Assembly (NCBI RefSeq): GCF_900096895.1
Contig: NZ_FMYO01000013.1
Location: 1-64,000 of the forward strand
DNA: 64,000 bases
Reading direction: 5' to 3'
Source of the DNA: Acinetobacter kookii
GTDB taxonomy: Bacteria; Pseudomonadota; Gammaproteobacteria; Pseudomonadales; Moraxellaceae
Below the pieces are notes generated by a model, which was not told the origin of the DNA, searched no databases, and was given only the letters and a program-made list of their open reading frames with translations. Every line of letters starts with the position of its first letter. Position 1 is the stretch's first letter. Made by a program: the position numbers and the translations under genes. Shown piece by piece: positions 1-64,000 of this stretch.

Positions 1-66
1 ACGTTCAAAATCTTGTCTTAAAATAGGTTTGAGTAATTGATGAAATACGGTATTCTGATGTGACAA
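1..66 (-). mobile_element. 5' end of an IS4-family (DUF4372-type) transposase, cut by the window edge
   Basis: Read on the reverse strand, the frame from a TTG at 66-64 is open to the window edge and encodes 22 residues containing NTVFHQLLKPI and RQDFER. From memory this matches the start of IS4-family transposases with an N-terminal DUF4372 domain, which typically begin with an NT(V/L)F.QLL.(L/P)IPR..FE pattern. The rest of the gene lies outside the window. The start codon is uncertain because no clear Shine-Dalgarno is visible. The IS terminus must lie to the right, probably between 66 and about 165, but I could not define its inverted repeat. Confidence 0.55.
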
Positions 67-67
67 A

Positions 68-130
68 ACCTGAGTCCTTTATAGTTAAAGTGTTTTTTTG
101 CACTCATATTTTAACTATTTAGACTCAGGT
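68..130. terminator. Long hairpin upstream of the IS transposase
   Basis: ACCTGAGTC (68-76) pairs with GACTCAGGT (122-130), and ATAGTTAAA (81-89) pairs with TTTAACTAT (110-118), with GTG/CAC closing the top. A T-run follows at 131-137 on the forward strand and a shorter one on the reverse strand. Its position just before the transposase start suggests a protective element that blocks outside transcription or translation of the transposase, as known for other IS4-family elements. It could instead be a plain bidirectional terminator. Confidence 0.5.
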
Positions 131-162
131 TTTTTTATTTAAAGCAAACTATGGGACAGTAG

Positions 163-202
163 TGGGGGAAGCCTCCCTTTTTTAAAGGGAGGTTTGGAGG
201 GA
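163..202 (-). repeat. Dispersed palindromic CCTCCCT-type intergenic repeat, copy 1
   Basis: The hairpin 169-180/184-195 (GCCTCCCTTT against AAAGGGAGGT) is followed by GGAGGGA. The reverse strand shows the same layout as the copies at 10025, 10149, 16110 and 16226: a CCTC-rich strand, then a self-complementary pyrimidine/purine hairpin. It lies just past the ribA stop and may also terminate ribA transcription. Confidence 0.55.
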
Positions 203-217
203 TTTATAAAAAAGAGA

Positions 218-820
218 TTAAAAATCACCTTTCTTATACATATGCGCCATGCGTTCATGTTTGGTTTTTAAATACTGGGCATTAAAAGGATTCAAACCGA
301 CAGTGAGCGGCACACGGTCAACCACATCAATGCCCAGTTCTTGTAATGCCTGAATCTTGGAAGGATTATTGGTAATCAGTTTAACTTGCTTCACCTGCAA
401 ATGGTCGAGCATGATGGTACACATGTCATAACGTCGTGCATCCGCCGGCAAGTTCAGCATCAAGTTGGCATCCACCGTATCGTGTCCCTGGTCTTGCAGG
501 GCATAGGCACGAATCTTGTTGGTCAGTCCAATACCGCGACCTTCCTGACGTAAATACAGAATCACGCCTTGACCGACTTCATTGATCAGTTTCTGGGTGG
601 CTTGCAGTTGCGGACCGCAATCGCATTTCAGTGAGGCAAAGGCATCACCGGTTAAACACTCAGAATGAATCCTGACCAATACCGGCTCAGTGGGCGGCGT
701 ATCCAGACCTTTAGAAAGTGCTACATGTTCTTCGCCCGTTTTAGGGTCTTGAAATACCGTGATTTTAAATTCACCAAAAGCGGTTGGTAATCTTGAAGTC
801 GCGACAAATTCTATGGGCAC
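218..820 (-). CDS. ribA: GTP cyclohydrolase II
   Basis: Opens GTP and releases formate and pyrophosphate to give the first pyrimidine intermediate of riboflavin synthesis, in the cytosol. It has 200 residues, the normal length for stand-alone RibA. The zinc site is visible as Cys55, Cys66 and Cys68 in [15 protein letters not shown], followed by the family motif [10 protein letters not shown] near residues 90-99. The start is GTG at 820-818. A reverse-strand TATACT at 861-856 could be its -10 box and would give a leader of about 30 nt. The gene stands alone and is not fused to ribB. Confidence 0.96.
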
Positions 821-1130
821 TGCTTAACTCGTTAAATAGTTCATTAATTGGCTAAAGTATAGCGGAATGATTGGACATTAGTTGAATTGTAAAGATGAAT
901 TTATGCAGAAGATTTTCTTTTTTGTATAAAGCGAACGATAATGGTTGATAAATAGTAAGATTATTCAGGATAATCTCGCTCATGAACAAACACCCAGTGT
1001 AGAGATTTGCCTCTAAACTGCATCGCTAGAAATGTGGCTGATTTAAAGGTGATACAATTCGATCATTATGCTCGAATAAACCCATTGACCTAGCTTAGGA
1101 TTTGCCAGGCTTTAGAAGGCTTCGCCATTT
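821..1130. other. Divergent intergenic region between ribA and dxs
   Basis: These 310 bases hold the two divergent promoters and no convincing gene. On the reverse strand TATACT (861-856) fits a ribA -10 box. On the forward strand an extended -10, TG-A-TACAAT (1050-1058), would start a dxs leader of about 65 nt. A small hairpin, TAGAG...CTCTA, lies near 1001-1016. The short reading frames here are too small and lack ribosome binding sites. Confidence 0.4.
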
Positions 1131-3038
1131 ATGTTGTATACAGAAATACCGACTCACCGCCCTGTAACTCCGTTGCTGGATGCGATTGATCATCCTCAAC
1201 AATTACGATTGCTCGAGCGTAGCCAACTAGAACAAGTGGCGGATGAGTTACGTCAGTACATTTTGTATGCAGCAGGACAAAGCGGTGGGCATTTTGGTGC
1301 CAATCTGGGTGTGATCGAACTCACGGTGGCTTTGCACTATTGTTTTAATACCCCGCATGACCGCCTGATCTGGGATGTGGGTCATCAGGCCTATCCGCAT
1401 AAAGCCTTGACCGGTCGCCGTGAACAGTTGACCACCATTCGTGCCAAAGACGGTTTGGCTGCCTTTCCTGCACGTGAAGAATCGATATTCGATACCTTTG
1501 GGGTGGGGCACTCTTCAACAGCCATTTCTGCGGGACTGGGCATGGCACTGGCGCGCCGTTACCAAAAAGACCCATGTGAAGTGGTGTCCATTATTGGTGA
1601 TGGTGCCATGACCGCCGGTATGGCCTTTGAAGCCATGAATGATGCCGTTGCACATGACGCGGATTTAATTGTGGTACTGAATGACAACGACATGTCGATT
1701 TCATGCAGTACCGGTGGTTTTGCCAAACATCTGGCTGCCATATGGGAACGGGGCCAGTCGGTCAATGTTTCGGATGAAGGTGAAGCCTATGTGCAGCCTC
1801 ATCCAGCATGGACCTATAACTCACGTTTGCACAGTGCTGCAACAGATGCTGCAGACAACCTGTTTAAAGCTATCGGTTTTGACTATTTTGGCCCATTTGA
1901 CGGTCATGATGTCAATCAGCTGGTGCAAGTGTTTAATGCCCTGAAAAAACGTAAAGGTCCGCGTTTAATTCATGTCTATACCACAAAAGGTAAAGGCTTT
2001 GCGCCTGCGGAAGCCGATCAGATTAAATACCATGCCATCAGCAAATTAAATGCTGCATCTTCAAGCAATCCAGCACCGAAATATTCCGATGTGTTTGGAC
2101 AATGGCTCTGTGATGAAGCCGCTCAAGATCAGCGTTTGCTGGCCATTACGCCGGCTATGTGTGAAGGTTCAGGCATGGTGCAGTTTGCCAAACAGTTCCC
2201 GGAACGCTTTTTTGATGTGGCGATTGCTGAACAGCATGCCGTAACATTGGCAGCAGGGATGGCCTGCGAAGGTTTAAAACCGGTCGTGGCGATTTATTCG
2301 ACTTTCCTGCAACGTGGTTATGACCAGCTGATTCATGACGTAGCCTTGCAAAATCTGGATGTTACTTTCGGCATCGACCGTGCCGGGCTGGTGGGTGAAG
2401 ATGGCCCGACCCATGCCGGGGCTTATGACTATGCCTTTATGCGTACTGTCCCGAATATGGTGATCATGGCGCCTAAAGACGAAAATGAATGTCGTCAGAT
2501 GCTGCATACTGCTTATTTATACAATGGTCCCGCAGCGGTGCGTTACCCGCGTGGCAATGGGGTAGGCGTGGAAATTCAGCAACAGATGACGGCTTTGGAG
2601 ATTGGCAAAGCAGAAATTGTGGCCAGTTTTAATGAATCTCAAGAAGACCAGATCAGCATTCTGGCATTCGGTAGCCGTGTCAGTGTGGCGGTAGAAGCAG
2701 CACAAACTCTCGCCGCTAGCCATGAGGTGGGGGTGCGTGTGGTAAATATGCGCTTCGTTAAACCCTTGGACGAGCAGATTATTGAACAGCTGGCTGCGAC
2801 AACCAGTTTATTTGTCACGGTTGAGGAACATGCCGTGATGGCTGGTGCAGGCAGTGCGGTAAACGAATACCTTGCTCAGGCACAAATTGTTAAGCCAATC
2901 TTGAATTTAGGGCTGGCAGACATCTTTATGCACCAAGCTTCGCATGCACAGATGCTGCAACAGGCCGGACTGGATGCTAAAGGCATTGAAAAATCAGTTG
3001 AATTGGCCTGGTCAAAACTTGTGCAGTCGGTGTCCTGA
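1131..3038 (+). CDS. dxs: 1-deoxy-D-xylulose-5-phosphate synthase
   Basis: Thiamine diphosphate enzyme that condenses pyruvate with glyceraldehyde 3-phosphate, the entry step of the MEP isoprenoid pathway; DXP also feeds thiamine and pyridoxal synthesis. It has 635 residues, the usual length. Visible motifs are [12 protein letters not shown] (about 49-60), the ThDP/Mg motif GDGAM (156-160) running to N170, and the catalytic glutamate E367 in AIAEQHAV, the equivalent of E. coli E370. The transketolase C-terminal domain follows. The ribosome binding site is weak (GAAGG about 11 nt upstream). A terminator follows directly, so it is probably monocistronic. Confidence 0.97.
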
Positions 3039-3073
3039 TCGGCTTAAAAATTTTAGAAACATTTTTTCCCTAA

Positions 3074-3108
3074 AAGCCCTCGTATTTGCTAAAATGCGAG
3101 GGCTTTTA
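3074..3108 (+). terminator. Rho-independent terminator after dxs
   Basis: AAAAGCCCTCG is repeated in inverted order as CGAGGGCTTTT with a 14-nt loop, and the stem ends in a T-run. It separates dxs from suhB and partly overlaps the upstream ATG in the suhB frame, which argues against that upstream start. Confidence 0.8.
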
Positions 3109-3152
3109 TGCATTATTCTTTATCAATATCTTCAAATTGTAATGGGTGTTCA

Positions 3153-3983
3153 ATGGAACCTATGGTGGTGATGGCTGCGCGTGCGGCTCAATTAGTTGGT
3201 CAAGAGCTTTTAAAAGCGCATCAAAATCGTCATAAACTCGATCTACAAGTCGAAGAAAAAGGGATTGATGGTCCGGTAACGCGCGTAGACCGTTATTTGG
3301 AACAGTTGACTATCGATACGCTACGTAAAAGCTATAAAAACCACAGCTTCCTTGGTGAAGAGTTTGGTCTGCAAGAAGGTAAAGGTCACGACGCCGACTG
3401 GTGTTGGGTGATCGATCCGCTGGATGGGACTTTAAACTTCATTAACGGTTTTCCGCATTTCTGTATTTCTATTGCTGTTCAGCACAAAGGTGTGACTCAA
3501 CACGGTGTCATTTATGATCCTGTGAAAGACGAGTTATTCTCTGCCAGTCGTGGTCGTGGTGCAATGTTGAATCAACGCCGTATTCGCGTAAATGTTAAAG
3601 ACAGCCTGCAAAATACTTTTCTTGCCGTAGGTCATGCTTACCGTGCTAAACGTAACGGTGAAGTGATTTCTTATGCAAAAAACCATTTCGATTCATTATT
3701 AAACGTAACTGAAGCGGGTGCACAATACCGTCGTGCAGGTTCTGCTGCATTAGACTTGGCATATGTAGCTGCAGGCCGTTTGGATGGTTATTTTGAACTT
3801 GGTTTGAAGCCTTGGGATATTGCAGCTGGTGAGCTTATTGTAAAAGAAGCGGGTGGTACTGTAGTGGATGCACGTGGCGGTGCCGATTCTATGGAAAATG
3901 GTCAAGTACTTGCTTGCTCTATGAAAATGCTGAAACCTTTAATGCAGGCTGTTGTTCCAGCTTGGGGTGAAGCAGCCAAGTAA
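3153..3983 (+). CDS. suhB: Inositol-1-monophosphatase family protein SuhB
   Basis: Mg-dependent phosphatase of the inositol monophosphatase fold. E. coli SuhB also acts as a Nus-type factor in rRNA antitermination. From ATG 3153 the protein has 276 residues and begins MEPMVVMAARAAQ, aligning with the E. coli N-terminus; the in-frame ATG at 3108 would overlap the dxs terminator and is rejected. Metal ligands are visible as E69/E70 (GEEFG), D88 and D91 (IDPLDGTLNF), with the closing WDIAAGELIVKEAGG motif. A weak terminator follows at 4016-4040. Its catalytic residues are intact, so either role is possible. Confidence 0.93.
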   Translation: MEPMVVMAARAAQLVGQELLKAHQNRHKLDLQVEEKGIDGPVTRVDRYLEQLTIDTLRKSYKNHSFLGEEFGLQEGKGHDADWCWVIDPLDGTLNFINGFPHFCISIAVQHKGVTQHGVIYDPVKDELFSASRGRGAMLNQRRIRVNVKDSLQNTFLAVGHAYRAKRNGEVISYAKNHFDSLLNVTEAGAQYRRAGSAALDLAYVAAGRLDGYFELGLKPWDIAAGELIVKEAGGTVVDARGGADSMENGQVLACSMKMLKPLMQAVVPAWGEAAK

Positions 3984-4015
3984 GATCGATTAAATCGAGC
4001 GATATGACAAAGAAT

Positions 4016-4040
4016 AGCTCTCCTTGCGAGGGCTTTTCTT
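4016..4040 (+). terminator. Probable terminator after suhB
   Basis: AGCTCTC (4016-4022) pairs with GAGGGCT (4028-4034), including G-U pairs, around a 5-nt loop, followed by TTTTCTT. It is a modest terminator. Confidence 0.55.
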
Positions 4041-4219
4041 ATTCTTGAATTAAATTCGTGATTTACTGAAAATACCCATGAATCAAGGTTGGAGTGTATT
4101 TTTATCCAGTAGAAAAAAGTTACAACCTGGATTGTTTGAAAATTAAACAAAATTGAGTTGTAAAATAGGCTGTTACTGAAAAAAACCGTATATATGCGCA
4201 ATTTGATCGAAAAAAATGA

Positions 4220-4528
4220 TTACTTTTTAAAATGATTCTGTTATTATGCCGCCACGCACTTAAATTTCCGTTCTTTACCTGAACATTATCTTCTAATCAT
4301 TGTATGCGCGTCCTGTCCATAGAGAGGACATATCCTTCGCGCCCCAATCGCTTAAGCGATTCCTTCAGGTTTGCGGCCGTAATCATGCGTGCGTTATATC
4401 CACATCGTCGTTATTCGGATCGCTGCTGAATTCTTATATTTTTCAGCTCTAATTGCTGTGCCGCTTTTTGCCGATGTCCATATTGTAATTTATTAAATGG
4501 AGCACCCATTTTCGGGTGAATACTCTCT
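4220..4528 (+). promoter_or_regulatory. Promoter and long structured 5' leader of the DEAD-box helicase
   Basis: An extended -10, TG-T-TATTAT (4239-4247), with TTACTT (4220-4225) as a poor -35, would start a leader of about 275 nt. The leader contains TGTCC...GGACA near 4315-4331, the 16-nt palindrome AATCGCTTAAGCGATT, and a hairpin CACCC...GGGTG at about 4503-4518. That last hairpin lies between GGAG (4499-4502) and the ATG at 4529, so folding it may bring the Shine-Dalgarno into reach. Long structured leaders are usual for cold-shock helicase mRNAs. The rest of the 3984-4528 gap is AT-rich with no gene. Confidence 0.45.
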
Positions 4529-6349
4529 ATGAGCAAAACTTTTGCTGATTTTTCCCTTGATGAGTCGTTAACACAGGCTCTAGAAGGCTTAGGCTTCACT
4601 ACGCCAACTCCTGTACAAGAACAAGCGATTCCTGCTGCACTTGAAGGTAAAGATCTTTTAGTATCAAGCCAAACCGGTTCTGGTAAAACAGCTGCATTCC
4701 TGCTTCCGACTTTGAACGCGCTTGCAAATCAAGACACTTTCGTACCGTTTAAAGAACGTATGAAAGCAATTACCCAACCGTCAATTTTGGTGATTTCACC
4801 GACGCGTGAGCTTGCACAACAAGTATGTCAGGATGCGATTGCATTCGTTCGCCATATGAAAGGCGTTCGTGTTGCTGCGATCATGGGCGGTATGCCTTTC
4901 GGTAAACAGATCCAGCAGTTAAAAGGCGCGCAGGTTGTGGTAGCGACTCCAGGTCGTTTGCTTGACCTGGTTAACCGTCGTCAAATTAAACTGGATAAAG
5001 TGGATTCATTAATTGTCGATGAAGCTGACCGTATGCTTGACCTCGGTTTCTCTGAAGACCTGGAAGCCATCAGTGATTTAGCGGTTAACCGTACACAAAC
5101 CTTAATGTTCTCTGCAACATTTGCACCACGTATCATTAATCTTGCTGAACGCATGATGAATGATCCTGAACGTATTGCAATTGAAACAGGTCATTCAACC
5201 AATACTGACATCACTCAGACTTTACATTGGACTGATGGTTTCGAGCACAAGAAAAAATTGCTTACCCACTGGTTAAATGAAGAAGATCTGGATCAGGCGG
5301 TAGTATTTGCTTCTACTCAAGAAGATACCGACATGCTGGCTGAAGAACTTTCAGAAGCGGGTCTATCTGTTGTAGCACTTCACGGTGCGATGCCACAAAC
5401 CGTACGTAACCGTCGTTTACGCAGTATTCGTGAAGGTCGTGCAAAAATCCTGGTTGCGACTGACGTTGCAGCACGTGGTCTGGACGTACCAACCATTTCG
5501 CACGTAATTAACTTCGGCCTTCCAATGAAGAATGAAGATTATGTACACCGTATTGGTCGTACCGGCCGTGCGGGTCGTACTGGTAAAGCCATTACTTTGG
5601 CAACATACCGTGAACGCGGCAAAATCCGTGCTTTGGAAGATTATTTGGAAACGCGTTTAAACGTTTCTGAAATTGAAGGCCTTGAGCCATCTCCACCTCC
5701 TGCACGTGGTAGCCGTGATGGCGGTCGTGGTCGTCGTGACGGCGGTCGTGGTGGCCGTGGCGGTTTCGGTGGCGGTCGTCGTTTTGAAGGTGAAAGTAAC
5801 TTCAAACGTCGTGAAGGCGGTGAAGATCGTCCACGTCGCAGCTATGATGACAAACCACGCAGCGAACGTCCTTCATTTGGTGAAGACCGTCCACGTCGCG
5901 AATTTAACAGCGACCGTCCGCGTCGTGAATTTAATGGCGACCGTCCGCAACGTTCTTTCGAAGATCGTCCACGTCGTGAATTCAACAGCGATCGTCCACG
6001 TCGCGAAGGTGGTTTTGAAGATCGTCCACGTCGTGACTTCGGTGATCGTCCACAACGTAGCTTTGGCGGTGAAGATCGTCCACGTCGTGACTTCGGTGAT
6101 CGTCCGCAACGCAGTTTTGGTGACAAACCGCGTTCTAACGATGACAACCGTGGCAACCGCGTAGACTATAAACCAGCGCGTGAAGGTGGTGACCGTCCAC
6201 GTCGCGAATTCAATGGCGACCGTCCGCAACGCAGCTTCGGCGACCGTCCTAAGCGTGATTTTGGTGACCGTCCACAACGCAACTTTGGTGAAGATCGTCC
6301 TAAGCGCAGTTTTGGTGAAGATCGCCCACGTCGCAAATTTAACGACTAA
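4529..6349 (+). CDS. DEAD-box ATP-dependent RNA helicase with arginine-rich repeat tail
   Basis: RNA remodelling helicase, likely active in ribosome assembly or cold adaptation. All core motifs are present: Q motif TPTPVQEQ (25-32), motif I SQTGSGKT (47-54), PTRELAQQ (91-98), DEAD (164-167), SAT (195-197), ARGLDV (315-320) and HRIGRTGRAG (340-349). The 606-residue protein has a tail from about 390 onward: first RG/RGG-rich, then about 16 repeats of the type DRPRREF / DRPQRSFG. The tail is probably disordered and RNA-binding. The tail DNA is a run of degenerate tandem repeats that opens long shadow frames. RhlE, SrmB and CsdA are all possible names; I cannot choose between them. Confidence 0.93.
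   Translation: MSKTFADFSLDESLTQALEGLGFTTPTPVQEQAIPAALEGKDLLVSSQTGSGKTAAFLLPTLNALANQDTFVPFKERMKAITQPSILVISPTRELAQQVCQDAIAFVRHMKGVRVAAIMGGMPFGKQIQQLKGAQVVVATPGRLLDLVNRRQIKLDKVDSLIVDEADRMLDLGFSEDLEAISDLAVNRTQTLMFSATFAPRIINLAERMMNDPERIAIETGHSTNTDITQTLHWTDGFEHKKKLLTHWLNEEDLDQAVVFASTQEDTDMLAEELSEAGLSVVALHGAMPQTVRNRRLRSIREGRAKILVATDVAARGLDVPTISHVINFGLPMKNEDYVHRIGRTGRAGRTGKAITLATYRERGKIRALEDYLETRLNVSEIEGLEPSPPPARGSRDGGRGRRDGGRGGRGGFGGGRRFEGESNFKRREGGEDRPRRSYDDKPRSERPSFGEDRPRREFNSDRPRREFNGDRPQRSFEDRPRREFNSDRPRREGGFEDRPRRDFGDRPQRSFGGEDRPRRDFGDRPQRSFGDKPRSNDDNRGNRVDYKPAREGGDRPRREFNGDRPQRSFGDRPKRDFGDRPQRNFGEDRPKRSFGEDRPRRKFND
5820..6345 (+). repeat. Degenerate tandem repeats encoding the helicase tail
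   Basis: Units built around GATCGTCCACGTCG and GGTGATCGTCCGCAACG recur about 16 times, about 24-33 bp each, always in the helicase frame. They are coding repeats and could expand or contract by slippage or recombination. Confidence 0.8.
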
Positions 6350-6370
6350 TAACGTTAGATTTGGGTAGTA

Positions 6371-6398
6371 AAAAACCGGTGGAAACACCGGTTTTTTT
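6371..6398 (+). terminator. Rho-independent terminator after the helicase gene
   Basis: ACCGGTG (6375-6381) and CACCGGT (6386-6392) pair around a GAAA loop, followed by a T-run. This is a strong intrinsic terminator. Confidence 0.9.
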
Positions 6399-6411
6399 AT
6401 GGGATTAATCT

Positions 6412-6439
6412 TTGACCTTGTCGAATAAAAATGTATACT
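6412..6439 (+). promoter_or_regulatory. Strong sigma-70-like promoter for a small ORF
   Basis: TTGACC (6412-6417), a 16-nt spacer and TATACT (6434-6439) lie just after the helicase terminator. Transcription would begin near 6446, about 75 nt before the small ORF at 6521. Confidence 0.6.
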
Positions 6440-6520
6440 GGATCATAGTTTGTTTTAATTCTGTTAAATATGAATAATGAATCTAATGACTATGTTGGGA
6501 ATTTTAATCAAGAGGTGATT

Positions 6521-6589
6521 ATGCCTTATATTGGTTTAATTTTATTACTCAGTAACATCGCATACTATATCTATAATTCTTTTCTGTAA
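6521..6589 (+). CDS. Very small hydrophobic membrane peptide (22 aa), unannotated type
   Basis: The frame MPYIGLILLLSNIAYYIYNS (20 residues, then FL and stop) is almost wholly hydrophobic and fits one membrane helix. A textbook Shine-Dalgarno (AAGAGGTG) lies 4 nt before the ATG, and a good promoter lies upstream at 6412-6439. An in-frame ATG at 6470 would give 39 residues but has no ribosome binding site. The ORF is too short for normal gene callers. I do not recognise a family. It could be a real small protein, a leader peptide or chance. It sits between two terminated units, helicase and mlaF, facing the same way. Confidence 0.45.
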   Translation: MPYIGLILLLSNIAYYIYNSFL

Positions 6590-6701
6590 CCCGGTCTCTT
6601 GCTGGGTCAAATAACTGACGACAATTAAAAAAATTAAAAATTATGGTAAATTGGTTGCTTTTTATCTAAAGGTAACATTTTAAACCCGAATCCTTTATAG
6701 T

Positions 6702-7556
6702 ATGCATGCTGAAAAAAATGCAGGAAAACCCTCAGCTATGAATAATCAAATGCCTCAACAAGCTCAATCTTGGATTGAAGTCAATGATTTGAGCTTTAAA
6801 CGAGGGAAACGTGTCATTTTCGATAATGTCAGTTTAAAGATTCGGCGTGGTCAGATTACCGCCATTATGGGACCTTCAGGTACAGGGAAAACGACTCTGC
6901 TCCGTTTGATTGGTGGTCAATTGACACCAGAGCACGGTGAAATTCTATTGGACGGCAAAAGTATTGCACATATGTCGCGTCAGGAATTATTTACTGCGCG
7001 CGCACGTATGGGCATGCTTTTTCAAAGTGGTGCCTTGTTTACCGATATGAGCGTCTATGAAAATGTGGCTTTTCCGTTACGTGCGCATACCCAGCTTCCT
7101 GAACATCTTATTGCAGAGCTGGTGGCACTCAAACTGGAATCGGTAGGCTTACGCGGTACCGAAAAGCTCATGCCTGCAGAACTTTCAGGCGGGATGAACC
7201 GTCGTGTGGCCCTGGCACGTGCAATTGCGCTTGATCCGGAACTGATCATGTATGATGAGCCTTTTGCCGGCCAAGACCCGATTGTAAAAGGCGTACTTAC
7301 GCGTTTAATTCGTACCTTGCGTGAAGCTCTGGATTTAACCACGATTATTGTGTCGCATGATGTGGGGGAAACCTTATCAATTGCCGACTACATCTATATT
7401 ATTGCTGAGGGTGTAATTCAGGGTGAGGGGACGCCTGCTGAATTAAAGCAGCATGAATCGGCATTTGTGCGTCAATTCTTAACCGGTGCTGCTGAAGGTC
7501 CTGTCGATTATCAATTTAGCCATAAGGCTTATTTAAGTGATGAGGTGCATTCATGA
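6702..7556 (+). CDS. mlaF: Phospholipid ABC transporter ATP-binding protein MlaF
   Basis: ATPase of the MlaFEDB complex at the inner membrane, which moves phospholipids between the inner membrane and the periplasmic carrier MlaC. Counting from the 6702 ATG, Walker A is GPSGTGKT (57-64); LSGGMNRR, the Walker B MYDEPFAGQD and the switch SHDVGE follow. The true start is more likely ATG 6738 (MNNQMPQQ): TATAGT at 6696-6701 looks like the -10 box and abuts the 6702 ATG, although AGGA lies a long 12 nt before 6738. It overlaps mlaE by 4 nt (ATGA) and is first of five genes. Confidence 0.95.
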   Translation: MHAEKNAGKPSAMNNQMPQQAQSWIEVNDLSFKRGKRVIFDNVSLKIRRGQITAIMGPSGTGKTTLLRLIGGQLTPEHGEILLDGKSIAHMSRQELFTARARMGMLFQSGALFTDMSVYENVAFPLRAHTQLPEHLIAELVALKLESVGLRGTEKLMPAELSGGMNRRVALARAIALDPELIMYDEPFAGQDPIVKGVLTRLIRTLREALDLTTIIVSHDVGETLSIADYIYIIAEGVIQGEGTPAELKQHESAFVRQFLTGAAEGPVDYQFSHKAYLSDEVHS

Positions 7557-8332
7557 ATGCTATTGCCTCATTAGGTAAACGCGTCATTGAACGCGTTCAG
7601 GGGATTGGCGTGGCAACCCAGATGTTGCTGCAAATCCTGTTTTCCATGCCGACCTGGCTTGGGGTCAAACTGTTTATTTACCAAATGTACCGGGTAGGCG
7701 TGATGTCTTTACTGATTATTGCCGTATCGGGTTTATTTATTGGTTTGGTACTGGGCTTACAGGGCTATTCCATTTTGGTCAATATTGGCTCAGAAGCCAT
7801 GCTGGGCACCATGGTATCTCTAACATTATTAAGAGAGCTGGCTCCTGTGGTGGCGGCATTACTGTTTGCAGGACGTGCCGGTTCGGCTTTAACGGCTGAA
7901 ATTGGCCTGATGAAAGCCACAGAACAGCTAGCCAGTATGGAAATGATTGGGGTCGATCCACTCAAACGGATTGTTTCACCGCGTTTATGGGCCGGAATTG
8001 TCAGCCTGCCGATGTTATCGATTATTTTTGGTGCGATTGGCATCATGGGCGGTAAAATGGTCGGCGTCGATTTTTTAGGGGTAGATGAGGGTTCTTTCTG
8101 GAGTGGCATGCAAAATAGCGTGCAGTTCTATAAAGATATTTTCAACGGGACCATTATTAAAAGCCTGGTTTTTGCATTGCTTTGTACCTGGATTGCGGTC
8201 TATCAGGGCTATGCCTGTGTACCAACGTCAGAAGGAATTGCAACATCGACTACCCGAACAGTGGTGTATTCCTCATTGTGTGTTTTAGGTTCTGATTTTG
8301 TGTTGACTGCGGTCATGTTTGGAGGTGTTTAA
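7553..8332 (+). CDS. mlaE: Phospholipid ABC transporter permease MlaE
   Basis: Integral inner-membrane permease of the Mla complex. It has 259 residues with an amphipathic N-terminus followed by several strongly hydrophobic segments and the conserved LRELAPVVAALLFAGRAGSALTAEIG-type region around residues 85-110, which is diagnostic of the MlaE/YrbE family. It overlaps mlaF by 4 nt and mlaD by 1 nt (TAATG), so translation is tightly coupled. Confidence 0.96.
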   Translation: MNAIASLGKRVIERVQGIGVATQMLLQILFSMPTWLGVKLFIYQMYRVGVMSLLIIAVSGLFIGLVLGLQGYSILVNIGSEAMLGTMVSLTLLRELAPVVAALLFAGRAGSALTAEIGLMKATEQLASMEMIGVDPLKRIVSPRLWAGIVSLPMLSIIFGAIGIMGGKMVGVDFLGVDEGSFWSGMQNSVQFYKDIFNGTIIKSLVFALLCTWIAVYQGYACVPTSEGIATSTTRTVVYSSLCVLGSDFVLTAVMFGGV

Positions 8333-9003
8333 TGAAATCACGTGCAAGTGAGCTGGCCGTAGGTATTTTTGTCATTCTGACCGGTATTGCATTATTTTTC
8401 CTGGCCATGAAAGTCAGTGGCCTGATGGGAACCAACCTGCGTGACAGCTATAGCATGACGGCAAGTTTTGACAACGTCAACGGCCTGAAACCGCGTGCCA
8501 AAGTGACCATGAGTGGTGTCACCATTGGCCGCGTTACCGATATTACCCTTGATCCGGTGTCGCGTTTGGCAACGGTGCGTTTTGACCTGGACGGCAAGTT
8601 GACGTCTTTTAATAAAGAACAGCTGAAAAAGGTTCAAGCCAATGCTTTGGAAGAATTGCGCTATAGCACAGAATACAGCGAAGCGGCTCCTTCGAAACAA
8701 AAAGAAATGGAAAAGCAACTTGTTGCTAACATGAACTCCATCACCAGTATTGATGAAGATGCTTACATTATGGTTGCCACCAATGGTTTATTGGGCGAGA
8801 AATATTTGAAAGTGGTACCAGGTGGTGGCCTGAACTATATTAAACGTGGTGAAAGCATTGCCAATACCCAAGGCACCATGGATCTTGAAGATTTGATCAG
8901 CAAGTTCATTACTGGCGGTGCGGGCAAGTCATCAGCGAAGGCGGCGGAAGAAAACACATCAACTGAATCAACAGAAGATGCGCAAACTTCATTTGTTGAG
9001 TAA
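8332..9003 (+). CDS. mlaD: Mla substrate-binding MCE-domain protein MlaD
   Basis: Membrane-anchored MCE protein whose hexamer forms the periplasmic channel on MlaE. One N-terminal transmembrane segment (about residues 9-28) is followed by the MCE core with FDNVNGLKPRAKVTMSGV and VGEK-like TNGLLGEKYLKVVPGG. Between these lies an insertion of about 45 residues (K-rich, starting near FNKEQLKK), making the protein 223 residues against about 183 in E. coli; a similar insertion is known in Acinetobacter MlaD. The C-terminus is a short acidic/Thr-rich tail. Confidence 0.95.
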   Translation: MKSRASELAVGIFVILTGIALFFLAMKVSGLMGTNLRDSYSMTASFDNVNGLKPRAKVTMSGVTIGRVTDITLDPVSRLATVRFDLDGKLTSFNKEQLKKVQANALEELRYSTEYSEAAPSKQKEMEKQLVANMNSITSIDEDAYIMVATNGLLGEKYLKVVPGGGLNYIKRGESIANTQGTMDLEDLISKFITGGAGKSSAKAAEENTSTESTEDAQTSFVE

Positions 9004-9021
9004 TTTTGAGAGGAGAATTTA

Positions 9022-9648
9022 ATGAATACTTTACTTAAACATACACTTGGCATAAGTGTTTTATCAACAATGATGGCGAGTACTGCTTTTGCACAACCGG
9101 CTGAAACGCCACCGGCGTTTGTTAAAAAAGTGGCGGATGGCCTGATTAGCCGTTTAAAAGCGGATCAGGGAAAATTGCAAAACAATCCTGCTGCAGTGAA
9201 AGCGATTGTGCGTCAAAACCTTGACCCTTATATTGATTCACAAGCCTTTACCCGTCTGGTGATGGGAACTTATGCCACCAATCAGTACAGTACGGCTGCT
9301 CAGCGTGCCAAGTTTGAACACAATTTCCGTGAAACTTTAATCGAAAATTACGGTACAGCTTTTGCTAAATATACCAACCAGACGTATAGCCTGCGTCCAT
9401 ATAAAGAAACCAATAGCAAAAATCCTGTAGTCACGATTGATTTCAACAACAAAGGCGAAAAAACGCCAGTATCTTTCCAGTTGGTGGATAAAGGCAATCA
9501 ATGGAAAGTACGTAATATCAATGTGGCTGGTATTGATTTAGGTTTACAGTTCCGCAATCAGTTTGCTGCAACGGTAAAACGTAATGGTGGCAATATCGAT
9601 AAAGCCATTGCGAACTTCGAACCAGATGCATCTGTAGATAAAAAATAA
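9022..9648 (+). CDS. mlaC: Periplasmic phospholipid carrier MlaC
   Basis: Soluble periplasmic shuttle between MlaD and the outer-membrane MlaA complex. It has a clear signal peptide (MNTLLKHTLGISVLSTMMAS, then TAFA before QPAET) and the Tol-Tol-associated fold typical of MlaC, with AFTRLVMGTY and RNINVAGIDLGLQFRNQF as recognisable stretches. The protein has 208 residues. GAGAGGAGA precedes the ATG at good spacing, 18 nt after the mlaD stop. Confidence 0.95.
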   Translation: MNTLLKHTLGISVLSTMMASTAFAQPAETPPAFVKKVADGLISRLKADQGKLQNNPAAVKAIVRQNLDPYIDSQAFTRLVMGTYATNQYSTAAQRAKFEHNFRETLIENYGTAFAKYTNQTYSLRPYKETNSKNPVVTIDFNNKGEKTPVSFQLVDKGNQWKVRNINVAGIDLGLQFRNQFAATVKRNGGNIDKAIANFEPDASVDKK

Positions 9649-9664
9649 CTAAGAAGGGTGTTCA

Positions 9665-9955
9665 GTGATTCAATTCATTCATCAGGAATTGCAGGTTTCC
9701 GGCAAAATAGATTATGCCAATGCAGAGGACTATTACCAGCAAGGTTTGAAACTGATTCAATCGCAGAATCAGTTTCCTGTGGTGGTCAATCTGGCACAGC
9801 TGGAACAGGGCGGTACGCTGGCTTTGGCCGTATTGGTGCGCTGGTTGCGTCAGACCCCGAAAGCCCAAGGCTTACAGTTTAAAGCAGTCCCTGAGAAGAT
9901 GCTGAAAATCATTCAGGCCTGTCATTTGCATGATGATCTGCAGCTGATTGCCTAA
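9665..9955 (+). CDS. mlaB: STAS-domain protein MlaB
   Basis: Cytosolic STAS protein that binds MlaF and is needed for transporter assembly and activity. It has 96 residues, starts with GTG 16 nt after mlaC with AGAAGGG as ribosome binding site, and ends the operon before a strong terminator. Sequence identity to other MlaB proteins is low in general; the call rests on size, position and the hydrophobic strand/helix pattern (VVVNLAQLEQGGTLALAVLVRWL). Confidence 0.88.
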   Translation: MIQFIHQELQVSGKIDYANAEDYYQQGLKLIQSQNQFPVVVNLAQLEQGGTLALAVLVRWLRQTPKAQGLQFKAVPEKMLKIIQACHLHDDLQLIA

Positions 9956-9961
9956 TCCAAT

Positions 9962-9988
9962 AAAAAAGCACCGCGAGGTGCTTTTTTA
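9962..9988 (+). terminator. Rho-independent terminator after mlaB
   Basis: AAAAAAGCACC and GGTGCTTTTTT pair around a GCGA loop. This is a strong terminator, and its U/A symmetry lets it work in both directions. Confidence 0.9.
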
Positions 9989-10024
9989 TTGAGCTGAGCT
10001 TGTAAGAGATGAATATTGAGCAGT

Positions 10025-10060
10025 CCTCTCTCCCTGAGGGAGAGAGTTAGAGAGAGGGGA
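10025..10060 (-). repeat. Dispersed palindromic repeat, copy 2
   Basis: CTCTCTCCCTGAGGGAGAGAG forms a hairpin, followed by TTAGAGAGAGGGGA. Read in reverse this matches copy 5 (CCTCTCCCT.. then a CTCTCC/GGAGAG hairpin). It lies in the mlaB-corA gap. Confidence 0.65.
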
Positions 10061-10148
10061 TAAAATTAGAATTCTAGATTTCTTCCTGTAGCTAGATTGG
10101 CGCGTAAAGCAGCTTAGATAAGTAATGAAATTGATGGGATTTAAAATA

Positions 10149-10182
10149 CCTCCCTCTAACTCCCTCCTGGAAGGAGGGAGGA
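10149..10182 (+). repeat. Dispersed palindromic repeat, copy 3
   Basis: CCTCCCTCTAACTCCCTCC is followed by TGGAAGGAGGGAGG, so the second half folds as CTCCCTCC/GGAGGGAG. It is opposite in orientation to copy 2, 90 bp away, so together they form a larger inverted pair downstream of both mlaB and corA. Confidence 0.65.
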
Positions 10183-10193
10183 TAAATGATGCC

Positions 10194-11207
10194 TCAAATC
10201 CATTTTTTCCAGCGGAAATAGGCCAGCGGTCCGATAAAGAAAGCCGCTAAAATAATACTGACCATAATGAAGCTGGTGGTGCCTCGTGCAAAAGGTAGCA
10301 CATCGGTATTCATGCCATAAACACTGGCAACCAGCATGGGTGGCGCGAGCATGCTTGGCAAGATCGAGAAGCGACGAATCGTGTCGTTCTGTTCGGTATT
10401 AATGAATCCGGAGGTGGTATCCAGCAAGAATCGAACCTTCTGGAACAGGAAGGCATCATGTTCGACCAGAGACCGAACGTCTTCGCTGAGTTCCCGAATA
10501 TCGGCATCATAAATATGACTACCCAAAGCACGTGGACGGGACAGGAAAGTCAGGACACGACGCAAATCGATTAAACACAATTGCGCTTTTCCGAGCATGT
10601 CTTCGAGTTGTGCCAGACGGGTAATCATGTCATCCAGATCGAGAATCTGTTCGCGATGACGGTTGTTCAGCACTTCTGTGGAATACTTTTCCAGATCCTT
10701 GTGGATATCTTCCAGGATATCCGCAAGCTCGTCCAGTTTGGCTTCCAGTAAGCCCAGCAGCACCCAGGTCGGGTCTTTGTAGTCAATCTCATAGTCATTG
10801 CGGCGGGCACGGGCACGAAAAGCACGAAAGGCCACCAGTTTTTCACCGCGCAGGGTAAACAGGCGCTCTTTATGCAGAATAAAAGCCACCGTTTGCACAG
10901 TTGCTAAAATGCTCGAATTGTCATCTGTTTCGCCATCGACCTGAAAATTTTTATTTTTCGTCAAAAAGTAGGTGCTGATATGTAAAATACCGTCATCATC
11001 ACGGTAAAATCGTGCCGATGAAGAAATATCCTCTAAAGATTTTAGGGTGGGTAAATTTTGCTCATAAGCATCTAAGACCCATTGTTGTTCTTCTTGTGAT
11101 GGGGCAATGAGATCGATCCACACTAAATCCGGGTGGAGATCAAAACCACCATTGATGGTGGCATCTTCCAAACTACCGCGCTCTGTGGCGTAAAAGGCTT
11201 CAAGCAT
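10194..11207 (-). CDS. corA: CorA-family magnesium/divalent cation channel
   Basis: Inner-membrane Mg2+ transport protein with a large cytosolic N-terminal domain and two C-terminal membrane helices. The signature YGMN sits at the end of the first helix (SVYGMNTDV), and the protein ends with the basic FRWKKWI. I place the start at 11207 (MLEAFYATERGS, 337 residues) rather than 11285, because a reverse-strand TATACT at 11231-11226 looks like its -10 box and GGGAAAA gives a ribosome binding site. The upstream ATG would overlap the divergent LOG gene region. It is a single gene. Confidence 0.93.
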   Translation of the reverse strand: MLEAFYATERGSLEDATINGGFDLHPDLVWIDLIAPSQEEQQWVLDAYEQNLPTLKSLEDISSSARFYRDDDGILHISTYFLTKNKNFQVDGETDDNSSILATVQTVAFILHKERLFTLRGEKLVAFRAFRARARRNDYEIDYKDPTWVLLGLLEAKLDELADILEDIHKDLEKYSTEVLNNRHREQILDLDDMITRLAQLEDMLGKAQLCLIDLRRVLTFLSRPRALGSHIYDADIRELSEDVRSLVEHDAFLFQKVRFLLDTTSGFINTEQNDTIRRFSILPSMLAPPMLVASVYGMNTDVLPFARGTTSFIMVSIILAAFFIGPLAYFRWKKWI

Positions 11208-11356
11208 GCTGTCTTTTCCCTGCGCAGTATAGGTTAATTGATGGGTGTATTTTAGACAAGGAATTGAATAAAAACACTGATTCAATCGCTTTTTTATTAA
11301 AAAATCTCCTGAAAATTTACTTTATTAATATGACATCTGTAAAACATGGTGAAAAA

Positions 11357-11950
11357 ATGACGAAATCAATCGCAATTTTTTGCGGCTCTTCTATTGGGAC
11401 AGATTCCATTTTTTTAGACACCGCGCAAAAAATGGGGCAGACCATCGCCCAGCAAGGTAAAACGCTGGTCTATGGTGGCGGCCGTTCTGGCTTGATGGGA
11501 GTAGTGGCCGACAGTGCTTTACAGGCAGGCGGAAAAGTCATTGGTGTCATTCCCAATGTATTGGTCGATCGTGAGCTGGCTCATCCGCATTTAACCGAAT
11601 TGCATGTGGTGTCCAATATGCATGAACGCAAAACCAAAATGTCGGAACTGTCCGATGCCTTTATTGCACTGCCGGGTGGTGCAGGAACGCTGGAAGAGAT
11701 TTTTGAGCAATGGACCTGGGCGCAGCTCGGTATTCATTTAAAGCCTTGCGCATTTTTAAATGTGGCCGGTTTTTATGATGATTTACTCAAGTTTATTCAG
11801 TTTACGACAGTGAAAGGTTTTACCCAGCCACGTTTTGCGGACAGCATTATTGCCTCTGATTCCATTGAAGAAATTTTGCAACAGTTTGATGCTTTTCAGG
11901 CACCACAGCCGAAATGGGGTATGGCTGATCAGCAAGCATTGGTGAAATAA
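11357..11950 (+). CDS. LOG-family protein (TIGR00730, putative nucleotide-monophosphate phosphoribohydrolase)
   Basis: Member of the LOG / lysine-decarboxylase-like family, which removes the ribose phosphate from (often cytokinin-type) nucleoside monophosphates. GGGRSGLMG (about 41-49) and PGGAGTLEE (about 109-117), the phosphate-binding motifs, are intact. The start is set at ATG 11357 (MTKSIAIFCGSS, 197 residues) with GGTGA just upstream; the longer frame from 11264 adds 31 residues unlike the family. The NUDIX gene begins 2 nt after its stop, which suggests joint nucleotide housekeeping. The in vivo substrate is not deducible. Confidence 0.88.
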   Translation: MTKSIAIFCGSSIGTDSIFLDTAQKMGQTIAQQGKTLVYGGGRSGLMGVVADSALQAGGKVIGVIPNVLVDRELAHPHLTELHVVSNMHERKTKMSELSDAFIALPGGAGTLEEIFEQWTWAQLGIHLKPCAFLNVAGFYDDLLKFIQFTTVKGFTQPRFADSIIASDSIEEILQQFDAFQAPQPKWGMADQQALVK

Positions 11951-11952
11951 AG

Positions 11953-12360
11953 ATGAAAGTGATTACAGTGGCGGCTGCCATTATTTTAAATGAGCAACAG
12001 CAACTTTTAGTGGTACGTAAGCAGAATACTTCCTGCTTTATGCAGGTGGGTGGCAAGCTGGAACCCAACGAGCCACCTGAAGCGACCATGCTGCGTGAAA
12101 TTCAGGAAGAAATTGGCTGCCAGGCTTCAATTGAACAATTCGTCGGTCGTTTTGAAACGGCAACCGCCAACGAGCCAGATCATCAGCTGGTCAGCTATAT
12201 TTATCATGTAACTTTAGATCACGCTCCAAAAATTGACGCTGAAATTGCCGAGATGAAGTGGGTCGGTTTAGAGGATAAAACCACCCCACTGGCACCTTTA
12301 ACCCGTGAAATTGTCATGCCTTGGGTGAAGCAATTTTTAACAGAAAGCACGATGTCCTGA
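11953..12360 (+). CDS. NUDIX hydrolase
   Basis: Pyrophosphohydrolase of the NUDIX superfamily with 135 residues. The NUDIX box is complete: G-x5-E-x7-REIQEEIG starting at GKLEPNEPPE (about residue 34). The N-terminal VITVAAAIILNEQQQLLVV resembles MutT/ADP-ribose pyrophosphatase-like proteins. It is likely co-transcribed with the LOG gene, separated by 2 nt. The substrate (damaged nucleotide or nucleoside-diphosphate derivative) cannot be read from sequence. Confidence 0.9.
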   Translation: MKVITVAAAIILNEQQQLLVVRKQNTSCFMQVGGKLEPNEPPEATMLREIQEEIGCQASIEQFVGRFETATANEPDHQLVSYIYHVTLDHAPKIDAEIAEMKWVGLEDKTTPLAPLTREIVMPWVKQFLTESTMS

Positions 12361-12414
12361 TGGATAAAATAAATTCTTCCTCGCAAGGATGAGCATAGGC
12401 TTCTGCCAGGAAAT

Positions 12415-12438
12415 AAAGGAAATCAGTAGACTTCCTTT
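12415..12438. terminator. Weak hairpin between the convergent NUDIX and comF genes
   Basis: AAAGGAA and TTCCTTT pair around a 10-nt loop between two convergent genes. There is no good T-run on either side, so any terminator activity would be weak. Confidence 0.3.
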
Positions 12439-12445
12439 CCTAGCT

Positions 12446-13078
12446 TTAAATCTCAGCACTGGTAATACAGGCTGCATAAATCTTTTGACAGCCCAATTGT
12501 TCAAGTTTCTGTTTTAAGGCATGCAGCGAACTGCCGGTCGTGACCACGTCATCCAGCATCAGTACCGTACGGTAACGGACGCGGGTTTTTGTGGCAATCA
12601 CGAATTGCTGCTCAATCTGGTCAAGCCGTTCAATACGGCTCAAGCCTTTTTGCGAATGCTGGGCCAGTCGTGCCACCGGTTGCCAGACCGGAATGTTCAG
12701 CTGTTTTGCCAAAATTTTCGCAAGCACCAATGACTGGTTATAGCCGCGTTCTGCCAGTCGTTGACTGGAAATCGGCATCGGGACGATGGCCTGGATTTTG
12801 GGAAGCTTGAGGTCGATAAGCGAGCCAACAAGCACGCTTTGAAAGTGCAGCTGTTGTTCATATTTGAATTTCTGAATAATACGGTCCATCGGGTAGGCAT
12901 AATGACAGGCCACCTGAATCTGCATTTCCTGTCGCTGGATGTTCTGTTTCAACCAGGGGAGTTGTTGCCAGCAGTCGGTACAGAGTGAATGATGACGTTG
13001 ATGGTCTATGCCACAAAGTACACATGGAGAAAGCCGCTGCATGGCTTTGTGCAGTAAGGGAGGAATAAATGACAGCAT
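12446..13078 (-). CDS. comF: ComF-family phosphoribosyltransferase-like protein
   Basis: Competence-associated cytosolic protein of the ComF/GntX family. An N-terminal zinc ribbon (CVLCG ... CTDCW, about residues 19-41) is followed by a phosphoribosyltransferase fold with MLDDVVTTGSS near residues 176-186. Acinetobacter is naturally transformable, and ComF is required for DNA uptake or processing in several species. I take ATG 13078 (MLSFIPPLLHKAMQ, 210 residues); the longer frame to 13132 runs towards the intercistronic hairpin. It follows recG on the same strand and may be co-transcribed. Confidence 0.88.
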   Translation of the reverse strand: MLSFIPPLLHKAMQRLSPCVLCGIDHQRHHSLCTDCWQQLPWLKQNIQRQEMQIQVACHYAYPMDRIIQKFKYEQQLHFQSVLVGSLIDLKLPKIQAIVPMPISSQRLAERGYNQSLVLAKILAKQLNIPVWQPVARLAQHSQKGLSRIERLDQIEQQFVIATKTRVRYRTVLMLDDVVTTGSSLHALKQKLEQLGCQKIYAACITSAEI

Positions 13079-13133
13079 ATTTTTCTTCTTCTGATGAATA
13101 TTAATTTTGCATAGGCAGTATTTAGGTAGCAAA

Positions 13134-13153
13134 CAGCAGCATTCATGCTGCTG
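13134..13153 (-). terminator. Hairpin between recG and comF
   Basis: CAGCAGCA and TGCTGCTG pair around a TTCA loop. No T-run follows on the reverse strand, so it is more likely an attenuating or RNA-stabilising hairpin than a full terminator. Confidence 0.4.
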
Positions 13154-13198
13154 ATACTGTAATCAATAATCCGCTAAATTGTTTAGGTAAAATTATTT

Positions 13199-15244
13199 TT
13201 ACACATAGGCATAGCGCGGCGCTTCAGGTAACCAGCGTTTCAGTAAAGCCTCTGCATTTTCCGGATAGTCTTTCAGAATTTGCTGCGCAACATAATGTGC
13301 CTGATTCAGCAGATGATCATCACGTTCCAGTTTGGCTACCCGAAAACCCATGTCACCGGTTTGCTTGGTGCCAAGCAGCTCACCCGGGCCGCGAATTTCC
13401 AGATCTTTTTCGGCAATGATAAAACCGTCATTGGTTTCACGCATAATCCGCAGCCGTTCCTGTCCATTTTGCGAAAGCGGATTTTTATACAGCAGGGCAC
13501 AGAAACTGGCAGTCGCACCTCGGCCAACCCGACCACGAAGCTGATGCAGCTGTGAAAGTCCCAGACGCTCGGCATTTTCAATCACCATGATGGAGGCGTT
13601 GGGCACATCCACGCCGACTTCAATCACGGTGGTGGCAATCAAGAGTTGTAGCTGATTGTCTTTAAATTGCTGCATCACTGCCTGTTTTTCATCAGCTTTC
13701 ATCTTGCCATGCACCAGACCAATGTTGAGCTGCGGAAAACGTTCCTTAATTTCCTGATAAGTCGCTTCAGCTGCTTGTGCATCCAGCGTTTCCGATTGTT
13801 CTACCAAAGTGCAGACCCAGTAAGCCTGTTTGCCTTCGGCGCAATTGCTGGCAATTCGGCTGAGTACCTCTTCGCGGCGATCCAAGGGGATGGTGACGGT
13901 CTGAATCGGGGTGCGGCCGGGCGGCAGTTCATCAATCACCGAGGTGTCCAGATCACCATAAGCCGACATGGCGAGCGTGCGTGGAATCGGGGTAGCGGTC
14001 ATCACCAGTTGATGCGGAGTCATGTTATTGGCACCTTTATTACGCAGCGCCAGCCGCTGATCGACCCCAAAACGATGCTGCTCGTCAATAATCACCAGGC
14101 CGAGTTTGCTGAATTCAACATTTTCCTGAAACAGGGCATGGGTACCCACCACCAGATTGGCTGTTCCCTGTTTAATGGTTTGCTCGGCCGCTGTACGGGC
14201 TTTGCCTTTCTGCTTGCCTGAAAGCCAGGACACATGCAGGCCTAAAGGTTCAAACCATTTTTTAAAGTTCAGATAATGCTGCTCTGCCAGAATTTCGGTC
14301 GGTGCCATCAGCGCCACTTGCCAGCCTTCTTCTAAAGCATGACAGGCGGCAACACCAGCCACCAGGGTTTTTCCTGCACCGACATCGCCCTGAACCAGAC
14401 GCAGCATCGGCTTGTTCTGTTTTAAATCCTGCACAATTTCCTTGGAAACCCGCTTTTGTGCACAGGTCAGGCTAAAGGGCAAGCTGTCCAATAACTGTTT
14501 GGCAAAATTCTTACTTGGACTAAAAGAAGGGGCGGCAATCTGCTGAATATAGGCACGCCGTGATAACAGACTGATCTGATGCGCCACCAGTTCTTCAAAA
14601 ATCAGCCGTTGCTGGGCTGGATGAGAACCTTGAGCCAGTTGCAACATGTTGGCATTTAGCGGCGGTTCATGAATATATTCCAGTGCCTGTTTCAGTGCAT
14701 AACCATTGGTAAATTTTTCCGGTAACAATTCGGGCAGGTCATCGCTGTGCTGTTTCAGCGCCTGTTTGACATATTCACGCAGTTTAGGCTGGGTTAGGCC
14801 ATCGGTTGCAGGATAAATCGCGGTGAGCTGGGTTTTCGGTAAGGGCGTATGTTCAGTAATGAGCTGAATTTCCGGATGATACAGCTCCAGACCCCGTGCA
14901 CCCACGCGGACTTCACCAAAAATGCGCAAGCGGTTGCCGACCTTGGCACGATCGGTCAGGGCTTTATAGACATGGTAAAAACGCAAGGTGACTTTGCCGA
15001 AATCATCCTGTAGCTGTACGGCCATGGATTTACGCTTACCGGGCGGAAAATCGACCCCTTTAACGATTCCCTCCAGTAAATAGCTGCGCCCCACGACCAA
15101 TTGGTTCATGGGGATGATCGTGCTACGATCTTCATAATCACGCGGCAGATGAAACAGTAAATCATCTGTGCTAAAGATATTCAGTTTTTCCAGTAATGCA
15201 GCAGAGGCAGTTCCTACCCCTTGCAATTGATGGACTGCAGCCAT
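13199..15244 (-). CDS. recG: ATP-dependent DNA helicase RecG
   Basis: Branch-migration helicase that reverses stalled replication forks and processes Holliday junctions and D-loops. The 681-residue length is normal. An N-terminal OB/wedge domain (about 1-190) is followed by helicase motifs GDVGAGKT, DEQHRFGVDQR, TATPIPRT and the C-terminal RGRVGRG. It begins 35 bp from the divergent epimerase-like gene, so the two promoters overlap. Confidence 0.97.
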   Translation of the reverse strand: MAAVHQLQGVGTASAALLEKLNIFSTDDLLFHLPRDYEDRSTIIPMNQLVVGRSYLLEGIVKGVDFPPGKRKSMAVQLQDDFGKVTLRFYHVYKALTDRAKVGNRLRIFGEVRVGARGLELYHPEIQLITEHTPLPKTQLTAIYPATDGLTQPKLREYVKQALKQHSDDLPELLPEKFTNGYALKQALEYIHEPPLNANMLQLAQGSHPAQQRLIFEELVAHQISLLSRRAYIQQIAAPSFSPSKNFAKQLLDSLPFSLTCAQKRVSKEIVQDLKQNKPMLRLVQGDVGAGKTLVAGVAACHALEEGWQVALMAPTEILAEQHYLNFKKWFEPLGLHVSWLSGKQKGKARTAAEQTIKQGTANLVVGTHALFQENVEFSKLGLVIIDEQHRFGVDQRLALRNKGANNMTPHQLVMTATPIPRTLAMSAYGDLDTSVIDELPPGRTPIQTVTIPLDRREEVLSRIASNCAEGKQAYWVCTLVEQSETLDAQAAEATYQEIKERFPQLNIGLVHGKMKADEKQAVMQQFKDNQLQLLIATTVIEVGVDVPNASIMVIENAERLGLSQLHQLRGRVGRGATASFCALLYKNPLSQNGQERLRIMRETNDGFIIAEKDLEIRGPGELLGTKQTGDMGFRVAKLERDDHLLNQAHYVAQQILKDYPENAEALLKRWLPEAPRYAYV

Positions 15245-15279
15245 TCGCCCTCAACTTGAGTTAAATCATCAGGTGCTTA

Positions 15280-16086
15280 ATGCGTATATTATTTATAGGT
15301 TATGGTAAAACGTCTACCCGGGTTGCCAAACAATTATTTCAGCAAGGCCACCAAATTACCACAATCAGCCAAAGTTCGAAAACGGATGCTTATGCGACTC
15401 ATCTGATTCAGGATGTGCATCAGCTTGATTTAGATCATCTTGAACCTGTGGATTGGGTCTATGTTTTATTGTCGCCGTCACAAAGCACGGTACAAGGCTA
15501 TCAGCAGACCTATGTCGATTCGGTTCAGCCCATTGTAAATGCCTTAAAACAGCATCCGCTGCAAAGGATTGTGGTGGTGTCCTCAACCAGGGTTTATGGT
15601 GAAAATGCCGGTGAGCGCATTGATGATGAATCTGCTCTTCAGCCTGTGGATGAGCAGGGCAAGTTACTCTGGAAAATGGAGCAACTTTACCAGCAGGCAT
15701 TTCCCCAGCAATGTATTGTCATTCGCCCAACTGGGATTTATGGTACTTCTGTAGCGAGAATGATCAAACTTGCTGAGAGCACCAAAACCTATGCCAATAT
15801 GCATTGGTCCAACCGGATTCATATTGATGATCTGGCGCGCTTCCTGGCTCACTTGCTTCACGTGGAACATCCAGAACCGTCTTATATTGTCACGAATAAT
15901 CAGCCTGTGCCTTTACATGAAGTGATTCAGTGGTTTCAGCGGCAACTCAATCTGTCTGAACTGGTTGTTGAAAGCCAGAAGAAAACGGGTAAACGGATTT
16001 ATGCGACGCGAATGCCTGAAACTGGATTTCAGTTAGAACATGAGGATTGTTTTGGGGATTATGCAGAATTGTTAAAGGTAGAGTGA
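15280..16086 (+). CDS. NAD(P)-dependent epimerase/dehydratase-like protein (extended SDR, YeeZ-like)
   Basis: Protein of 268 residues with an N-terminal Rossmann fold (MRILFIGYGKTSTRVAKQL), VVVSSTRVYGENAGER (the SDR T/S strand and YxxxK region are atypical) and VIRPTGIYG, as in the YeeZ / atypical SDR group. AGGTG lies 5 nt before the ATG. The substrate is unknown; related proteins are annotated as sugar-nucleotide epimerases without proof. It faces away from recG. Confidence 0.75.
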   Translation: MRILFIGYGKTSTRVAKQLFQQGHQITTISQSSKTDAYATHLIQDVHQLDLDHLEPVDWVYVLLSPSQSTVQGYQQTYVDSVQPIVNALKQHPLQRIVVVSSTRVYGENAGERIDDESALQPVDEQGKLLWKMEQLYQQAFPQQCIVIRPTGIYGTSVARMIKLAESTKTYANMHWSNRIHIDDLARFLAHLLHVEHPEPSYIVTNNQPVPLHEVIQWFQRQLNLSELVVESQKKTGKRIYATRMPETGFQLEHEDCFGDYAELLKVE

Positions 16087-16109
16087 GTGTCACTCTGATA
16101 TTTGAAGTT

Positions 16110-16142
16110 CCTCCTCCCTATAGTAGGAGGTTAGGAAGAGGG
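16110..16142 (-). repeat. Dispersed palindromic repeat, copy 4
   Basis: CCTCCTCCCTATAGTAGGAGG folds as CCTCC/GGAGG around the centre and is followed by TTAGGAAGAGGG, the reverse-oriented form of the family. A damaged partial copy (CTCTCCCTAGCCCTC) follows at about 16154-16168. Confidence 0.55.
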
Positions 16143-16225
16143 TTTTTAATCAATCTCTCCCTAGCCCTCACTTGCGCTAGATTTAAAGCAGTACTTTATC
16201 TCTAGCTCAGGATAGTATTTAACAG

Positions 16226-16259
16226 ACCTCTCCCTATTCCTCTCCTAGAAGGAGAGGGA
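16226..16259 (+). repeat. Dispersed palindromic repeat, copy 5
   Basis: CCTCTCCCTATTCCTCTCC is followed by TAGAAGGAGAGGG. This is the cleanest copy and can serve as reference for the family. It lies just past the plsB stop and could form its transcript end. Confidence 0.65.
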
Positions 16260-16273
16260 ACGGAGAATGAAGA

Positions 16274-18853
16274 TTATTTCTTCTTCCGTTTCAAACGGCG
16301 TTTTGCCTGCTGCGCTGCAACGGCATCCAACGCTTCTTTCAGCTCTTCATCGCTGAAGGTGGTAATGTGCTGAAGCATCTGCAAGGTCACATCATCCAGT
16401 ACCAGGTTGGCGTACTGCGCCACGTTCTGGAAGTTCTCGTCAAACACAATGGCGTTATCTTCATTGTTGCGGATATAGCCCTGTTGGGTCAGAACCTTAA
16501 TAAAACTCTGGAACAGCGATTTATCAAAGAATTCTGGCGAGTTGAATTCATATAGGACCGACAGACGCTGACCGACCAGATGACTGAGCTCTTCCACCTG
16601 ACGGGTGGAGATATTGCCCGAACCACGCTGGGTGATTAAAGCCAGGGTCATGTAGTAACGTTCCAGACTTTGCATCACAGGCGCAGCGAGCACCACCAGC
16701 TGGTTGTGATCTTCTGAATTTGGTGCAGGAGAAACCAGGTTGCCCTCGCTATCTTCAGAAATCAGTTTCGCCTGAATCAACGCTTCTGCATAGGCACAGA
16801 TCTGATCTTTCAGCTCTTCATCTTTTTTCCATTTCAGGAACAGTTCCGCTTTCAGGAATGGATAAAGCGTACGGATGACATTAATCAAATCGCCACGGCG
16901 AATCGAACCGTTATGTTCAACCAGCGCAGCAATTAGCGATGGCAACACGAAAGCATGCAGAATGTTGTTACGGAAGTAAGTCAGCAATACCGCCTGATTG
17001 TCTTCAATCGCAATAATATCGCCCAGAACATGCTTCACGCGTTTAATCAGTTTCAGTTTTAACCCGTAGGCAATAATTTCCTTGCCTGAAAGCGGTGTCA
17101 CCTGAGTACGTGCATCATAAGGCAATCCAGTCAACAGTTTGCGGTAGACATCCAGCTGCTTGATGCAGATCTCTTCATCCAGCGTGTGTTTAGGCGTAGC
17201 CAAAAGAATCAGCGAAAGCAGCGATACCGGATTGATCACCACGGCACGGTTAATGTTTTCCAAAATGGCATGTGCAGCACTGTTCACTGTATCCGAGACT
17301 TCTTGCGGAATCGGATCATCATTCTTGGCAATTTTAATATTTTCCGCACCATGCTGTTTCAGCATGTCATCCAGGAATACCGGCTCACCAAAGTTCACAT
17401 GCACCTGACCAAAGATACGTTCGATTTTGCGCAGGGTTTTCAAAATGCCCATGATCGATTCGGATTCTTTGTCTTTACCGTTCATTTCGCCGACATAGGT
17501 GGCACCTTCCATCAGGCGCTCGTAGCCAATATAGGTCGGTACAAACACGATCGGTTTAGAACGGCCACGCAAATGCCCGTGCACGGTCATGGCCAGCATG
17601 CCGGTTTTCGGTGGCAGCAAACGTCCGGTACGTGAACGGCCGCCTTCAATAAAGTATTCCAGTGGCGTGTTACGGGACAGAATATTGAAAAGATATTCTT
17701 TAAATACAGTGGTATATAAACCATTACCGCGGAAAGTACGGCGAATAAAGAACGCACCGCCACCACGCAATAATTGCCCGACAAAAGGCATGTTCAAGTT
17801 ATCGCCTGCGGCAATGTAGGGCACCATCATGCCACGTTTATAAATCACATAAGACAGCAATAAGTAGTCGATGTGACTGCGGTGACAGGGGGTATAGATA
17901 ATCTCGTAGTCTTTGGCCAGTTCACGCACGGTACTAAAATTATGTACCTCTACGCCGTCATAGAGCTGGGTCCATAAGCGGGTCAGTGCCATATCGGCAA
18001 AACGCACGGCTGAATGCGAATAGTCTGATACAATTTCGTTTAAATAGCCAATGGCACGGCGTTCAGCTTCAATCATGCTGATTTTGCCACGGATGCTTTC
18101 CCGACGGATGGCATCCTGAACATCCGTAGATTTGATCAGTGAATGCATCACGTTACGGCGGTCGGATAGATCCGGACCGAGCACGACTTCACGCTGACCA
18201 TCCAGATAGTTGTTTAATTTATTCAGAATATACGTTGCAGGTGACAGGTTTGGATGGGTCTGTTTGGCAAATTCGATCAGCTGGCGTAAAGACTGGCCCT
18301 GATGGAATTCCAGATAGGATTGACGACCATGCAGACCAATATTCACCAACTGTTTAACGGTACCTGGCGTTGCCCATGTATCGGTAAACAGCAGTTTCAG
18401 CCAGGAATCTTCTTTATCTGGCGAACGTCCCCATAATACGGTGACCGGAATCAGTTCAATATCCACCTGAGGATGGTGTTCCAGAATCTCGATCAGGCGC
18501 AATAAACGCGGCGGAAAGGCATGCGGTGGGGAATTGAGTAAATTGTTTTCATCATGGTGCTGCAGGAACAGTATGGATGCTTTTTCCTTATGATCGCCCA
18601 CCACCAGCGGATCTAATGCCGGTGACAGTTTTAGGCGGCGGGTTTCACCATCGACAATCAGGGCATTACTGCGCGAATAATTTTGTAATACATAGCACAC
18701 CACTTTTTGTTGAACGGGTTGCTCTGTCTGGGAATTTACTTCTGTAGTTGTCGGTTCAGTAGGAACCTCACCAAGAACATGTGGGGTTACCACCAGGTCA
18801 AGCAGCTTACTGGAAAGCTGACGATAGATTTGACCAAAGCCACTCTTGGACAT
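16274..18853 (-). CDS. plsB: Glycerol-3-phosphate 1-O-acyltransferase PlsB
   Basis: Inner-membrane enzyme that acylates glycerol-3-phosphate with acyl-CoA or acyl-ACP, the first step of phospholipid synthesis. It has 859 residues. The catalytic HX4D is H324..D329 in CHRSHIDYLLL; the other acyltransferase blocks are GGAFFIRRTFRGN, FIEGGRSRTGRLLPPKTGML and VPTYIGYERLMEG. The C-terminus is very basic (KRRLKRKKK). AGGAG lies 6 nt before the ATG. A reverse promoter TTGTCA (18950-18945), 17 nt, TTAAAT (18927-18922) fits. Confidence 0.97.
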   Translation of the reverse strand: MSKSGFGQIYRQLSSKLLDLVVTPHVLGEVPTEPTTTEVNSQTEQPVQQKVVCYVLQNYSRSNALIVDGETRRLKLSPALDPLVVGDHKEKASILFLQHHDENNLLNSPPHAFPPRLLRLIEILEHHPQVDIELIPVTVLWGRSPDKEDSWLKLLFTDTWATPGTVKQLVNIGLHGRQSYLEFHQGQSLRQLIEFAKQTHPNLSPATYILNKLNNYLDGQREVVLGPDLSDRRNVMHSLIKSTDVQDAIRRESIRGKISMIEAERRAIGYLNEIVSDYSHSAVRFADMALTRLWTQLYDGVEVHNFSTVRELAKDYEIIYTPCHRSHIDYLLLSYVIYKRGMMVPYIAAGDNLNMPFVGQLLRGGGAFFIRRTFRGNGLYTTVFKEYLFNILSRNTPLEYFIEGGRSRTGRLLPPKTGMLAMTVHGHLRGRSKPIVFVPTYIGYERLMEGATYVGEMNGKDKESESIMGILKTLRKIERIFGQVHVNFGEPVFLDDMLKQHGAENIKIAKNDDPIPQEVSDTVNSAAHAILENINRAVVINPVSLLSLILLATPKHTLDEEICIKQLDVYRKLLTGLPYDARTQVTPLSGKEIIAYGLKLKLIKRVKHVLGDIIAIEDNQAVLLTYFRNNILHAFVLPSLIAALVEHNGSIRRGDLINVIRTLYPFLKAELFLKWKKDEELKDQICAYAEALIQAKLISEDSEGNLVSPAPNSEDHNQLVVLAAPVMQSLERYYMTLALITQRGSGNISTRQVEELSHLVGQRLSVLYEFNSPEFFDKSLFQSFIKVLTQQGYIRNNEDNAIVFDENFQNVAQYANLVLDDVTLQMLQHITTFSDEELKEALDAVAAQQAKRRLKRKKK

Positions 18854-19148
18854 ACATACTCCTACTTAAATGACCGAAACCACAGATTTTCTGAGGGGGG
18901 AAACAGTTTTGCATCATTGTAATTTAAAACAATATGTCATTTTCTGACAAAATGCATTTCGAGTGTTAAATTTTATCGTTAAAAATCGTATTTTTAGCGA
19001 ATATTCAGCACAAATCGCGTGACAGGCCAGTCAGTAGAACTTTAGGGCTTTCTTTGGGATTTGTGGCAAAATAGCAATTATAGCTTAGCTGATTGATTGA
19101 AATTTTTCGCCTAGATTTTAGGTATCCCACATTAAAAACAGGTTGCTT

Positions 19149-20021
19149 ATGAACGCCTTAACCCAAGAACTGGTTGAATTACTGAGCCTTGAAAAAATTG
19201 AAGAAAATATTTACCGAGGTCAAAGCCGTAATCTGGTCGGTAAGCGGGTCTTTGGTGGGCAGGTGCTGGGTCAGGCATTACGCGCGGCATCCTATACCAC
19301 AAATCGTCCTGCGCATTCCTTGCATGCCTATTTTTTGTATGGGGGAGATGTCAATGCGCCGATTATTTATGAAGTAGACCGCCTGCGGGATGGCAAGAGT
19401 TTTGTCAGTCGTCAGGTGCGTGCCATTCAGCATGGACGCACCATTTTTACCGCCATGATTTCATTTGCCAATCCGGAAGAAGGCTTGAATTACCAGATTT
19501 CAGAGCCGGAATATCCTGCGGTTGAAGACCTGAAAAGTGAAGCAGAACTTAAAGCACAGCTGGTCGAATTCGTGCCGGAAAATGTGCGTGCCAGCTTTAT
19601 GCGTGACCGTCATGTGGAAATTCGTCCGGTGATGCCGGTTAATCCTTTCCAGCCTCAGCCTGAAGCTCCGTCATACGCTCACTATATCCGAACCCATGGC
19701 CAGATTGCCCATAAGGTCGATGAAATTTCGCTGCATCAGGCCATTGCTGCGTTCTATTCAGACTTTACTTTAATGACCACGGCTCTGCGCCCACACGGTC
19801 TGAGTTATATTTCCCCAAGTCTGCAATGTGCCAGCATTGACCATGCCATGTATTTCCATAAGCCATTCCGTGTCGATGAATGGATGCTCTATGATATGGA
19901 GGCGACCGTCAGTGTCAGTTCGCGCGGACTGAATTTCGGCCGCATGTGGCAAAATGGTGAGCTGGTGTGTAGCACAACCCAGGAAGGTTTGATTCGCTTG
20001 CGTGAAATTGAAACCCAATAA
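19149..20021 (+). CDS. tesB: Acyl-CoA thioesterase II
   Basis: Cytosolic double-hotdog thioesterase that hydrolyses medium- and long-chain acyl-CoA to free fatty acid. It has 290 residues, like E. coli TesB (286). Recognisable blocks are RVFGGQVLGQALRAA, HSLHAYFLYGGD, and the C-terminal SIDHAMYFHKPFR..EWMLYDMEA that carries the catalytic aspartate. I use ATG 19149; the TTG at 19143 would add only two residues. A strong terminator follows. Confidence 0.94.
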   Translation: MNALTQELVELLSLEKIEENIYRGQSRNLVGKRVFGGQVLGQALRAASYTTNRPAHSLHAYFLYGGDVNAPIIYEVDRLRDGKSFVSRQVRAIQHGRTIFTAMISFANPEEGLNYQISEPEYPAVEDLKSEAELKAQLVEFVPENVRASFMRDRHVEIRPVMPVNPFQPQPEAPSYAHYIRTHGQIAHKVDEISLHQAIAAFYSDFTLMTTALRPHGLSYISPSLQCASIDHAMYFHKPFRVDEWMLYDMEATVSVSSRGLNFGRMWQNGELVCSTTQEGLIRLREIETQ

Positions 20022-20036
20022 GGGCTGAACTGTCAT

Positions 20037-20066
20037 AAAAAAACCGGACCTGCTGTCCGGTTTTTT
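20037..20066. terminator. Bidirectional terminator between tesB and the small peptide gene
   Basis: AAAAAACCGGAC and GTCCGGTTTTTT pair around a short loop. The symmetric A/T tails let it end both tesB (forward) and the reverse-strand small ORF at 20075-20188. Confidence 0.88.
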
Positions 20067-20074
20067 ATGGGCGT

Positions 20075-20188
20075 TTAATGGCAGCGAGGGATGTCCTCGG
20101 AAACATCTTTATGGCAGCCATGGCCTGAATGGGCAACTGCCACGCTTATATTGAGAAGAAGTGCGGTCATGAGCATGATTTTTTTCAT
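20075..20188 (-). CDS. Very small secreted His/Cys-rich peptide (37 aa), YHYH-like
   Basis: The reverse-strand ORF has a clear signal peptide (MKKIMLMTALLLNISVAVA) and a predicted mature part of 18 residues, HSGHGCHKDVSEDIPRCH, with four His besides two Cys in the mature part. AGAGAAG lies just upstream of the ATG and a bidirectional terminator just after the stop. The HSG...GCH...CH pattern recalls small YHYH-domain periplasmic proteins (HSGGTDKNGCH...HCH), here shortened. A metal-binding or disulfide-closed periplasmic role is plausible but not proven. Standard gene callers would miss it. Confidence 0.6.
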   Translation of the reverse strand: MKKIMLMTALLLNISVAVAHSGHGCHKDVSEDIPRCH

Positions 20189-20396
20189 ATGGCTTCTCTT
20201 TTAATTATTGGCTGAATGAGTATCTATGCATAAGCAGATTCTATGCCATCAGTTTATTAAAGTATTGTAGATTCAGATAAAGTGAGTTACTGGCTTTGAT
20301 CTATTTCTGCTGAGCTTGTGACAAAAAAATTCTCGATTCTAAAAATAGGGCATGGCATAGTGCCTGACAGGACTTAATGATAAAAAGCATGTCGTG

Positions 20397-21632
20397 ATGA
20401 GCTTAAATACACAAATATTGATTGCTGCAATTTTAGGAGTGGCATTTGGATTTCTGTTAAATCTGTTTCCGAATACTCAGTTTTTTTCTGTCAGTCTTTA
20501 TGGCTTGGGTCTAGCCAGCAGCATTTTTATTGGTTTATTGAAAATGCTGCTTATTCCACTGATTTTCAGTTCAATTGTGGTCGGAGTTTCAAACTTGCAG
20601 GCAGGTGGACAACTGGGTCGGGTCTGGAAAATTACTCTGCTCTGTTGTGTGACCACCACCACTCTGGCGCTGATTTTGGGCTTAAGCTGTGCGCACCTGT
20701 TTAATGTGGGCAAGGGCGTTGATATCGTGATGTTTCAGGATGCCATGAACAGTCATCAAACGCCTGATACCTTAACGCCATCGTCCTTCTTTACCAACTT
20801 TATTCAAAATACCCTGATTAACCCCTTTAAAGCCTTTGCCGAAGGCAATGTGCTGGCTGTGGTGGTATTTGCCTTGTTTATCGGGGTTGCGCTGGTCAAA
20901 GGCGGAGATAATTTCCGCAGTGTGCGCAAGTTAAGCCTGCAATTTTTTGACATCATGATGATGATGATCGGCTGGGTGATGAAGCTGGCACCGCTCGGCA
21001 TTTTTGCCTTGCTGGCGAAACTGATTTCAACCGAAGATATTTCCGTATTAAGCCGTTTGGCCGAGTTTGCCGCCGTAGTAACCGGAACCACCATTTTTCA
21101 TGGTGCAGTAGTGTTGCCTTTATTGCTGTGGATATTTGGCAAGATGAGTCCAGTCACCTTTTTCAAGGGTACCCGAGCTGCACTGATTACCGCATTTGCC
21201 ACCAGTTCCAGTTCAGCCACCATGCCACTGTCAATGAAATGCGCGCAGGAAAATTTAAAGGTACGTCCACAAACGGCAGGCTTTGTAATTCCCTTGGGCA
21301 CCCAGCTGAATATGGATGGTACGGCACTGTATGAGGCAGCTGCGGCTTTGTTTATTGCCAACCTGATGGGGCTGGACTTGAGTATCAGTCAGCAACTGGT
21401 AGTCTGTGCAACCGCCATGATTGCCTCCTTAGGTGCGCCGGGTATCCCAAGCGCAGGCATGGTCACCATGATTATGGTGTTGCAATCGGTCGGGTTGCCG
21501 GCAGAAGCCATTGCAATCTTGCTGCCGATTGACCGTCTGCTGGATACTGTGCGTACCGTGGTCAATGTTCAGGGCGATATGATGATTAGCGTGGTGGTGG
21601 ATCGTTATAGCCGTGAACCAGAAGTGTCCTAA
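20397..21632 (+). CDS. Dicarboxylate/amino acid:cation symporter (DAACS family)
   Basis: Sodium- or proton-coupled uptake carrier of the GltP/DctA family in the inner membrane, 411 residues from ATG 20397 (a GTG lies 3 nt upstream). About eight hydrophobic segments and the family signatures SSSSATMPLSM (first re-entrant hairpin region) and NMDGTALYE (TM7) are intact, as is the second hairpin GAPGIPSAGMV. C4-dicarboxylate, glutamate/aspartate and serine/threonine are all possible substrates. It overlaps the convergent VOC gene by 4 nt at the 3' end. Confidence 0.9.
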   Translation: MSLNTQILIAAILGVAFGFLLNLFPNTQFFSVSLYGLGLASSIFIGLLKMLLIPLIFSSIVVGVSNLQAGGQLGRVWKITLLCCVTTTTLALILGLSCAHLFNVGKGVDIVMFQDAMNSHQTPDTLTPSSFFTNFIQNTLINPFKAFAEGNVLAVVVFALFIGVALVKGGDNFRSVRKLSLQFFDIMMMMIGWVMKLAPLGIFALLAKLISTEDISVLSRLAEFAAVVTGTTIFHGAVVLPLLLWIFGKMSPVTFFKGTRAALITAFATSSSSATMPLSMKCAQENLKVRPQTAGFVIPLGTQLNMDGTALYEAAAALFIANLMGLDLSISQQLVVCATAMIASLGAPGIPSAGMVTMIMVLQSVGLPAEAIAILLPIDRLLDTVRTVVNVQGDMMISVVVDRYSREPEVS

Positions 21633-22048
21633 TCCATTTCCCAGCTGGGATTAAACACGATTTCCCAGACATGGCCATCCGGATCTTGAAAATAACCCGC
21701 ATAACCCCCGTAAAAAGTGGCTTGTGCGGGTTTAATGATTTTGGCACCGGCATGTGCTGCCTGAGCCATGACCTGATCCACTTCCAGAGGACTATAGACA
21801 TTTTGTCCCAACGTCATTTGAGTGGCACACATTGGCGTCAGCTCCAGTCCGGTATCCTGTTGAATGCTGCTTTGCAGCCATAAAGCCAGTTTCAGACCTG
21901 ACTGCAGTTCAATAAAGGCCACCGCACCATATTCAAATTCCTGCCCTATAATTCCTTCACAGTGTAAGCCCAAGCCTTCGCGATAAAAATGCAAAGATGC
22001 TTCCAGGTCACGCACCCCCAGTGTAATGACTGAAATCCGTGCTTGCAT
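21629..22048 (-). CDS. VOC/glyoxalase superfamily protein
   Basis: Small metal-dependent enzyme or binding protein of the vicinal oxygen chelate fold, 139 residues. It starts MQARISVITLGVRDLEASLHFYREGLG (split here as ISVITLGVRDLEASLHFY then REGLG), typical of glyoxalase/dioxygenase-like proteins, and ends with YAGYFQDPDGHVWEI, containing the usual C-terminal E ligand. The substrate is unknown. Confidence 0.82.
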   Translation of the reverse strand: MQARISVITLGVRDLEASLHFYREGLGLHCEGIIGQEFEYGAVAFIELQSGLKLALWLQSSIQQDTGLELTPMCATQMTLGQNVYSPLEVDQVMAQAAHAGAKIIKPAQATFYGGYAGYFQDPDGHVWEIVFNPSWEMD

Positions 22049-22094
22049 AAAATGATCCTTATTGTTGTTTTCCTCGACTTTTATCTTAAAACAA

Positions 22095-22120
22095 ATAAAA
22101 AGCAGGGCATAAAGCCCTGT
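22095..22120 (-). terminator. Terminator after the PF10118 gene
   Basis: CAGGGC (22103-22108) and GCCCTG (22114-22119) pair around ATAAA; on the reverse strand a CTTTTTATTT run follows. It ends the gene at 22173. Confidence 0.75.
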
Positions 22121-22172
22121 TGTGGTTAAATTGTATACATGTATTTAATTATCAAATGAATGATAAAAAGGA

Positions 22173-23123
22173 TTAGGCCACTTTCAGTTTGGCTGCACGT
22201 TTGGCCGCAGGGGAGCGATTCAGGTAAGCAATGGCATCTTCAGTTTTGCCTTCATGCAGCGGATCGTACCAGGGCATCAAATAGCCCAGTTGCTGTGATA
22301 CCAGCCAGAAGGGGCTGGGCATTAAATTGTTGTCACGCTGGGCAATGGCATACCATTCGCGCCAGATCCACGGCTTGTACACTGCAGGGCGGATAGACTG
22401 AAAACGTGGATCCTGCTTGAGCAGATGGGCCGTGCCATCGACCCACAAGCCAATCACTGCCACAATTACAATGATGCTTAAATAATAGCGGGCAATATAA
22501 CTGCCCCCTAAATGACGATACAAATCAAAGGCGACGGTACGGTGTTCAATTTCTTCTGCGCCGTGCCATTTAATCAAATCCAGCATGGCAGGGTCAGCCC
22601 CCAGTTTTTCCCACTCCTGGTTGTACAGGGCATATTTCCCCAGTACGCAGGTCATGTGCTCTACCGTGGCAATAATGCCAAGGCGGAATAAATCCCATTG
22701 ATGTTCAAGCAATTTAGGTACTTTTACACCCAAAGGCTGATCGGCAAGTAGTTGACTGAACAGGAAATCCATCACATCCAGATTGCGCTGGATATCAATG
22801 TTGCGCACGGTAAGATATTCTTTGTTGGCCGAGTTATGGGCCTGGGCATGCATGGCTTCCTGACGGATAAAGGCCTGTACATCCTGTTTCAGCTTTTCAT
22901 CCTGAATTTGTGGCAAAACCTTGTTGTATAAACGACAGAACCAGAATTCGCCAGAAGGCAAAATCATGTTGATTTCATTAATAAAATAGCTGACATAAGG
23001 TTGATTTGGAATCCAGTCAATCGGGGTGTCTTGCCACTCGAATTTTACTTTACGCGGATGAATATGATAGGCAATTGATGAGCCGAGTTTGGAGTTTCTT
23101 AAACGGGAGAAAAGTTTCATCAT
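22173..23123 (-). CDS. Metal-dependent hydrolase-like protein (PF10118 family)
   Basis: Protein resembling the bacterial PF10118 family, called a predicted metal-dependent hydrolase. Regularly placed E/H residues are visible: RQEAMHAQAHN, TVEHMTC and WHGAEEIEHRTVAFD, a pattern like ferritin-type di-iron helices. One hydrophobic segment lies near IARYYLSIIVIVAVIGLWV. The start is set at 23123 (MMKLFSRLRN, 316 residues) with AAGGA upstream; the longer frame to 23216 crosses the engB terminator. The function is not established. Confidence 0.72.
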   Translation of the reverse strand: MMKLFSRLRNSKLGSSIAYHIHPRKVKFEWQDTPIDWIPNQPYVSYFINEINMILPSGEFWFCRLYNKVLPQIQDEKLKQDVQAFIRQEAMHAQAHNSANKEYLTVRNIDIQRNLDVMDFLFSQLLADQPLGVKVPKLLEHQWDLFRLGIIATVEHMTCVLGKYALYNQEWEKLGADPAMLDLIKWHGAEEIEHRTVAFDLYRHLGGSYIARYYLSIIVIVAVIGLWVDGTAHLLKQDPRFQSIRPAVYKPWIWREWYAIAQRDNNLMPSPFWLVSQQLGYLMPWYDPLHEGKTEDAIAYLNRSPAAKRAAKLKVA

Positions 23124-23177
23124 GCTGTCCTTATTGTTTTGGCGTGCAGTGCTGCACTTGAGCTCAAGGCCAGTATG

Positions 23178-23215
23178 AAAAAAATGTCCCGCATTGTGAT
23201 TAGCAATACGGGACA
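23178..23215 (-). terminator. Terminator after engB
   Basis: GTCCCG (23186-23191) and CGGGAC (23209-23214), with inner ATTG/CAAT, form a hairpin; on the reverse strand ATTTTTTT follows. Confidence 0.8.
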
Positions 23216-23271
23216 CGGAAATATCAATTGATGATGATTTTTGTCGGACAGTCTAGCTCAATCAGACCCCA

Positions 23272-24135
23272 TCAATCAGCTTGTCGGCTTGCATCGGTGG
23301 CATCTTCTGCAATTTCGGTTTCGCACTCTTCCTCTGCAACATCTAAAGATTCGAGTGGTTCATCCAGATCACCAAGGCTCGCTTCAGGAATGCTGTCCAG
23401 ATCAAATTGTGTGGATTGCTCAAGGGTGAAGTTCAATCGGCCACCCATGACACTGGCCAGCTCTTCCAGGCCTTGCTTGTTGAGTGACGAGAACAACTGA
23501 ATGGAGAAATCCAGCTTCATCTTTTTCAATGCCGCTTTCACTTCCTGCAAGGCTTTGGATGCCGGTCCACGATTCAGTTTGTCTGATTTGGTCAGCAAAA
23601 CATGCACGAACAATTTACGTGAATAGGCCCATTCCAGCATCATCACGTCAAAATGTTGCAGTGGATGGCGAATATCCATCAGCAATACCAAGCCCTGCAG
23701 GCTTTTACGGTGAATCAGGTAATTTTCCAGTTCTTTTTGCCAGACAATTTTCATCGCTTCCGGTACGGCTGCATAACCATAACCTGGCAAATCGACCAGA
23801 CGCTGTTCTGGATTACCCAGGCTGAAAAAGTTGATCATTTGGGTACGGCCCGGCTTTTTAGAGGCACGTGCCAGCTGCTTCTGGTTGGTTAAGGCATTAA
23901 TGGCGCTAGATTTACCGGCATTGGAACGTCCGGCAAAAGCAACTTCATAACCGGTGTCTTCAACACACAGGCTCAGCTTTGGCGCACTCATCAAGAATTC
24001 GGCTTTACGCAACCAGTTCAACGCGCGAACAGAGTACTCAGTAATGGCAGGATCAACTTTTTTCTCATAGCTGATCTTTTGCTTAGGCGCATGGGCTGTC
24101 TTACTGTTTTTGGATTTTCCTCTGCTGTGATGCAT
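23272..24135 (-). CDS. engB: Ribosome biogenesis GTP-binding protein EngB/YsxC
   Basis: Essential GTPase acting in large ribosomal subunit assembly. The G domain shows G1 GRSNAGKSS (69-77), G3 DLPGYG, G4 TKSDK and the G2 threonine in PGRTQMINFF. The protein has 287 residues against about 210 in E. coli: an N-terminal Lys-rich extension of about 30 residues and a C-terminal acidic tail of about 60 residues, rich in Glu, Asp and Ser. A reverse-strand TATAAT at 24174-24169 with TTCGCT 18 nt further upstream may be its promoter. Confidence 0.93.
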   Translation of the reverse strand: MHHSRGKSKNSKTAHAPKQKISYEKKVDPAITEYSVRALNWLRKAEFLMSAPKLSLCVEDTGYEVAFAGRSNAGKSSAINALTNQKQLARASKKPGRTQMINFFSLGNPEQRLVDLPGYGYAAVPEAMKIVWQKELENYLIHRKSLQGLVLLMDIRHPLQHFDVMMLEWAYSRKLFVHVLLTKSDKLNRGPASKALQEVKAALKKMKLDFSIQLFSSLNKQGLEELASVMGGRLNFTLEQSTQFDLDSIPEASLGDLDEPLESLDVAEEECETEIAEDATDASRQAD

Positions 24136-24214
24136 AACTCAACTTCAATAAATGATCTACAAGCGAACATTATAAAGGAAGTCGTTCGGTCAAGCGAACT
24201 TTGCAAGGCAGGAA

Positions 24215-24658
24215 TTAAAGATTGATCAGCTGGATCGGGGATTGGGTGGTGTACTTTGCCGCAGGAGAGCTATTTAAAACCTGAGCCAGGGTGTATTGGT
24301 CCAGACTAAGATAAAACTGTTCGAGTGCCAGATCAAGAATGCCTTTTAGACCGCATTGAGGACGCAGTACGCAAGGAGGGGTATTGCATTCGACAATCTG
24401 GTTTTCACCTTGCAGGATCCGCACGATTTGACCGAGGGGCATTTCGAGCGCTTCGGGGTTGAGCGCAATACCGCCGCCTTTGCCACGTGTGGTAATCAGC
24501 CAGTTCTGTTTGCCCATAAAGTGCACAATTTTCACCAAATGGTTTTTGGACACATGCAGGTCCTGAGCAATTTCTGCAATGGTATAAGGCATATCTCGCG
24601 GTTGGGCGATATAGATTAAAATACGCAAGGCATAGTCAGTGAATTTATTCAGTTGCAT
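24215..24658 (-). CDS. nsrR: Rrf2-family nitric oxide-sensing repressor NsrR
   Basis: Iron-sulfur transcription repressor that loses DNA binding when nitric oxide attacks its cluster. It has 147 residues with an N-terminal winged helix (LNKFTDYALRILIYIA; SKNHLVKIVHFMG) and cluster ligands Cys91, Cys96 and Cys102, exactly the positions and C-x4-C-x5-C spacing of E. coli NsrR, which separates it from IscR. It lies downstream of hmp on the same strand; the hmp terminator in between suggests its own promoter or partial read-through. Confidence 0.92.
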   Translation of the reverse strand: MQLNKFTDYALRILIYIAQPRDMPYTIAEIAQDLHVSKNHLVKIVHFMGKQNWLITTRGKGGGIALNPEALEMPLGQIVRILQGENQIVECNTPPCVLRPQCGLKGILDLALEQFYLSLDQYTLAQVLNSSPAAKYTTQSPIQLINL

Positions 24659-24680
24659 GATAATACTGATGTTTTTAAGT

Positions 24681-24720
24681 AAAAAATTAGGGTTAGTCTA
24701 GCATAACCAGACTAACCCTC
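24681..24720 (-). terminator. Terminator between hmp and nsrR
   Basis: AGGGTTAGTCT (24689-24699) and AGACTAACCCT (24709-24719) pair perfectly around a 9-nt loop; on the reverse strand AATTTTTTAC follows. Confidence 0.82.
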
Positions 24721-24746
24721 TCTTTATTTTATGCTGACCCAGCGGG

Positions 24747-25955
24747 TTAGTGCTTAACGCCACCTGTACCAAACGCTTCACTGTGAATATTTTCAGCAGG
24801 AATGCCGCGAGCAACCAGCGCCTTTTGCTGTTCAGCCATAAATGGCATTGGGCCGCAGAGATAGTAGTCGGCATTGACAGGTAACAATGCGCTATCCATG
24901 CTGCTTAAGTCCAGGCGACCGGCAACATCATAATCTTCACCTAATTTATCGCCTGGATGTGGGAATTCATAAGCGGTAAATGTGCTGAGGCGTGGATATT
25001 TTGCTTTTAAGTCCTGAATGTGCTGATGCATTGCATGCACTTGTTTGCTACGGCAGGCATGGATGAATGTCACAGGTTGTGGCATATCCAGCGTCACCAG
25101 CTGATTCAGCATGGCAATCATTGGAGTCAGGCCTACACCGCCACTGATAAACACATTACGTTTATTTGGGTCAATCAGGTAAAAATTACCTGTTGGTGCT
25201 GAAACTTCAATTTCTGAACCTTCTGGCAGGCTATGTAAAGTATTCGATACCCAACCTGGAACCATGTCGCCTTTTTGGTCTTCACGTTTTACCGAGATAC
25301 GTAAATAGTCCGCTTGAGGGCTAGTTGAAAGCGTATATTGACGAGGTTGTTTCAAGCCAAGTTCTTCAACGAAAACACGTACTGAAATATATTGGCCCGC
25401 TTCATATTTCGGCAATGCACCGCCATCGACAGGTTGCAGATAGAAAGACGTGATTTCATCACTTTCCACTACTTTTTTGGCAATTTTAAAATTGCGCCAG
25501 CCTAACCAGCTGCCTTTGGTTTGTTGATGCTGATCGTAAATGGCTTTTTCGGTGCTGATGAACAGGTCTGCCAGTTGACCATACGCTGCTGCCCAGGCGC
25601 CAATCAGTGGATCGTCCATTGAAATGCTTAACACTTCACTGATTGAATGGAGCAGGTTTTCACCAACAATATTATAGTCAGGTGCTTGAATGTTCAGGCT
25701 AACGTGTTTATGCGCGATTAACTCAACCACAGGCAACAACACGGAAGGATCTTCAATGTTTTCAGCATAAGCCAACACTGCGCCTGCCAAGGCTTGCGCC
25801 TGTGCACCACTACGCTGATGCCCCATATTAAAAGTTTCTTTTAGATCTGGATTATTGCCCAGCATGCGGTTATAAAAATAACCAGTCAGGGCTACGCCAT
25901 TTTCGCGAAGTACAGGAACTGTTGCTTTTACTAGGTCAATTTGCTGCGGAGTCAT
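24747..25955 (-). CDS. hmp: Flavohemoprotein, nitric oxide dioxygenase
   Basis: Converts nitric oxide to nitrate with O2 and NADH in the cytosol. The 402-residue protein has the globin domain first (B10 Tyr28 in TGYFYNRM, proximal His84 in AHKHVS), then the FAD domain (RQYTLSTSP) and the NAD domain (GGVGLTPM; YLCGPMPFM). The promoter carries an NsrR operator over its -10 box (see 25983-26022), so it should be repressed by the neighbouring nsrR product and induced by nitrosative stress. Confidence 0.96.
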   Translation of the reverse strand: MTPQQIDLVKATVPVLRENGVALTGYFYNRMLGNNPDLKETFNMGHQRSGAQAQALAGAVLAYAENIEDPSVLLPVVELIAHKHVSLNIQAPDYNIVGENLLHSISEVLSISMDDPLIGAWAAAYGQLADLFISTEKAIYDQHQQTKGSWLGWRNFKIAKKVVESDEITSFYLQPVDGGALPKYEAGQYISVRVFVEELGLKQPRQYTLSTSPQADYLRISVKREDQKGDMVPGWVSNTLHSLPEGSEIEVSAPTGNFYLIDPNKRNVFISGGVGLTPMIAMLNQLVTLDMPQPVTFIHACRSKQVHAMHQHIQDLKAKYPRLSTFTAYEFPHPGDKLGEDYDVAGRLDLSSMDSALLPVNADYYLCGPMPFMAEQQKALVARGIPAENIHSEAFGTGGVKH

Positions 25956-25982
25956 GTTTGATCTCTCATGGCGGTTATTTAT

Positions 25983-26022
25983 AAGATGTATTTAAAATAC
26001 ATTTTATAGAATGCTTTGACAA
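25983..26022 (-). promoter_or_regulatory. hmp promoter with overlapping NsrR operator
   Basis: On the reverse strand -35 TTGTCA (26022-26017), a 17-nt spacer and -10 TATTTT (25999-25994) form a good sigma-70 promoter. Covering the -10 is an 11-1-11 inverted repeat, half-sites AAGATGTATTT (25983-25993) and AAATACATTTT (25995-26005) around one A, differing from perfect symmetry at one position. This is the known NsrR site layout. Occupation would block RNA polymerase directly. Confidence 0.85.
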
Positions 26023-26042
26023 TAGGGAAAATCAACAAAACC

Positions 26043-26080
26043 ATAAAAAAATTATGGAATATAAAAATATCCCATAATTT
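26043..26080 (-). terminator. Terminator after the DUF853 ATPase gene
   Basis: AAATTATGG and CCATAATTT pair around a 14-nt loop; the reverse strand continues in TTTT. It separates the gene ending at 26106 from hmp. Confidence 0.7.
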
Positions 26081-26105
26081 CTTAATAATTGATCAGATTA
26101 TTGAA

Positions 26106-27689
26106 TTATCGTTTACCAAATAGTGAACCCAGTAAACCCCGCACGATTTTCTGTCCGGTGCTGCCCCCCAGGCTGCGTGCAGCACTTTTGGCAAAAGTTC
26201 CCACAATATCTTGGGTGAGTTTTTCGCGTTGTTTGGCTGCGCGTTCCGCCTCTTTTTGTTGCTCGCGTGCCAGGCGTTCTTGTTCACGTGCTTGCTGTCT
26301 GGCCAATACTTCCGCTTCCTTAGCTTGCTGTTTTTCTAAAGCCTCCTTTTCTTTCGCTGCTGCTTTTTCTTGTTCTGCCTGAAGGGCTTGCTGTTGCCGT
26401 TCAGCGACTTTGTTTTGCAGCATTTCAAAGGCACTTTCACGGTCCAATTGCTTTTCATACACGCCTGCAATTATGCTTTGATTCATACAGGCTTGACGTT
26501 CTTCATGCGTTATCGGGCTAAAGGAAGAGTAGGGAGGCATTATCCAGCCACGCTCGACCATTTGCGGTGTGCCTTGCTCATCCAGACAGCTAATCAGGGC
26601 TTCACCGACCCCCAGTTCGGTAATGGCCTGATCCACTTTAAATTCAGGATTGGCGCGGAAAGTATCAGCAGCGGTCTTGACGGCTTTTTGGTCTTTAGGG
26701 GTAAAGGCGCGTAGGGCATGTTGCACCCGGTTGCCGAGCTGACCCAGTACGCTTTCAGGTAAATCCAGCGGATTTTGCGTGACAAAGTATATCCCAACAC
26801 CTTTGGAGCGAATTAATCGTACCACCTGTTCAATTTTTTCCTGTAGCGCCGGACTGGCATTGTCAAACAGCAAATGTGCTTCATCAAAGAAGAACACCAG
26901 TTTCGGTTTGTCCAGATCGCCCACTTCAGGCAGCTGTTCAAACAGTTCAGACAGCATCCAGAGCAAAAAGGTGGCGTACAGCTTGGGGGTATTCATCAGT
27001 TTATCGGCAGCCAGCACATTGATGTTGCCGCGCCCCTGGCTGTCAGTCTGAATAAAATCCAGGATGTCGAGTGCAGGTTCACCAAAGAACTTGTCACCGC
27101 CCTGATCGGCCAGTGCCAGTAAATTGCGCTGAATGGCGCCTAAACTTGCGGGAGACAGATTGCCATATTCCGCCTTGAATTCGGCGGCATGTTCACTGAC
27201 ATAAGTCAGCATGGACTTTAAGTCTTTAAAGTCAATCAGCAATAAGCCCTGATCATCGGCAATGCGGAACACTGCTGAAAGTACCCCTTCCTGGGTGTCA
27301 TTCAAGTTCAGGATTTGTGCCAGTAACAGCGGTCCAATTTCAGAAACTGTGCTGCGAATTGGATGGCCTTGCTCGCCAAACAAATCCCAAAATACTACAG
27401 GAGATGCGGCAAAGGGGATGGACTCAATATGCAGGTTTTTGATGCGTTCATCAAACTTTGGATTGCTTTCACCGGCTTTGGCCAGGCTGGAAACATCGCC
27501 TTTGGCATCGGCGAGAAATACGGGCACACCAATGCGGGAAAAATTCTCTGCCAATACTTTTAAGGTGACGGTTTTTCCGGTCCCCGTTGCACCGGCAATC
27601 AGGCCATGACGGTTGGCAAACTGTGAATGTAAAACAATCTCTTGTTGAGTGTTGGTGGTTTTCTTAGCAATAACGAGTGGTGTACCCAT
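26106..27689 (-). CDS. HerA/FtsK-like ATPase of the DUF853 (YjgR) family
   Basis: Predicted P-loop ATPase of 527 residues with Walker A GATGTGKT (33-40), [11 protein letters not shown], Walker [12 protein letters not shown] and a [18 protein letters not shown] sensor region, as in E. coli YjgR (DUF853, HerA-like). A long Gln/Glu/Ala/Lys/Arg-rich coiled coil covers about residues 405-490, ahead of a small glycine-rich C-terminus with basic end (FGKR). The role is unknown; the HerA/FtsK clan pumps DNA. It is a single gene. Confidence 0.85.
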
Positions 27690-27707
27690 ATTTTTTCCTA
27701 TTTTATT

Positions 27708-28910
27708 TTATTCATGTTGTCGTGCAGGCAACTGTTTTAATGCGTTTTCTATATCTTGAATTAAATCTGCCGGATGTTCCAGTCCTATGCAAAAACGAAC
27801 CAGTAAACCTTGTTGTAAATGTGTATGTTCTAAAACACGCATATCTTTCAGGTTATACAGCATAACCAGACTGAGCGGTCCGCCCCAGCTAAAGCCCAGC
27901 TTAAACAGTTCCAGTGCATCGCAGAATCTACGGATATCTGCCAGGGTATATTCAGGTTTGAAAATCACGCTGACCAGACCTGCACTCTGTGCATCTGTGC
28001 AAATTTCTTTCCAATGCAGATGTCCTGCAGATTCTGCATCGGCAGGATGCAGCACTTGGACAAATTCTGGTTGCTGTTTGAGCCAGTGCAGCAGTGTCAG
28101 GCAGCTTTCAGACTGGTGTTGATAGCGCACTTGCATTGAAGCCAGACTGCGTTGGATCTGTGCCACATCGTCGCCCGATACGCTAATCCCCTGAATGGCA
28201 TGCATCCGGAATAACTGGTGATGCAGCTTTTGATCACGGGTCACGACAGAACCCATCAAGATGTCACCGCCACCACTTGGATATTTGGTCAGCGCATGCA
28301 CGGTCATATCCACTGCCAAATGCTCATCGCTAAAATCAAAGGCATTAAAAGCCAGGCCTGCACCCCAGGTATTGTCGAGTGCTGTCAGGATGTTGTGCGC
28401 TTTGGCTTTTTTCACCAGATTGATCAGGTCGGGAAATTCCAGCGTCACGGAACCTGCTGCTTCTAACCAGATGAGTTTGGCTCGATCGGTGGGCTGGAAC
28501 GTCTCCGCATCAATCGGGTTATAGACTCTAACGCTAATACCATAACGCGTTTGCAGATTACGCAGATGTTCCATATTTGGCCCATAAATGTTGTCTGCCA
28601 CCCAGACTTCATCACCCTGAGCAAGAAAACATGAATTCACCAGATTAATGGCGGATAAACCGCTCGGTGCCAGTAAACAATATTCTCCGCCTTCGATCTG
28701 GGCAATATTGTCGCCTAACGTAAAAGTTGTAGGCGTGCCGTGGGTGCCATAACTATAGTCATAGTCATCCGTCCAGTGGCGATTAAACAGTGCATCGGTG
28801 TTCTCAAAAATAATGGTCGATGCACGAAACAGGGGAGGTTGAACCGTAGAAATATATTGTGGGGCCTTTCGTGGTGCATGAATCAGTGCTGTTTGCGCGT
28901 TTTTTTTCAA
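27708..28910 (-). CDS. metC: Cystathionine beta-lyase MetC-type PLP enzyme
   Basis: Cytosolic PLP enzyme of the Cys/Met metabolism family; MetC cleaves cystathionine to homocysteine, pyruvate and ammonia. It has 400 residues with the PLP phosphate-site YSYGTHGTPT, the aspartate in TALDNTWGAG (D179) and the Schiff-base lysine K209 in HALTKYPSGGGD. The start codon is TTG (28910-28908) with a weak AGAG site. MetC is favoured over gamma-synthase or gamma-lyase from this motif set, but subfamily assignment is inference. Confidence 0.85.
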   Translation of the reverse strand: MKKNAQTALIHAPRKAPQYISTVQPPLFRASTIIFENTDALFNRHWTDDYDYSYGTHGTPTTFTLGDNIAQIEGGEYCLLAPSGLSAINLVNSCFLAQGDEVWVADNIYGPNMEHLRNLQTRYGISVRVYNPIDAETFQPTDRAKLIWLEAAGSVTLEFPDLINLVKKAKAHNILTALDNTWGAGLAFNAFDFSDEHLAVDMTVHALTKYPSGGGDILMGSVVTRDQKLHHQLFRMHAIQGISVSGDDVAQIQRSLASMQVRYQHQSESCLTLLHWLKQQPEFVQVLHPADAESAGHLHWKEICTDAQSAGLVSVIFKPEYTLADIRRFCDALELFKLGFSWGGPLSLVMLYNLKDMRVLEHTHLQQGLLVRFCIGLEHPADLIQDIENALKQLPARQHE

Positions 28911-29068
28911 GGTGTTGCTCTAAGTCGTATCAAAATTAACCTTAGCTTAAGAGAAACACGCGGAATAGGCTATATAAATGCCGAAATGTATAGAAAGGTT
29001 AATGCACATATAAAGTTGGCTTCATTCTTGCTAAACCTATAACAAAGCTAGAACAATAGGCGAGGGGC

Positions 29069-29806
29069 ATGAAGTCGCATTTAAAAGTACATTATTTTCA
29101 GCATATTGCTGGCGAAGGGTTCGGCAGTTGTTATCCGTTTTTAAAACAGCACCACGCTAAAATTACCGCAACTGAATTTTTCGCTTTACCTGTAGATCGA
29201 CCGCTCGACATCGAAGCTTTACCGCAAGTGGAAGATGTAGATTTGCTCATCATTATGGGTGGGGCAATGAGTGTGAACGATGAAGCAAATTATCCGTGGT
29301 TGAAAGTGGAAAAGCGCTGGATCAGACGTTATCTGTCTATGGGGAAACCTGCGATTGGTCTGTGTTTAGGTGGGCAACTGATCGCCAATGCTTTGGGGGC
29401 GGCGGTCAGGCGTAATGAACAGCAGGAGTTAGGTTTGACGGAGGTACGCAAGGTGAAGCATGTACCTGAACAGTGCTTTGAGTTGCCAGAACAATTTAAG
29501 GTGATGCAATGGCATAGTGAAACCTTTGAAATCCCGAAAGGTGCTATTCATCTGGCTGAAAATGATGTCTGTCGCAATCAAATGTATCAAATTGGAAAAA
29601 ATGTCTTGGGATTTCAATTTCATCCTGAAATAACTCCCGAAGTGCTACAACTATTTTTAGAAAATGATGAAGAATTAGAGCATTTTTCCGGTCAATATGT
29701 ACAAACTGAACGTCAATTAAAAAGTATGCCTAAAAGTGACTTTATTAAAGGAAATCAGATACTAAACCAAGCTATAGAGTACGTTTTACAAAAAACCTCA
29801 TGCTGA
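29069..29806 (+). CDS. Class I glutamine amidotransferase (GMP synthase-like)
   Basis: Protein of 245 residues of the type 1 glutamine amidotransferase fold. The nucleophile Cys99 sits in GLCLGGQL, with the His and Glu of the triad in FQFHPE; IIMGGAMSVN is the oxyanion strand. Unlike GuaA it has no synthetase domain. Homologs are usually annotated as stand-alone GMP synthase-like amidotransferases; substrate and partner are unknown. GCGAGGGG gives a strong ribosome binding site. The S10 promoter lies 65 nt after its stop. Confidence 0.85.
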   Translation: MKSHLKVHYFQHIAGEGFGSCYPFLKQHHAKITATEFFALPVDRPLDIEALPQVEDVDLLIIMGGAMSVNDEANYPWLKVEKRWIRRYLSMGKPAIGLCLGGQLIANALGAAVRRNEQQELGLTEVRKVKHVPEQCFELPEQFKVMQWHSETFEIPKGAIHLAENDVCRNQMYQIGKNVLGFQFHPEITPEVLQLFLENDEELEHFSGQYVQTERQLKSMPKSDFIKGNQILNQAIEYVLQKTSC

Positions 29807-29870
29807 CTTATTTTTAAACAAGAGACTCAATAGATAAACGTAAAAAAAGAGGAAAAAGTTAAAAAGAGAT

Positions 29871-29907
29871 TTGCTTAAGCGTTAAACAATCGCTATAATG
29901 GGCGACC
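29871..29907 (+). promoter_or_regulatory. Promoter of the S10-spc ribosomal protein cluster
   Basis: TTGCTT (29871-29876), a 17-nt spacer and a consensus TATAAT (29894-29899), followed by GGGCGAC. The GC-rich discriminator is typical of promoters under stringent (ppGpp) control. The start would be about 29905. Confidence 0.85.
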
Positions 29908-30075
29908 CTTTGATGAAAGGGGGTTGGCTACGAATAAAGTAGTTAACATCGTGACAGTCGTGGCATCGATCATGACCTTAGTGATATTTCACTGCTCTTG
30001 ACACTTGCCCTCATTAAAGTGGGGTGAGATGCGTCAAGAGTGATTCTTTATATATTTGGCTTGGAGTTAACTGGT
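29908..30075 (+). promoter_or_regulatory. S10 operon leader, candidate L4 autoregulatory region
   Basis: The leader is about 170 nt. CCCTTT...AAAGGG lies near its start, and CTCTTGAC (29995-30002) pairs with GTCAAGAG (30033-30040) around an inner C-rich/G-rich hairpin, followed by the U-rich TGATTCTTTATATATTT. In E. coli, L4 binds such a hairpin and causes attenuation. The resemblance here is in layout only. Confidence 0.45.
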
Positions 30076-30387
30076 ATGTCTAACCAGAGAATTCGTATCC
30101 GTCTTAAGTCTTTTGATCACCGTTTAATTGATCAGTCGGCTCAAGAGATCGTAGAAACAGCAAAACGTACTGGCGCACAAGTTTGTGGTCCAATCCCGAT
30201 GCCTACTCGCATCGAACGTTTCAACGTTTTAACATCACCACACGTTAACAAAGATGCGCGTGACCAATACGAGATCCGCACTTACAAACGTTTGATCGAC
30301 ATCGTTCAACCTACAGATAAAACTGTTGATGCATTGATGAAGTTAGATCTTGCAGCTGGTGTTGATGTTCAGATCGCTTTGGGTTAA
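30076..30387 (+). CDS. rpsJ: 30S ribosomal protein S10 (NusE)
   Basis: Small-subunit protein, also NusE in antitermination complexes. ATG 30076 ([15 protein letters not shown], 103 residues) has GGAG upstream; the frame upstream of this is leader. [21 protein letters not shown] (read as [12 protein letters not shown] then TSPHVNKD) is the conserved loop. First gene of the cluster. Confidence 0.98.
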
Positions 30388-30433
30388 GGCTTTCGGGTTA
30401 ATTAACACTCTAAGTTAATTAGGCCGCTTTTTT
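30388..30433 (+). terminator. Possible attenuator hairpin between rpsJ and rplC
   Basis: TTAATTAA (30398-30405) pairs with TTAATTA (30415-30421), with GGC/GCC flanks, followed by GC and six T (30428-30433). The stem is AT-rich, so only partial termination is expected. Confidence 0.35.
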
Positions 30434-30447
30434 AGAGGTTTATGCAC

Positions 30448-31086
30448 ATGGCTATTGGTTTAGTCGGTCGCAAGTGCGGTATGACACGTATCTTTACAGA
30501 TGCTGGTGTTTCTGTACCTGTAACAGTGATTGAGGTTGATCCTAACCGCATCACTCAAATCAAAACGCTTGAAACTGATGGTTATCAAGCGATTCAAATC
30601 ACTACTGGTGAACGTCGCGAATCTCGCGTAACTAATGCTCAGAAAGGTCACTTTGCGAAAGCTGGTGTTGCTGCTGGTCGTCTGGTTCAAGAATTCCGCG
30701 TTTCAGAAGCTGAGCTTGAAGGTCGTGAAGTTGGCGCTACTATCGGTGTAGATCTGTTTGCAGTTGGTCAAATCGTTGACGTAACTGGTCAGTCTAAAGG
30801 TAAAGGTTTCCAAGGTGGTGTTAAGCGTTGGAACTTCCGTACTCAAGACGCTACTCACGGTAACTCTGTTTCTCACCGTGTTCTAGGTTCTACAGGTCAA
30901 AACCAGACTCCTGGTCGCGTGTTCAAAGGCAAAAAAATGGCTGGCCATTTAGGTGCTGAACGCGTAACTACACAGGGTCTTGAAATCGTTGCTATCGACG
31001 CTGAACGTTCAGTTCTTGTTGTGAAAGGCGCGGTTCCTGGTGCTACTGGTGGCGACGTAACTGTTCGTCCTACGATCAAGGCCTGA
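30448..31086 (+). CDS. rplC: 50S ribosomal protein L3
   Basis: Large-subunit assembly-initiating protein, 212 residues from ATG 30448 ([16 protein letters not shown]). The [21 protein letters not shown] loop (split: [21 protein letters not shown]) reaches towards the peptidyl transferase centre and carries the Gln that PrmB methylates in E. coli. An ATG two codons upstream (30442) has closer spacing to AGAGG and cannot be excluded. Confidence 0.98.
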
Positions 31087-31097
31087 GGGGAAATAAC

Positions 31098-31700
31098 GTG
31101 AATTTAAATACTGTTTCCGGCTCTGCTGTTGAATTATCAGAAGTTGCGTTCGGTCGTGAATTTAATGAAGCTCTTGTACACCAAGTTGTTACAGCTTACT
31201 TAGCTGGTGGTCGTCAAGGTTCTAAAGCTCAAAAATCACGTGCAGACGTTTCTGGCGGTGGTAAAAAACCATTCCGTCAAAAAGGTACTGGCCGCGCTCG
31301 TGCTGGTTCTATTCGTAGCCCAATCTGGGTTGGCGGTGGTAAAACTTTTGCTGCTCGTCCACAAGACTGGTCTCAAAAAGTAAACCGTAAAATGTATCGC
31401 GGTGCTATGCAATGCATCCTGGCTGAACTTGTTCGTCAAGATCGCTTGGTTTTAGTTGAAGAGTTTGCTGTTGCAGCTCCAAAAACTAAAGAGTTGCTTG
31501 CAAAACTTAACGACTTGAATGCTACTCGTGCATTGATCGTTACTGATGCTGTTGATGAGAACTTGTATCTTGCTGCACGTAACATTCCACACGTTGATGT
31601 GGTTGATGCTGCTGCAATCGATCCTGTTAGCTTGATCGCGTTCGACAAAGTTGTTATGTCTGTAGCTGCTGCTAAGAAAATTGAGGTAGAACTCGGATGA
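31098..31700 (+). CDS. rplD: 50S ribosomal protein L4
   Basis: Large-subunit protein of the exit tunnel and, in E. coli, the autoregulator of its own operon. It has 200 residues and starts with GTG ([15 protein letters not shown]), GAGGGG upstream. The long tunnel loop [20 protein letters not shown] is intact. It overlaps rplW by 4 nt. Confidence 0.98.
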
Positions 31701-32017
31701 ACAACGAACGTATCTATCAAGTCCTACAAGGACCTGTATTCTCAGAAAAAGCACAAGTTTTAGGTGAAACTGCTGGTGTTCAAGTTTTTAAAGTTGCACT
31801 TGATGCAAACAAGCTTGAAATCAAAAAAGCAGTGGAACAACTCTTTGGTGTTCAAGTTGTTAAAGTTAACACAACGATCACTAAAGGTAAGACTAAACGC
31901 TTTGGTAAAACATTAGGACGTCGTTCTGATGTTAAAAAAGCATACGTCACCCTGAAAGCTGGCCAAGATGTTGAAATGGCTGACTTGGGCGATACCGCTG
32001 AAAGCGCAGCGGAATAA
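31697..32017 (+). CDS. rplW: 50S ribosomal protein L23
   Basis: Exit-site protein that docks SRP and trigger factor. It has 106 residues: [19 protein letters not shown], then the conserved [21 protein letters not shown]. Translation is coupled to rplD through an ATGA overlap. Confidence 0.98.
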
Positions 32018-32028
32018 GGACGAGAATT

Positions 32029-32853
32029 ATGCCTATTCAAAAATGTAAGCCAACGTCACCAGGACGTCGCTTTGTAGAGAAAGTCGTTCACGACCATCTT
32101 CACAAAGGCGCGCCTTATGCTCCGTTGGTTGAAGCTAAAAAACGTACTGGTGGTCGTAATAACAACGGTCACATTACAACTCGTCACGTTGGTGGTGGTC
32201 ATAAACAACACTACCGTATCGTTGACTTCAAACGTAACAAAGACGGCATTCCAGCTGTAGTTGAACGTATTGAATACGATCCTAACCGTACAGCGCATAT
32301 TGCTTTGTTAAAGTATGCTGACGGTGAACGTCGTTACATCATTGCGCCTAAAGGTTTGCGTGCTGGTGATAAAGTACAATCTGGTAACGATGCTCCAATC
32401 CGTCCAGGTAACTGCTTGCCACTTCGCAACATGCCTATCGGTTCTACTCTTCACAACATCGAACTTAAAATCGGTAAAGGCGCGCAATTAGCTCGTTCAG
32501 CTGGTACTTCTGTTCAGTTGTTGGGTCGTGACGGTTCTTACGCTATCGTTCGTTTACGTTCTGGTGAAATGCGTAAAATTCACGTTGAATGCCGTGCTGT
32601 TTTGGGTGAAGTTTCTAACTCAGAAAGCAACCTTCGTTCACTAGGTAAAGCTGGTGCATCACGCTGGCGTGGTGTTCGTCCTACCGTTCGTGGTATGGCG
32701 ATGAACCCGGTTGACCATCCACACGGTGGTGGTGAAGGGCGTAACAAAGGTATTCAACCTGTAAGCCCATGGGGTCAAAAAGCTAAAGGGTACAAGACAC
32801 GTACCAACAAGCGTACGACTAAGATGATTATTCGCGACCGTCGCGTTAAGTAA
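32029..32853 (+). CDS. rplB: 50S ribosomal protein L2
   Basis: Core large-subunit protein near the peptidyl transferase centre, 274 residues. The conserved C-terminal [17 protein letters not shown] contains the histidine needed for activity. It lies 11 nt after rplW. Confidence 0.98.
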
Positions 32854-32872
32854 CAAGTAAAGGAATCTGACA

Positions 32873-33148
32873 ATGCCTCGTTCTCTGAAAAAAGGCCCAT
32901 TCGTCGATGCGCACTTGTTCGCTAAGGTTGAAGCGGCTGTAGCGAGTAACTCTCGCAAGCCGATCAAAACTTGGTCGCGTCGTTCGATGATTCTCCCAGA
33001 TTTTGTTGGTTTAACAATTTCTGTTCATAATGGTCGTAACCATGTTCCAGTGATCGTATCTGAACACATGGTTGGTCATAAACTCGGTGAATTCGCGCCA
33101 ACTCGTACCTATCGTGGTCACGGTGTTGACAAGAAATCTAAACGTTAA
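32873..33148 (+). CDS. rpsS: 30S ribosomal protein S19
   Basis: Small-subunit head protein contacting S13, 91 residues, starting [15 protein letters not shown] and ending with the basic [20 protein letters not shown] lies ahead of the ATG. Confidence 0.98.
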
Positions 33149-33154
33149 GGTGCG

Positions 33155-33487
33155 ATGATGGAAGTTACTGCTAAATTACGCGGTGCCGCTATCTCGGCAC
33201 AAAAAGCACGTTTGGTTGCAGATCTGATCCGTGGCAAATCTGTTGCTCACGCTTTAAATATCTTGAACTTCAGCAACAAAAAAGCTGCAGTTTTAGTTAA
33301 AAAAGCGTTGGAATCTGCAATTGCAAACGCTGAACATAATAACAGTTTAGATGTAGACGACCTTACAGTATCTACGATTTACGTTGACGAAGGCATCAGC
33401 CTTAAACGTATTATGCCACGTGCTAAAGGCCGTGCAGATCGTATTACTAAGCGTACTTGTCACATCACCGTTAAGGTAGGGGTTTGA
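33155..33487 (+). CDS. rplV: 50S ribosomal protein L22
   Basis: Exit-tunnel constriction protein, 110 residues from the first of two consecutive ATG codons. The beta-hairpin loop [17 protein letters not shown] lines the tunnel; changes here give macrolide resistance in other species. The next gene starts 1 nt after the stop. Confidence 0.97.
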
Positions 33488-33488
33488 T

Positions 33489-34241
33489 ATGGGTCAGAAG
33501 GTTCATCCAATCGGTATCCGCCTAGGTGTTGTGAAACGTCATAACGCTAACTGGTATGCGAATCCGAAACAATACGCTGAATACTTGCTTAAAGATTTGC
33601 AAGTTCGTGAGTTTTTAACTAAAAAACTTAAGAACGCAATGGTAAGCAATATTCTTATCGAACGTCCAACAGGCGCTGCTAAAATTACGATTAGCACTGC
33701 TCGTCCTGGTATCGTGATCGGTAAAAAAGGCGAAGACATTGAAAAATTACAACGCGAATTAACATCTATTATGGGTGTTCCTGCGCAAGTAAGCATCAAC
33801 GAAATCGATCGCCCAGACTTAGACGCTCGTTTAGTTGCTGAAGCAATCGCTTCTCAATTAGAGAAACGTGTAATGTTCCGTCGTGCTATGAAGCGTGCGG
33901 TTCAAAACACTATGCGTGCTGGTGCTAAAGGTATCAAAGTTGAAGTTTCTGGTCGTTTAGGTGGTGCTGAGATTGCTCGTACTGAGTGGTATCGTGAAGG
34001 TCGTGTACCTTTGCATACGCTTCGTGCAGACATCGACTACTCAACTATGCGTGCTGAAACGACTTACGGTACGATTGGTGTTAAAGTTTGGATTTTCCGT
34101 GGTGAGATCTTAGGTGGCATGAAACAAGTCATGAACCCTGCTCCTGCTGAAGAACGTCCAGCTAAACGCGGTCGCGGTCGTGGTGAAGGTCAAGAGCGTC
34201 GTGGTCGTCGCAATGATCGTTCTGCTGAAAAAGGAGAATAA
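33489..34241 (+). CDS. rpsC: 30S ribosomal protein S3
   Basis: Small-subunit mRNA-entry protein, 250 residues, with KH domain [14 protein letters not shown]. The C-terminal tail (about 215-250) is Arg/Gly/Glu-rich and longer than in E. coli (233 residues). Confidence 0.98.
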
Positions 34242-34244
34242 TCC

Positions 34245-34658
34245 ATGTTGCAACCTAAACGTACTAAATTCCGCAAAGTGCAAAAAGGCCGTAACACTGG
34301 TCTAGCACACCGTGGTAGCACAGTATCTTTCGGTACTATCGCACTTAAATCTATTGAACGTGGTCAAATGACTGCGCGTCAAATTGAAGCTGCGCGTCGT
34401 ACAATCAGCCGTCGTATTAAACGTGGTGGTAAGATCTTTATCCGTGTTTTCCCGGACAAGCCAATTACTGAAAAACCATTAGAAGTTCGTATGGGTAAAG
34501 GTAAAGGTTCTGTGGAATACTGGGTTTGCCAAATCAAACCAGGTAAAGTCTTGTACGAAATTGATGGTGTTAACGAAGAATTGGCTCGTGAAGCATTTAC
34601 GCTAGCAGCTGCTAAACTTCCGTTTAAAACCACTATCGTGACTCGGACGGTAATGTAA
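34245..34658 (+). CDS. rplP: 50S ribosomal protein L16
   Basis: Large-subunit protein near the A-site tRNA elbow, 137 residues, [17 protein letters not shown] start and conserved [14 protein letters not shown]. It overlaps rpmC by one nucleotide. Confidence 0.98.
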
Positions 34659-34855
34659 TGAAAACTAAAGATCTACGTGAAAAATCGGTAGAAGAGTTGA
34701 CAGCTTTGCTTGATGAGCAACAGCTTAACCAATTCCGTCTTCGTATGGCTAAGGCAACTGGTCAATTGGGTAAATCGCACGAAGTTGCACTTACTCGTAA
34801 GACTATTGCTCGTATCAAGACACTCCTTACCGAAAAACAGGGGAACGGACAATGA
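34658..34855 (+). CDS. rpmC: 50S ribosomal protein L29
   Basis: Small helical exit-site protein, 65 residues: [14 protein letters not shown], then [11 protein letters not shown] and [15 protein letters not shown]. It overlaps both neighbours (1 nt with rplP, 4 nt with rpsQ). Confidence 0.97.
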
Positions 34856-35109
34856 GTGAACAAACAGTTCGCACGTTAACCGGTAAAGTTGTAAGCGACA
34901 AAATGGACAAGTCTATTGTTGTGCTTATTGAACGCCGCGTTCAACACCCGTTGTATGGCAAATCAATCCGCCGTTCAACTAAATTACACGCTCATGATGA
35001 GAACAATGTTGCTAAAACTGGCGACGTAGTGACCATTAAAGAAAGCCGCCCAATTTCTAAAACTAAGTCTTGGACTTTAGTTGAAGTGATTGAAGCAGCT
35101 GCTGAGTAA
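34852..35109 (+). CDS. rpsQ: 30S ribosomal protein S17
   Basis: Primary 16S-binding OB-fold protein, 85 residues, with [16 protein letters not shown] and [13 protein letters not shown]. Last gene of the S10 part; a large hairpin follows. Confidence 0.98.
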
Positions 35110-35124
35110 TTAGACGTTCTTGTT

Positions 35125-35181
35125 GCATCATCGGTCAATTTCGAGTACTCTTTGAGCCTTTCGAAATGTGACCGGTGATGC
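35125..35181 (+). promoter_or_regulatory. Large hairpin at the S10/spc boundary
   Basis: GCATCATCGGTCA (35125-35137) pairs with TGACCGGTGATGC (35169-35181) with one G-U pair, and ATTTCG (35138-35143) pairs with CGAAAT (35162-35167). That makes a stem of about 19 bp with one bulged G and an 18-nt loop. It fills the 91-nt rpsQ-rplN gap. It could be a processing site, a regulatory protein target or an attenuator; a TCGGTTTT stretch follows. Confidence 0.6.
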
Positions 35182-35200
35182 TCGGTTTTGGAGTAGGGCA

Positions 35201-35569
35201 ATGATTCAAACCGAAAGTATGCTCGACGTAGCAGACAACAGTGGTGCTCGCCGCGTACAATGTATTAAAGTACTTGGTGGTTCACATCGTCGTTATGCTT
35301 CTGTTGGCGACATTATTAAAGTTACTGTAAAAGAAGCTATTCCACGCGCACGTGTTAAAAAAGGTGACGTGATGAATGCTGTAGTTGTACGTACAAAATT
35401 TGGTGTACGTCGTCCGGATGGTTCTATCATTCGTTTTGATGACAATGCTGCTGTTATTTTGAACAACAACAAAGCGCCGATTGCAACTCGTATTTTCGGA
35501 CCAGTGACTCGTGAACTTCGTACTGAACAGTTCATGAAAATCATTTCATTGGCTCCTGAAGTTCTATAA
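35201..35569 (+). CDS. rplN: 50S ribosomal protein L14
   Basis: Large-subunit interface protein, 122 residues from ATG 35201 ([20 protein letters not shown]). The in-frame GTG at 35168 lies inside the hairpin arm and is rejected. First gene of the spc part. Confidence 0.98.
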
Positions 35570-35578
35570 GAGGCACTC

Positions 35579-35896
35579 ATGGCTAAGATTAAAAAAGGCG
35601 ATCAAGTAATCGTGATCGCAGGTAAAGAAAAAGGCAAACAGGGTACTGTATTGTCAGTTTCTAATGACCGCGTTAAGGTTGAAGGCCTTAACTTGGTGAA
35701 GAAGCATCAAAAGCCTAACCGAGCTACTGGCGCTGAAGGCGGCATCGTAACTCAAGAAGCTGAGCTTCATATCTCAAACGTGGCAATTTTTAATGCTACA
35801 ACCCAAAAGGCTGACCGTGTTGGTTACCAAACGATTGAAGGCGTGAAAACTCGCGTTTACAAATCTAACGGTGAATCAGTGGCGGTAGCGAAGTAA
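35579..35896 (+). CDS. rplX: 50S ribosomal protein L24
   Basis: Assembly-initiator protein with a KOW motif (KKGDQVIVIAGKEKGKQGTV, residues 4-23), 105 residues, 9 nt after rplN. Confidence 0.98.
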   Translation: MAKIKKGDQVIVIAGKEKGKQGTVLSVSNDRVKVEGLNLVKKHQKPNRATGAEGGIVTQEAELHISNVAIFNATTQKADRVGYQTIEGVKTRVYKSNGESVAVAK

Positions 35897-35912
35897 AAGG
35901 TTGAAATAGGCA

Positions 35913-36449
35913 ATGGCCAGACTTAAAACACGTTACAACGACGTACTTAAAGCTCAGTTACAAGAGCAATTGGGCGTTAAAAATGTGATGGAGATTCCTC
36001 GCATCACTAAAATCACCATTAACATGGGTGTTGGTGCAGCATCAGCTGACAAGAAATTGTTAGATGGCGCTCTTTCTGATATGCAAGCGATTGCTGGTCA
36101 AAAACCAGTTCTTACACTCGCTCGCAAATCAATCGCTGGTTTCAAAATCCGTGATGGTTGGCCGATTGGTTGTAAAGTTACTTTACGCGGCGAACAAATG
36201 TACGAATTCTTAGACCGTTTGATCTCTATCGCGATCCCTCGTATTCGTGACTTCCGCGGTTTTTCTGCGAAATCATTTGATGGTCGTGGTAACTATTCGA
36301 TGGGTTTGAAGGAACAAATCATGTTCCCTGAAATCGATTTCGATAAGATTGATCGTATTCGTGGTATGGATATTACCATCACTACGACTGCTCGCACCGA
36401 TGACGAAGGCCGTGCGCTTATGCGTGCATTCGGCTTCCCGTTCAAATAA
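35913..36449 (+). CDS. rplE: 50S ribosomal protein L5
   Basis: 5S-rRNA-binding protein, 178 residues; [16 protein letters not shown] and [16 protein letters not shown] are conserved. In E. coli, S8 binds the mRNA around this gene's start to repress the spc genes; I did not identify that structure here. Confidence 0.98.
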
Positions 36450-36458
36450 GAGGTCGAT

Positions 36459-36764
36459 ATGGCTAAGAAAGGTATGATTAATCGCGAATTGAAACGCGAA
36501 AAAACAGTTGCTAAATTTGCTGCAAAACGTGCTGAATTAAAAGCGACGATTGCAAATGTAAATGCGAGCGACGAAGAACGTTTCGATGCGATGATGAAGT
36601 TACAGGCATTACCACGTAATGCGTCTCCAGTACGTCTACGTAACCGTTGTGGTTTAACTGGTCGTCCTCATGGTTACTTCCGTAAGTTCGGTTTAAGCCG
36701 TAACAAATTACGTGACACAGTAATGCAAGGTGATGTACCGGGCGTTGTTAAGGCAAGCTGGTAA
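36459..36764 (+). CDS. rpsN: 30S ribosomal protein S14 (zinc-free form)
   Basis: Head protein, 101 residues. This is the long form without a CxxC...CxxC zinc ribbon: only one Cys, in [21 protein letters not shown]. Confidence 0.98.
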
Positions 36765-36776
36765 GGAGCACTATAA

Positions 36777-37172
36777 ATGAGTATGCAAGATACCGTTGCC
36801 GACATGTTAACCCGTGTTCGTAACGCACAAATGGCAAAGAAACAAACTGTTTCTATGCCAAATTCTAAGTTGAAGGTTGCAATTGCAAACGTACTTCAAC
36901 AAGAAGGTTATATTTCAAACGTAGAAGTTGCAGATGCTGAAGGCAAAGCAACTTTAACCATTACGTTAAAATATTTTGAAGGCAAACCAGTTATCGAAAC
37001 TGTGAAACGCGTAAGCCGTCCAGGTCTACGTCAGTATCGCGGTAAAGATGCACTTCCTAGCGTTAAGCAAGGTTTAGGTATTGCAATTGTTTCTACAAGC
37101 AAAGGCATCATGACTGATCGCGCTGCACGTGCTGCGGGCATCGGTGGTGAAGTTATTGCTTTTGTTTCTTAA
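36777..37172 (+). CDS. rpsH: 30S ribosomal protein S8
   Basis: 16S-binding assembly protein and, in E. coli, the repressor of the spc operon. It has 131 residues; [16 protein letters not shown] and [14 protein letters not shown] are conserved. Confidence 0.98.
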
Positions 37173-37185
37173 TAGGTGATTCCTC

Positions 37186-37719
37186 ATGTCTCGTGTGGCT
37201 AAAGCCCCAGTAACTGTACCTAACGGTGTAACAGTTACTCAGAACGGCCGGCAGGTCGAAGTGAAAGGCAGCAAAGGTACATTGTCTTTCAACCTGCATG
37301 CGCTGGTCGAGCTAAAACAGGAAGAAGGTCAACTTCAAATTGCTCCTAAAGCTGAGTCGAAAGACGCTTGGATGCAAGCTGGTACTGCTCGCGCTGTGCT
37401 TAACAACCTTGTAAAAGGTGTTAGCGAAGGTTTCGAACGTAAGTTACAACTTATCGGTGTTGGTTATAAAGCTGCGGTTAAAGGTAACGTTGTTAACCTT
37501 AACCTTGGTTTCTCTCACCCGATCGATTATACGCTTCCTGAAGGTGTAACTGCTGAAACTCCTACTGCAACTGAAATCATTCTTAAATCAGCTGATAAAG
37601 CTGCTTTGGGTCAAGTTGCTGCAGACATCCGTGGTTACCGTCCACCAGAGCCTTATAAAGGTAAAGGTGTTCGTTATTCTGACGAAGTTGTACTTCGTAA
37701 AGAAGCTAAGAAGAAATAA
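37186..37719 (+). CDS. rplF: 50S ribosomal protein L6
   Basis: Protein near the sarcin-ricin loop and factor site, 177 residues, with the signature [12 protein letters not shown] near the C-terminus and [11 protein letters not shown] in the first repeat. Confidence 0.98.
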
Positions 37720-37733
37720 GGCGCGAGGTTCTT

Positions 37734-38084
37734 ATGAACGAAAAGAAACAATCCCGTTTGCGTCGTGCGAAAAGCACACGCTTGCACATTCGTGCATTGG
37801 GTGCGACTCGCTTGTGTGTAAACCGCACACCGCGTCACATCTATGCTCAAGTTATCTCAGCAGATGGTGGCAAAGTTTTAGCTCAAGCTTCAACTTTAGA
37901 TGCTACTTTGCGTGCTGGTACAACTGGTAACGTTGATGCAGCGACTAAAGTAGGTGCTTTAATTGCAGAACGTGCTAAAGCAGCTGGCGTTACTAAAGTT
38001 GCATTTGACCGTTCTGGTTTCAAATATCATGGTCGTATCAAAGCCTTGGCTGATGCTGCCCGTGAAAACGGCTTGGAGTTCTAA
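37734..38084 (+). CDS. rplR: 50S ribosomal protein L18
   Basis: 5S-rRNA-binding protein, 116 residues; [21 protein letters not shown] at the N-terminus (split: [21 protein letters not shown]) and [20 protein letters not shown] at the C-terminus. Confidence 0.98.
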
Positions 38085-38086
38085 TC

Positions 38087-38584
38087 ATGGCTAAAGTTGA
38101 ACAAAACGAAGGTCTTGTTGAAAAGCTGGTTGCCGTTGATCGTGTAGCCAAAGTTGTTAAGGGTGGTCGTATCTTCTCTTTCACAGCATTAACTGTTGTG
38201 GGTGATGGTAATGGTCGCGTAGGTTTTGGTCGTGGTAAAGCGCGTGAAGTTCCAGCTGCTATTTCTAAAGCACTTGAAGCTGCACGTCGTAACATGATTA
38301 CTGTTGAGCTTGTTAACGGTACTGTACAACACCCTATTAATGCTCGTCACGGTGCAAGCCGCGTTTACATGCAACCTGCTTCTGAAGGTACTGGTGTAAT
38401 TGCTGGTGGCGCTATGCGTGCAGTTCTAGAAGCTGTTGGTGTACATAACGTATTGACAAAATGCTATGGTTCTACAAATGCTGCTAACGTAGTAAACGCA
38501 ACTTTCAAAGGCTTGCGTGATATGACTTCTCCTGAGAAAGTCGCTGCGAAACGTGGTTTGTCTGTAGAACAAATTCAAGGGTAA
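38087..38584 (+). CDS. rpsE: 30S ribosomal protein S5
   Basis: Decoding-fidelity protein, 165 residues, [19 protein letters not shown] then [17 protein letters not shown]. It lies 2 nt after rplR. Confidence 0.98.
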
Positions 38585-38590
38585 TCAATC

Positions 38591-38767
38591 ATGAAAACGA
38601 TTAAAGTTACCCAGACTAAATCTTCTGCGCACCGCTTGAAAAATCACAAGCTTAGCCTTAAAGGTTTAGGTCTGCGTCGTATCGGTCACACTGTTGAAGT
38701 AGTTGATACTCCTTCTAACCGCGGTATGATCAACCAAGTTTACTATATGGTTAGTGTAGAGGAATAA
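38591..38767 (+). CDS. rpmD: 50S ribosomal protein L30
   Basis: Small large-subunit protein of 58 residues: [20 protein letters not shown], then [20 protein letters not shown]. It fits exactly between rpsE (6 nt) and rplO (3 nt) and has the E. coli-like length of 58-59. Confidence 0.97.
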
Positions 38768-38770
38768 GCC

Positions 38771-39211
38771 ATGACTCTGCGTTTAAATACTATTGCACCT
38801 GCAGAAGGTGCTAAGCGTGATAACCTTCGTTTAGGCCGTGGTATCGGTTCTGGCGTTGGTAAGACTGGTGGCCGTGGTGTCAAAGGTCAAAAATCACGTA
38901 AGAGCGGTGGCGTACGTCCAGGTTTCGAAGGTGGTCAAACTGCGTTATATCGTCGTTTACCTAAATTCGGCTTCACTAGCCAACTTGCTTTAAAAACTGC
39001 TGAAGTACGTTTATCAGAGCTTGCTAAAGTTGAAGGTGATATCATTTCACTTGAAACTTTAAAAGCTGCCAATGTTGTACGTAAAGATATGACTCGTGCT
39101 CGTATCGTACTTTCTGGTGATATTACTCGTGCATTCACTGTACAAGGTGTTGCTTTGACTAAAGGCGCTAAAGCTGCTGTAGAAGCTGCTGGCGGTAAAG
39201 TCGAGGAGTAA
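38771..39211 (+). CDS. rplO: 50S ribosomal protein L15
   Basis: Late-assembly protein, 146 residues, with the Gly/Arg/Lys-rich N-terminus ([20 protein letters not shown]) and [17 protein letters not shown]. Confidence 0.98.
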
Positions 39212-39217
39212 TCGCTA

Positions 39218-40576
39218 GTGTCTATGTCTCCTAGTTCTTCAGGTCATGTTAACATGATGAAAGGCCAACCATTTCATGTGAAATATCGTGAAATTATTCG
39301 TCGATTAATGTTTTTGGTTGGCGCATTGTTGGTCTTTCGACTAGGAGCACATATTCCACTGCCGGGTATTGATAATGTCGCTTTAGAACGTTTTTTCAAA
39401 GCTAATGAAGGTACTTTCTTAGGTTTGTTTAATATGTTCTCTGGCGGGGCATTAGAGCGAATGTCAATTCTTGCGTTGGGGATCATGCCATATATCTCTG
39501 CATCGATTATTGTGCAGTTGATGTCAACAGTGGTTCCTTCGCTGGAAGCATTAAAGAAAGAAGGCGAGCAGGGTAAGCGTAAGATTAATCAATATACGCG
39601 TTACGGCACGTTATTACTTGCATTGGTGCAAGGTGTAGGTATGTGTGCTGGTCTGATTAGCCAAGGAATAACCTTGACTTCAGGACTGGCTTTTTACATT
39701 CCTGCTGTAACTTCATTGGTTGCAGGCACAATGTTCTTAATGTGGTTAGGGGAGCAAATTACCGAACGTGGTGTTGGTAATGGGATCTCCATGATCATTT
39801 TTGCAGGTATCGTTGCTGGTTTGCCAAATATCGTAATGCAAGCATTCACTTCGGTGGATAATGGTCAATCAAGCTTAATTGGTCTGGCTATATTTGCATT
39901 ACTTTCAGTTGCAGTTCTTGCTGCGATTGTATTTATTGAAAAGGCACAACGTCGTATACCGGTTAACTATGCTCAAAAGCAACAAGGGCGTCGCGTATTT
40001 ACTGCACAGCAGACACATTTGCCGTTGAAATTGAATATGGCGGGGGTTATTCCAGCAATTTTTGCGAGTTCATTATTGCTGTTCCCTGCAAGTTTAGGTC
40101 AATGGTTGGGTAGTTCTGATCCAAATGCAGGAATCATAAAGCGTAGCCTACAAGATTTGGCATTGGTATTATCGCCTGGACAACCTTTGTATTTGGTGCT
40201 CTTCGGTGCGTTAATTATCTTTTTCTGTTATTTCTATACTGCACTTGTGTTCAGTCCTAAAGAAGTATCAGAGAACTTGAAACGCAGCGGAGCTTATGTA
40301 CCTGGTATTCGCCCAGGTGAGCAAACTGCTCGTTACTTAGATCATATTCTTAATCGTTTGACTTTTATTGGTGCAATTTATATTACGGTCATCTGTTTGA
40401 TGCCAATGATTCTGCAAAGTTCTTTTGGTATTCCATTCCACTTGGGTGGTACATCTTTGCTGATCGTAGTCGTTGTTGTGATGGACTTTATGGCACAGCT
40501 ACAAGCCCATCTTACTTCGCACCAGTATGACAATCAAACGTTAATGAGAAAAACGACTGCTCATCCTAAGGGATAA
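39218..40576 (+). CDS. secY: Preprotein translocase channel subunit SecY
   Basis: Central pore of the SecYEG translocon in the inner membrane, 452 residues with ten hydrophobic segments. The plug region (IPLPGIDN) and [20 protein letters not shown] loop are conserved. The start is GTG 39218 with GAGGAG about 9 nt upstream; ATG 39224 is a two-codon-shorter alternative with poorer spacing. Confidence 0.98.
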
Positions 40577-40595
40577 GCGCACTTGAGGTTTCATC

Positions 40596-40712
40596 ATGAA
40601 AGTACAAGCTTCTGTTAAAAAAATTTGTGGTAGCTGTAAAGTTATCCGTCGTAATGGGGTTATCCGCGTGATTTGTAGCGCTGAACCTCGTCATAAGCAG
40701 CGTCAAGGTTAA
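40596..40712 (+). CDS. rpmJ: 50S ribosomal protein L36 (zinc form)
   Basis: Peptide of 38 residues, [20 protein letters not shown] start. Cys11, Cys14, Cys27 and His32 form the zinc site, so this is the C+ form, in contrast to the zinc-free S14 of the same cluster. TGAGG precedes the ATG. Confidence 0.97.
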
Positions 40713-40727
40713 TCTGATCAAGACCTG

Positions 40728-40818
40728 TTGATTTCAGTAGGCTAATTAGGTTATTATCCGCCCCTCAAGATATTTGTGGGGCGGTTGATTATCTCTACTG
40801 CCTTTTTGGAGAAAGTGA
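40728..40818 (+). promoter_or_regulatory. Alpha-operon promoter and leader hairpin before rpsM
   Basis: TTGATT (40728-40733), an 18-nt spacer and TATTAT (40752-40757) form a plausible promoter. Just after it CCGCCCC (40758-40764) pairs with GGGGCGG (40778-40784) around a 13-nt loop. In E. coli, S4 binds a pseudoknot in the equivalent leader to repress rpsM and downstream genes; this hairpin may belong to such a structure. The hairpin begins before the likely transcription start if only this promoter is used, so read-through from secY/rpmJ may matter too. Confidence 0.5.
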
Positions 40819-41175
40819 ATGGCTCGTATTGCCGGTGTAAACATTCCGGATAACAAGCATGCTGTTATCTCCCTCACGTATATTTTTGGTATCGGTCGCC
40901 ACACTGCTAAGAACATCTTAGCTGCTGCTGGTATTGCACCAACTACTAAGATCCGTGAATTGGATGATGCTCAGCTTGATGCGATTCGTGCGGAAATTAC
41001 CAAGGTTCCAACCGAAGGTGATTTACGTCGCGAAATTTCCATGAACATTAAACGTTTAATGGATTTAGGCTGCTACCGTGGTCTTCGTCATCGTCGCAGC
41101 TTGCCTGTCCGTGGACAACGCACCAAAACTAACGCACGTACCCGTAAAGGGCCGCGCAAACCTATTAAGAAATAA
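40819..41175 (+). CDS. rpsM: 30S ribosomal protein S13
   Basis: Head protein at the subunit bridge, 118 residues, [20 protein letters not shown] start and the basic [20 protein letters not shown] tail. GGAG before the ATG. Confidence 0.98.
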
Positions 41176-41194
41176 GATTTCTGGAAGCTAAAAG

Positions 41195-41581
41195 ATGGCT
41201 AAAGATACTCGCACACGCAAGAAGGTCACTCGTACCGTCTCTGAAGGTGTTGCACACATTCACGCTTCTTTTAATAACACCATTGTGACTATTACCGATC
41301 GTCAAGGTAATGCACTGGCTTGGGCTACCTCTGGTGGACAAGGCTTCCGTGGATCACGTAAATCAACTCCGTTTGCTGCTCAGGTAGCTGCTGAAGTTGC
41401 TGGTAAAGCAGCTTTGGATTACGGTTTGAAAAACTTGGACGTCCTTGTAAAAGGTCCTGGTCCTGGTCGTGAGTCTGCGGTTCGTGCTTTAGGTGCAGTG
41501 GGTTATAAAATTAACAGCATTACCGATGTGACGCCAATCCCGCACAACGGTTGTCGTCCACCTAAAAAACGTCGCGTGTAA
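41195..41581 (+). CDS. rpsK: 30S ribosomal protein S11
   Basis: Platform protein, 128 residues; [19 protein letters not shown] and the C-terminal [18 protein letters not shown] are diagnostic. Confidence 0.98.
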
Positions 41582-41593
41582 GGAGAAACATTC

Positions 41594-42217
41594 ATGGCTC
41601 GTTATATTGGTCCAAAATGCAAACTCTCTCGCCGCGAAGGGACAGACCTGCAACTTAAATCAGGCGTTAAACCGTTTGACGTTAAGACAAAAAAACATGC
41701 TAAAGCTCCTGGCCAACATGGTCAAAGCCGTGCTAAGCAATCTGAGTACTCACTACAATTACGTGAAAAACAAAAAGTACGTCGTATGTACGGTGTGTTA
41801 GAGCGTCAATTTAGTAACTACTATAAAGAAGCTGCTCGTGTGAAAGGCGCAACAGGTGAAAACTTGTTGAAATTGCTTGAAAGCCGTCTTGATAACGTAG
41901 TTTATCGCATGGGTTTTGGTTCTACACGTGCAGAAGCTCGTCAGCTTGTATCTCACCGTAGCATTACTTTGAATGGTCGTCGTGTTAACATCGCGTCTAT
42001 CCAAGTTAAAGCTGGTGATGTAATCGCGGTTCACGAAGGTGCTAAACAACAATTACGTATTAAAAGCGCAATTGAATTGGCTGCTCAACGTGGTATCCCT
42101 TCTTGGATGGAAGTTGACCATTCAAAACTAGAAGGTACGTTTAAAGCTGCACCGGATCGTTCTGATTTACCTGCTGAAATCAACGAAAGCTTGATTGTAG
42201 AATTGTATTCTAAATAA
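41594..42217 (+). CDS. rpsD: 30S ribosomal protein S4
   Basis: 16S assembly initiator and, in E. coli, alpha-operon repressor. It has 207 residues and is the zinc-free form (a single Cys in [16 protein letters not shown]). The S4 RNA-binding domain covers [20 protein letters not shown]. Confidence 0.98.
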
Positions 42218-42235
42218 TCCCTTGAGGTAGCAATA

Positions 42236-43243
42236 ATGACGCGTACTGCAAATGAGTTTCTAACTCCGCAAGCGATCAAGGTCGAAGCGGCTAGCGGGAC
42301 CTCGGCAAAAGTTATTCTGGAACCATTAGAGCGTGGCTTTGGCCATACTCTTGGTAATGCTTTACGTCGTATCCTATTATCTTCTTTACCTGGCGCTGCT
42401 GTGGTAGAAGTTGAGATAGAAGGTGTCGAGCACGAGTACAGTACCTTAGAAGGCTTGCAGCAGGACATCGTCGAGCTCTTGCTGAACCTAAAAGGATTGT
42501 CGATTAAGCTGTTCGATCAAAACGAAGCATATTTGACATTAGAAAAACAAGGTCCAGGCGATGTAACAGCGGCTGATCTTCGTTTACCTCATAATGTTGA
42601 AGTGGTAAACCCTGAGCATTTGATCGGCACTTTAAGTGCTTCAGGCAATTTAAAAATGCGCCTGAAAGTTTCTCAAGGCCGTGGTTATGAAACTTCTGAC
42701 TCACGTTTCCCAGAAGGCGAGACTCGCCCTGTGGGTCGCTTACAGTTAGATGCTTCTTATAGCCCAATCAAACGTGTGTCTTACACCGTGGAAAACGCGC
42801 GTGTAGAACAACGTACTGACCTTGATAAATTGATCATTGATCTTGAAACTAACGGTACAGTTGATCCTGAAGAAGCAATCCGTAAAGCGGCAACAATCTT
42901 GCAACAACAAATTGCAATTTTTGTTGATCTTCAGAAAGATCAAGCTCCTGTTGCTCAAGAGCCTCGCGAAGAAGTGGATCCAATCTTGCTTCGTCCAGTA
43001 GATGATCTAGAGCTTACTGTTCGTTCTGCTAACTGTTTGAAAGCAGAAAATATTTACTACATCGGTGATTTGGTTCAACGTACTGAAGTGGAGTTGTTAA
43101 AAACTCCTAACCTTGGTAAAAAATCGTTAACTGAAATCAAAGATGTTCTGGCTTCTAAAGGCTTACAACTCGGCATGCGTTTAGAGAACTGGCCACCAGC
43201 TAGTCTCCGTATGGACGATCGTTTCGCCTATCGTAGCCGTTAA
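42236..43243 (+). CDS. rpoA: RNA polymerase alpha subunit
   Basis: Assembles the RNA polymerase core and contacts UP elements and activators. It has 335 residues: N-terminal dimerisation domain with [20 protein letters not shown], a linker near 235-250, and the C-terminal domain with [12 protein letters not shown]-type [19 protein letters not shown] and [14 protein letters not shown]. Confidence 0.99.
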
Positions 43244-43261
43244 TTAAGTAGGACTATCACC

Positions 43262-43627
43262 ATGCGTCATCGTAATAGTGGTGTGAAATTAGGCCGTACA
43301 AGCAGTCATCGTAAAGCGATGTTCCAAAACATGGCTAACTCTTTGTTCGAGCACGAGTTGATTAAAACAACTGTGCCTAAAGCGAAAGAGTTACGTCGTG
43401 TAGCTGAGCCTTTAATCACTTTAGCTAAAAACGATACTGTTGCAAACCGTCGTTTAGCGTTTGCTCGTACTCGTTCAGCAGCAACTGTTGGTAAATTATT
43501 TACCGTTCTTGGCCCTCGTTACAAAGAACGTAACGGCGGTTATCTACGTGTTCTTAAAGCGGGCTTCCGTGCAGGTGATGCTGCACCGATGGCTTACGTT
43601 GAGCTAGTAGATCGCGAAGTTAAATAA
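43262..43627 (+). CDS. rplQ: 50S ribosomal protein L17
   Basis: Exit-side large-subunit protein, 121 residues, [20 protein letters not shown] start. Last gene of the cluster; a strong terminator follows. Confidence 0.98.
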
Positions 43628-43654
43628 TTTCGCAAGAATAGCTTTAGTTGTTCT

Positions 43655-43686
43655 AAAAAAGACCGGTGTTTCACCGGTCTTTTTTA
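43655..43686 (+). terminator. Rho-independent terminator of the ribosomal cluster
   Basis: AAAAAAGACCGGTG and CACCGGTCTTTTTT pair around a three-base loop. This is one of the strongest terminators in the window. Confidence 0.93.
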
Positions 43687-43700
43687 TGCCTGAAGATTTT

Positions 43701-43784
43701 AAATTGTCTGACAATTTAAGCTTTTGTCCTGAACTGATATATTTTTCGTCAGTTTTACACTAACTTGACATTGAGTATTGTCAA
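43701..43784 (+). promoter_or_regulatory. Two operator-like palindromes upstream of the monooxygenase
   Basis: AAATTGTC-T-GACAATTT (43701-43717) is a perfect palindrome that extends by TT/AA on each side. TTGACA-N8-TGTCAA (43765-43784) is a second inverted repeat whose left half is a consensus -35 box. Sites of the TTGTC-N-GACAA shape are used by some GntR-type repressors. The regulator is not in the window. Confidence 0.5.
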
Positions 43785-43831
43785 TTTTGTGGTTTAATAA
43801 AATAAAGCTTAAAACAGGTTATAAAAAAAAC

Positions 43832-45328
43832 ATGGAAAAACATATTGATGTGTTGATTGTTGGGGCCGGTATTTCTGGTATTGGTCTGGCTGTTCATCTT
43901 TCCAAAAATTGTCCGCAACGCTCTTTTGACATTATTGAGCGTCGGGAAAGTTTTGGCGGAACCTGGGATTTATTCAAGTATCCAGGCATTCGTTCAGATT
44001 CAGATATGTCGACTTTTGGCTTTAATTTTAAGCCGTGGCAAAAAGACAGCGTCTTGGCGGATGGTCCATCCATCAAAAATTATTTAGCTGAAGTGATTGA
44101 CGAGTATCAGCTTAAAAATAAAATCCATTTTCAGCATCGGGTTTTGACGGCGAATTATGATTCGGCCACTAAAAAGTGGGTGGTTGAAATTGAAGATGCA
44201 GCTCAACAAAAGCAAACCTGGGTGGCCAATTTTGTTCTAGGTTGCACAGGTTATTATAATTATGATCAGGGATTCCAGCCTGAATTCCAAAATCAGTCTG
44301 TATTTAAAGGCCATTTTATTCATCCGCAGCATTGGCCCGAGCAGTTAGACTATTCGGGTAAAAAAGTGGTGATTATTGGCAGTGGGGCAACCGCAATCAC
44401 CCTGGTGCCTGCGATGGCGAAAGGTGGGGCAGGGCATGTCACCATGTTGCAACGTTCTCCGACCTATATTGCTTCTGTGCCATCGATAGATCTGGTCTAT
44501 GACAAAATGCGCAAGTATTTGCCAGAAGATGTGGCCTATAAATTAACGCGCGCACGTAATATTGGCATGCAACGCGGTATTTATGCCCTGGCGCAGAAAC
44601 AGCCGAAACTGCTCAAGAAAATTTTGCTGAATGCAGTAAAATTTCAGCTCAAGGGTAAGGTGGATATGAAACACTTTACTCCGAATTATGAGCCTTGGGA
44701 TCAGCGTCTGTGTGTGGTTCCGGATGGTGACCTGTTTAAAATCTTGCGTGAAGGCCGTGCATCGGTTGAAACGGATCAAATTGAAAAATTCACTGAAACA
44801 GGTATTCAGTTAAAGTCCGGTAAACATTTGGATGCGGATATTATTGTGTCTGCTACCGGTTTGAATATTCAGATTTTAGGCGGCATTCAGGCGACCATTG
44901 ATGGCAAGCCGATGAATACTTCCCAGCATATGCTGTATCAGGGCATCATGGTCAGTGATGTACCGAATATGGCCATGATTATTGGCTATATCAATGCCTC
45001 CTGGACACTTAAAGTGGATATTGCAGCGGATTATATTTGCCGTCTGATCAACTATATGGACAAAAATGGCTATGATGAAGTGATTCCGCAAGGTGATGCG
45101 ACGGAGTTAATGCAAGATACGGTGATGGGCAGTCTGTCTTCAGGCTATATTGCCCGTGCTGCTGATGTGATGCCGAAGCAGGGCAAGCATGCACCTTGGA
45201 GTGTTTCCAATAATTATCTGGCTGACCGCAAACAATTGAAGCATGCGCGTTTTGAGGATGGTGTGCTTAAATTTCATAAGCGTGAGCAAGAGGATAAGAA
45301 AAGCTCGACACCGCGTTTGGTCTCGTAA
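43832..45328 (+). CDS. Baeyer-Villiger flavin monooxygenase (EthA-like)
   Basis: FAD/NADPH enzyme that inserts oxygen next to a ketone to give an ester or lactone. It has 498 residues from ATG 43832 (MEKHIDVLIVGAGISGIG). FAD Rossmann motif GAGISG (11-16), FGGTWDLFKYPGIRSDSDM, and the type I BVMO fingerprint FxGxxxHxxxWP at 158-169 (FKGHFIHPQHWP) are complete; the NADPH Rossmann motif IGSGATA follows. Overall wording is very close to mycobacterial EthA/EtaA. The TTG at 43778 is inside the operator region and is rejected as start. An alpha/beta hydrolase follows downstream, a natural partner for the ester product. Confidence 0.88.
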   Translation: MEKHIDVLIVGAGISGIGLAVHLSKNCPQRSFDIIERRESFGGTWDLFKYPGIRSDSDMSTFGFNFKPWQKDSVLADGPSIKNYLAEVIDEYQLKNKIHFQHRVLTANYDSATKKWVVEIEDAAQQKQTWVANFVLGCTGYYNYDQGFQPEFQNQSVFKGHFIHPQHWPEQLDYSGKKVVIIGSGATAITLVPAMAKGGAGHVTMLQRSPTYIASVPSIDLVYDKMRKYLPEDVAYKLTRARNIGMQRGIYALAQKQPKLLKKILLNAVKFQLKGKVDMKHFTPNYEPWDQRLCVVPDGDLFKILREGRASVETDQIEKFTETGIQLKSGKHLDADIIVSATGLNIQILGGIQATIDGKPMNTSQHMLYQGIMVSDVPNMAMIIGYINASWTLKVDIAADYICRLINYMDKNGYDEVIPQGDATELMQDTVMGSLSSGYIARAADVMPKQGKHAPWSVSNNYLADRKQLKHARFEDGVLKFHKREQEDKKSSTPRLVS

Positions 45329-45457
45329 TTGATATGGTTTAGTCTCAGCATCTTTTTTATGAATATTGGAATCACGAGTTCAATTTGTAATCTTTAGTTC
45401 TGCTGCAAATTCCTACAGTATGGAGTAAAAGTAATTGAGCCGGCACAGGAATAAGTT

Positions 45458-46249
45458 TTGAGTATCTTAGCGCGTGAATATCAACTGTCATTTGACTCCT
45501 ATTACCTTTATGCCAAGTCCTGGCAGTCTACTGAAGCTAATCCAGAATTAGCACCGATTATATTGATGCATGATTCACTGGGCAGTGTGGCTTTATGGCG
45601 AGATTTTCCTGCACAACTTGCCGCTCAGACCAAGCGTATTGTTTATGCTTATGACCGGCTCGGCTTTGGACAGTCAGCAGTCAATCACCAGCCTTTAGGC
45701 CTGGATTTTGTCATCACTGAGGCGACTCATGGTTTTAAGGCCGTGCTTGATTATTTTGCGCTGAAAGATTTTATTGTGCTGGGACATAGTGTGGGTGGGG
45801 GAATGTCGGCTGCCATCGCTGCTGAATATTCACAGCGTTGTCAGGCTTTGGTGACCATTGCTGCGCAATATGAAGTTGAAGAACGAACTTTAGCCGGCAT
45901 CCGTGAAGCCAAGCAGGCATTTCGGCAAGCGGGACAAATGGAGCGCCTCGCCAAATATCATGCTGATAAAGCGCAGTGGGTGCTGGATGCCTGGACTGAA
46001 ACCTGGCTGGCACCTGCATTTAAGGACTGGAATTTGAGTCAGGTATTGCCCCAAGTACAATGCCCCAGCTTGATCATTCATGGGGAGCAAGATGAATACG
46101 GCACGCTGGCACAGCCTCGGCAGATCTTTGCAGGAGTGAAAGGTGCAGCTGAATTGCAAATTCTAGAGGACTTACATCATATGCCGCATAAAGAACAACC
46201 CGAACTGGTACTGGCCTTGATTAGTGAATTTTTAGCAGAGATTAGTTAA
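45458..46249 (+). CDS. Alpha/beta hydrolase
   Basis: Serine hydrolase of 263 residues with nucleophile Ser111 in GHSVGG, acid in HGEQDEYG and histidine in LHHMPHKE. HDSLGSVALWRDF resembles the oxyanion HG-type strand. The start is TTG (45458) with AGGA 8 nt upstream. It faces the same way as the BVMO, 129 bp downstream, so it may hydrolyse the BVMO's ester; that is inference. A bidirectional hairpin follows. Confidence 0.82.
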   Translation: MSILAREYQLSFDSYYLYAKSWQSTEANPELAPIILMHDSLGSVALWRDFPAQLAAQTKRIVYAYDRLGFGQSAVNHQPLGLDFVITEATHGFKAVLDYFALKDFIVLGHSVGGGMSAAIAAEYSQRCQALVTIAAQYEVEERTLAGIREAKQAFRQAGQMERLAKYHADKAQWVLDAWTETWLAPAFKDWNLSQVLPQVQCPSLIIHGEQDEYGTLAQPRQIFAGVKGAAELQILEDLHHMPHKEQPELVLALISEFLAEIS

Positions 46250-46256
46250 GAGAAAC

Positions 46257-46276
46257 AGCCCATCAGCAGATGGGCT
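46257..46276. terminator. Bidirectional hairpin between the hydrolase and acyl-CoA dehydrogenase genes
   Basis: AGCCCATC and GATGGGCT pair around AGCA, between convergent genes. The T-run is short, so strength is moderate. Confidence 0.6.
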
Positions 46277-46281
46277 TTGGA

Positions 46282-47469
46282 TTACAGGGAACGCGAGATC
46301 AGTTCTTTCATAATTTCATTGGTGCCGGCATAAATCCGGTTGGCACGGTTATCAATATAGGCACGTGCAATTGGATATTCCATCATGTAGCCATAACCAC
46401 CATGCAGTTGCAGGCACTCATCCACAACTTTAGAAAACATTTCGGAAATTTTGTATTTCGCTGCTGCCGCTGCATCAATGCCCAGTTTTTCTTCTAGCTG
46501 TAATTCCATACAGCGGTCTAAATAAGCTCGACAGAAATCGATTTCGGTTCTTAATTCAGCCAGTTTAAAGCGGGTATTTTGAAAAGCGCTGATCGGCTTG
46601 CCGAAAGCTTGCCGCTGTTTGGTGTATTGCACGGTATGCGCGAATGCCGCTTCGGCTCCCGCCTGGCAAATGATTGCGACCAGCATGCGTTCCCAGGCCA
46701 GTTCTTTCATCAGCATCATAAAGCCCATGCCCTCCATACCCAGCAAATTTTCTTTGGGCACGCGCACATTGTCAAAGAACAACTCGCAGGTATCTTGTCC
46801 TTTCATGCCAATTTTATTTAAAGGTTTGCCCTTACTGAAACCAGCACGGTCAGCTTCGACGATGAGTAAAGATAAATTGGCAGAGCCTTTATCGCTGCTG
46901 CCCGTTTTGCAGACCACAATCGCCATGTCACACAGGTAGCCATTGGTGATAAAAATTTTAGAGCCATTGATGACATAATCATTGCCATCCAAAACAGCAG
47001 TTGTACGTACCGCTTGCAGGTCAGATCCGGTTCCCGGTTCGGTCATGGCAATGGCCGTGACCACTTCACCTGTAGCCATTTTGGGCAGCCAGGCTGATTT
47101 TTGCTCTTCATTGCCAAAATTGAAGATGTAGTTGGCCACAATATCCGAATGTAGCGAAAAGCCGGTTGCCGAATCCATGGCATAGGCCTGTTCTTCAATC
47201 AGGATCATGCTGTAAAGACGGTCTACACCCGATCCTCCGTATTGTTCCGGCATGGTGGCACAGAGTAAGCCCATTGCACCCGCCTTGTTCCATAAATCCC
47301 GGTCGACATGCTGCTGCTGTTCATATCTGGCAGTATTTGGAACCACTTCCTTTTCATAAAATTTGCGCACCGTTTCACGGAAGGCATCGTGCTCGGCATT
47401 AAACAAATGGCGGGGCAGCATAGGGGCTAAAGGTCGGATTGCAGCTGATTGCATTGTTATTCTGTCCAT
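46282..47469 (-). CDS. Acyl-CoA dehydrogenase
   Basis: FAD enzyme that makes the first double bond of acyl-CoA oxidation. It has 395 residues with AMTEPGTGSDLQAVRTTA, INGSKIFITNG, the flavin-adenine region and the C-terminal LHGGYGYMMEYPIARAYID and YAGTNEIMKELI. The isoform and chain specificity are not deducible. ATG 47454 (MQSAAIRPLAP) is an alternative start with a GGACAG upstream and may be the true one. Confidence 0.9.
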   Translation of the reverse strand: MDRITMQSAAIRPLAPMLPRHLFNAEHDAFRETVRKFYEKEVVPNTARYEQQQHVDRDLWNKAGAMGLLCATMPEQYGGSGVDRLYSMILIEEQAYAMDSATGFSLHSDIVANYIFNFGNEEQKSAWLPKMATGEVVTAIAMTEPGTGSDLQAVRTTAVLDGNDYVINGSKIFITNGYLCDMAIVVCKTGSSDKGSANLSLLIVEADRAGFSKGKPLNKIGMKGQDTCELFFDNVRVPKENLLGMEGMGFMMLMKELAWERMLVAIICQAGAEAAFAHTVQYTKQRQAFGKPISAFQNTRFKLAELRTEIDFCRAYLDRCMELQLEEKLGIDAAAAAKYKISEMFSKVVDECLQLHGGYGYMMEYPIARAYIDNRANRIYAGTNEIMKELISRSL

Positions 47470-47642
47470 CTACAAAGTGATTGTCAGATAAAAATTAAAA
47501 GATTGAGACACAAGCGGCAATGAGATGAATGCTCAAATGTACAGATAAAATGATGAATTTGGTCAATTCGGGGAAATGGCTCGAAATGCAGGGGATGGAT
47601 AGGGTAAACTAGCAAAAAATTTCATACGGTTGGGGAAAGGCT

Positions 47643-47900
47643 ATGAGCGAAGAAATCAGCTTGGAAGAACGCAAAGTCATTTATCGTGCCCGTCGCGGTT
47701 TAAAAGAGATTGATGTTTATTTTGATCCCTATGTAAAAAATCATTATCTGCAGGCAGATGCAGCAGAGAAAGAAGCTTTTGCTGAATTGGTCGCACAAGA
47801 GGACCCGGACTTGCTAGATTGGTTTATGGAAGTTTCTGAACCTCCACGCCCGGAAATGAAAGCCTTGATTGTCAAGTTAAAACATTACGTCCATGGCTAA
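47643..47900 (+). CDS. sdhE: FAD assembly factor SdhE (YgfY/CptB)
   Basis: Small cytosolic chaperone that promotes covalent FAD attachment to the SdhA subunit. It has 85 residues with the conserved RRGLKEID (residues 17-24) and DLLDWFM patches that contact SdhA. GGGGAAAGG lies before the ATG. It overlaps the next gene by 8 nt, as in the sdhE-ygfX pair of other gamma-proteobacteria. Confidence 0.93.
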   Translation: MSEEISLEERKVIYRARRGLKEIDVYFDPYVKNHYLQADAAEKEAFAELVAQEDPDLLDWFMEVSEPPRPEMKALIVKLKHYVHG

Positions 47901-48279
47901 GCGTTGTTTTCAGCTGAAACGCAGCCGTCTGGCATTTGTTTTTCAGCTGAGCATTTTTACTTTGCTGATTATACTTTTGCAGCAGCTGTTGCCGGCATGG
48001 TTATGGTTGCTGTGCATTGTGCTGGGTGTGCTGACCTATATCTATGGTTTGAAAGTACCCCCGCCGATGTGTCTTGAACATTTGCATGCACGTGAATGGT
48101 CGTTGTCCCATTTAAAATCGCAACAGGTTAAACGTGTTTCGATTAGTCATTTGATTGATCATCAGCTTTATATTGTGGTGTATTTCCAGCATTTTCAGGA
48201 AAAACCACTCTTGATCTGGGTGGATCAATTGCCTTTTAAGCAATGGAAAGCACTGAAACAACTGGCAAAATTAACCTAA
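47893..48279 (+). CDS. YgfX/CptA-like small membrane protein
   Basis: Protein of 128 residues with a basic N-terminus (MAKRCFQLKRSR), two adjacent hydrophobic helices (about 13-34 and 36-52) and a polar C-terminal half with SLSHLKSQQVKRVSIS and LLIWVDQLPFKQWKALKQL. This layout matches the YgfX (CptA) family, which pairs with SdhE; the 8-nt overlap with sdhE supports it. Sequence identity is too low to be certain by eye. Confidence 0.65.
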   Translation: MAKRCFQLKRSRLAFVFQLSIFTLLIILLQQLLPAWLWLLCIVLGVLTYIYGLKVPPPMCLEHLHAREWSLSHLKSQQVKRVSISHLIDHQLYIVVYFQHFQEKPLLIWVDQLPFKQWKALKQLAKLT

Positions 48280-48407
48280 TTGTTAGACAGTTGTATAAAA
48301 TTTGTTTTAACTAAGATATTGATAATAATTGATATAATTTTAATTTTTGATATTTTGTAAGACAGTTTAATGAAAAAAATAACAAATATTGCAATTGTCG
48401 GACAATT
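48278..48407 (+). promoter_or_regulatory. Cluster of three related palindromic sites
   Basis: AATTGTC-G-GACAATT (48393-48407) is a perfect palindrome sharing its core with the site at 43701. Two weaker copies lie upstream: AATTGTTAGACAGTT (48278-48292) and TTTTGTAAGACAGTT (48353-48367). Centre-to-centre distances are 75 and 40 bp. They lie in the AT-rich region before the small ORF at 48472. Together they look like a repressor-binding region. Confidence 0.45.
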
Positions 48408-48471
48408 TTTCCGCTAAATTATTTCAGCTAAATGTAAATTAAAAACACCAACAGCAAATGAGGAAATCATC

Positions 48472-48582
48472 ATGATGATTCCAACTTGGATGTTTCTGGT
48501 GGTAGCAATTGTTTTGGCAATTGTTATTGGACGACTAGGAACAGTGCTGAAGGATCGATTTGCACAACATGAAAGCCAATAG
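48472..48582 (+). CDS. Small single-helix membrane protein (36 aa), unknown
   Basis: MMIPTWMFLVVAIVLAIVIG is followed by RLGTVLKDRFAQHESQ: one membrane helix with a short charged cytosolic tail. GAGGAAA lies 5 nt before the ATG and a strong terminator follows 17 nt after the stop, so it is its own transcription unit. I do not recognise a family. It lies in the 484-bp gap that would otherwise be empty. Confidence 0.65.
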   Translation: MMIPTWMFLVVAIVLAIVIGRLGTVLKDRFAQHESQ

Positions 48583-48599
48583 GCTTTTACCCCTTGATA

Positions 48600-48638
48600 A
48601 GTAGCATGTGCCGAACCGTCGCAATGCTACTTTTTTTT
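48600..48638 (+). terminator. Terminator after the 36-aa ORF
   Basis: AGTAGCAT (48600-48607) and ATGCTACT (48624-48631) pair, followed by eight T. Confidence 0.85.
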
Positions 48639-48796
48639 GCCCAAAATTTTTAACTTGATGGAATATAGTCAATTTTCCGTACGTCATTTCGTGGCAAAGT
48701 ATCAAACCTAATTAGAGTGAATACTCTTTTATTCAGATTTCGCATCTGATATGTTTAGGTGCTATGGACATAAACACAATTATAGAGGACAGGAAA

Positions 48797-49852
48797 ATGT
48801 CGCAAGTCCAAAAAATATGCCAGGGTATGGCAGTCATCATCATTACAAGTTCTTTATTATCAGGTTGTTCTCAAGTGGTTAAATCAGGTGCAAATATTGC
48901 CCTGGGTTTTAGTGAGAAACATATTGTGCCGCCAATCTTGGCCATGGATGATGCGGATATGGCGTGTAATTCAGGCAATGCCTTAACGCCCGCCATTATG
49001 TCAACCAAAGATATGGGGGCAGACCCAACCCGTATTGCCGTACTTTTATATGCTTCATCCGGGATCTGTGCCGAAAATCAGGCTTTGGAAGCAGAACTAG
49101 ATTATTTACGCGCGTCTAAAGCGGGGCGGGTTTCAGAAGCACAGGATGCCCGTATCCAGCAAAAACGCTGGGCTGCCATTGCTGCACAGCGTCAGTACGC
49201 GGGCTACCAGCTATTAGAAAAGCGTTGGGCGACAAAATATAATAAGGCCTTGGGTGAGGGATGCCCGAAAATGAAAAGCGACCTTGATCAAACTGTATAT
49301 TTAATGGGGATGATCAGCGGTTTGCAGGCCATGACCAATGACATTAATTCTGGCGGTGCAGTCCATGTACCCAAAGATATTGCAGCCATCGTTGAACGCG
49401 GGATGGTGTGTCTGGATAATGCCAAATTCTGGGGTGCGCCAGAAGCGGCACGAGCCGTCATTTGGACCTTGTTGCCGGGCGCAGGCGATGGTAAGCCCGA
49501 TCCTTACCAGACTTTAAAACAGTCGGTACAACTGGGTGAACAAAAAGGTGTACGCCTGTCTCATGCCCTGTATGCAGTCGCAGCTCAAGCCAGTGGTGAT
49601 GATGCCAAGATTCGCGATGCCCTGAAAACATTTGCTACAGCACGCTCTGAAGAAAAGCCGGTCAATCCGCAGTTCAGACTGGTCGACAGTATGGCACAAA
49701 ATATGGTGCAGGGTATTTCAGATCGTTACTGGACTGAACATACCGGAATCCGTTCGGGTGATGATGGCATGCAACGTTTCTGGGATGATCAGGACAGTTC
49801 TGCAGAATTGGATGATTTATTTGATGAAAATGAGAGTGCAGCCTCCTCTTAA
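48797..49852 (+). CDS. Lipoprotein, TatT-like (TRAP-associated) candidate
   Basis: Predicted outer- or inner-membrane lipoprotein, 351 residues from ATG 48797 with AGGACAGGA upstream. The lipobox is LLSGC with Cys24. The mature part is helical and alanine-rich with repeated RxxxL/YA helices, reminiscent of TPR-like TatT lipoproteins that work with TRAP transporters; a TRAP permease gene lies two genes downstream. Cys are few and spaced (ACNSGN, GICAEN, GCPKM, VCLDN) and could pair. The C-terminus is acidic. The TatT assignment is inference from fold impression and context. Confidence 0.6.
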   Translation: MSQVQKICQGMAVIIITSSLLSGCSQVVKSGANIALGFSEKHIVPPILAMDDADMACNSGNALTPAIMSTKDMGADPTRIAVLLYASSGICAENQALEAELDYLRASKAGRVSEAQDARIQQKRWAAIAAQRQYAGYQLLEKRWATKYNKALGEGCPKMKSDLDQTVYLMGMISGLQAMTNDINSGGAVHVPKDIAAIVERGMVCLDNAKFWGAPEAARAVIWTLLPGAGDGKPDPYQTLKQSVQLGEQKGVRLSHALYAVAAQASGDDAKIRDALKTFATARSEEKPVNPQFRLVDSMAQNMVQGISDRYWTEHTGIRSGDDGMQRFWDDQDSSAELDDLFDENESAASS

Positions 49853-49877
49853 GTTGATTGGAATAAAAGAAAATACA

Positions 49878-49924
49878 AGAAAAGATGGGCTGGAATGATG
49901 TTTGATCTTTAATCCATCTTTTCT
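49878..49924 (+). promoter_or_regulatory. Intercistronic hairpin before the rhombosortase gene
   Basis: AGAAAAGATGG (49878-49888) and CCATCTTTTCT (49914-49924) form a perfect 11-bp stem with a 25-nt loop, ending 11 nt before the next ATG. No T-run follows; it may protect or modulate the mRNA. Confidence 0.5.
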
Positions 49925-49935
49925 AAGCTGGGGAC

Positions 49936-50511
49936 ATGCCAATGAAAGACCAGTTTCTTATGCAAAAGATTATTTTTATTGCATTTGTAATGTCTTTTTC
50001 GGCATGTCTTCAAGTTTTTGCAGATTCATTTATCTATTGGCAAGCTGGCTTGTTCAAAGAGTTCTGGCGTTTATGGACCGCCCATTGGGTACATGTGGGA
50101 TGGATCCATTATCTGCTCAATATGCTGGCTTTTGCCTGCTTACCTTTTATTTTTCCCCGCGTCAGAATCTGGCATTTCGTTGCTTTACTGTTATTGCTTC
50201 CGCCGTTTATCAGCCTGTGTTTTTATTATTTCTTTCCAGATATAGAAGCCTATGCCGGCTTGTCCGGAGTCTTGCATGGGGCTTATGTCACCGTTGCCTG
50301 CGTGCATTTGTTGTATAGGAAAGAGCGCAATTTTGCTGCCTTGGTGTTGTGCCTGATTCTGGGAAAATTGCTTTGGGAAAATACCGTCGGCAGTGTCAGC
50401 ACAGCAGAACTTATTGGCAGTCCGGTATTGGTTGAAGCTCATTTATTGGGGGTGATTGGAGGAATAATCATCGCTTTGGCGTATGTTCTATGGGAATATT
50501 TCGTTGAATAG
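49936..50511 (+). CDS. rrtA: Rhombosortase-like intramembrane serine protease
   Basis: Rhomboid-family protease of 191 residues with about six membrane segments. WRLWTAHWVHVGWIHYLLNMLAF (read as WRLWTAHWVHVGW and HYLLNMLAF) and the catalytic GLSGVLHG motif (serine in GLSG) are as in rhombosortases, which cut the GlyGly-CTERM tail of secreted proteins; a histidine in EAHLLG is the likely catalytic partner. No GlyGly-CTERM substrate is encoded in this window. The start is either ATG 49936 or ATG 49942. Confidence 0.78.
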   Translation: MPMKDQFLMQKIIFIAFVMSFSACLQVFADSFIYWQAGLFKEFWRLWTAHWVHVGWIHYLLNMLAFACLPFIFPRVRIWHFVALLLLLPPFISLCFYYFFPDIEAYAGLSGVLHGAYVTVACVHLLYRKERNFAALVLCLILGKLLWENTVGSVSTAELIGSPVLVEAHLLGVIGGIIIALAYVLWEYFVE

Positions 50512-50696
50512 TGGCGAGATTGACATTTAAAACAGAAAAGAAAATACATATTGTCATTTTCATTAATGTCGGGTTAATGCAAATTTGTAGATAACAATAA
50601 AGAAATTGGATCGGGAAAGGATATTCTCCGTTCATAAATCAAAATTGGCCTTACCAAACCACCGTGTAATGACCAAAATAAAAAATAGGAATACAC

Positions 50697-52979
50697 ATGC
50701 AATATGATGAAAACAACAGATCTGGATTAGGTCTGTTACGTTATATATGGACAGAGTGGATCTCGGCCTTTGTCGTTCTTGTCTTACTTTTGCTGACTTT
50801 GATTATTGGTACCGGTGAAATGATTCACGGCCAGCTGTTGCGTATGGGTGAGCGTCTGTACGGTGATCCGGCGACTGGCATGCAATATTCGTTTCTACGT
50901 GCCGAACCGAGTTCCCCAACCTGTGAACGTAATGTCGATGTCGATCGTAAAGTGCAAGAGCAGATGAAAGCCGATGCAGCCGACGAGTATGCTGATTTTT
51001 TCGGTGTGCGTTCAGAGGCTGATGTGCGTGCGGCGATAGTACAGGCTCAACAGGTCTGTGAAGAATCCTATCAGTTCTATGATAAAGCGATTGCCCATAT
51101 GCAGGCTCATCCGAGTATTCGCGCATATCGTACCTTTGAAACGTCTTTCTTTGGCGTATTCAAGTTCGGTACTGAAAACCGGGCCCTGTTACTGGTTATC
51201 ATGGTGGTGTTTGCAGCGATCAGTGCAACGCTGAAAACCCATCATATTGGTTTACGTAGTCCCACAACGCGTATCGATTTTAAAGTGTACTCGGTGGCAA
51301 TGCTGACTGGTAACGCCTTTTTGGCTTACTCGTCTTATAGCCAATATCAGTCCATGCTGAATTCGGGTGTTCCGATCGGAGACATGAAATATATTTACTG
51401 GTTGTGGATGATCCTGTTCAGTACGCTGACCTTGATCAGCCTGTATCAGATATTCAGACAGCCCAAGCAGAGCCAAGAGGGCGGTAGCTTAGGAATGGCT
51501 TTTCTGAGTGTGCCGCTGTATGGCTATATGGCGATCATTACCGGGATTAGCTTTACCTTCCTGATGGATTATCCAATGGGACAGGGTATTTACCTGGGAC
51601 AGCTGGTCGAGTTTTCGAGTATCTTCCTGAATCTGGCACTGTTCATCTGGGCGGGTATGTTGCTGAAACAGACCCGTGTCGTGGACATGTTCCTGAATAT
51701 CCTGCGTCCATGGAATCTGGCACCTGAAACCCTGACCTGGCTGATCTTGGTGGCAGCTGCGTTGCCAACGGCCTATACAGGAGCATCGGGGATTTTCGTG
51801 ATCGCAGCAGGTGCGATTATTTATAAGGAAGTCTGGAATGCGGGTGGACGCCGTCAGTTTGCTCTGGCAGCAACAGCTATGTCAGGTTCTCTAGGTGTGG
51901 TATTACGTCCATGCTTATTGATTGTGGTGGTTGCCTCACTGAATAAGGAAGTGACAACGGACTTGCTGTATCACTACGGCGTGTATGTGTTCCTGCTGAC
52001 GTCAACTTTATTTTTGATCATTTCACTGTTCTTCGCCGAAAGTAAATTCCGTATTGCAGCCCCAGGTGTAGCAGCACCTCAATCGGCTCGTGCTGTAGTG
52101 GCGGTGATTCCTTATGTCGTGATTTTCATCTTGATCTGGTTATTCTATAAATATGCCTTGTCGACCGATCTGAATGAATTTACCGCTCCAGTCATGATGC
52201 CAGTGATTCTGTTGCTGGTGGTACTTTTCGACAAGTTACGCCATGAACCTGCACCTTTACCCGCAGTGGGACATTGGGATGAAACCCTGACCGCCCAGTT
52301 GAATCAGGGATCGATCCCTGAATTGGCAACTGCCGGTGCAGCGGTAAATGCCGAATACCGTGAAGCAGAGCATGGTAAACAGCAGGGCAAAGAATTGGCA
52401 GTTGATCATGGCGTGAAACGTTCTGCTTATGGAGAAAGTTTGCGTAATGTCGGATTCTGGAAATCGTTACATATTTCTACCAGTGAAACGGTTGGACATA
52501 TTGGTGCCCTGGTAATCCTGATGGCGCTTTCTGTCAGTGTGGGGGGATTACTGGAACGTATCGAAGTGATGCAGGCCTTCCCGACCGATATCAGTAGTAC
52601 CATTCTCGTCATTACCCTGATTGTCGGACTGATGATTTTTGTGGGCATGATCATGGACCCATTTGGTGCCGTTATTCTGATTTCCGCTACAGTGGCTCCG
52701 GTAGCCTATCAATACGGTATCCACCCGGTACATTTCTGGATGATTACCCTGATTGGTTTTGAGCTTGGTTATGTCACCCCGCCTGTAGCGCTGAACCATC
52801 TTCTGGCCCGGCAGTCTGTTGGAGATGCCGAGGTGGCTGAGGCGGATGCAGAAGTGCGTCATCTATCTTTCTACTACCGCTATGAACGCTGGGTTTTACC
52901 GGTGATTGTGATGCTGCCTGCCATGTTGATCATCGCTTATATTCCTTATGTATTTAAGCTGTTCGGTTGGTATCATTAA
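50697..52979 (+). CDS. Fused TRAP transporter permease (DctQ-DctM type)
   Basis: Secondary transporter membrane protein of 760 residues. The N-terminal third has a membrane helix (about 20-42), a long soluble stretch (about 45-155) and DctQ-like helices; the rest is a large DctM-like permease with ALPTAYTGASGIFVIAAGAIIY and FVGMIMDPFGAVILI and ELGYVTPPVALNHLLARQ. TRAP systems normally use a periplasmic binding protein (DctP/TAXI), and none is encoded beside it here. The substrate is unknown. TTGACA at 50520 may be part of its promoter; a strong terminator follows. Confidence 0.85.
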   Translation: MQYDENNRSGLGLLRYIWTEWISAFVVLVLLLLTLIIGTGEMIHGQLLRMGERLYGDPATGMQYSFLRAEPSSPTCERNVDVDRKVQEQMKADAADEYADFFGVRSEADVRAAIVQAQQVCEESYQFYDKAIAHMQAHPSIRAYRTFETSFFGVFKFGTENRALLLVIMVVFAAISATLKTHHIGLRSPTTRIDFKVYSVAMLTGNAFLAYSSYSQYQSMLNSGVPIGDMKYIYWLWMILFSTLTLISLYQIFRQPKQSQEGGSLGMAFLSVPLYGYMAIITGISFTFLMDYPMGQGIYLGQLVEFSSIFLNLALFIWAGMLLKQTRVVDMFLNILRPWNLAPETLTWLILVAAALPTAYTGASGIFVIAAGAIIYKEVWNAGGRRQFALAATAMSGSLGVVLRPCLLIVVVASLNKEVTTDLLYHYGVYVFLLTSTLFLIISLFFAESKFRIAAPGVAAPQSARAVVAVIPYVVIFILIWLFYKYALSTDLNEFTAPVMMPVILLLVVLFDKLRHEPAPLPAVGHWDETLTAQLNQGSIPELATAGAAVNAEYREAEHGKQQGKELAVDHGVKRSAYGESLRNVGFWKSLHISTSETVGHIGALVILMALSVSVGGLLERIEVMQAFPTDISSTILVITLIVGLMIFVGMIMDPFGAVILISATVAPVAYQYGIHPVHFWMITLIGFELGYVTPPVALNHLLARQSVGDAEVAEADAEVRHLSFYYRYERWVLPVIVMLPAMLIIAYIPYVFKLFGWYH

Positions 52980-52987
52980 TCCATCAT

Positions 52988-53014
52988 AAAAAAAGCACCT
53001 TCGGGTGCTTTTTT
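52988..53014. terminator. Terminator after the TRAP permease gene
   Basis: AAAAAAAGCACC and GGTGCTTTTTT pair around a TTCG loop, an exceptionally stable tetraloop. It can serve both convergent genes. Confidence 0.92.
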
Positions 53015-53058
53015 ATGACTTTTTATATAGGGAATTATATGCGGGAAATCTGCCTGAA

Positions 53059-53934
53059 TTATCGGGTGGCACGTTTTTGAACCAGAGGGCTACAGAGGAT
53101 AATGGCAGCCAGAATGAGGCCGAAACCCATTAAACTATAATGATCTGGTATTTCTTGCCAGAAGATAAAGCCCGAGATTCCTGCAAAAATAATGGCAATA
53201 TAATTCACGGGGCCAATCTGTCCGGCAGGGGCGAGTTTATAGGCATTGGACATGAAAATCTGGCTAATATTGGCAAGCAGACCTGCGCCAATCAAGAAAC
53301 CCAGTTCAGTCCAGGTATAAGGACGCCATAACCAGAACATCGGAATCATGGAAATGAGTGTGCCGATAAAACAGAAATAAAATACGATTTTCTCTGGAGA
53401 TTCGGTACTAGTGAGCGCGCGGACTGTTACAAATGCCATGGCTGCCAACAAGCTGGCACCTAGCCCAATCACAGACATCTGGTTAAAACATGCCAGCATC
53501 GGGCTTGGCCACAAAATGACCCCGACCAGGCCAATCGCTGCGGCGAGCAGCATGGATTTGGTGATTTTTTCTTTCAGAAACAACCAGGCAATCAGTGGAA
53601 TAAAAATCGGGGAAGAATAGGTAAAGACCATGGCGTTGGACAGCTTTAAATGGGCAATTGCGTAAAAGAAGCCATACATGGCAATCAGCCCGATGACGGC
53701 ACGCCAGCTATGCATCCAGATTTTTTCAGTTTTAAAAAAGCCAATTCCCTTAGAGCAAATAAGCGGCAGAAAAATAAACAGGCCGACAAAGTTGCGAAAA
53801 AATACAATGGTGGGATTATCTACCGTGTGTGAGGCATAGCGAATACAGACACCCATAAGAGAAAATAAAAAGGCAGAGCAGGTCAGTAAAGCGAGTGCTT
53901 TAAGCAGGTTCCGATTGCTGGTCGGTAGGGACAT
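53059..53934 (-). CDS. EamA/DMT-family transporter
   Basis: Inner-membrane drug/metabolite transporter of 291 residues with ten predicted helices in two EamA repeats; PTIVFFRNFVGLFIFLP and MVFTYSSPIFIPLIAWLFLKEKI mark the first repeat and the PVNYIAIIFAGISGFIFWQE region the second. Substrate unknown; related members export amino acids or S-adenosylmethionine-type compounds. Confidence 0.85.
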   Translation of the reverse strand: MSLPTSNRNLLKALALLTCSAFLFSLMGVCIRYASHTVDNPTIVFFRNFVGLFIFLPLICSKGIGFFKTEKIWMHSWRAVIGLIAMYGFFYAIAHLKLSNAMVFTYSSPIFIPLIAWLFLKEKITKSMLLAAAIGLVGVILWPSPMLACFNQMSVIGLGASLLAAMAFVTVRALTSTESPEKIVFYFCFIGTLISMIPMFWLWRPYTWTELGFLIGAGLLANISQIFMSNAYKLAPAGQIGPVNYIAIIFAGISGFIFWQEIPDHYSLMGFGLILAAIILCSPLVQKRATR

Positions 53935-53990
53935 GAAACAATTCAGCTAAAATATGTGCTGCTATTTTAGCTGAACATTCAATTATAAAA

Positions 53991-54419
53991 TTATTGTTTT
54001 TGAGCCAATTGGGCTTCAAGTAATTTAATCTGTTCTTCTTTCAGGGCAATCAGCTCATCTGCATCGGCGTGTTGGGCTTTCAGCATGGCTTCCTGTTCAT
54101 TTAGCTGGCTTTGAATATCTTCCAGTTTAGCCACTTCTTCTTTGGCGAGTGATTCATTTTCTGGAACAGCTTCTTTCAGGATTTTTTCATCCACCAGCTG
54201 AATGGTTTCCTGCTCGGTTTGAGCAAGCGGTTCTGGCGCTTTTTCAGCTTTAACCGCCGGTTTTGCAGGCGCCGTTAAACTGGCTCCTTCATGTTCAGGC
54301 AGTGTTTCGTTTGAAGTTGCAAAAAACCATTGATAGGCCAAAAAAAGCGCAATGATTGCAACCAGTCCCCCAGTAATGCCCAATAAAAGTTTTGGGCTGT
54401 TTCTTTGATCTAATGTCAT
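53991..54419 (-). CDS. Single-helix membrane protein with coiled coil, unknown
   Basis: From ATG 54419 (MTLDQRNSPKLLLG, 142 residues) one membrane helix (about 10-31) is followed by an Ala/Pro/Lys/Glu-rich linker and a C-terminal coiled coil (LNEQEAMLKAQHADADELIAL... KEEQIKLLEAQL). The longer frame from 54560 overlaps yheV and is rejected. It lies 13 nt after yheV and is probably co-transcribed with prlC and yheV. I do not recognise a family. Confidence 0.65.
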   Translation of the reverse strand: MTLDQRNSPKLLLGITGGLVAIIALFLAYQWFFATSNETLPEHEGASLTAPAKPAVKAEKAPEPLAQTEQETIQLVDEKILKEAVPENESLAKEEVAKLEDIQSQLNEQEAMLKAQHADADELIALKEEQIKLLEAQLAQKQ

Positions 54420-54432
54420 ATTGAACCTGTTT

Positions 54433-54651
54433 TTATTTAGGCTGACGCGGTTTGAACTGAATGACACCAATCTCATCCGGCTGTTCCGGCATCTGTGGTT
54501 CATCGACATGCGTTGGCCGATTTTCGCTATAGCCACAGTCAATACATTCAATCCATTCATCGTCGCCAGAAGTTAGCATGACAACCCGATCTAGCGCTTC
54601 ACATTTTGGACATTTAGCACCTGCAATGAAACGACGTTTGATAGTCATCAT
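54433..54651 (-). CDS. yheV: YheV-family zinc-ribbon protein
   Basis: Small protein of 72 residues with two CxxC pairs (CPKC and CIDC) and the conserved RRFIAGAKCPKCEALDRVVM and CGYSENRP that define YheV (DUF2387, putative metal-binding protein). It lies 32 nt after prlC in the same direction, a common neighbourhood in gamma-proteobacteria. The start is the first of two ATG codons; function unknown. Confidence 0.85.
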   Translation of the reverse strand: MMTIKRRFIAGAKCPKCEALDRVVMLTSGDDEWIECIDCGYSENRPTHVDEPQMPEQPDEIGVIQFKPRQPK

Positions 54652-54683
54652 CCTAACCTTCCGAACAATCTTAGACAGTTAGT

Positions 54684-56723
54684 TTAAGCGTTTTTAGAGG
54701 GTTTCGTCCAACCTTGATGACGTAATAACGCATCTATTTTTGGCTCGCGTCCGCGGAAATTGATAAACGCGTCAAGTGCTGTATCTTTTCCGCCAACTGC
54801 TAGAATAAATTGACGAAATTCTTTTCCGGTCTGAACATTAAAGATTCCTTCTTTTTCGAAACGATCGAAGGCATCACTGGCCAAAACTTCGGCCCATTTG
54901 TAAGAATAATAGCCCGCAGCATAGCCGCCGGCAAAAATATGGCTAAAGCTATGTTGGAAACGGTTGTAACTGGCTGTGGGCGCGACTGCATATTTTTGGC
55001 GAATTTCATCCAGCGTCGCTTGTACCTGTTCGGCATTTAAAGCCGAACTGTGCTTGTGAATATGCAGGTCAAACAGGGCAAATTCGATTTGACGCAAAGT
55101 TTGCATGCCGGACTGGAAGAAACGGGCATCCAGTAAGGATTTAAGCAAATCTTCTGGCAAATGCAGCTTCGTTTCGATGTGTTCACTGAGCAGATCGAGG
55201 CTGTCTGTATCCCAGGTCCAGAATTCCATAAACTGGCTTGGTAGCTCGACCGCATCCCAATCGACACCATGAGTTCCTGCCACAGCAATATGGTCGACTT
55301 CGGTCAATAGATGATGCAGACCGTGACCAAACTCGTGGAACAGGGTATTCACTTCATCATGGGTAAGTAACGCTGGTTGATCAGCGACTGCAGGGGTGAA
55401 GTTGCAGACCATGTAGCAGATCGGTTTTTGCAGGCCTTGTCGGGTTTGCATGCGCGAGCGGAAACCGCTCATCCAGGCGCCACCGCGTTTGCCACTGCGT
55501 GCATACAGATCGAGATAGAAGCCGCCGACCACATTGCCTTGATCTTCCAGTTCATAATAGCGTGCATCGGGATGCCAGAGCGGCGCTTCACGTTCCACAA
55601 TGTTGATGCCATAGAGACGGTTCACAATGCTGAACAGGCCTTGCAAAATCTTCGGTGCAGGGAAATACGGTTTGAGTGATTCCTGCGATAAATTGAACTG
55701 TTGCTGTTTCAGTTTTTCCGAATAGTAACCCGTATCCCATGGCTGTAACTCGAAAATGCCATCCTGAATGGCAATGGTTTTTAATTCGGCAATTTCTTTG
55801 CTGGCCGGTGTGCGTGCATGTTCAGCCAGGTCGACCAGAAACTTGTCTACAGTTTCGACATCCGGTGCCATTTTGCTGGCCAGCGATAACTCGGCATAGT
55901 TTTTAAAACCTAACAGCTGAGCCATTTCATGGCGCAGGCTCAGAATTTCTTCCATCACCTGGGTATTGTCAAATTCAGGATGCTCCGACAGGTCGGAAGC
56001 ACGGGTGGTATAGGCTTTATACAGCTCTTCACGCAAGCCACGGTCATCGGCATAGGTCATGATGGCCAGATAAGCCGGAATGTCTAAAGTCGCCACCGGC
56101 TGATCAAGTTCGCGTTGCTGGCCATATTGTTCGAGTAAATCGATACTGCTTTGCGGTAAGCCTTTGAGTTGTTCTTCAGTCAGCGGCTTGAAGTAGATTT
56201 GTGTGGCATCCAATACATGGTTAGAAAAGTCAGATGAAAGCTGCGACAAACGGGCAGAAATTTCTGCATAGCGTTTTTTCGCTTCACCTTCTAAAGCAAC
56301 CCCTGACAGTTTGAAATCGCGAAGCGCCAATTTAATGGCACTTTGATGGGCTGCTGGAAGCGTGCTAAATACGGATGAGTCATGCACATGCTGATAGGTT
56401 TGATACAGCACCGTATGTTGACCCAGTTGGGTGTAGTATTCGCTTAATGCCGGAAGCAGGGATTGGTACAGTTCGCGTGTTTCTGAATTGTTCATCACTG
56501 CATTCAGATGTGACAGCACACCCCAAGCTTCACTCATGTTGTTTTCCAGCGTATCGACCTGTTCCAGAACATTGAGCTGTGCCTGAGTATCTTCTGGAAC
56601 TGCGGTTAAATCGTTTAAAAAACTTTGTCCTTGTTGAATGGCCTGTTCAATCTGTTGTTTTAAATCGGCCAGTTGAATCTGGTCAAATTGTGGAACGGGC
56701 AAGGTCGCCTTTTCTAAAGTCAT
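54684..56723 (-). CDS. prlC: Oligopeptidase A (M3 metallopeptidase)
   Basis: Cytosolic zinc endopeptidase that degrades short peptides including cleaved signal peptides. It has 679 residues, as in E. coli (680). The zinc motif HEFGH is at 463-467 in LFHEFGHGLHHLL, and the VAGTHGVDWDAVELPSQFMEFW region supplies the third ligand (Glu). First of a likely three-gene unit with yheV and the coiled-coil protein gene. Confidence 0.96.
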   Translation of the reverse strand: MTLEKATLPVPQFDQIQLADLKQQIEQAIQQGQSFLNDLTAVPEDTQAQLNVLEQVDTLENNMSEAWGVLSHLNAVMNNSETRELYQSLLPALSEYYTQLGQHTVLYQTYQHVHDSSVFSTLPAAHQSAIKLALRDFKLSGVALEGEAKKRYAEISARLSQLSSDFSNHVLDATQIYFKPLTEEQLKGLPQSSIDLLEQYGQQRELDQPVATLDIPAYLAIMTYADDRGLREELYKAYTTRASDLSEHPEFDNTQVMEEILSLRHEMAQLLGFKNYAELSLASKMAPDVETVDKFLVDLAEHARTPASKEIAELKTIAIQDGIFELQPWDTGYYSEKLKQQQFNLSQESLKPYFPAPKILQGLFSIVNRLYGINIVEREAPLWHPDARYYELEDQGNVVGGFYLDLYARSGKRGGAWMSGFRSRMQTRQGLQKPICYMVCNFTPAVADQPALLTHDEVNTLFHEFGHGLHHLLTEVDHIAVAGTHGVDWDAVELPSQFMEFWTWDTDSLDLLSEHIETKLHLPEDLLKSLLDARFFQSGMQTLRQIEFALFDLHIHKHSSALNAEQVQATLDEIRQKYAVAPTASYNRFQHSFSHIFAGGYAAGYYSYKWAEVLASDAFDRFEKEGIFNVQTGKEFRQFILAVGGKDTALDAFINFRGREPKIDALLRHQGWTKPSKNA

Positions 56724-56833
56724 TTCTAATACGCCATATCATTTATAAAGTTAATAGTAGATGTAAGGCTTAGAGAGGGTTAAATCAAGGGCTATTATTT
56801 TTCAGTCGGTAAATACTTGGTAGACCAGACCTA

Positions 56834-56862
56834 ATAAAAAGCCCTACCGGAGTAGGGCTTAT
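56834..56862 (-). terminator. Terminator after rnr
   Basis: AAGCCCTAC and GTAGGGCTT pair around CGGA; the reverse strand continues with TTTTTATT. Confidence 0.88.
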
Positions 56863-56871
56863 ATCGAAAAA

Positions 56872-59289
56872 TTATTCTGTCTTGGCTTTCGCATTCGACT
56901 TTTTCTTTTTCGGCTTGGATTTTTTCTTCAGCTTGTCTATGGCTTTTGCATCTGCCTTGGCTGAAGATTTTTTATCTGACTTTTTGGCAGGTGCAGCAGA
57001 TTTAGCTTTTGGCTTTTTCTTGCGAACCGGCTGTTCGCCCTCTTCATTTGCCACAGCTTTGGCTCGTGAACCAAAGACTTCCTCTGTGGTGGTCTTGGCC
57101 ACACGTGGGGCACGGCTACGAATCACCCGGCCCGCATGGGTCAATTGTTGCAACAGTTCAAAGTCTATCTTGCGATCTTCCAGATTGACCGCTGCCACCT
57201 TAATTTTGACTTCATCGCCCAGACTAAAGGTCTGACCACGTGCCTGACCGATTAAGCTTTGGCTGGCCTGATCATAGACAAAATAGTCATCGCCCAGCTG
57301 GCTCACGTGAACCATACCATCGACATACAGGTCTTTTAAGGTCACGAACAGGCCAAACTCGGCCACGGCACTGATCACACCGACAAACTCTTCACCGAGA
57401 TGCTGCTGCATATAATGACATTTCAACCAGGTGGTGACGGAACGGGAAGCTTCATCGGCACGGCGTTCGGTTTGCGAGAAATGTTCACCGGCATCATCCA
57501 GGGCTGCACCGGAAAGCGCGAAAGGCTTTTGTTTTAAATGGGCCTTAATGGCACGGTGCAATAACAGGTCCGGGTAACGCCGAATCGGGGAGGTAAAGTG
57601 CGTATAGGCTTCATACGCCAAACCGAAATGTCCGGCATTATTTGCACCGTAATAAGCCTGCATCATGGAGCGTAACAGCACCGCGTGAATGCTTGGTGCA
57701 TCAATGCGGTCTTTGGTGGCATCAATCACCGCCTGATAATCTTTTTGCGTTGGCTGTTCAGGGAAAGGCAGGCCGAGCAATTTCACATATTCACGCACTT
57801 TCTGGATACGTGAAAATTCAGGTGGCTCATGCACACGGTATAACATCGGGATGTCATTTTCCAGGGCATATTCGGCGGCGGCCACATTGGCCAGCAACAT
57901 GCATTCTTCAATCAGTTTATGCGCATCATTACGTGTACGCGGCAGAATTTCATTAATGCCACCCAACTCATCGAAGGTCATGTAGGTTTCGACGGTTTCG
58001 AATTCCATGGCATGACGCTCTGTACGTAAACCTTTCAGGATCTGATACAGCTGGAACAAGGTATTCAGCGATTTGCGTACATCACGATCTTCAGGAACGG
58101 CTTTGCTGTCGCCATCAAAATACTGTGCCACCTGAGTATAGGTGAGACGCGCTTTGGAATGCATGACTGATGGATAGAATTCAAAACCAGTGACGCGACC
58201 TGCACGTGACAGTTTTAGATCACAGACCATACAGAGACGATCGACATGCGGATTCAGCGAGCACAGACCATTAGATAAAGCTTCCGGCAACATCGGCAAG
58301 ACAAAGTGCGGGAAATAGACTGACGTGCCACGTTCTTTTGCTTCATCATCCAAGGGCTGGTCATTACGCACATAATGGCTGACATCCGCAATGGCCACGA
58401 CCACGCGGTAACCGCCGCCTGGACGTTTTTCGGCATATACGGCATCGTCAAAGTCGCGGGCATCTTCACCGTCAATGGTGACCAGGGCCAAATCACGTAA
58501 ATCGATACGGCCCTCGCGGTCTTGTGCAGAAGGTTCTTTAAAGTGTTCCGCATCACGAATCACTTCTTCCGGAAATTCATAAGGCAAGCCAAATTCTAGA
58601 ATGGTTTGCGGAATAATGATTTCGGTATCGGCCTTGTCTGCCATAGACTGAACGATATGACCGGTCGCCAGCTCTTCGCGGGTTGGATAGTCGTCAATGG
58701 CCACCCGGACCGAATCACCCACTTTGACCTGAGCATGTTCAATTAGTTCTTTTTCCAGGGTAATGGGTTGGTGAGCATTCGGATTGCCGGGCTGAATAAA
58801 GTATTCGCCATCGTGAACCGCCACTTTACCAATAATCTGTTTCACCCGATGCTGCACCACTTCGGTAATAAAACCCCAAGCCTTGCCTTTGCGGTCGACC
58901 GAAGTTTGACGAACCTTGACGCGGTCACCATTAAAGACCAGACGCAGCTCGCGTTCAGGCAGTAAAAGGTCTTCATGATCGGCAATCGAGGCACTGCCCA
59001 GACCTTTGGAATTGATATACACGGTGGCTTCATGCGTCGGCTGGCTGACGGCAAGCTGGAACTTGTAGCCATCTTTCATCAACTGGCCATCCCGAACCAT
59101 GGCGATCAGGCGATGGCTAAGGGCATCAATACTTTTTTGATCTGCAATTTCAAAATGTTCCACTAGATCTGCATGAGATTGTGGTGCTTGTAGTTTTTCA
59201 ATCGTTTCAGAAATAAGAATACGGCTGGGAATAGGATTTTCATAGCGTTCAGCTTCAGCTTTAGCTTCAGGATCGACCCAATTTTTCAT
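56872..59289 (-). CDS. rnr: Ribonuclease R
   Basis: 3'-5' exoribonuclease of the RNB family that degrades structured RNA and takes part in tmRNA quality control. It has 805 residues: N-terminal winged helix and cold-shock domains, the RNB core with ALVTIDGEDARDFDDAVYAEK and the conserved RRYPDLLLHRAIKAHL, an S1 domain (FVGVISAVAEFGLFVTL), and a very Lys-rich tail (about 755-805). The tail is longer and more uniform than in many homologs and likely binds RNA or SmpB/trans-translation partners. Confidence 0.96.
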   Translation of the reverse strand: MKNWVDPEAKAEAERYENPIPSRILISETIEKLQAPQSHADLVEHFEIADQKSIDALSHRLIAMVRDGQLMKDGYKFQLAVSQPTHEATVYINSKGLGSASIADHEDLLLPERELRLVFNGDRVKVRQTSVDRKGKAWGFITEVVQHRVKQIIGKVAVHDGEYFIQPGNPNAHQPITLEKELIEHAQVKVGDSVRVAIDDYPTREELATGHIVQSMADKADTEIIIPQTILEFGLPYEFPEEVIRDAEHFKEPSAQDREGRIDLRDLALVTIDGEDARDFDDAVYAEKRPGGGYRVVVAIADVSHYVRNDQPLDDEAKERGTSVYFPHFVLPMLPEALSNGLCSLNPHVDRLCMVCDLKLSRAGRVTGFEFYPSVMHSKARLTYTQVAQYFDGDSKAVPEDRDVRKSLNTLFQLYQILKGLRTERHAMEFETVETYMTFDELGGINEILPRTRNDAHKLIEECMLLANVAAAEYALENDIPMLYRVHEPPEFSRIQKVREYVKLLGLPFPEQPTQKDYQAVIDATKDRIDAPSIHAVLLRSMMQAYYGANNAGHFGLAYEAYTHFTSPIRRYPDLLLHRAIKAHLKQKPFALSGAALDDAGEHFSQTERRADEASRSVTTWLKCHYMQQHLGEEFVGVISAVAEFGLFVTLKDLYVDGMVHVSQLGDDYFVYDQASQSLIGQARGQTFSLGDEVKIKVAAVNLEDRKIDFELLQQLTHAGRVIRSRAPRVAKTTTEEVFGSRAKAVANEEGEQPVRKKKPKAKSAAPAKKSDKKSSAKADAKAIDKLKKKSKPKKKKSNAKAKTE

Positions 59290-59514
59290 AATGTCTTTGG
59301 CTTCATGTCAGAAGATAGGATTAGCATAAGTCATGCAGCAACAGACTGCACGTAAATGATTGCAATATTGTGTTTTTCAGTGCAAATTTTCGGGCCAGGT
59401 TGAATATTTCAGCAGCATTTGCCATAAAAAACAGCGAAAAGGGCAGAGCCAGCTCGGAAATTGTTTAAAAAATAGATGATTGATTAAAAATATCAGAATT
59501 TTTTGAAATCTGAC

Positions 59515-59550
59515 TTGAAGAAACGAAGTTTAATTTGTATTATGGCGGCT
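59515..59550 (+). promoter_or_regulatory. Promoter of the tRNA-Ser/tRNA-Arg operon
   Basis: TTGAAG (59515-59520), a 17-nt spacer and TATTAT (59538-59543), followed by the GC-rich GGCGGCTCG. The start is close to the tRNA-Ser 5' end (59557). Confidence 0.75.
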
Positions 59551-59556
59551 CGTTAC

Positions 59557-59648
59557 GGTGAGGTGGCCGAGTGGCTGAAGGTACTCCCCTGCTAAGGGAG
59601 CGTGGGTCTTAAAGCCCACCGAGGGTTCGAATCCCTCTCTCACCGCCA
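59557..59648 (+). tRNA. tRNA-Ser(GCT)
   Basis: 92 nt including an encoded CCA. Anticodon GCT is at 59591-59593 and reads AGC/AGU. The acceptor GGTGAGG/CTCACC, the long variable arm and GTTCGAATC are present. Confidence 0.97.
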
Positions 59649-59663
59649 CGAATAACTTGAAAT

Positions 59664-59740
59664 GCGCTCATAGCTCAGCTGGATAGAGCACTTGGCTACG
59701 AACTAAGGGGTCGGGAGTTCGAATCTCTCTGAGCGCACCA
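59664..59740 (+). tRNA. tRNA-Arg(ACG), copy 1
   Basis: 77 nt with encoded CCA, anticodon ACG at 59698-59700 (read as ICG after deamination by TadA). It follows tRNA-Ser by 15 nt and is probably co-transcribed. Confidence 0.97.
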
Positions 59741-59798
59741 ATCAAGTTAAACGCGGCAATTTTTTATAGTAACGAATGCTGAAAAGCAACTCAAGTAC

Positions 59799-59875
59799 GC
59801 GCTCATAGCTCAGCTGGATAGAGCACTTGGCTACGAACTAAGGGGTCGGGAGTTCGAATCTCTCTGAGCGCACCA
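59799..59875 (+). tRNA. tRNA-Arg(ACG), copy 2
   Basis: Identical to copy 1; anticodon at 59833-59835. It lies 58 nt further down and is followed by its own terminator. Confidence 0.97.
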
Positions 59876-59906
59876 ACTTGAACACATCGACAGATGTAAA
59901 AATGGA

Positions 59907-59932
59907 AGAAACCGCACATGTTGCGGTTTTTT
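59907..59932 (+). terminator. Terminator after tRNA-Arg copy 2
   Basis: AAACCGCA (59909-59916) and TGCGGTTT (59922-59929), followed by a T-run. Confidence 0.88.
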
Positions 59933-60244
59933 GTGCCTGAAATTTGGTGCAGTTGAGCGGGTAAGTTTTTTCGATGAGTGGAGATGTCTTTAAAAAAGTA
60001 GGGCATCTTAAATATCTACTCCAGACATTCCAGATATCTGGACGAAACCTGGAGTAAAAATGCACTGGTGAAATTGATTATTTTGATCTCAAAGTAATCT
60101 GTGCAATCCTCAAAAAACAAATGTTGTTTAAAAAATAGATGAAAAATCTAATTTTGCCCAATAACTGTTCACTTGATTGCGTATTTGTTAAAAAGCACTT
60201 AACAGAATATTAAAAACGCGTATAATGCACCACATCAAGACGTC
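59933..60244 (+). other. Intergenic region between tRNA-Arg copies 2 and 3
   Basis: No gene is supported here; the reverse-strand frame across tRNA-Arg copy 2 is an antisense artefact. The region holds a nested palindrome at 60017-60056 (TACTCCAG...CTGGAGTA enclosing CCAGATATCTGG) and a promoter at 60199-60226: TTAACA, 16 nt, TATAAT, for tRNA-Arg copy 3. Confidence 0.6.
60199..60226 (+). promoter_or_regulatory. Promoter of tRNA-Arg copy 3
   Basis: TTAACA (60199-60204), 16-nt spacer, consensus TATAAT (60221-60226). Transcription would start about 60233, just ahead of the tRNA. Confidence 0.78.
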
Positions 60245-60321
60245 GCGCTCATAGCTCAGCTGGATAGAGCACTTGGCTACGAACTAAGGGGTCGGGAGTT
60301 CGAATCTCTCTGAGCGCACCA
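60245..60321 (+). tRNA. tRNA-Arg(ACG), copy 3
   Basis: Identical to copies 1 and 2; anticodon at 60279-60281. It has its own promoter and terminator, so it is a separate transcription unit. Confidence 0.97.
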
Positions 60322-60351
60322 ACTTGATCGCATCGATAGATGTAAAACTGG

Positions 60352-60379
60352 AAAAAACCGCATTTAATGCGGTTTTTTT
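60352..60379 (+). terminator. Terminator after tRNA-Arg copy 3
   Basis: AAAACCGCAT and ATGCGGTTTT pair around TTA, with seven T. The tRNA-to-terminator stretch is clearly related to that after copy 2, marking a duplicated tRNA-plus-terminator block. Confidence 0.9.
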
Positions 60380-60410
60380 GTGCCTAGAATAAATTAAATG
60401 TGTGAAAAAA

Positions 60411-61715
60411 TTATTTCATCTTGTGTTTAATCTTTAATGCCAATACGGTATTGCCCCCTATGGCCGGTAACATGTCGTGATAAGGCAGGCTTCTCATTGC
60501 TCTGAGCAGAAAGGGCGCTTTGTCATGGATTTTCATGGCACTGGTGACATTTAACAAGGTGCCTTGACCTTGCGGAATCAGATGCATCCCGCCTTTGACA
60601 AACTGCAAATCCCCACCCACCGCATCAAACTGATTTTCCAGACTGTTGGGATAGTCAAAACGCAGCTTAAAATCGAAGGGAATATTGATCACCCCCAATC
60701 CGACTGAAATTTTGTAATCTGCATCAATGGTGTTGGGTTTAATTTTTTTCAGGTCGATCTCTTCAATCTGGCGTGGAAAAAGCTCTTGATAAGCCGGCGC
60801 ACTCAGCCAGTGCTGCATCTGTTGCGGTTTTTTTGCAAAGTACTGATAGCTGCTGCTAAAACGCAAGCTTTCCAGACCGTGCGGATAGGGCACCTTGCTG
60901 GAGGGCAAGATAAAAGAAACCGGTTCCTGGGACAGTTGGCTCAGTGTGGCAATTTTTTGAACCTGGTTCGAGCTTAATGGGGCTTCGGGTAATTCTCCAG
61001 CTTTCAAGCTGTGGTAACTCGGTGTTTTAAAGTGCTGTTGCAGGGCTTCGAGTAAAAAAGCGTTGGTGCCAGAGGGAATGCCGAGTTTGGCCTCCGGAAG
61101 TGCATTCAAAATGCTGCTGAATAAAAAGCCTTTGGGATGGTTTAAGTCGCCCCATTGGGTCACGGTAATTAAGGTTTTATTGTTGCCTAAATCAAACCAT
61201 TCAATTTTGCCTGCACCATAAGGAATAGGCGCATCCAGGACAAGGGTTGAAATACTGTTCGCCGTTAAATGGTGCTGCATCAGCACATTTTCTTTAAAGT
61301 TTAATATTGGAATGGGTGTAGGGATGGACACCTGATATTTCATCTGGGTAATGTTGCCTTGTTGCTCAACGACCTTTGCTAACTTTAAGGTCGGAAATAG
61401 CCCCTTATACCCGTTATAGTTGCTTAAAAGCCGCGCTACGTTTTGGCTGCTGGCGGGTACCACTACTGCACCGGTATAAAACTTGCCACTGATACTGTGC
61501 GGATTTTTAAAGGTCGGTAAAGTAATTGCCTGTGCCGGATGGGCGTAAATCAAAATACGGTTTGCGGTTAAGTCAGCCAGAAGTTGGGTCTTTCCCTGGA
61601 ATACACTCAGACTACTGGGAATCTGTTCTTTCCATGGAATGATCTTTGCCGAGACCTGCGTGCCGAGCAGGCAGCACAGCAGCAGCAAACCGCATTTATT
61701 TTTATTGTTTTGCAT
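60411..61715 (-). CDS. Exported SRPBCC/START-like protein, unknown
   Basis: Periplasmic protein of 434 residues with a signal peptide (NKCGLLLLCCLLGTQVSA). Two halves share the style of START/SRPBCC folds: LLSNYNGYKGLFPTLKLAKV in the first (about 91-110) and LSAPAYQELFPRQIEEIDLK in the second. Such folds bind lipids or other hydrophobic ligands. I do not recognise a specific family member. Confidence 0.65.
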   Translation of the reverse strand: MQNNKNKCGLLLLCCLLGTQVSAKIIPWKEQIPSSLSVFQGKTQLLADLTANRILIYAHPAQAITLPTFKNPHSISGKFYTGAVVVPASSQNVARLLSNYNGYKGLFPTLKLAKVVEQQGNITQMKYQVSIPTPIPILNFKENVLMQHHLTANSISTLVLDAPIPYGAGKIEWFDLGNNKTLITVTQWGDLNHPKGFLFSSILNALPEAKLGIPSGTNAFLLEALQQHFKTPSYHSLKAGELPEAPLSSNQVQKIATLSQLSQEPVSFILPSSKVPYPHGLESLRFSSSYQYFAKKPQQMQHWLSAPAYQELFPRQIEEIDLKKIKPNTIDADYKISVGLGVINIPFDFKLRFDYPNSLENQFDAVGGDLQFVKGGMHLIPQGQGTLLNVTSAMKIHDKAPFLLRAMRSLPYHDMLPAIGGNTVLALKIKHKMK

Positions 61716-61889
61716 TTCACATCCTGTTTATGCTTTTTAAGTGAATGATGATGTTTTAATCAATTTCAAAACGGTTGTGAAGCAAACTTATGTAATTTAG
61801 CTTGTAATGAGCCGAGCAAAAACAATAAGGAAAAGGCCGAATCTGGTGTAATATCTAGCACAATTGTTCGAATAATTTGATGATGAATC

Positions 61890-62387
61890 ATGTCAGAGAC
61901 CAAGCCTGCTGTATCGGTACGTTATTTTTTAAATCTGGAAGAATCACAAGACGGTTTTGCGCTTGCGACGTTTGGTAAAAAGCAGATTAGCCGTTTTATT
62001 ACCCCCTTCGTAAGTATCGGAATTATTATTTGGGGTTTTTACCTCGGCTTTAATGGCGTGGGTCGCTATTATGTTGCGCTCGGTGCTTTCTTTTTAATTT
62101 TGCAGCTGATTATGCGTTACTGGTTTTTACCAATGATGTTTAAGCGTCAATTTGTAAAATACCAGCTTGGTAAAAGTGAACAAGGCATCGAATTGTTTCA
62201 GGATCATGCGGAAATTTATGCCAATGGTCGTAAACAGATGTTTAACTATAGCGACGTGCAAAAATTTGCTACAGGTAAACTGACGTACATGATTGAATTG
62301 AAGAACCGTACCGTGGTGGTTGTGCCGAAACGTGCTTTTGAACACTCTGCCGAGCAAACCGTATTTGAAAATACATTTAAAAAGTAA
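61890..62387 (+). CDS. YcxB-like membrane protein
   Basis: Protein of 165 residues with two adjacent hydrophobic helices (about 36-55 and 62-80) followed by a small beta-rich domain with HAEIYANGRKQMFNYSDV and KNRTVVVVPKRAF, matching the YcxB-like (PF14317) layout. Function unknown. Start ATG 61890; it is followed 39 nt later by the FAH gene. Confidence 0.7.
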   Translation: MSETKPAVSVRYFLNLEESQDGFALATFGKKQISRFITPFVSIGIIIWGFYLGFNGVGRYYVALGAFFLILQLIMRYWFLPMMFKRQFVKYQLGKSEQGIELFQDHAEIYANGRKQMFNYSDVQKFATGKLTYMIELKNRTVVVVPKRAFEHSAEQTVFENTFKK

Positions 62388-62426
62388 GCCTGAAATAACC
62401 TAACAGTGAAATAAAAAGGGAAGATC

Positions 62427-63062
62427 ATGAGTACACGTCCATCGAAGATTGTCTGTGTCGGCCGTAGCTATGCGGACCATGCCAAAGAATTAGGCAATGC
62501 CATTCCTGATCGTCCGGTTTTGTTTATCAAGCCACCGAGTGCCTTAATGGCATTGCAAGAGGGGATTTCATGGAACCCGGCTTGGGGTAATTGTCACTAT
62601 GAATGCGAACTCAGCCTGCGGATTGACCGTACTTTAAAGGCGGAGACCGATCCGGCTAAAGCGCTGGAAGCTGTGGGTGCGGTAACTTTGGGCCTGGATT
62701 TAACCTTGCGTGACTTGCAGGATGACCTGAAAAAGAAAGGTCAGCCTTGGGAACGTGCCAAAGCATATGATGGTTCATGCCTGTTGGGTGACTGGGTTGA
62801 GCTTTCAGAAGTGAAAGACTGGAAAGATGTACATTACACCTTGCATGTGAATGATGAGCTGCGTCAAAAAGGCGATACATCTTTGCTGATTTTTGATATT
62901 GCGACTTTACTTGCTGATATCAGCCAGGTCTTTACCCTGGAAGAAGGGGATGTGGTGATGACAGGTACACCGGCGGGTGTGGCTGCATTGCAATCAGGCG
63001 ATCAACTCACCATGACGTTGCAAGGTCAGAGCCAGGATTTTGTCTGGAAAACCTTTGTTTAA
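62427..63062 (+). CDS. Fumarylacetoacetate hydrolase-family protein
   Basis: Metal-dependent hydrolase of 211 residues related to acylpyruvases (YcgM). IVCVGRSYADHAKELG at the start and the metal-ligand motif YECELSLRI (two Glu) plus LGLDLTLRDLQ are conserved; VVMTGTPAGVAAL is the C-terminal signature. Likely hydrolyses a beta-diketo acid. AGGGAAGA precedes the ATG. Confidence 0.88.
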   Translation: MSTRPSKIVCVGRSYADHAKELGNAIPDRPVLFIKPPSALMALQEGISWNPAWGNCHYECELSLRIDRTLKAETDPAKALEAVGAVTLGLDLTLRDLQDDLKKKGQPWERAKAYDGSCLLGDWVELSEVKDWKDVHYTLHVNDELRQKGDTSLLIFDIATLLADISQVFTLEEGDVVMTGTPAGVAALQSGDQLTMTLQGQSQDFVWKTFV

Positions 63063-63080
63063 TAAGTAAAAAGATTGAAT

Positions 63081-63109
63081 AAAAAGGCTGCTTAAATGCG
63101 GCCTTTTTA
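63081..63109 (+). terminator. Terminator after the FAH gene
   Basis: AAAAAGGC and GCCTTTTT pair around a 12-nt loop, ending in T. Confidence 0.78.
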
Positions 63110-63189
63110 AGTTCTGAATTTTTTCATGACGGTCAGTTTGCATGACTGGATCAGACATTTTTGTTCGCTCATACCTCCGCGTAGTCATT

Positions 63190-63218
63190 GAAAAAGCCTT
63201 CATATGTGAAGGCTTTTT
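63190..63218 (-). terminator. Terminator of the YihY-family gene (bidirectional)
   Basis: AAAAAGCCTTCA and TGAAGGCTTTTT pair around TATG. On the reverse strand it follows the YihY stop (63245). Confidence 0.9.
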
Positions 63219-63244
63219 TATGGCATCGTCAACGTCAGTTAACG

Positions 63245-64000
63245 CTATTTCTTTTCAAAAATAGCGGACAGGGGAATGGATAGTTTTGCAGCCAGATAAT
63301 CATCAGATTCAACCAGTGCGGGTCCGAGTCTTTGTATCCATTCATCATCCGGACGGATATTGGCAACATCTTTGCTGCGTGGAAGCGGGTAGGGTAACTG
63401 TTTATAAAAACTCCAGAAATCCACCTGAGCCAGATTGCGCGCGAGAATGTATTGATCATCGTCGGTACGTTTCACCAGATTTTGCTTTTCCAGCATCAGT
63501 ACATAACCTGGCCAGCGTCCAATTTCATCACGACCCAAAACCAGCAGCGCTTCTTCATCTGAAACCGTTTCGCCAATTTGCTGCTTTCTATAAAACAGCT
63601 CAAGCACGTCTAACAGCATGATTACCGGATGACGCTTCTGTTCTTTACCTGAATTAAACGCAGTCAGGCCATAACTGATTTCGACCCCCAGCAAAACAAT
63701 GTTCCAGGACAGGAAAATCCATAACAGGAAAATCGGGATGGCTGCAAAAGCGCCATAGACAATTTCATAACTGGTAAAATTTGACATGATGACGCCAAAC
63801 AGATTCTTCAATAATTCAAACACGACTGCACTGAATGTACCGGCAATCAAGGCGGCTTTAATTGGGACGCTACGGTTGGGAATGGTCCAGTTTAAAATAA
63901 AGAACCCCAAAATGGTCAGGACAAAGGAAATGCCCCACAAGATAAATTCGCCGTTGACCTCATAACCGGCAAAATTATTGCTGAGTACATTTAATGAAGC
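63245..64000 (-). CDS. YihY-family inner-membrane protein, partial (3' part)
   Basis: The frame is open to the right edge, so the 5' end is missing; TTG 63940 is not the true start. About 251 residues are visible. IPNRSVPIKAALIAGTFSAVVF and GAFAAIPIFLLWIFLSWNIVLLG (each shown here as short pieces: VPIKAALIAGTF, AAIPIFLLWIF) are membrane segments of the YihY/virulence factor BrkB family. A soluble, winged-helix-like C-terminal domain follows. Function unknown. Confidence 0.88.
   Translation of the reverse strand, partial: ASLNVLSNNFAGYEVNGEFILWGISFVLTILGFFILNWTIPNRSVPIKAALIAGTFSAVVFELLKNLFGVIMSNFTSYEIVYGAFAAIPIFLLWIFLSWNIVLLGVEISYGLTAFNSGKEQKRHPVIMLLDVLELFYRKQQIGETVSDEEALLVLGRDEIGRWPGYVLMLEKQNLVKRTDDDQYILARNLAQVDFWSFYKQLPYPLPRSKDVANIRPDDEWIQRLGPALVESDDYLAAKLSIPLSAIFEKK

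Follow-up and report, generated by a model that had tools for sequence, protein, structure and literature searches.

The stretch of Acinetobacter kookii DNA analysed here (the window, 64,000 nucleotides) holds an open reading frame of only 37 residues between the genes that we take, from the look of their sequences, to be tesB and gltP, and it raises the question of whether so short a frame is a gene and, if so, what its product does and how it is transcribed. A preliminary description had placed a secreted His/Cys-rich peptide at positions 20075-20188; the frame is there, stop codon included, and lies on the minus strand, which that description omitted, with MKKIMLMTALLLNISVAVAHSGHGCHKDVSEDIPRCH as its translation. 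It is convergent to tesB (19143-20021, plus strand) and divergent from gltP (20394 onwards, plus strand); the neighbours at this locus also include plsB and a glyoxalase-like gene, names that are likewise our presumption, and no metal gene adjoins the peptide gene. Just upstream of the frame lies the purine-rich ribosome-binding stretch AAAAGAGAAG (20193-20202, minus strand), similar in most short-form orthologs, and between the peptide stop and tesB a hairpin with a U run (20034-20069, minus strand; -18.2 kcal/mol, z -5.56 against 200 shuffles), probably a terminator common to the two convergent genes; both elements had been proposed beforehand and are borne out. A consensus terminator scan reported none at this place, probably because A-T pairs lengthen the stem into the T run.

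Judged by inspection rather than with a predictor program, codons 1-19 (20132-20188, minus strand) form a predicted Sec signal peptide with cleavage after Ala19, between AVA and HS, and codons 20-37 (20078-20131, minus strand) a predicted mature peptide, HSGHGCHKDVSEDIPRCH, of 18 residues with four His and two Cys, in agreement with what had been described. Ala19 and His20, the residues on either side of the predicted cut, occur in 17/17 aligned orthologs, and the encoded tiny peptide is probably exported. An AlphaFold model of the precursor shows the signal helix only (mean pLDDT 70.5, about 60 in the mature part); an unstructured mature part in such a model is as expected for a peptide that would fold only around a metal, or never fold.

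Intact orthologs lie between tesB and gltP in at least 18 of 149 Acinetobacter genomes, a minimum because the locus was inspected in 79 of the 149. Searches of the 149 genomes, using the peptide and a 17-ortholog profile, recovered 17 intact copies, the window's included (best per-genome E 4.2e-25), each flanked within 1.5 kb by gltP and tesB on opposite sides, tesB being displaced in L018 and L008; the eighteenth (G089, 41 aa) gave a weaker profile match and was then placed between the same two genes. Ten of the 18 are short (37 aa) and eight measure 41-44 aa. In L018 (G048) about 1.4 kb separates the end of tesB from the peptide gene, which looks as though inserted DNA had entered just after the terminator and left the peptide gene unharmed. 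The gltP upstream regions fetched from 60 further genomes, with tesB next in 57 (it was not seen in L091, L113 and L114), contained the G089 copy, one remnant (G087) and 58 regions in which no such peptide, small remnants aside, was found. A scan of named genomes gave 12 loci, in A. terrae, A. kyonggiensis, A. bouvetii (two), A. gandensis, A. schindleri and ANC strains, with a partial match in A. terrestris; ANC 4862 lies outside the 18. A scan of the order (390 genomes) with the ortholog profile gave 10 with a match at E<=0.001, namely the window, three full-length proteins that are canonical members of the small YHYH_alt family (G044, G509, G220) and six partial matches. Against plasmid records the window peptide had a single poor match (E 0.7), and a short DNA pattern used to look for paralogs in its own genome matched 20 times, versus 2 in the control.

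Conservation of the mature part, whose absence the preliminary description had named among the refuting outcomes, is found in these same-locus orthologs. In Nei-Gojobori comparisons of all pairs, dN/dS in the short form (10 sequences) was 0.163 for the signal, against 0.086 for the mature part or 0.068 without the last residue, and in the long form (6 sequences, L024 and G089 being left out for length) 0.555 and 0.080, respectively; the ratios are rough since synonymous differences are near saturation (pS 0.39-0.73), and their direction is clear. Purifying selection acts on the mature part (dN/dS about 0.09), and the 37-residue gene is genuine and conserved. A chance frame, or a noncoding RNA that happens to hold one, would suit the very short length and the position beside a terminator, yet protein-level conservation despite near-saturated synonymous sites, with orthologs in 17 further genomes, makes this reading vanishingly improbable. 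Invariant in the 17 aligned orthologs are M1, K2, L10, A19, H20, G24, C25, H26, K27, P34 and C36; G089 lacks K27 and P34 and retains H20, G24, C25, H26 and C36, the five residues common to all 18 intact orthologs. The last residue varies (H, Q, Y, S or R among the ten short-form sequences), the window peptide ending in RCH and its orthologs in RCH, HCH, HCQ, HCS, HCR or RCY. Of the pattern HSG.GCH...CH suggested earlier, His20, GCH and the second Cys are conserved in the orthologs and the final His is not. The picture of a secreted His/Cys-rich peptide is supported by the conserved Ala-1, His+1, GCH and second Cys, export being a prediction.

The window peptide gave no match against NCBIfam, including the YHYH_alt model NF033223 (curated cut-off 30 bits), and nothing over the cut-off against Pfam; DUF6488 (15.4 bits of 27) and other Pfam and NCBIfam matches were discarded, being below cut-off and mostly over the signal peptide, and three proteins compared with PHROGs had no match. 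From seven orthologs scanned, only L016 showed NF033223, at 8.2 bits and below cut-off, and canonical members scored 34.1 (L020, a 41-aa protein at another locus caught by the same peptide search), 53.4 (L048 and L051) and 44.0 bits (L056). Compared by hhalign, the ortholog profile (A1) matched a profile of 14 canonical proteins (A3) with 99.0% probability, and the mature parts alone with 95.3% (E 2.4e-8 for one comparison); the 41-44-residue forms at tesB-gltP connect the peptide to the family. Homology to canonical YHYH_alt is supported by these profiles, and, given a profile-profile match despite the missing NF033223 match, the peptide appears to be a diverged, shortened YHYH_alt branch and not a formal member. 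With the family (about 41 aa) it shares a signal peptide, an N-terminal mature His followed by Ser/Gly/Pro, the GCH motif, a second CH nine residues beyond it, and a similar size. It differs by about four residues fewer between HSG and GCH, by KDVSEDIPR in place of TNSKTGDRH (canonical L190), by its tesB-gltP site, a sigma-54-type box and the lack of metal neighbours, and by the lack of a model match; canonical rows end in HCH in 14/14 cases. In the window's genome the YHYH_alt model gave two partial matches below threshold, neither of them at the peptide, and it also responds in 9/14 control genomes, above cut-off in one. The locus is a clean example of a real 37-codon gene beneath the reach of curated models.

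The initial view of the product as a shortened YHYH protein stands, by homology, where the small YHYH_alt family is meant; no relation was seen to the larger YHYH domain of phage type, and neither the peptide nor the scanned orthologs had a Pfam match to it (the domain is presumably PF14240). This domain is described in tail proteins of jumbo phages, with a His triad and an Asp (PMC7824862); a predicted Zn hydrolase, it has only the name and conserved His in common with the peptide. Literature searches on YHYH, alone and with metal words, found no paper about the small bacterial family, which is known by name, with no studied function found in the literature searched.

The peptide gene is confined to part of the genus and has been lost repeatedly, which marks it as dispensable; neither point, nor the sigma-54-type box treated below, figured in the preliminary description. 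Decayed remnants occur in three genomes, frameshifted in G147 and G085 and truncated in G087, and on a TesB tree built by a quick method from 75 of the 79 loci (four were dropped for too little tesB) presence and absence require at least eight changes. Ancient gain with many losses and repeated transfer both fit this tree, which cannot tell them apart. A decaying YHYH_alt leftover without present function would account for the patchy presence, the three visible remnants and the variable last residue; it would sit poorly with a mature dN/dS of 0.08-0.09 in both forms and with a promoter-like box retained together with the gene, and we consider it very improbable.

What the peptide may do is suggested by the surroundings of its canonical relatives. 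Metal genes were found within 3 kb in 11/20 canonical-type loci, all 11 in the genus, and nine loci were without; the 20 (18 from the genus, two from another genus of the same family) are not independent, as they were picked from profile matches and many come from related genomes. The gene types, assigned by Pfam in eight representatives and by likeness in the rest, comprise P-type ATPases with HMA domains, Trns_repr_metal repressors, Cation_efflux, Chromate_transp and HupE_UreJ_2 proteins and an MFS transporter with a His-rich tail. A canonical member is also matched by 97 of 72,556 plasmid records, and of 18 plasmid regions hand-picked for organism spread, 11 are metal clusters, six have no metal genes (one Psychrobacter and five alphaproteobacterial, one of the latter annotated as an excalibur-domain protein) and one has no annotation; among the opened regions, the annotated ones of Acinetobacter, Pseudomonas and Cupriavidus origin number 10, and 10/10 prove to be metal clusters. 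On pMOL28 of C. metallidurans the canonical gene lies between cnrY and chrI, at cnrYXH, and other plasmid clusters carry dmeF, rcnA, hupE/ureJ, chrA or copper genes, or, in R. etli, a NiFe hydrogenase operon. Canonical YHYH_alt genes often sit within Ni/Co/Cu/chromate clusters (cnr, dmeF, rcnA, hupE/ureJ, copA, chrA), an association on which our literature search found no paper, and their proximity to cnr, dmeF, rcnA, hupE/ureJ and metal-sensing repressors offers a testable role in Ni/Co handling. What is new here is this metal neighbourhood of the parent family together with the sigma-54-type box; the peptide itself is a variant within a known family.

In two Rhizobium plasmids (L203, L208) the gene immediately after YHYH_alt codes for a DUF5334 protein, in one case next to a NiFe hydrogenase operon; a 6-kb Psychrobacter plasmid (L205) with eight annotated genes has both YHYH_alt and an excalibur calcium-binding domain gene (1566-1691 and 5242-5517); and in one genome a YHYH_alt gene (L056/L195) sits inside what looks, by sequence appearance, like a prophage tail gene module.

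Regarding expression, the upstream alignment of the orthologs contains two conserved blocks, GGCACTATGCCATG and TGGCA...TGCT. The sigma-54 consensus consists of GG and GC 10 bases apart, in a TGGCA-N-TGC context, upstream of the gene, and the second block, TGGCATAGAATCTGCT in the window (20233-20248, minus strand), is a -24/-12 box of this type. GG-N10-GC is present in 17/18 intact carriers, G130 (L006) having AC at -12 and an intact gene, and the distance from the box end to ATG is 42-46 nt in 16/17 sequences, with 97 nt in L009 and about 110 nt in G089. Mean information per column was 1.90 bits in the core, 1.11 in the spacer and 0.47 and 0.68 in the flanks, for rows chosen by a core regular expression, which favours the core; the unselected alignment has the same block. 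The -24 element is broken in the remnants G147 and G085, and the G087 remnant retains the box. In the 58 non-carrier gltP upstream regions a relaxed box pattern occurred six times within 500 nt, five at 318-365 nt from gltP, inside tesB by coordinates, and one at 22 nt from gltP.

An ordinary sigma-70 promoter, with the TGGCA...TGC box serving as an extended -10 or as another protein's site, would explain why TGGCATAAAAT resembles TG-N-TATAAT and the TGGCATAGT of gltP, and would fit an imperfect -12 in the window (CTGC instead of TTGC, one position off the genome-scan pattern TGGCAYNNNNNKTGCT) and a spacer more conserved than its flanks. The spacer that would form the -10 hexamer, however, differs between groups (e.g., TGGCACGCGATGTGCT), across carriers GGCA and the C of TGC do not vary, and TGGCAYNNNNNKTGCT has 12 matches in the window's genome versus 3 for the reversed pattern, so that we regard a sigma-70 promoter as unlikely. 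Nine of the 12 matches are intergenic in a rough open reading frame test, and L148 counts among the three inside genes owing to an opposite-strand frame. The genes next to the matches include what we take to be a type IV pilin (L150), an ammonium-transporter-like protein (L148) and a divergent nitrate-type pair (L153, L154), and several matches are without a clear next gene. RpoN is encoded in the genome, and, judging from the conserved box, sigma-54 control of the peptide gene is likely.

The genome also encodes three activators, presumably an NtrC-like protein beside an NtrB-like kinase, a PilR-like protein beside a kinase, and an SfnR-like protein. The last was considered and set aside as unlikely, since only 7/18 intact carriers have it at E 1e-115. 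The candidates left are NtrC or PilR; no NtrC-like dyad was shared upstream among 17 carriers tested. SigAb, a metal-stress ECF sigma factor of Acinetobacter, was also rejected, by inspection only: its -35 and -10 elements, GTCAAC and CGTT (PMC12153292), are unlike the box. A sigma-54-type pattern within 200 nt upstream was seen in 0/20 canonical relatives, so the box and the metal context were never observed together. In the tesB-gltP branch a peptide of this kind would stand under another type of control, by sigma-54.

The reading we favour, and hold with about even confidence, is that the gene, transcribed by RpoN with an activator, encodes a secreted, metal-chelating peptide bearing an invariant N-terminal His and two Cys. 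RNA polymerase with RpoN and an activator (NtrC or PilR being the candidates) would transcribe the gene; Sec export followed by a signal peptidase cut would leave His as residue 1, in keeping with the invariant Ala-1 and His+1; and in the periplasm a transition metal could be chelated by this free N-terminal His together with the CH pair at 6-7, the second Cys and, in the short form, His4. The 18-mer might wrap one metal ion via CH 6-7, His4 and Cys17, or an oxidised C6-C17 pair might gather its His, and the peptide would buffer or deliver metal under an RpoN-activating condition. Metal binding by the mature peptide is plausible by analogy, as the relatives often have genes for nickel, cobalt, copper and chromate resistance as neighbours. 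Periplasmic binding of Zn, Cu or Ni had been proposed beforehand; the relatives in metal clusters lend it indirect support, with Ni or Co favoured and more prominent than Zn.

When removal of a signal peptide leaves His at the N-terminus, that residue is a natural transition-metal chelator (PMC12537917), and, as in periplasmic metalloproteins with an N-terminal His (CopC, LPMO, DUF4198, 'anglerases'), cleavage is predicted to expose such a His in our peptide. The comparison covers first-residue chemistry only: those proteins are folded, and the peptide has 18 residues, is predicted to lack regular structure and has Cys as further possible ligands.

A secreted peptide with its two Cys in a disulphide could instead act free of metal, as a signal, envelope-stress or redox peptide; in the periplasm, oxidation would be the normal state of two conserved Cys once the peptide is exported, Lys27 and Pro34 are present in 17/17 aligned orthologs, short-form sequences conserve Ser, Asp and Ile between the two Cys, and the own locus is without a metal gene. 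His20 and His26, however, are as invariant as the Cys, and many relatives lie in metal clusters, hence this alternative seems rather unlikely. Within the metal-chelating reading we favour, a more specific version can be put forward, in which NtrC and RpoN would induce, under nitrogen stress, an 18-residue secreted chelator that gathers nickel (e.g., for urease), derived from Ni/Co-resistance peptides and belonging to a whole uncharacterised class of encoded periplasmic metal-binding peptides of about 18-23 residues, also found beside cnr, dmeF, rcnA and hydrogenase genes; we offer it as speculation and think it improbable in this full form.

The first of the two conserved upstream blocks, GGCACTATGCCATG, was examined as an activator site for the peptide gene and ruled out, being present whole or in part upstream of gltP in non-carriers; since non-carriers retain it and it covers the likely extended -10 of gltP, the palindrome belongs to the gltP promoter. 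A regulon defined by sites at most one mismatch away from GGCACTATGCC was likewise dismissed, with 24 matches versus 27 for the reversed control and thus no signal. The likely extended -10 of gltP (TGGCATAGT, 20353-20361, plus strand) overlaps the palindrome GGCACTATGCC outside the peptide gene, and its core is also found in non-carriers; this extended -10-like element within a near-palindrome is conserved in many genomes of the genus.
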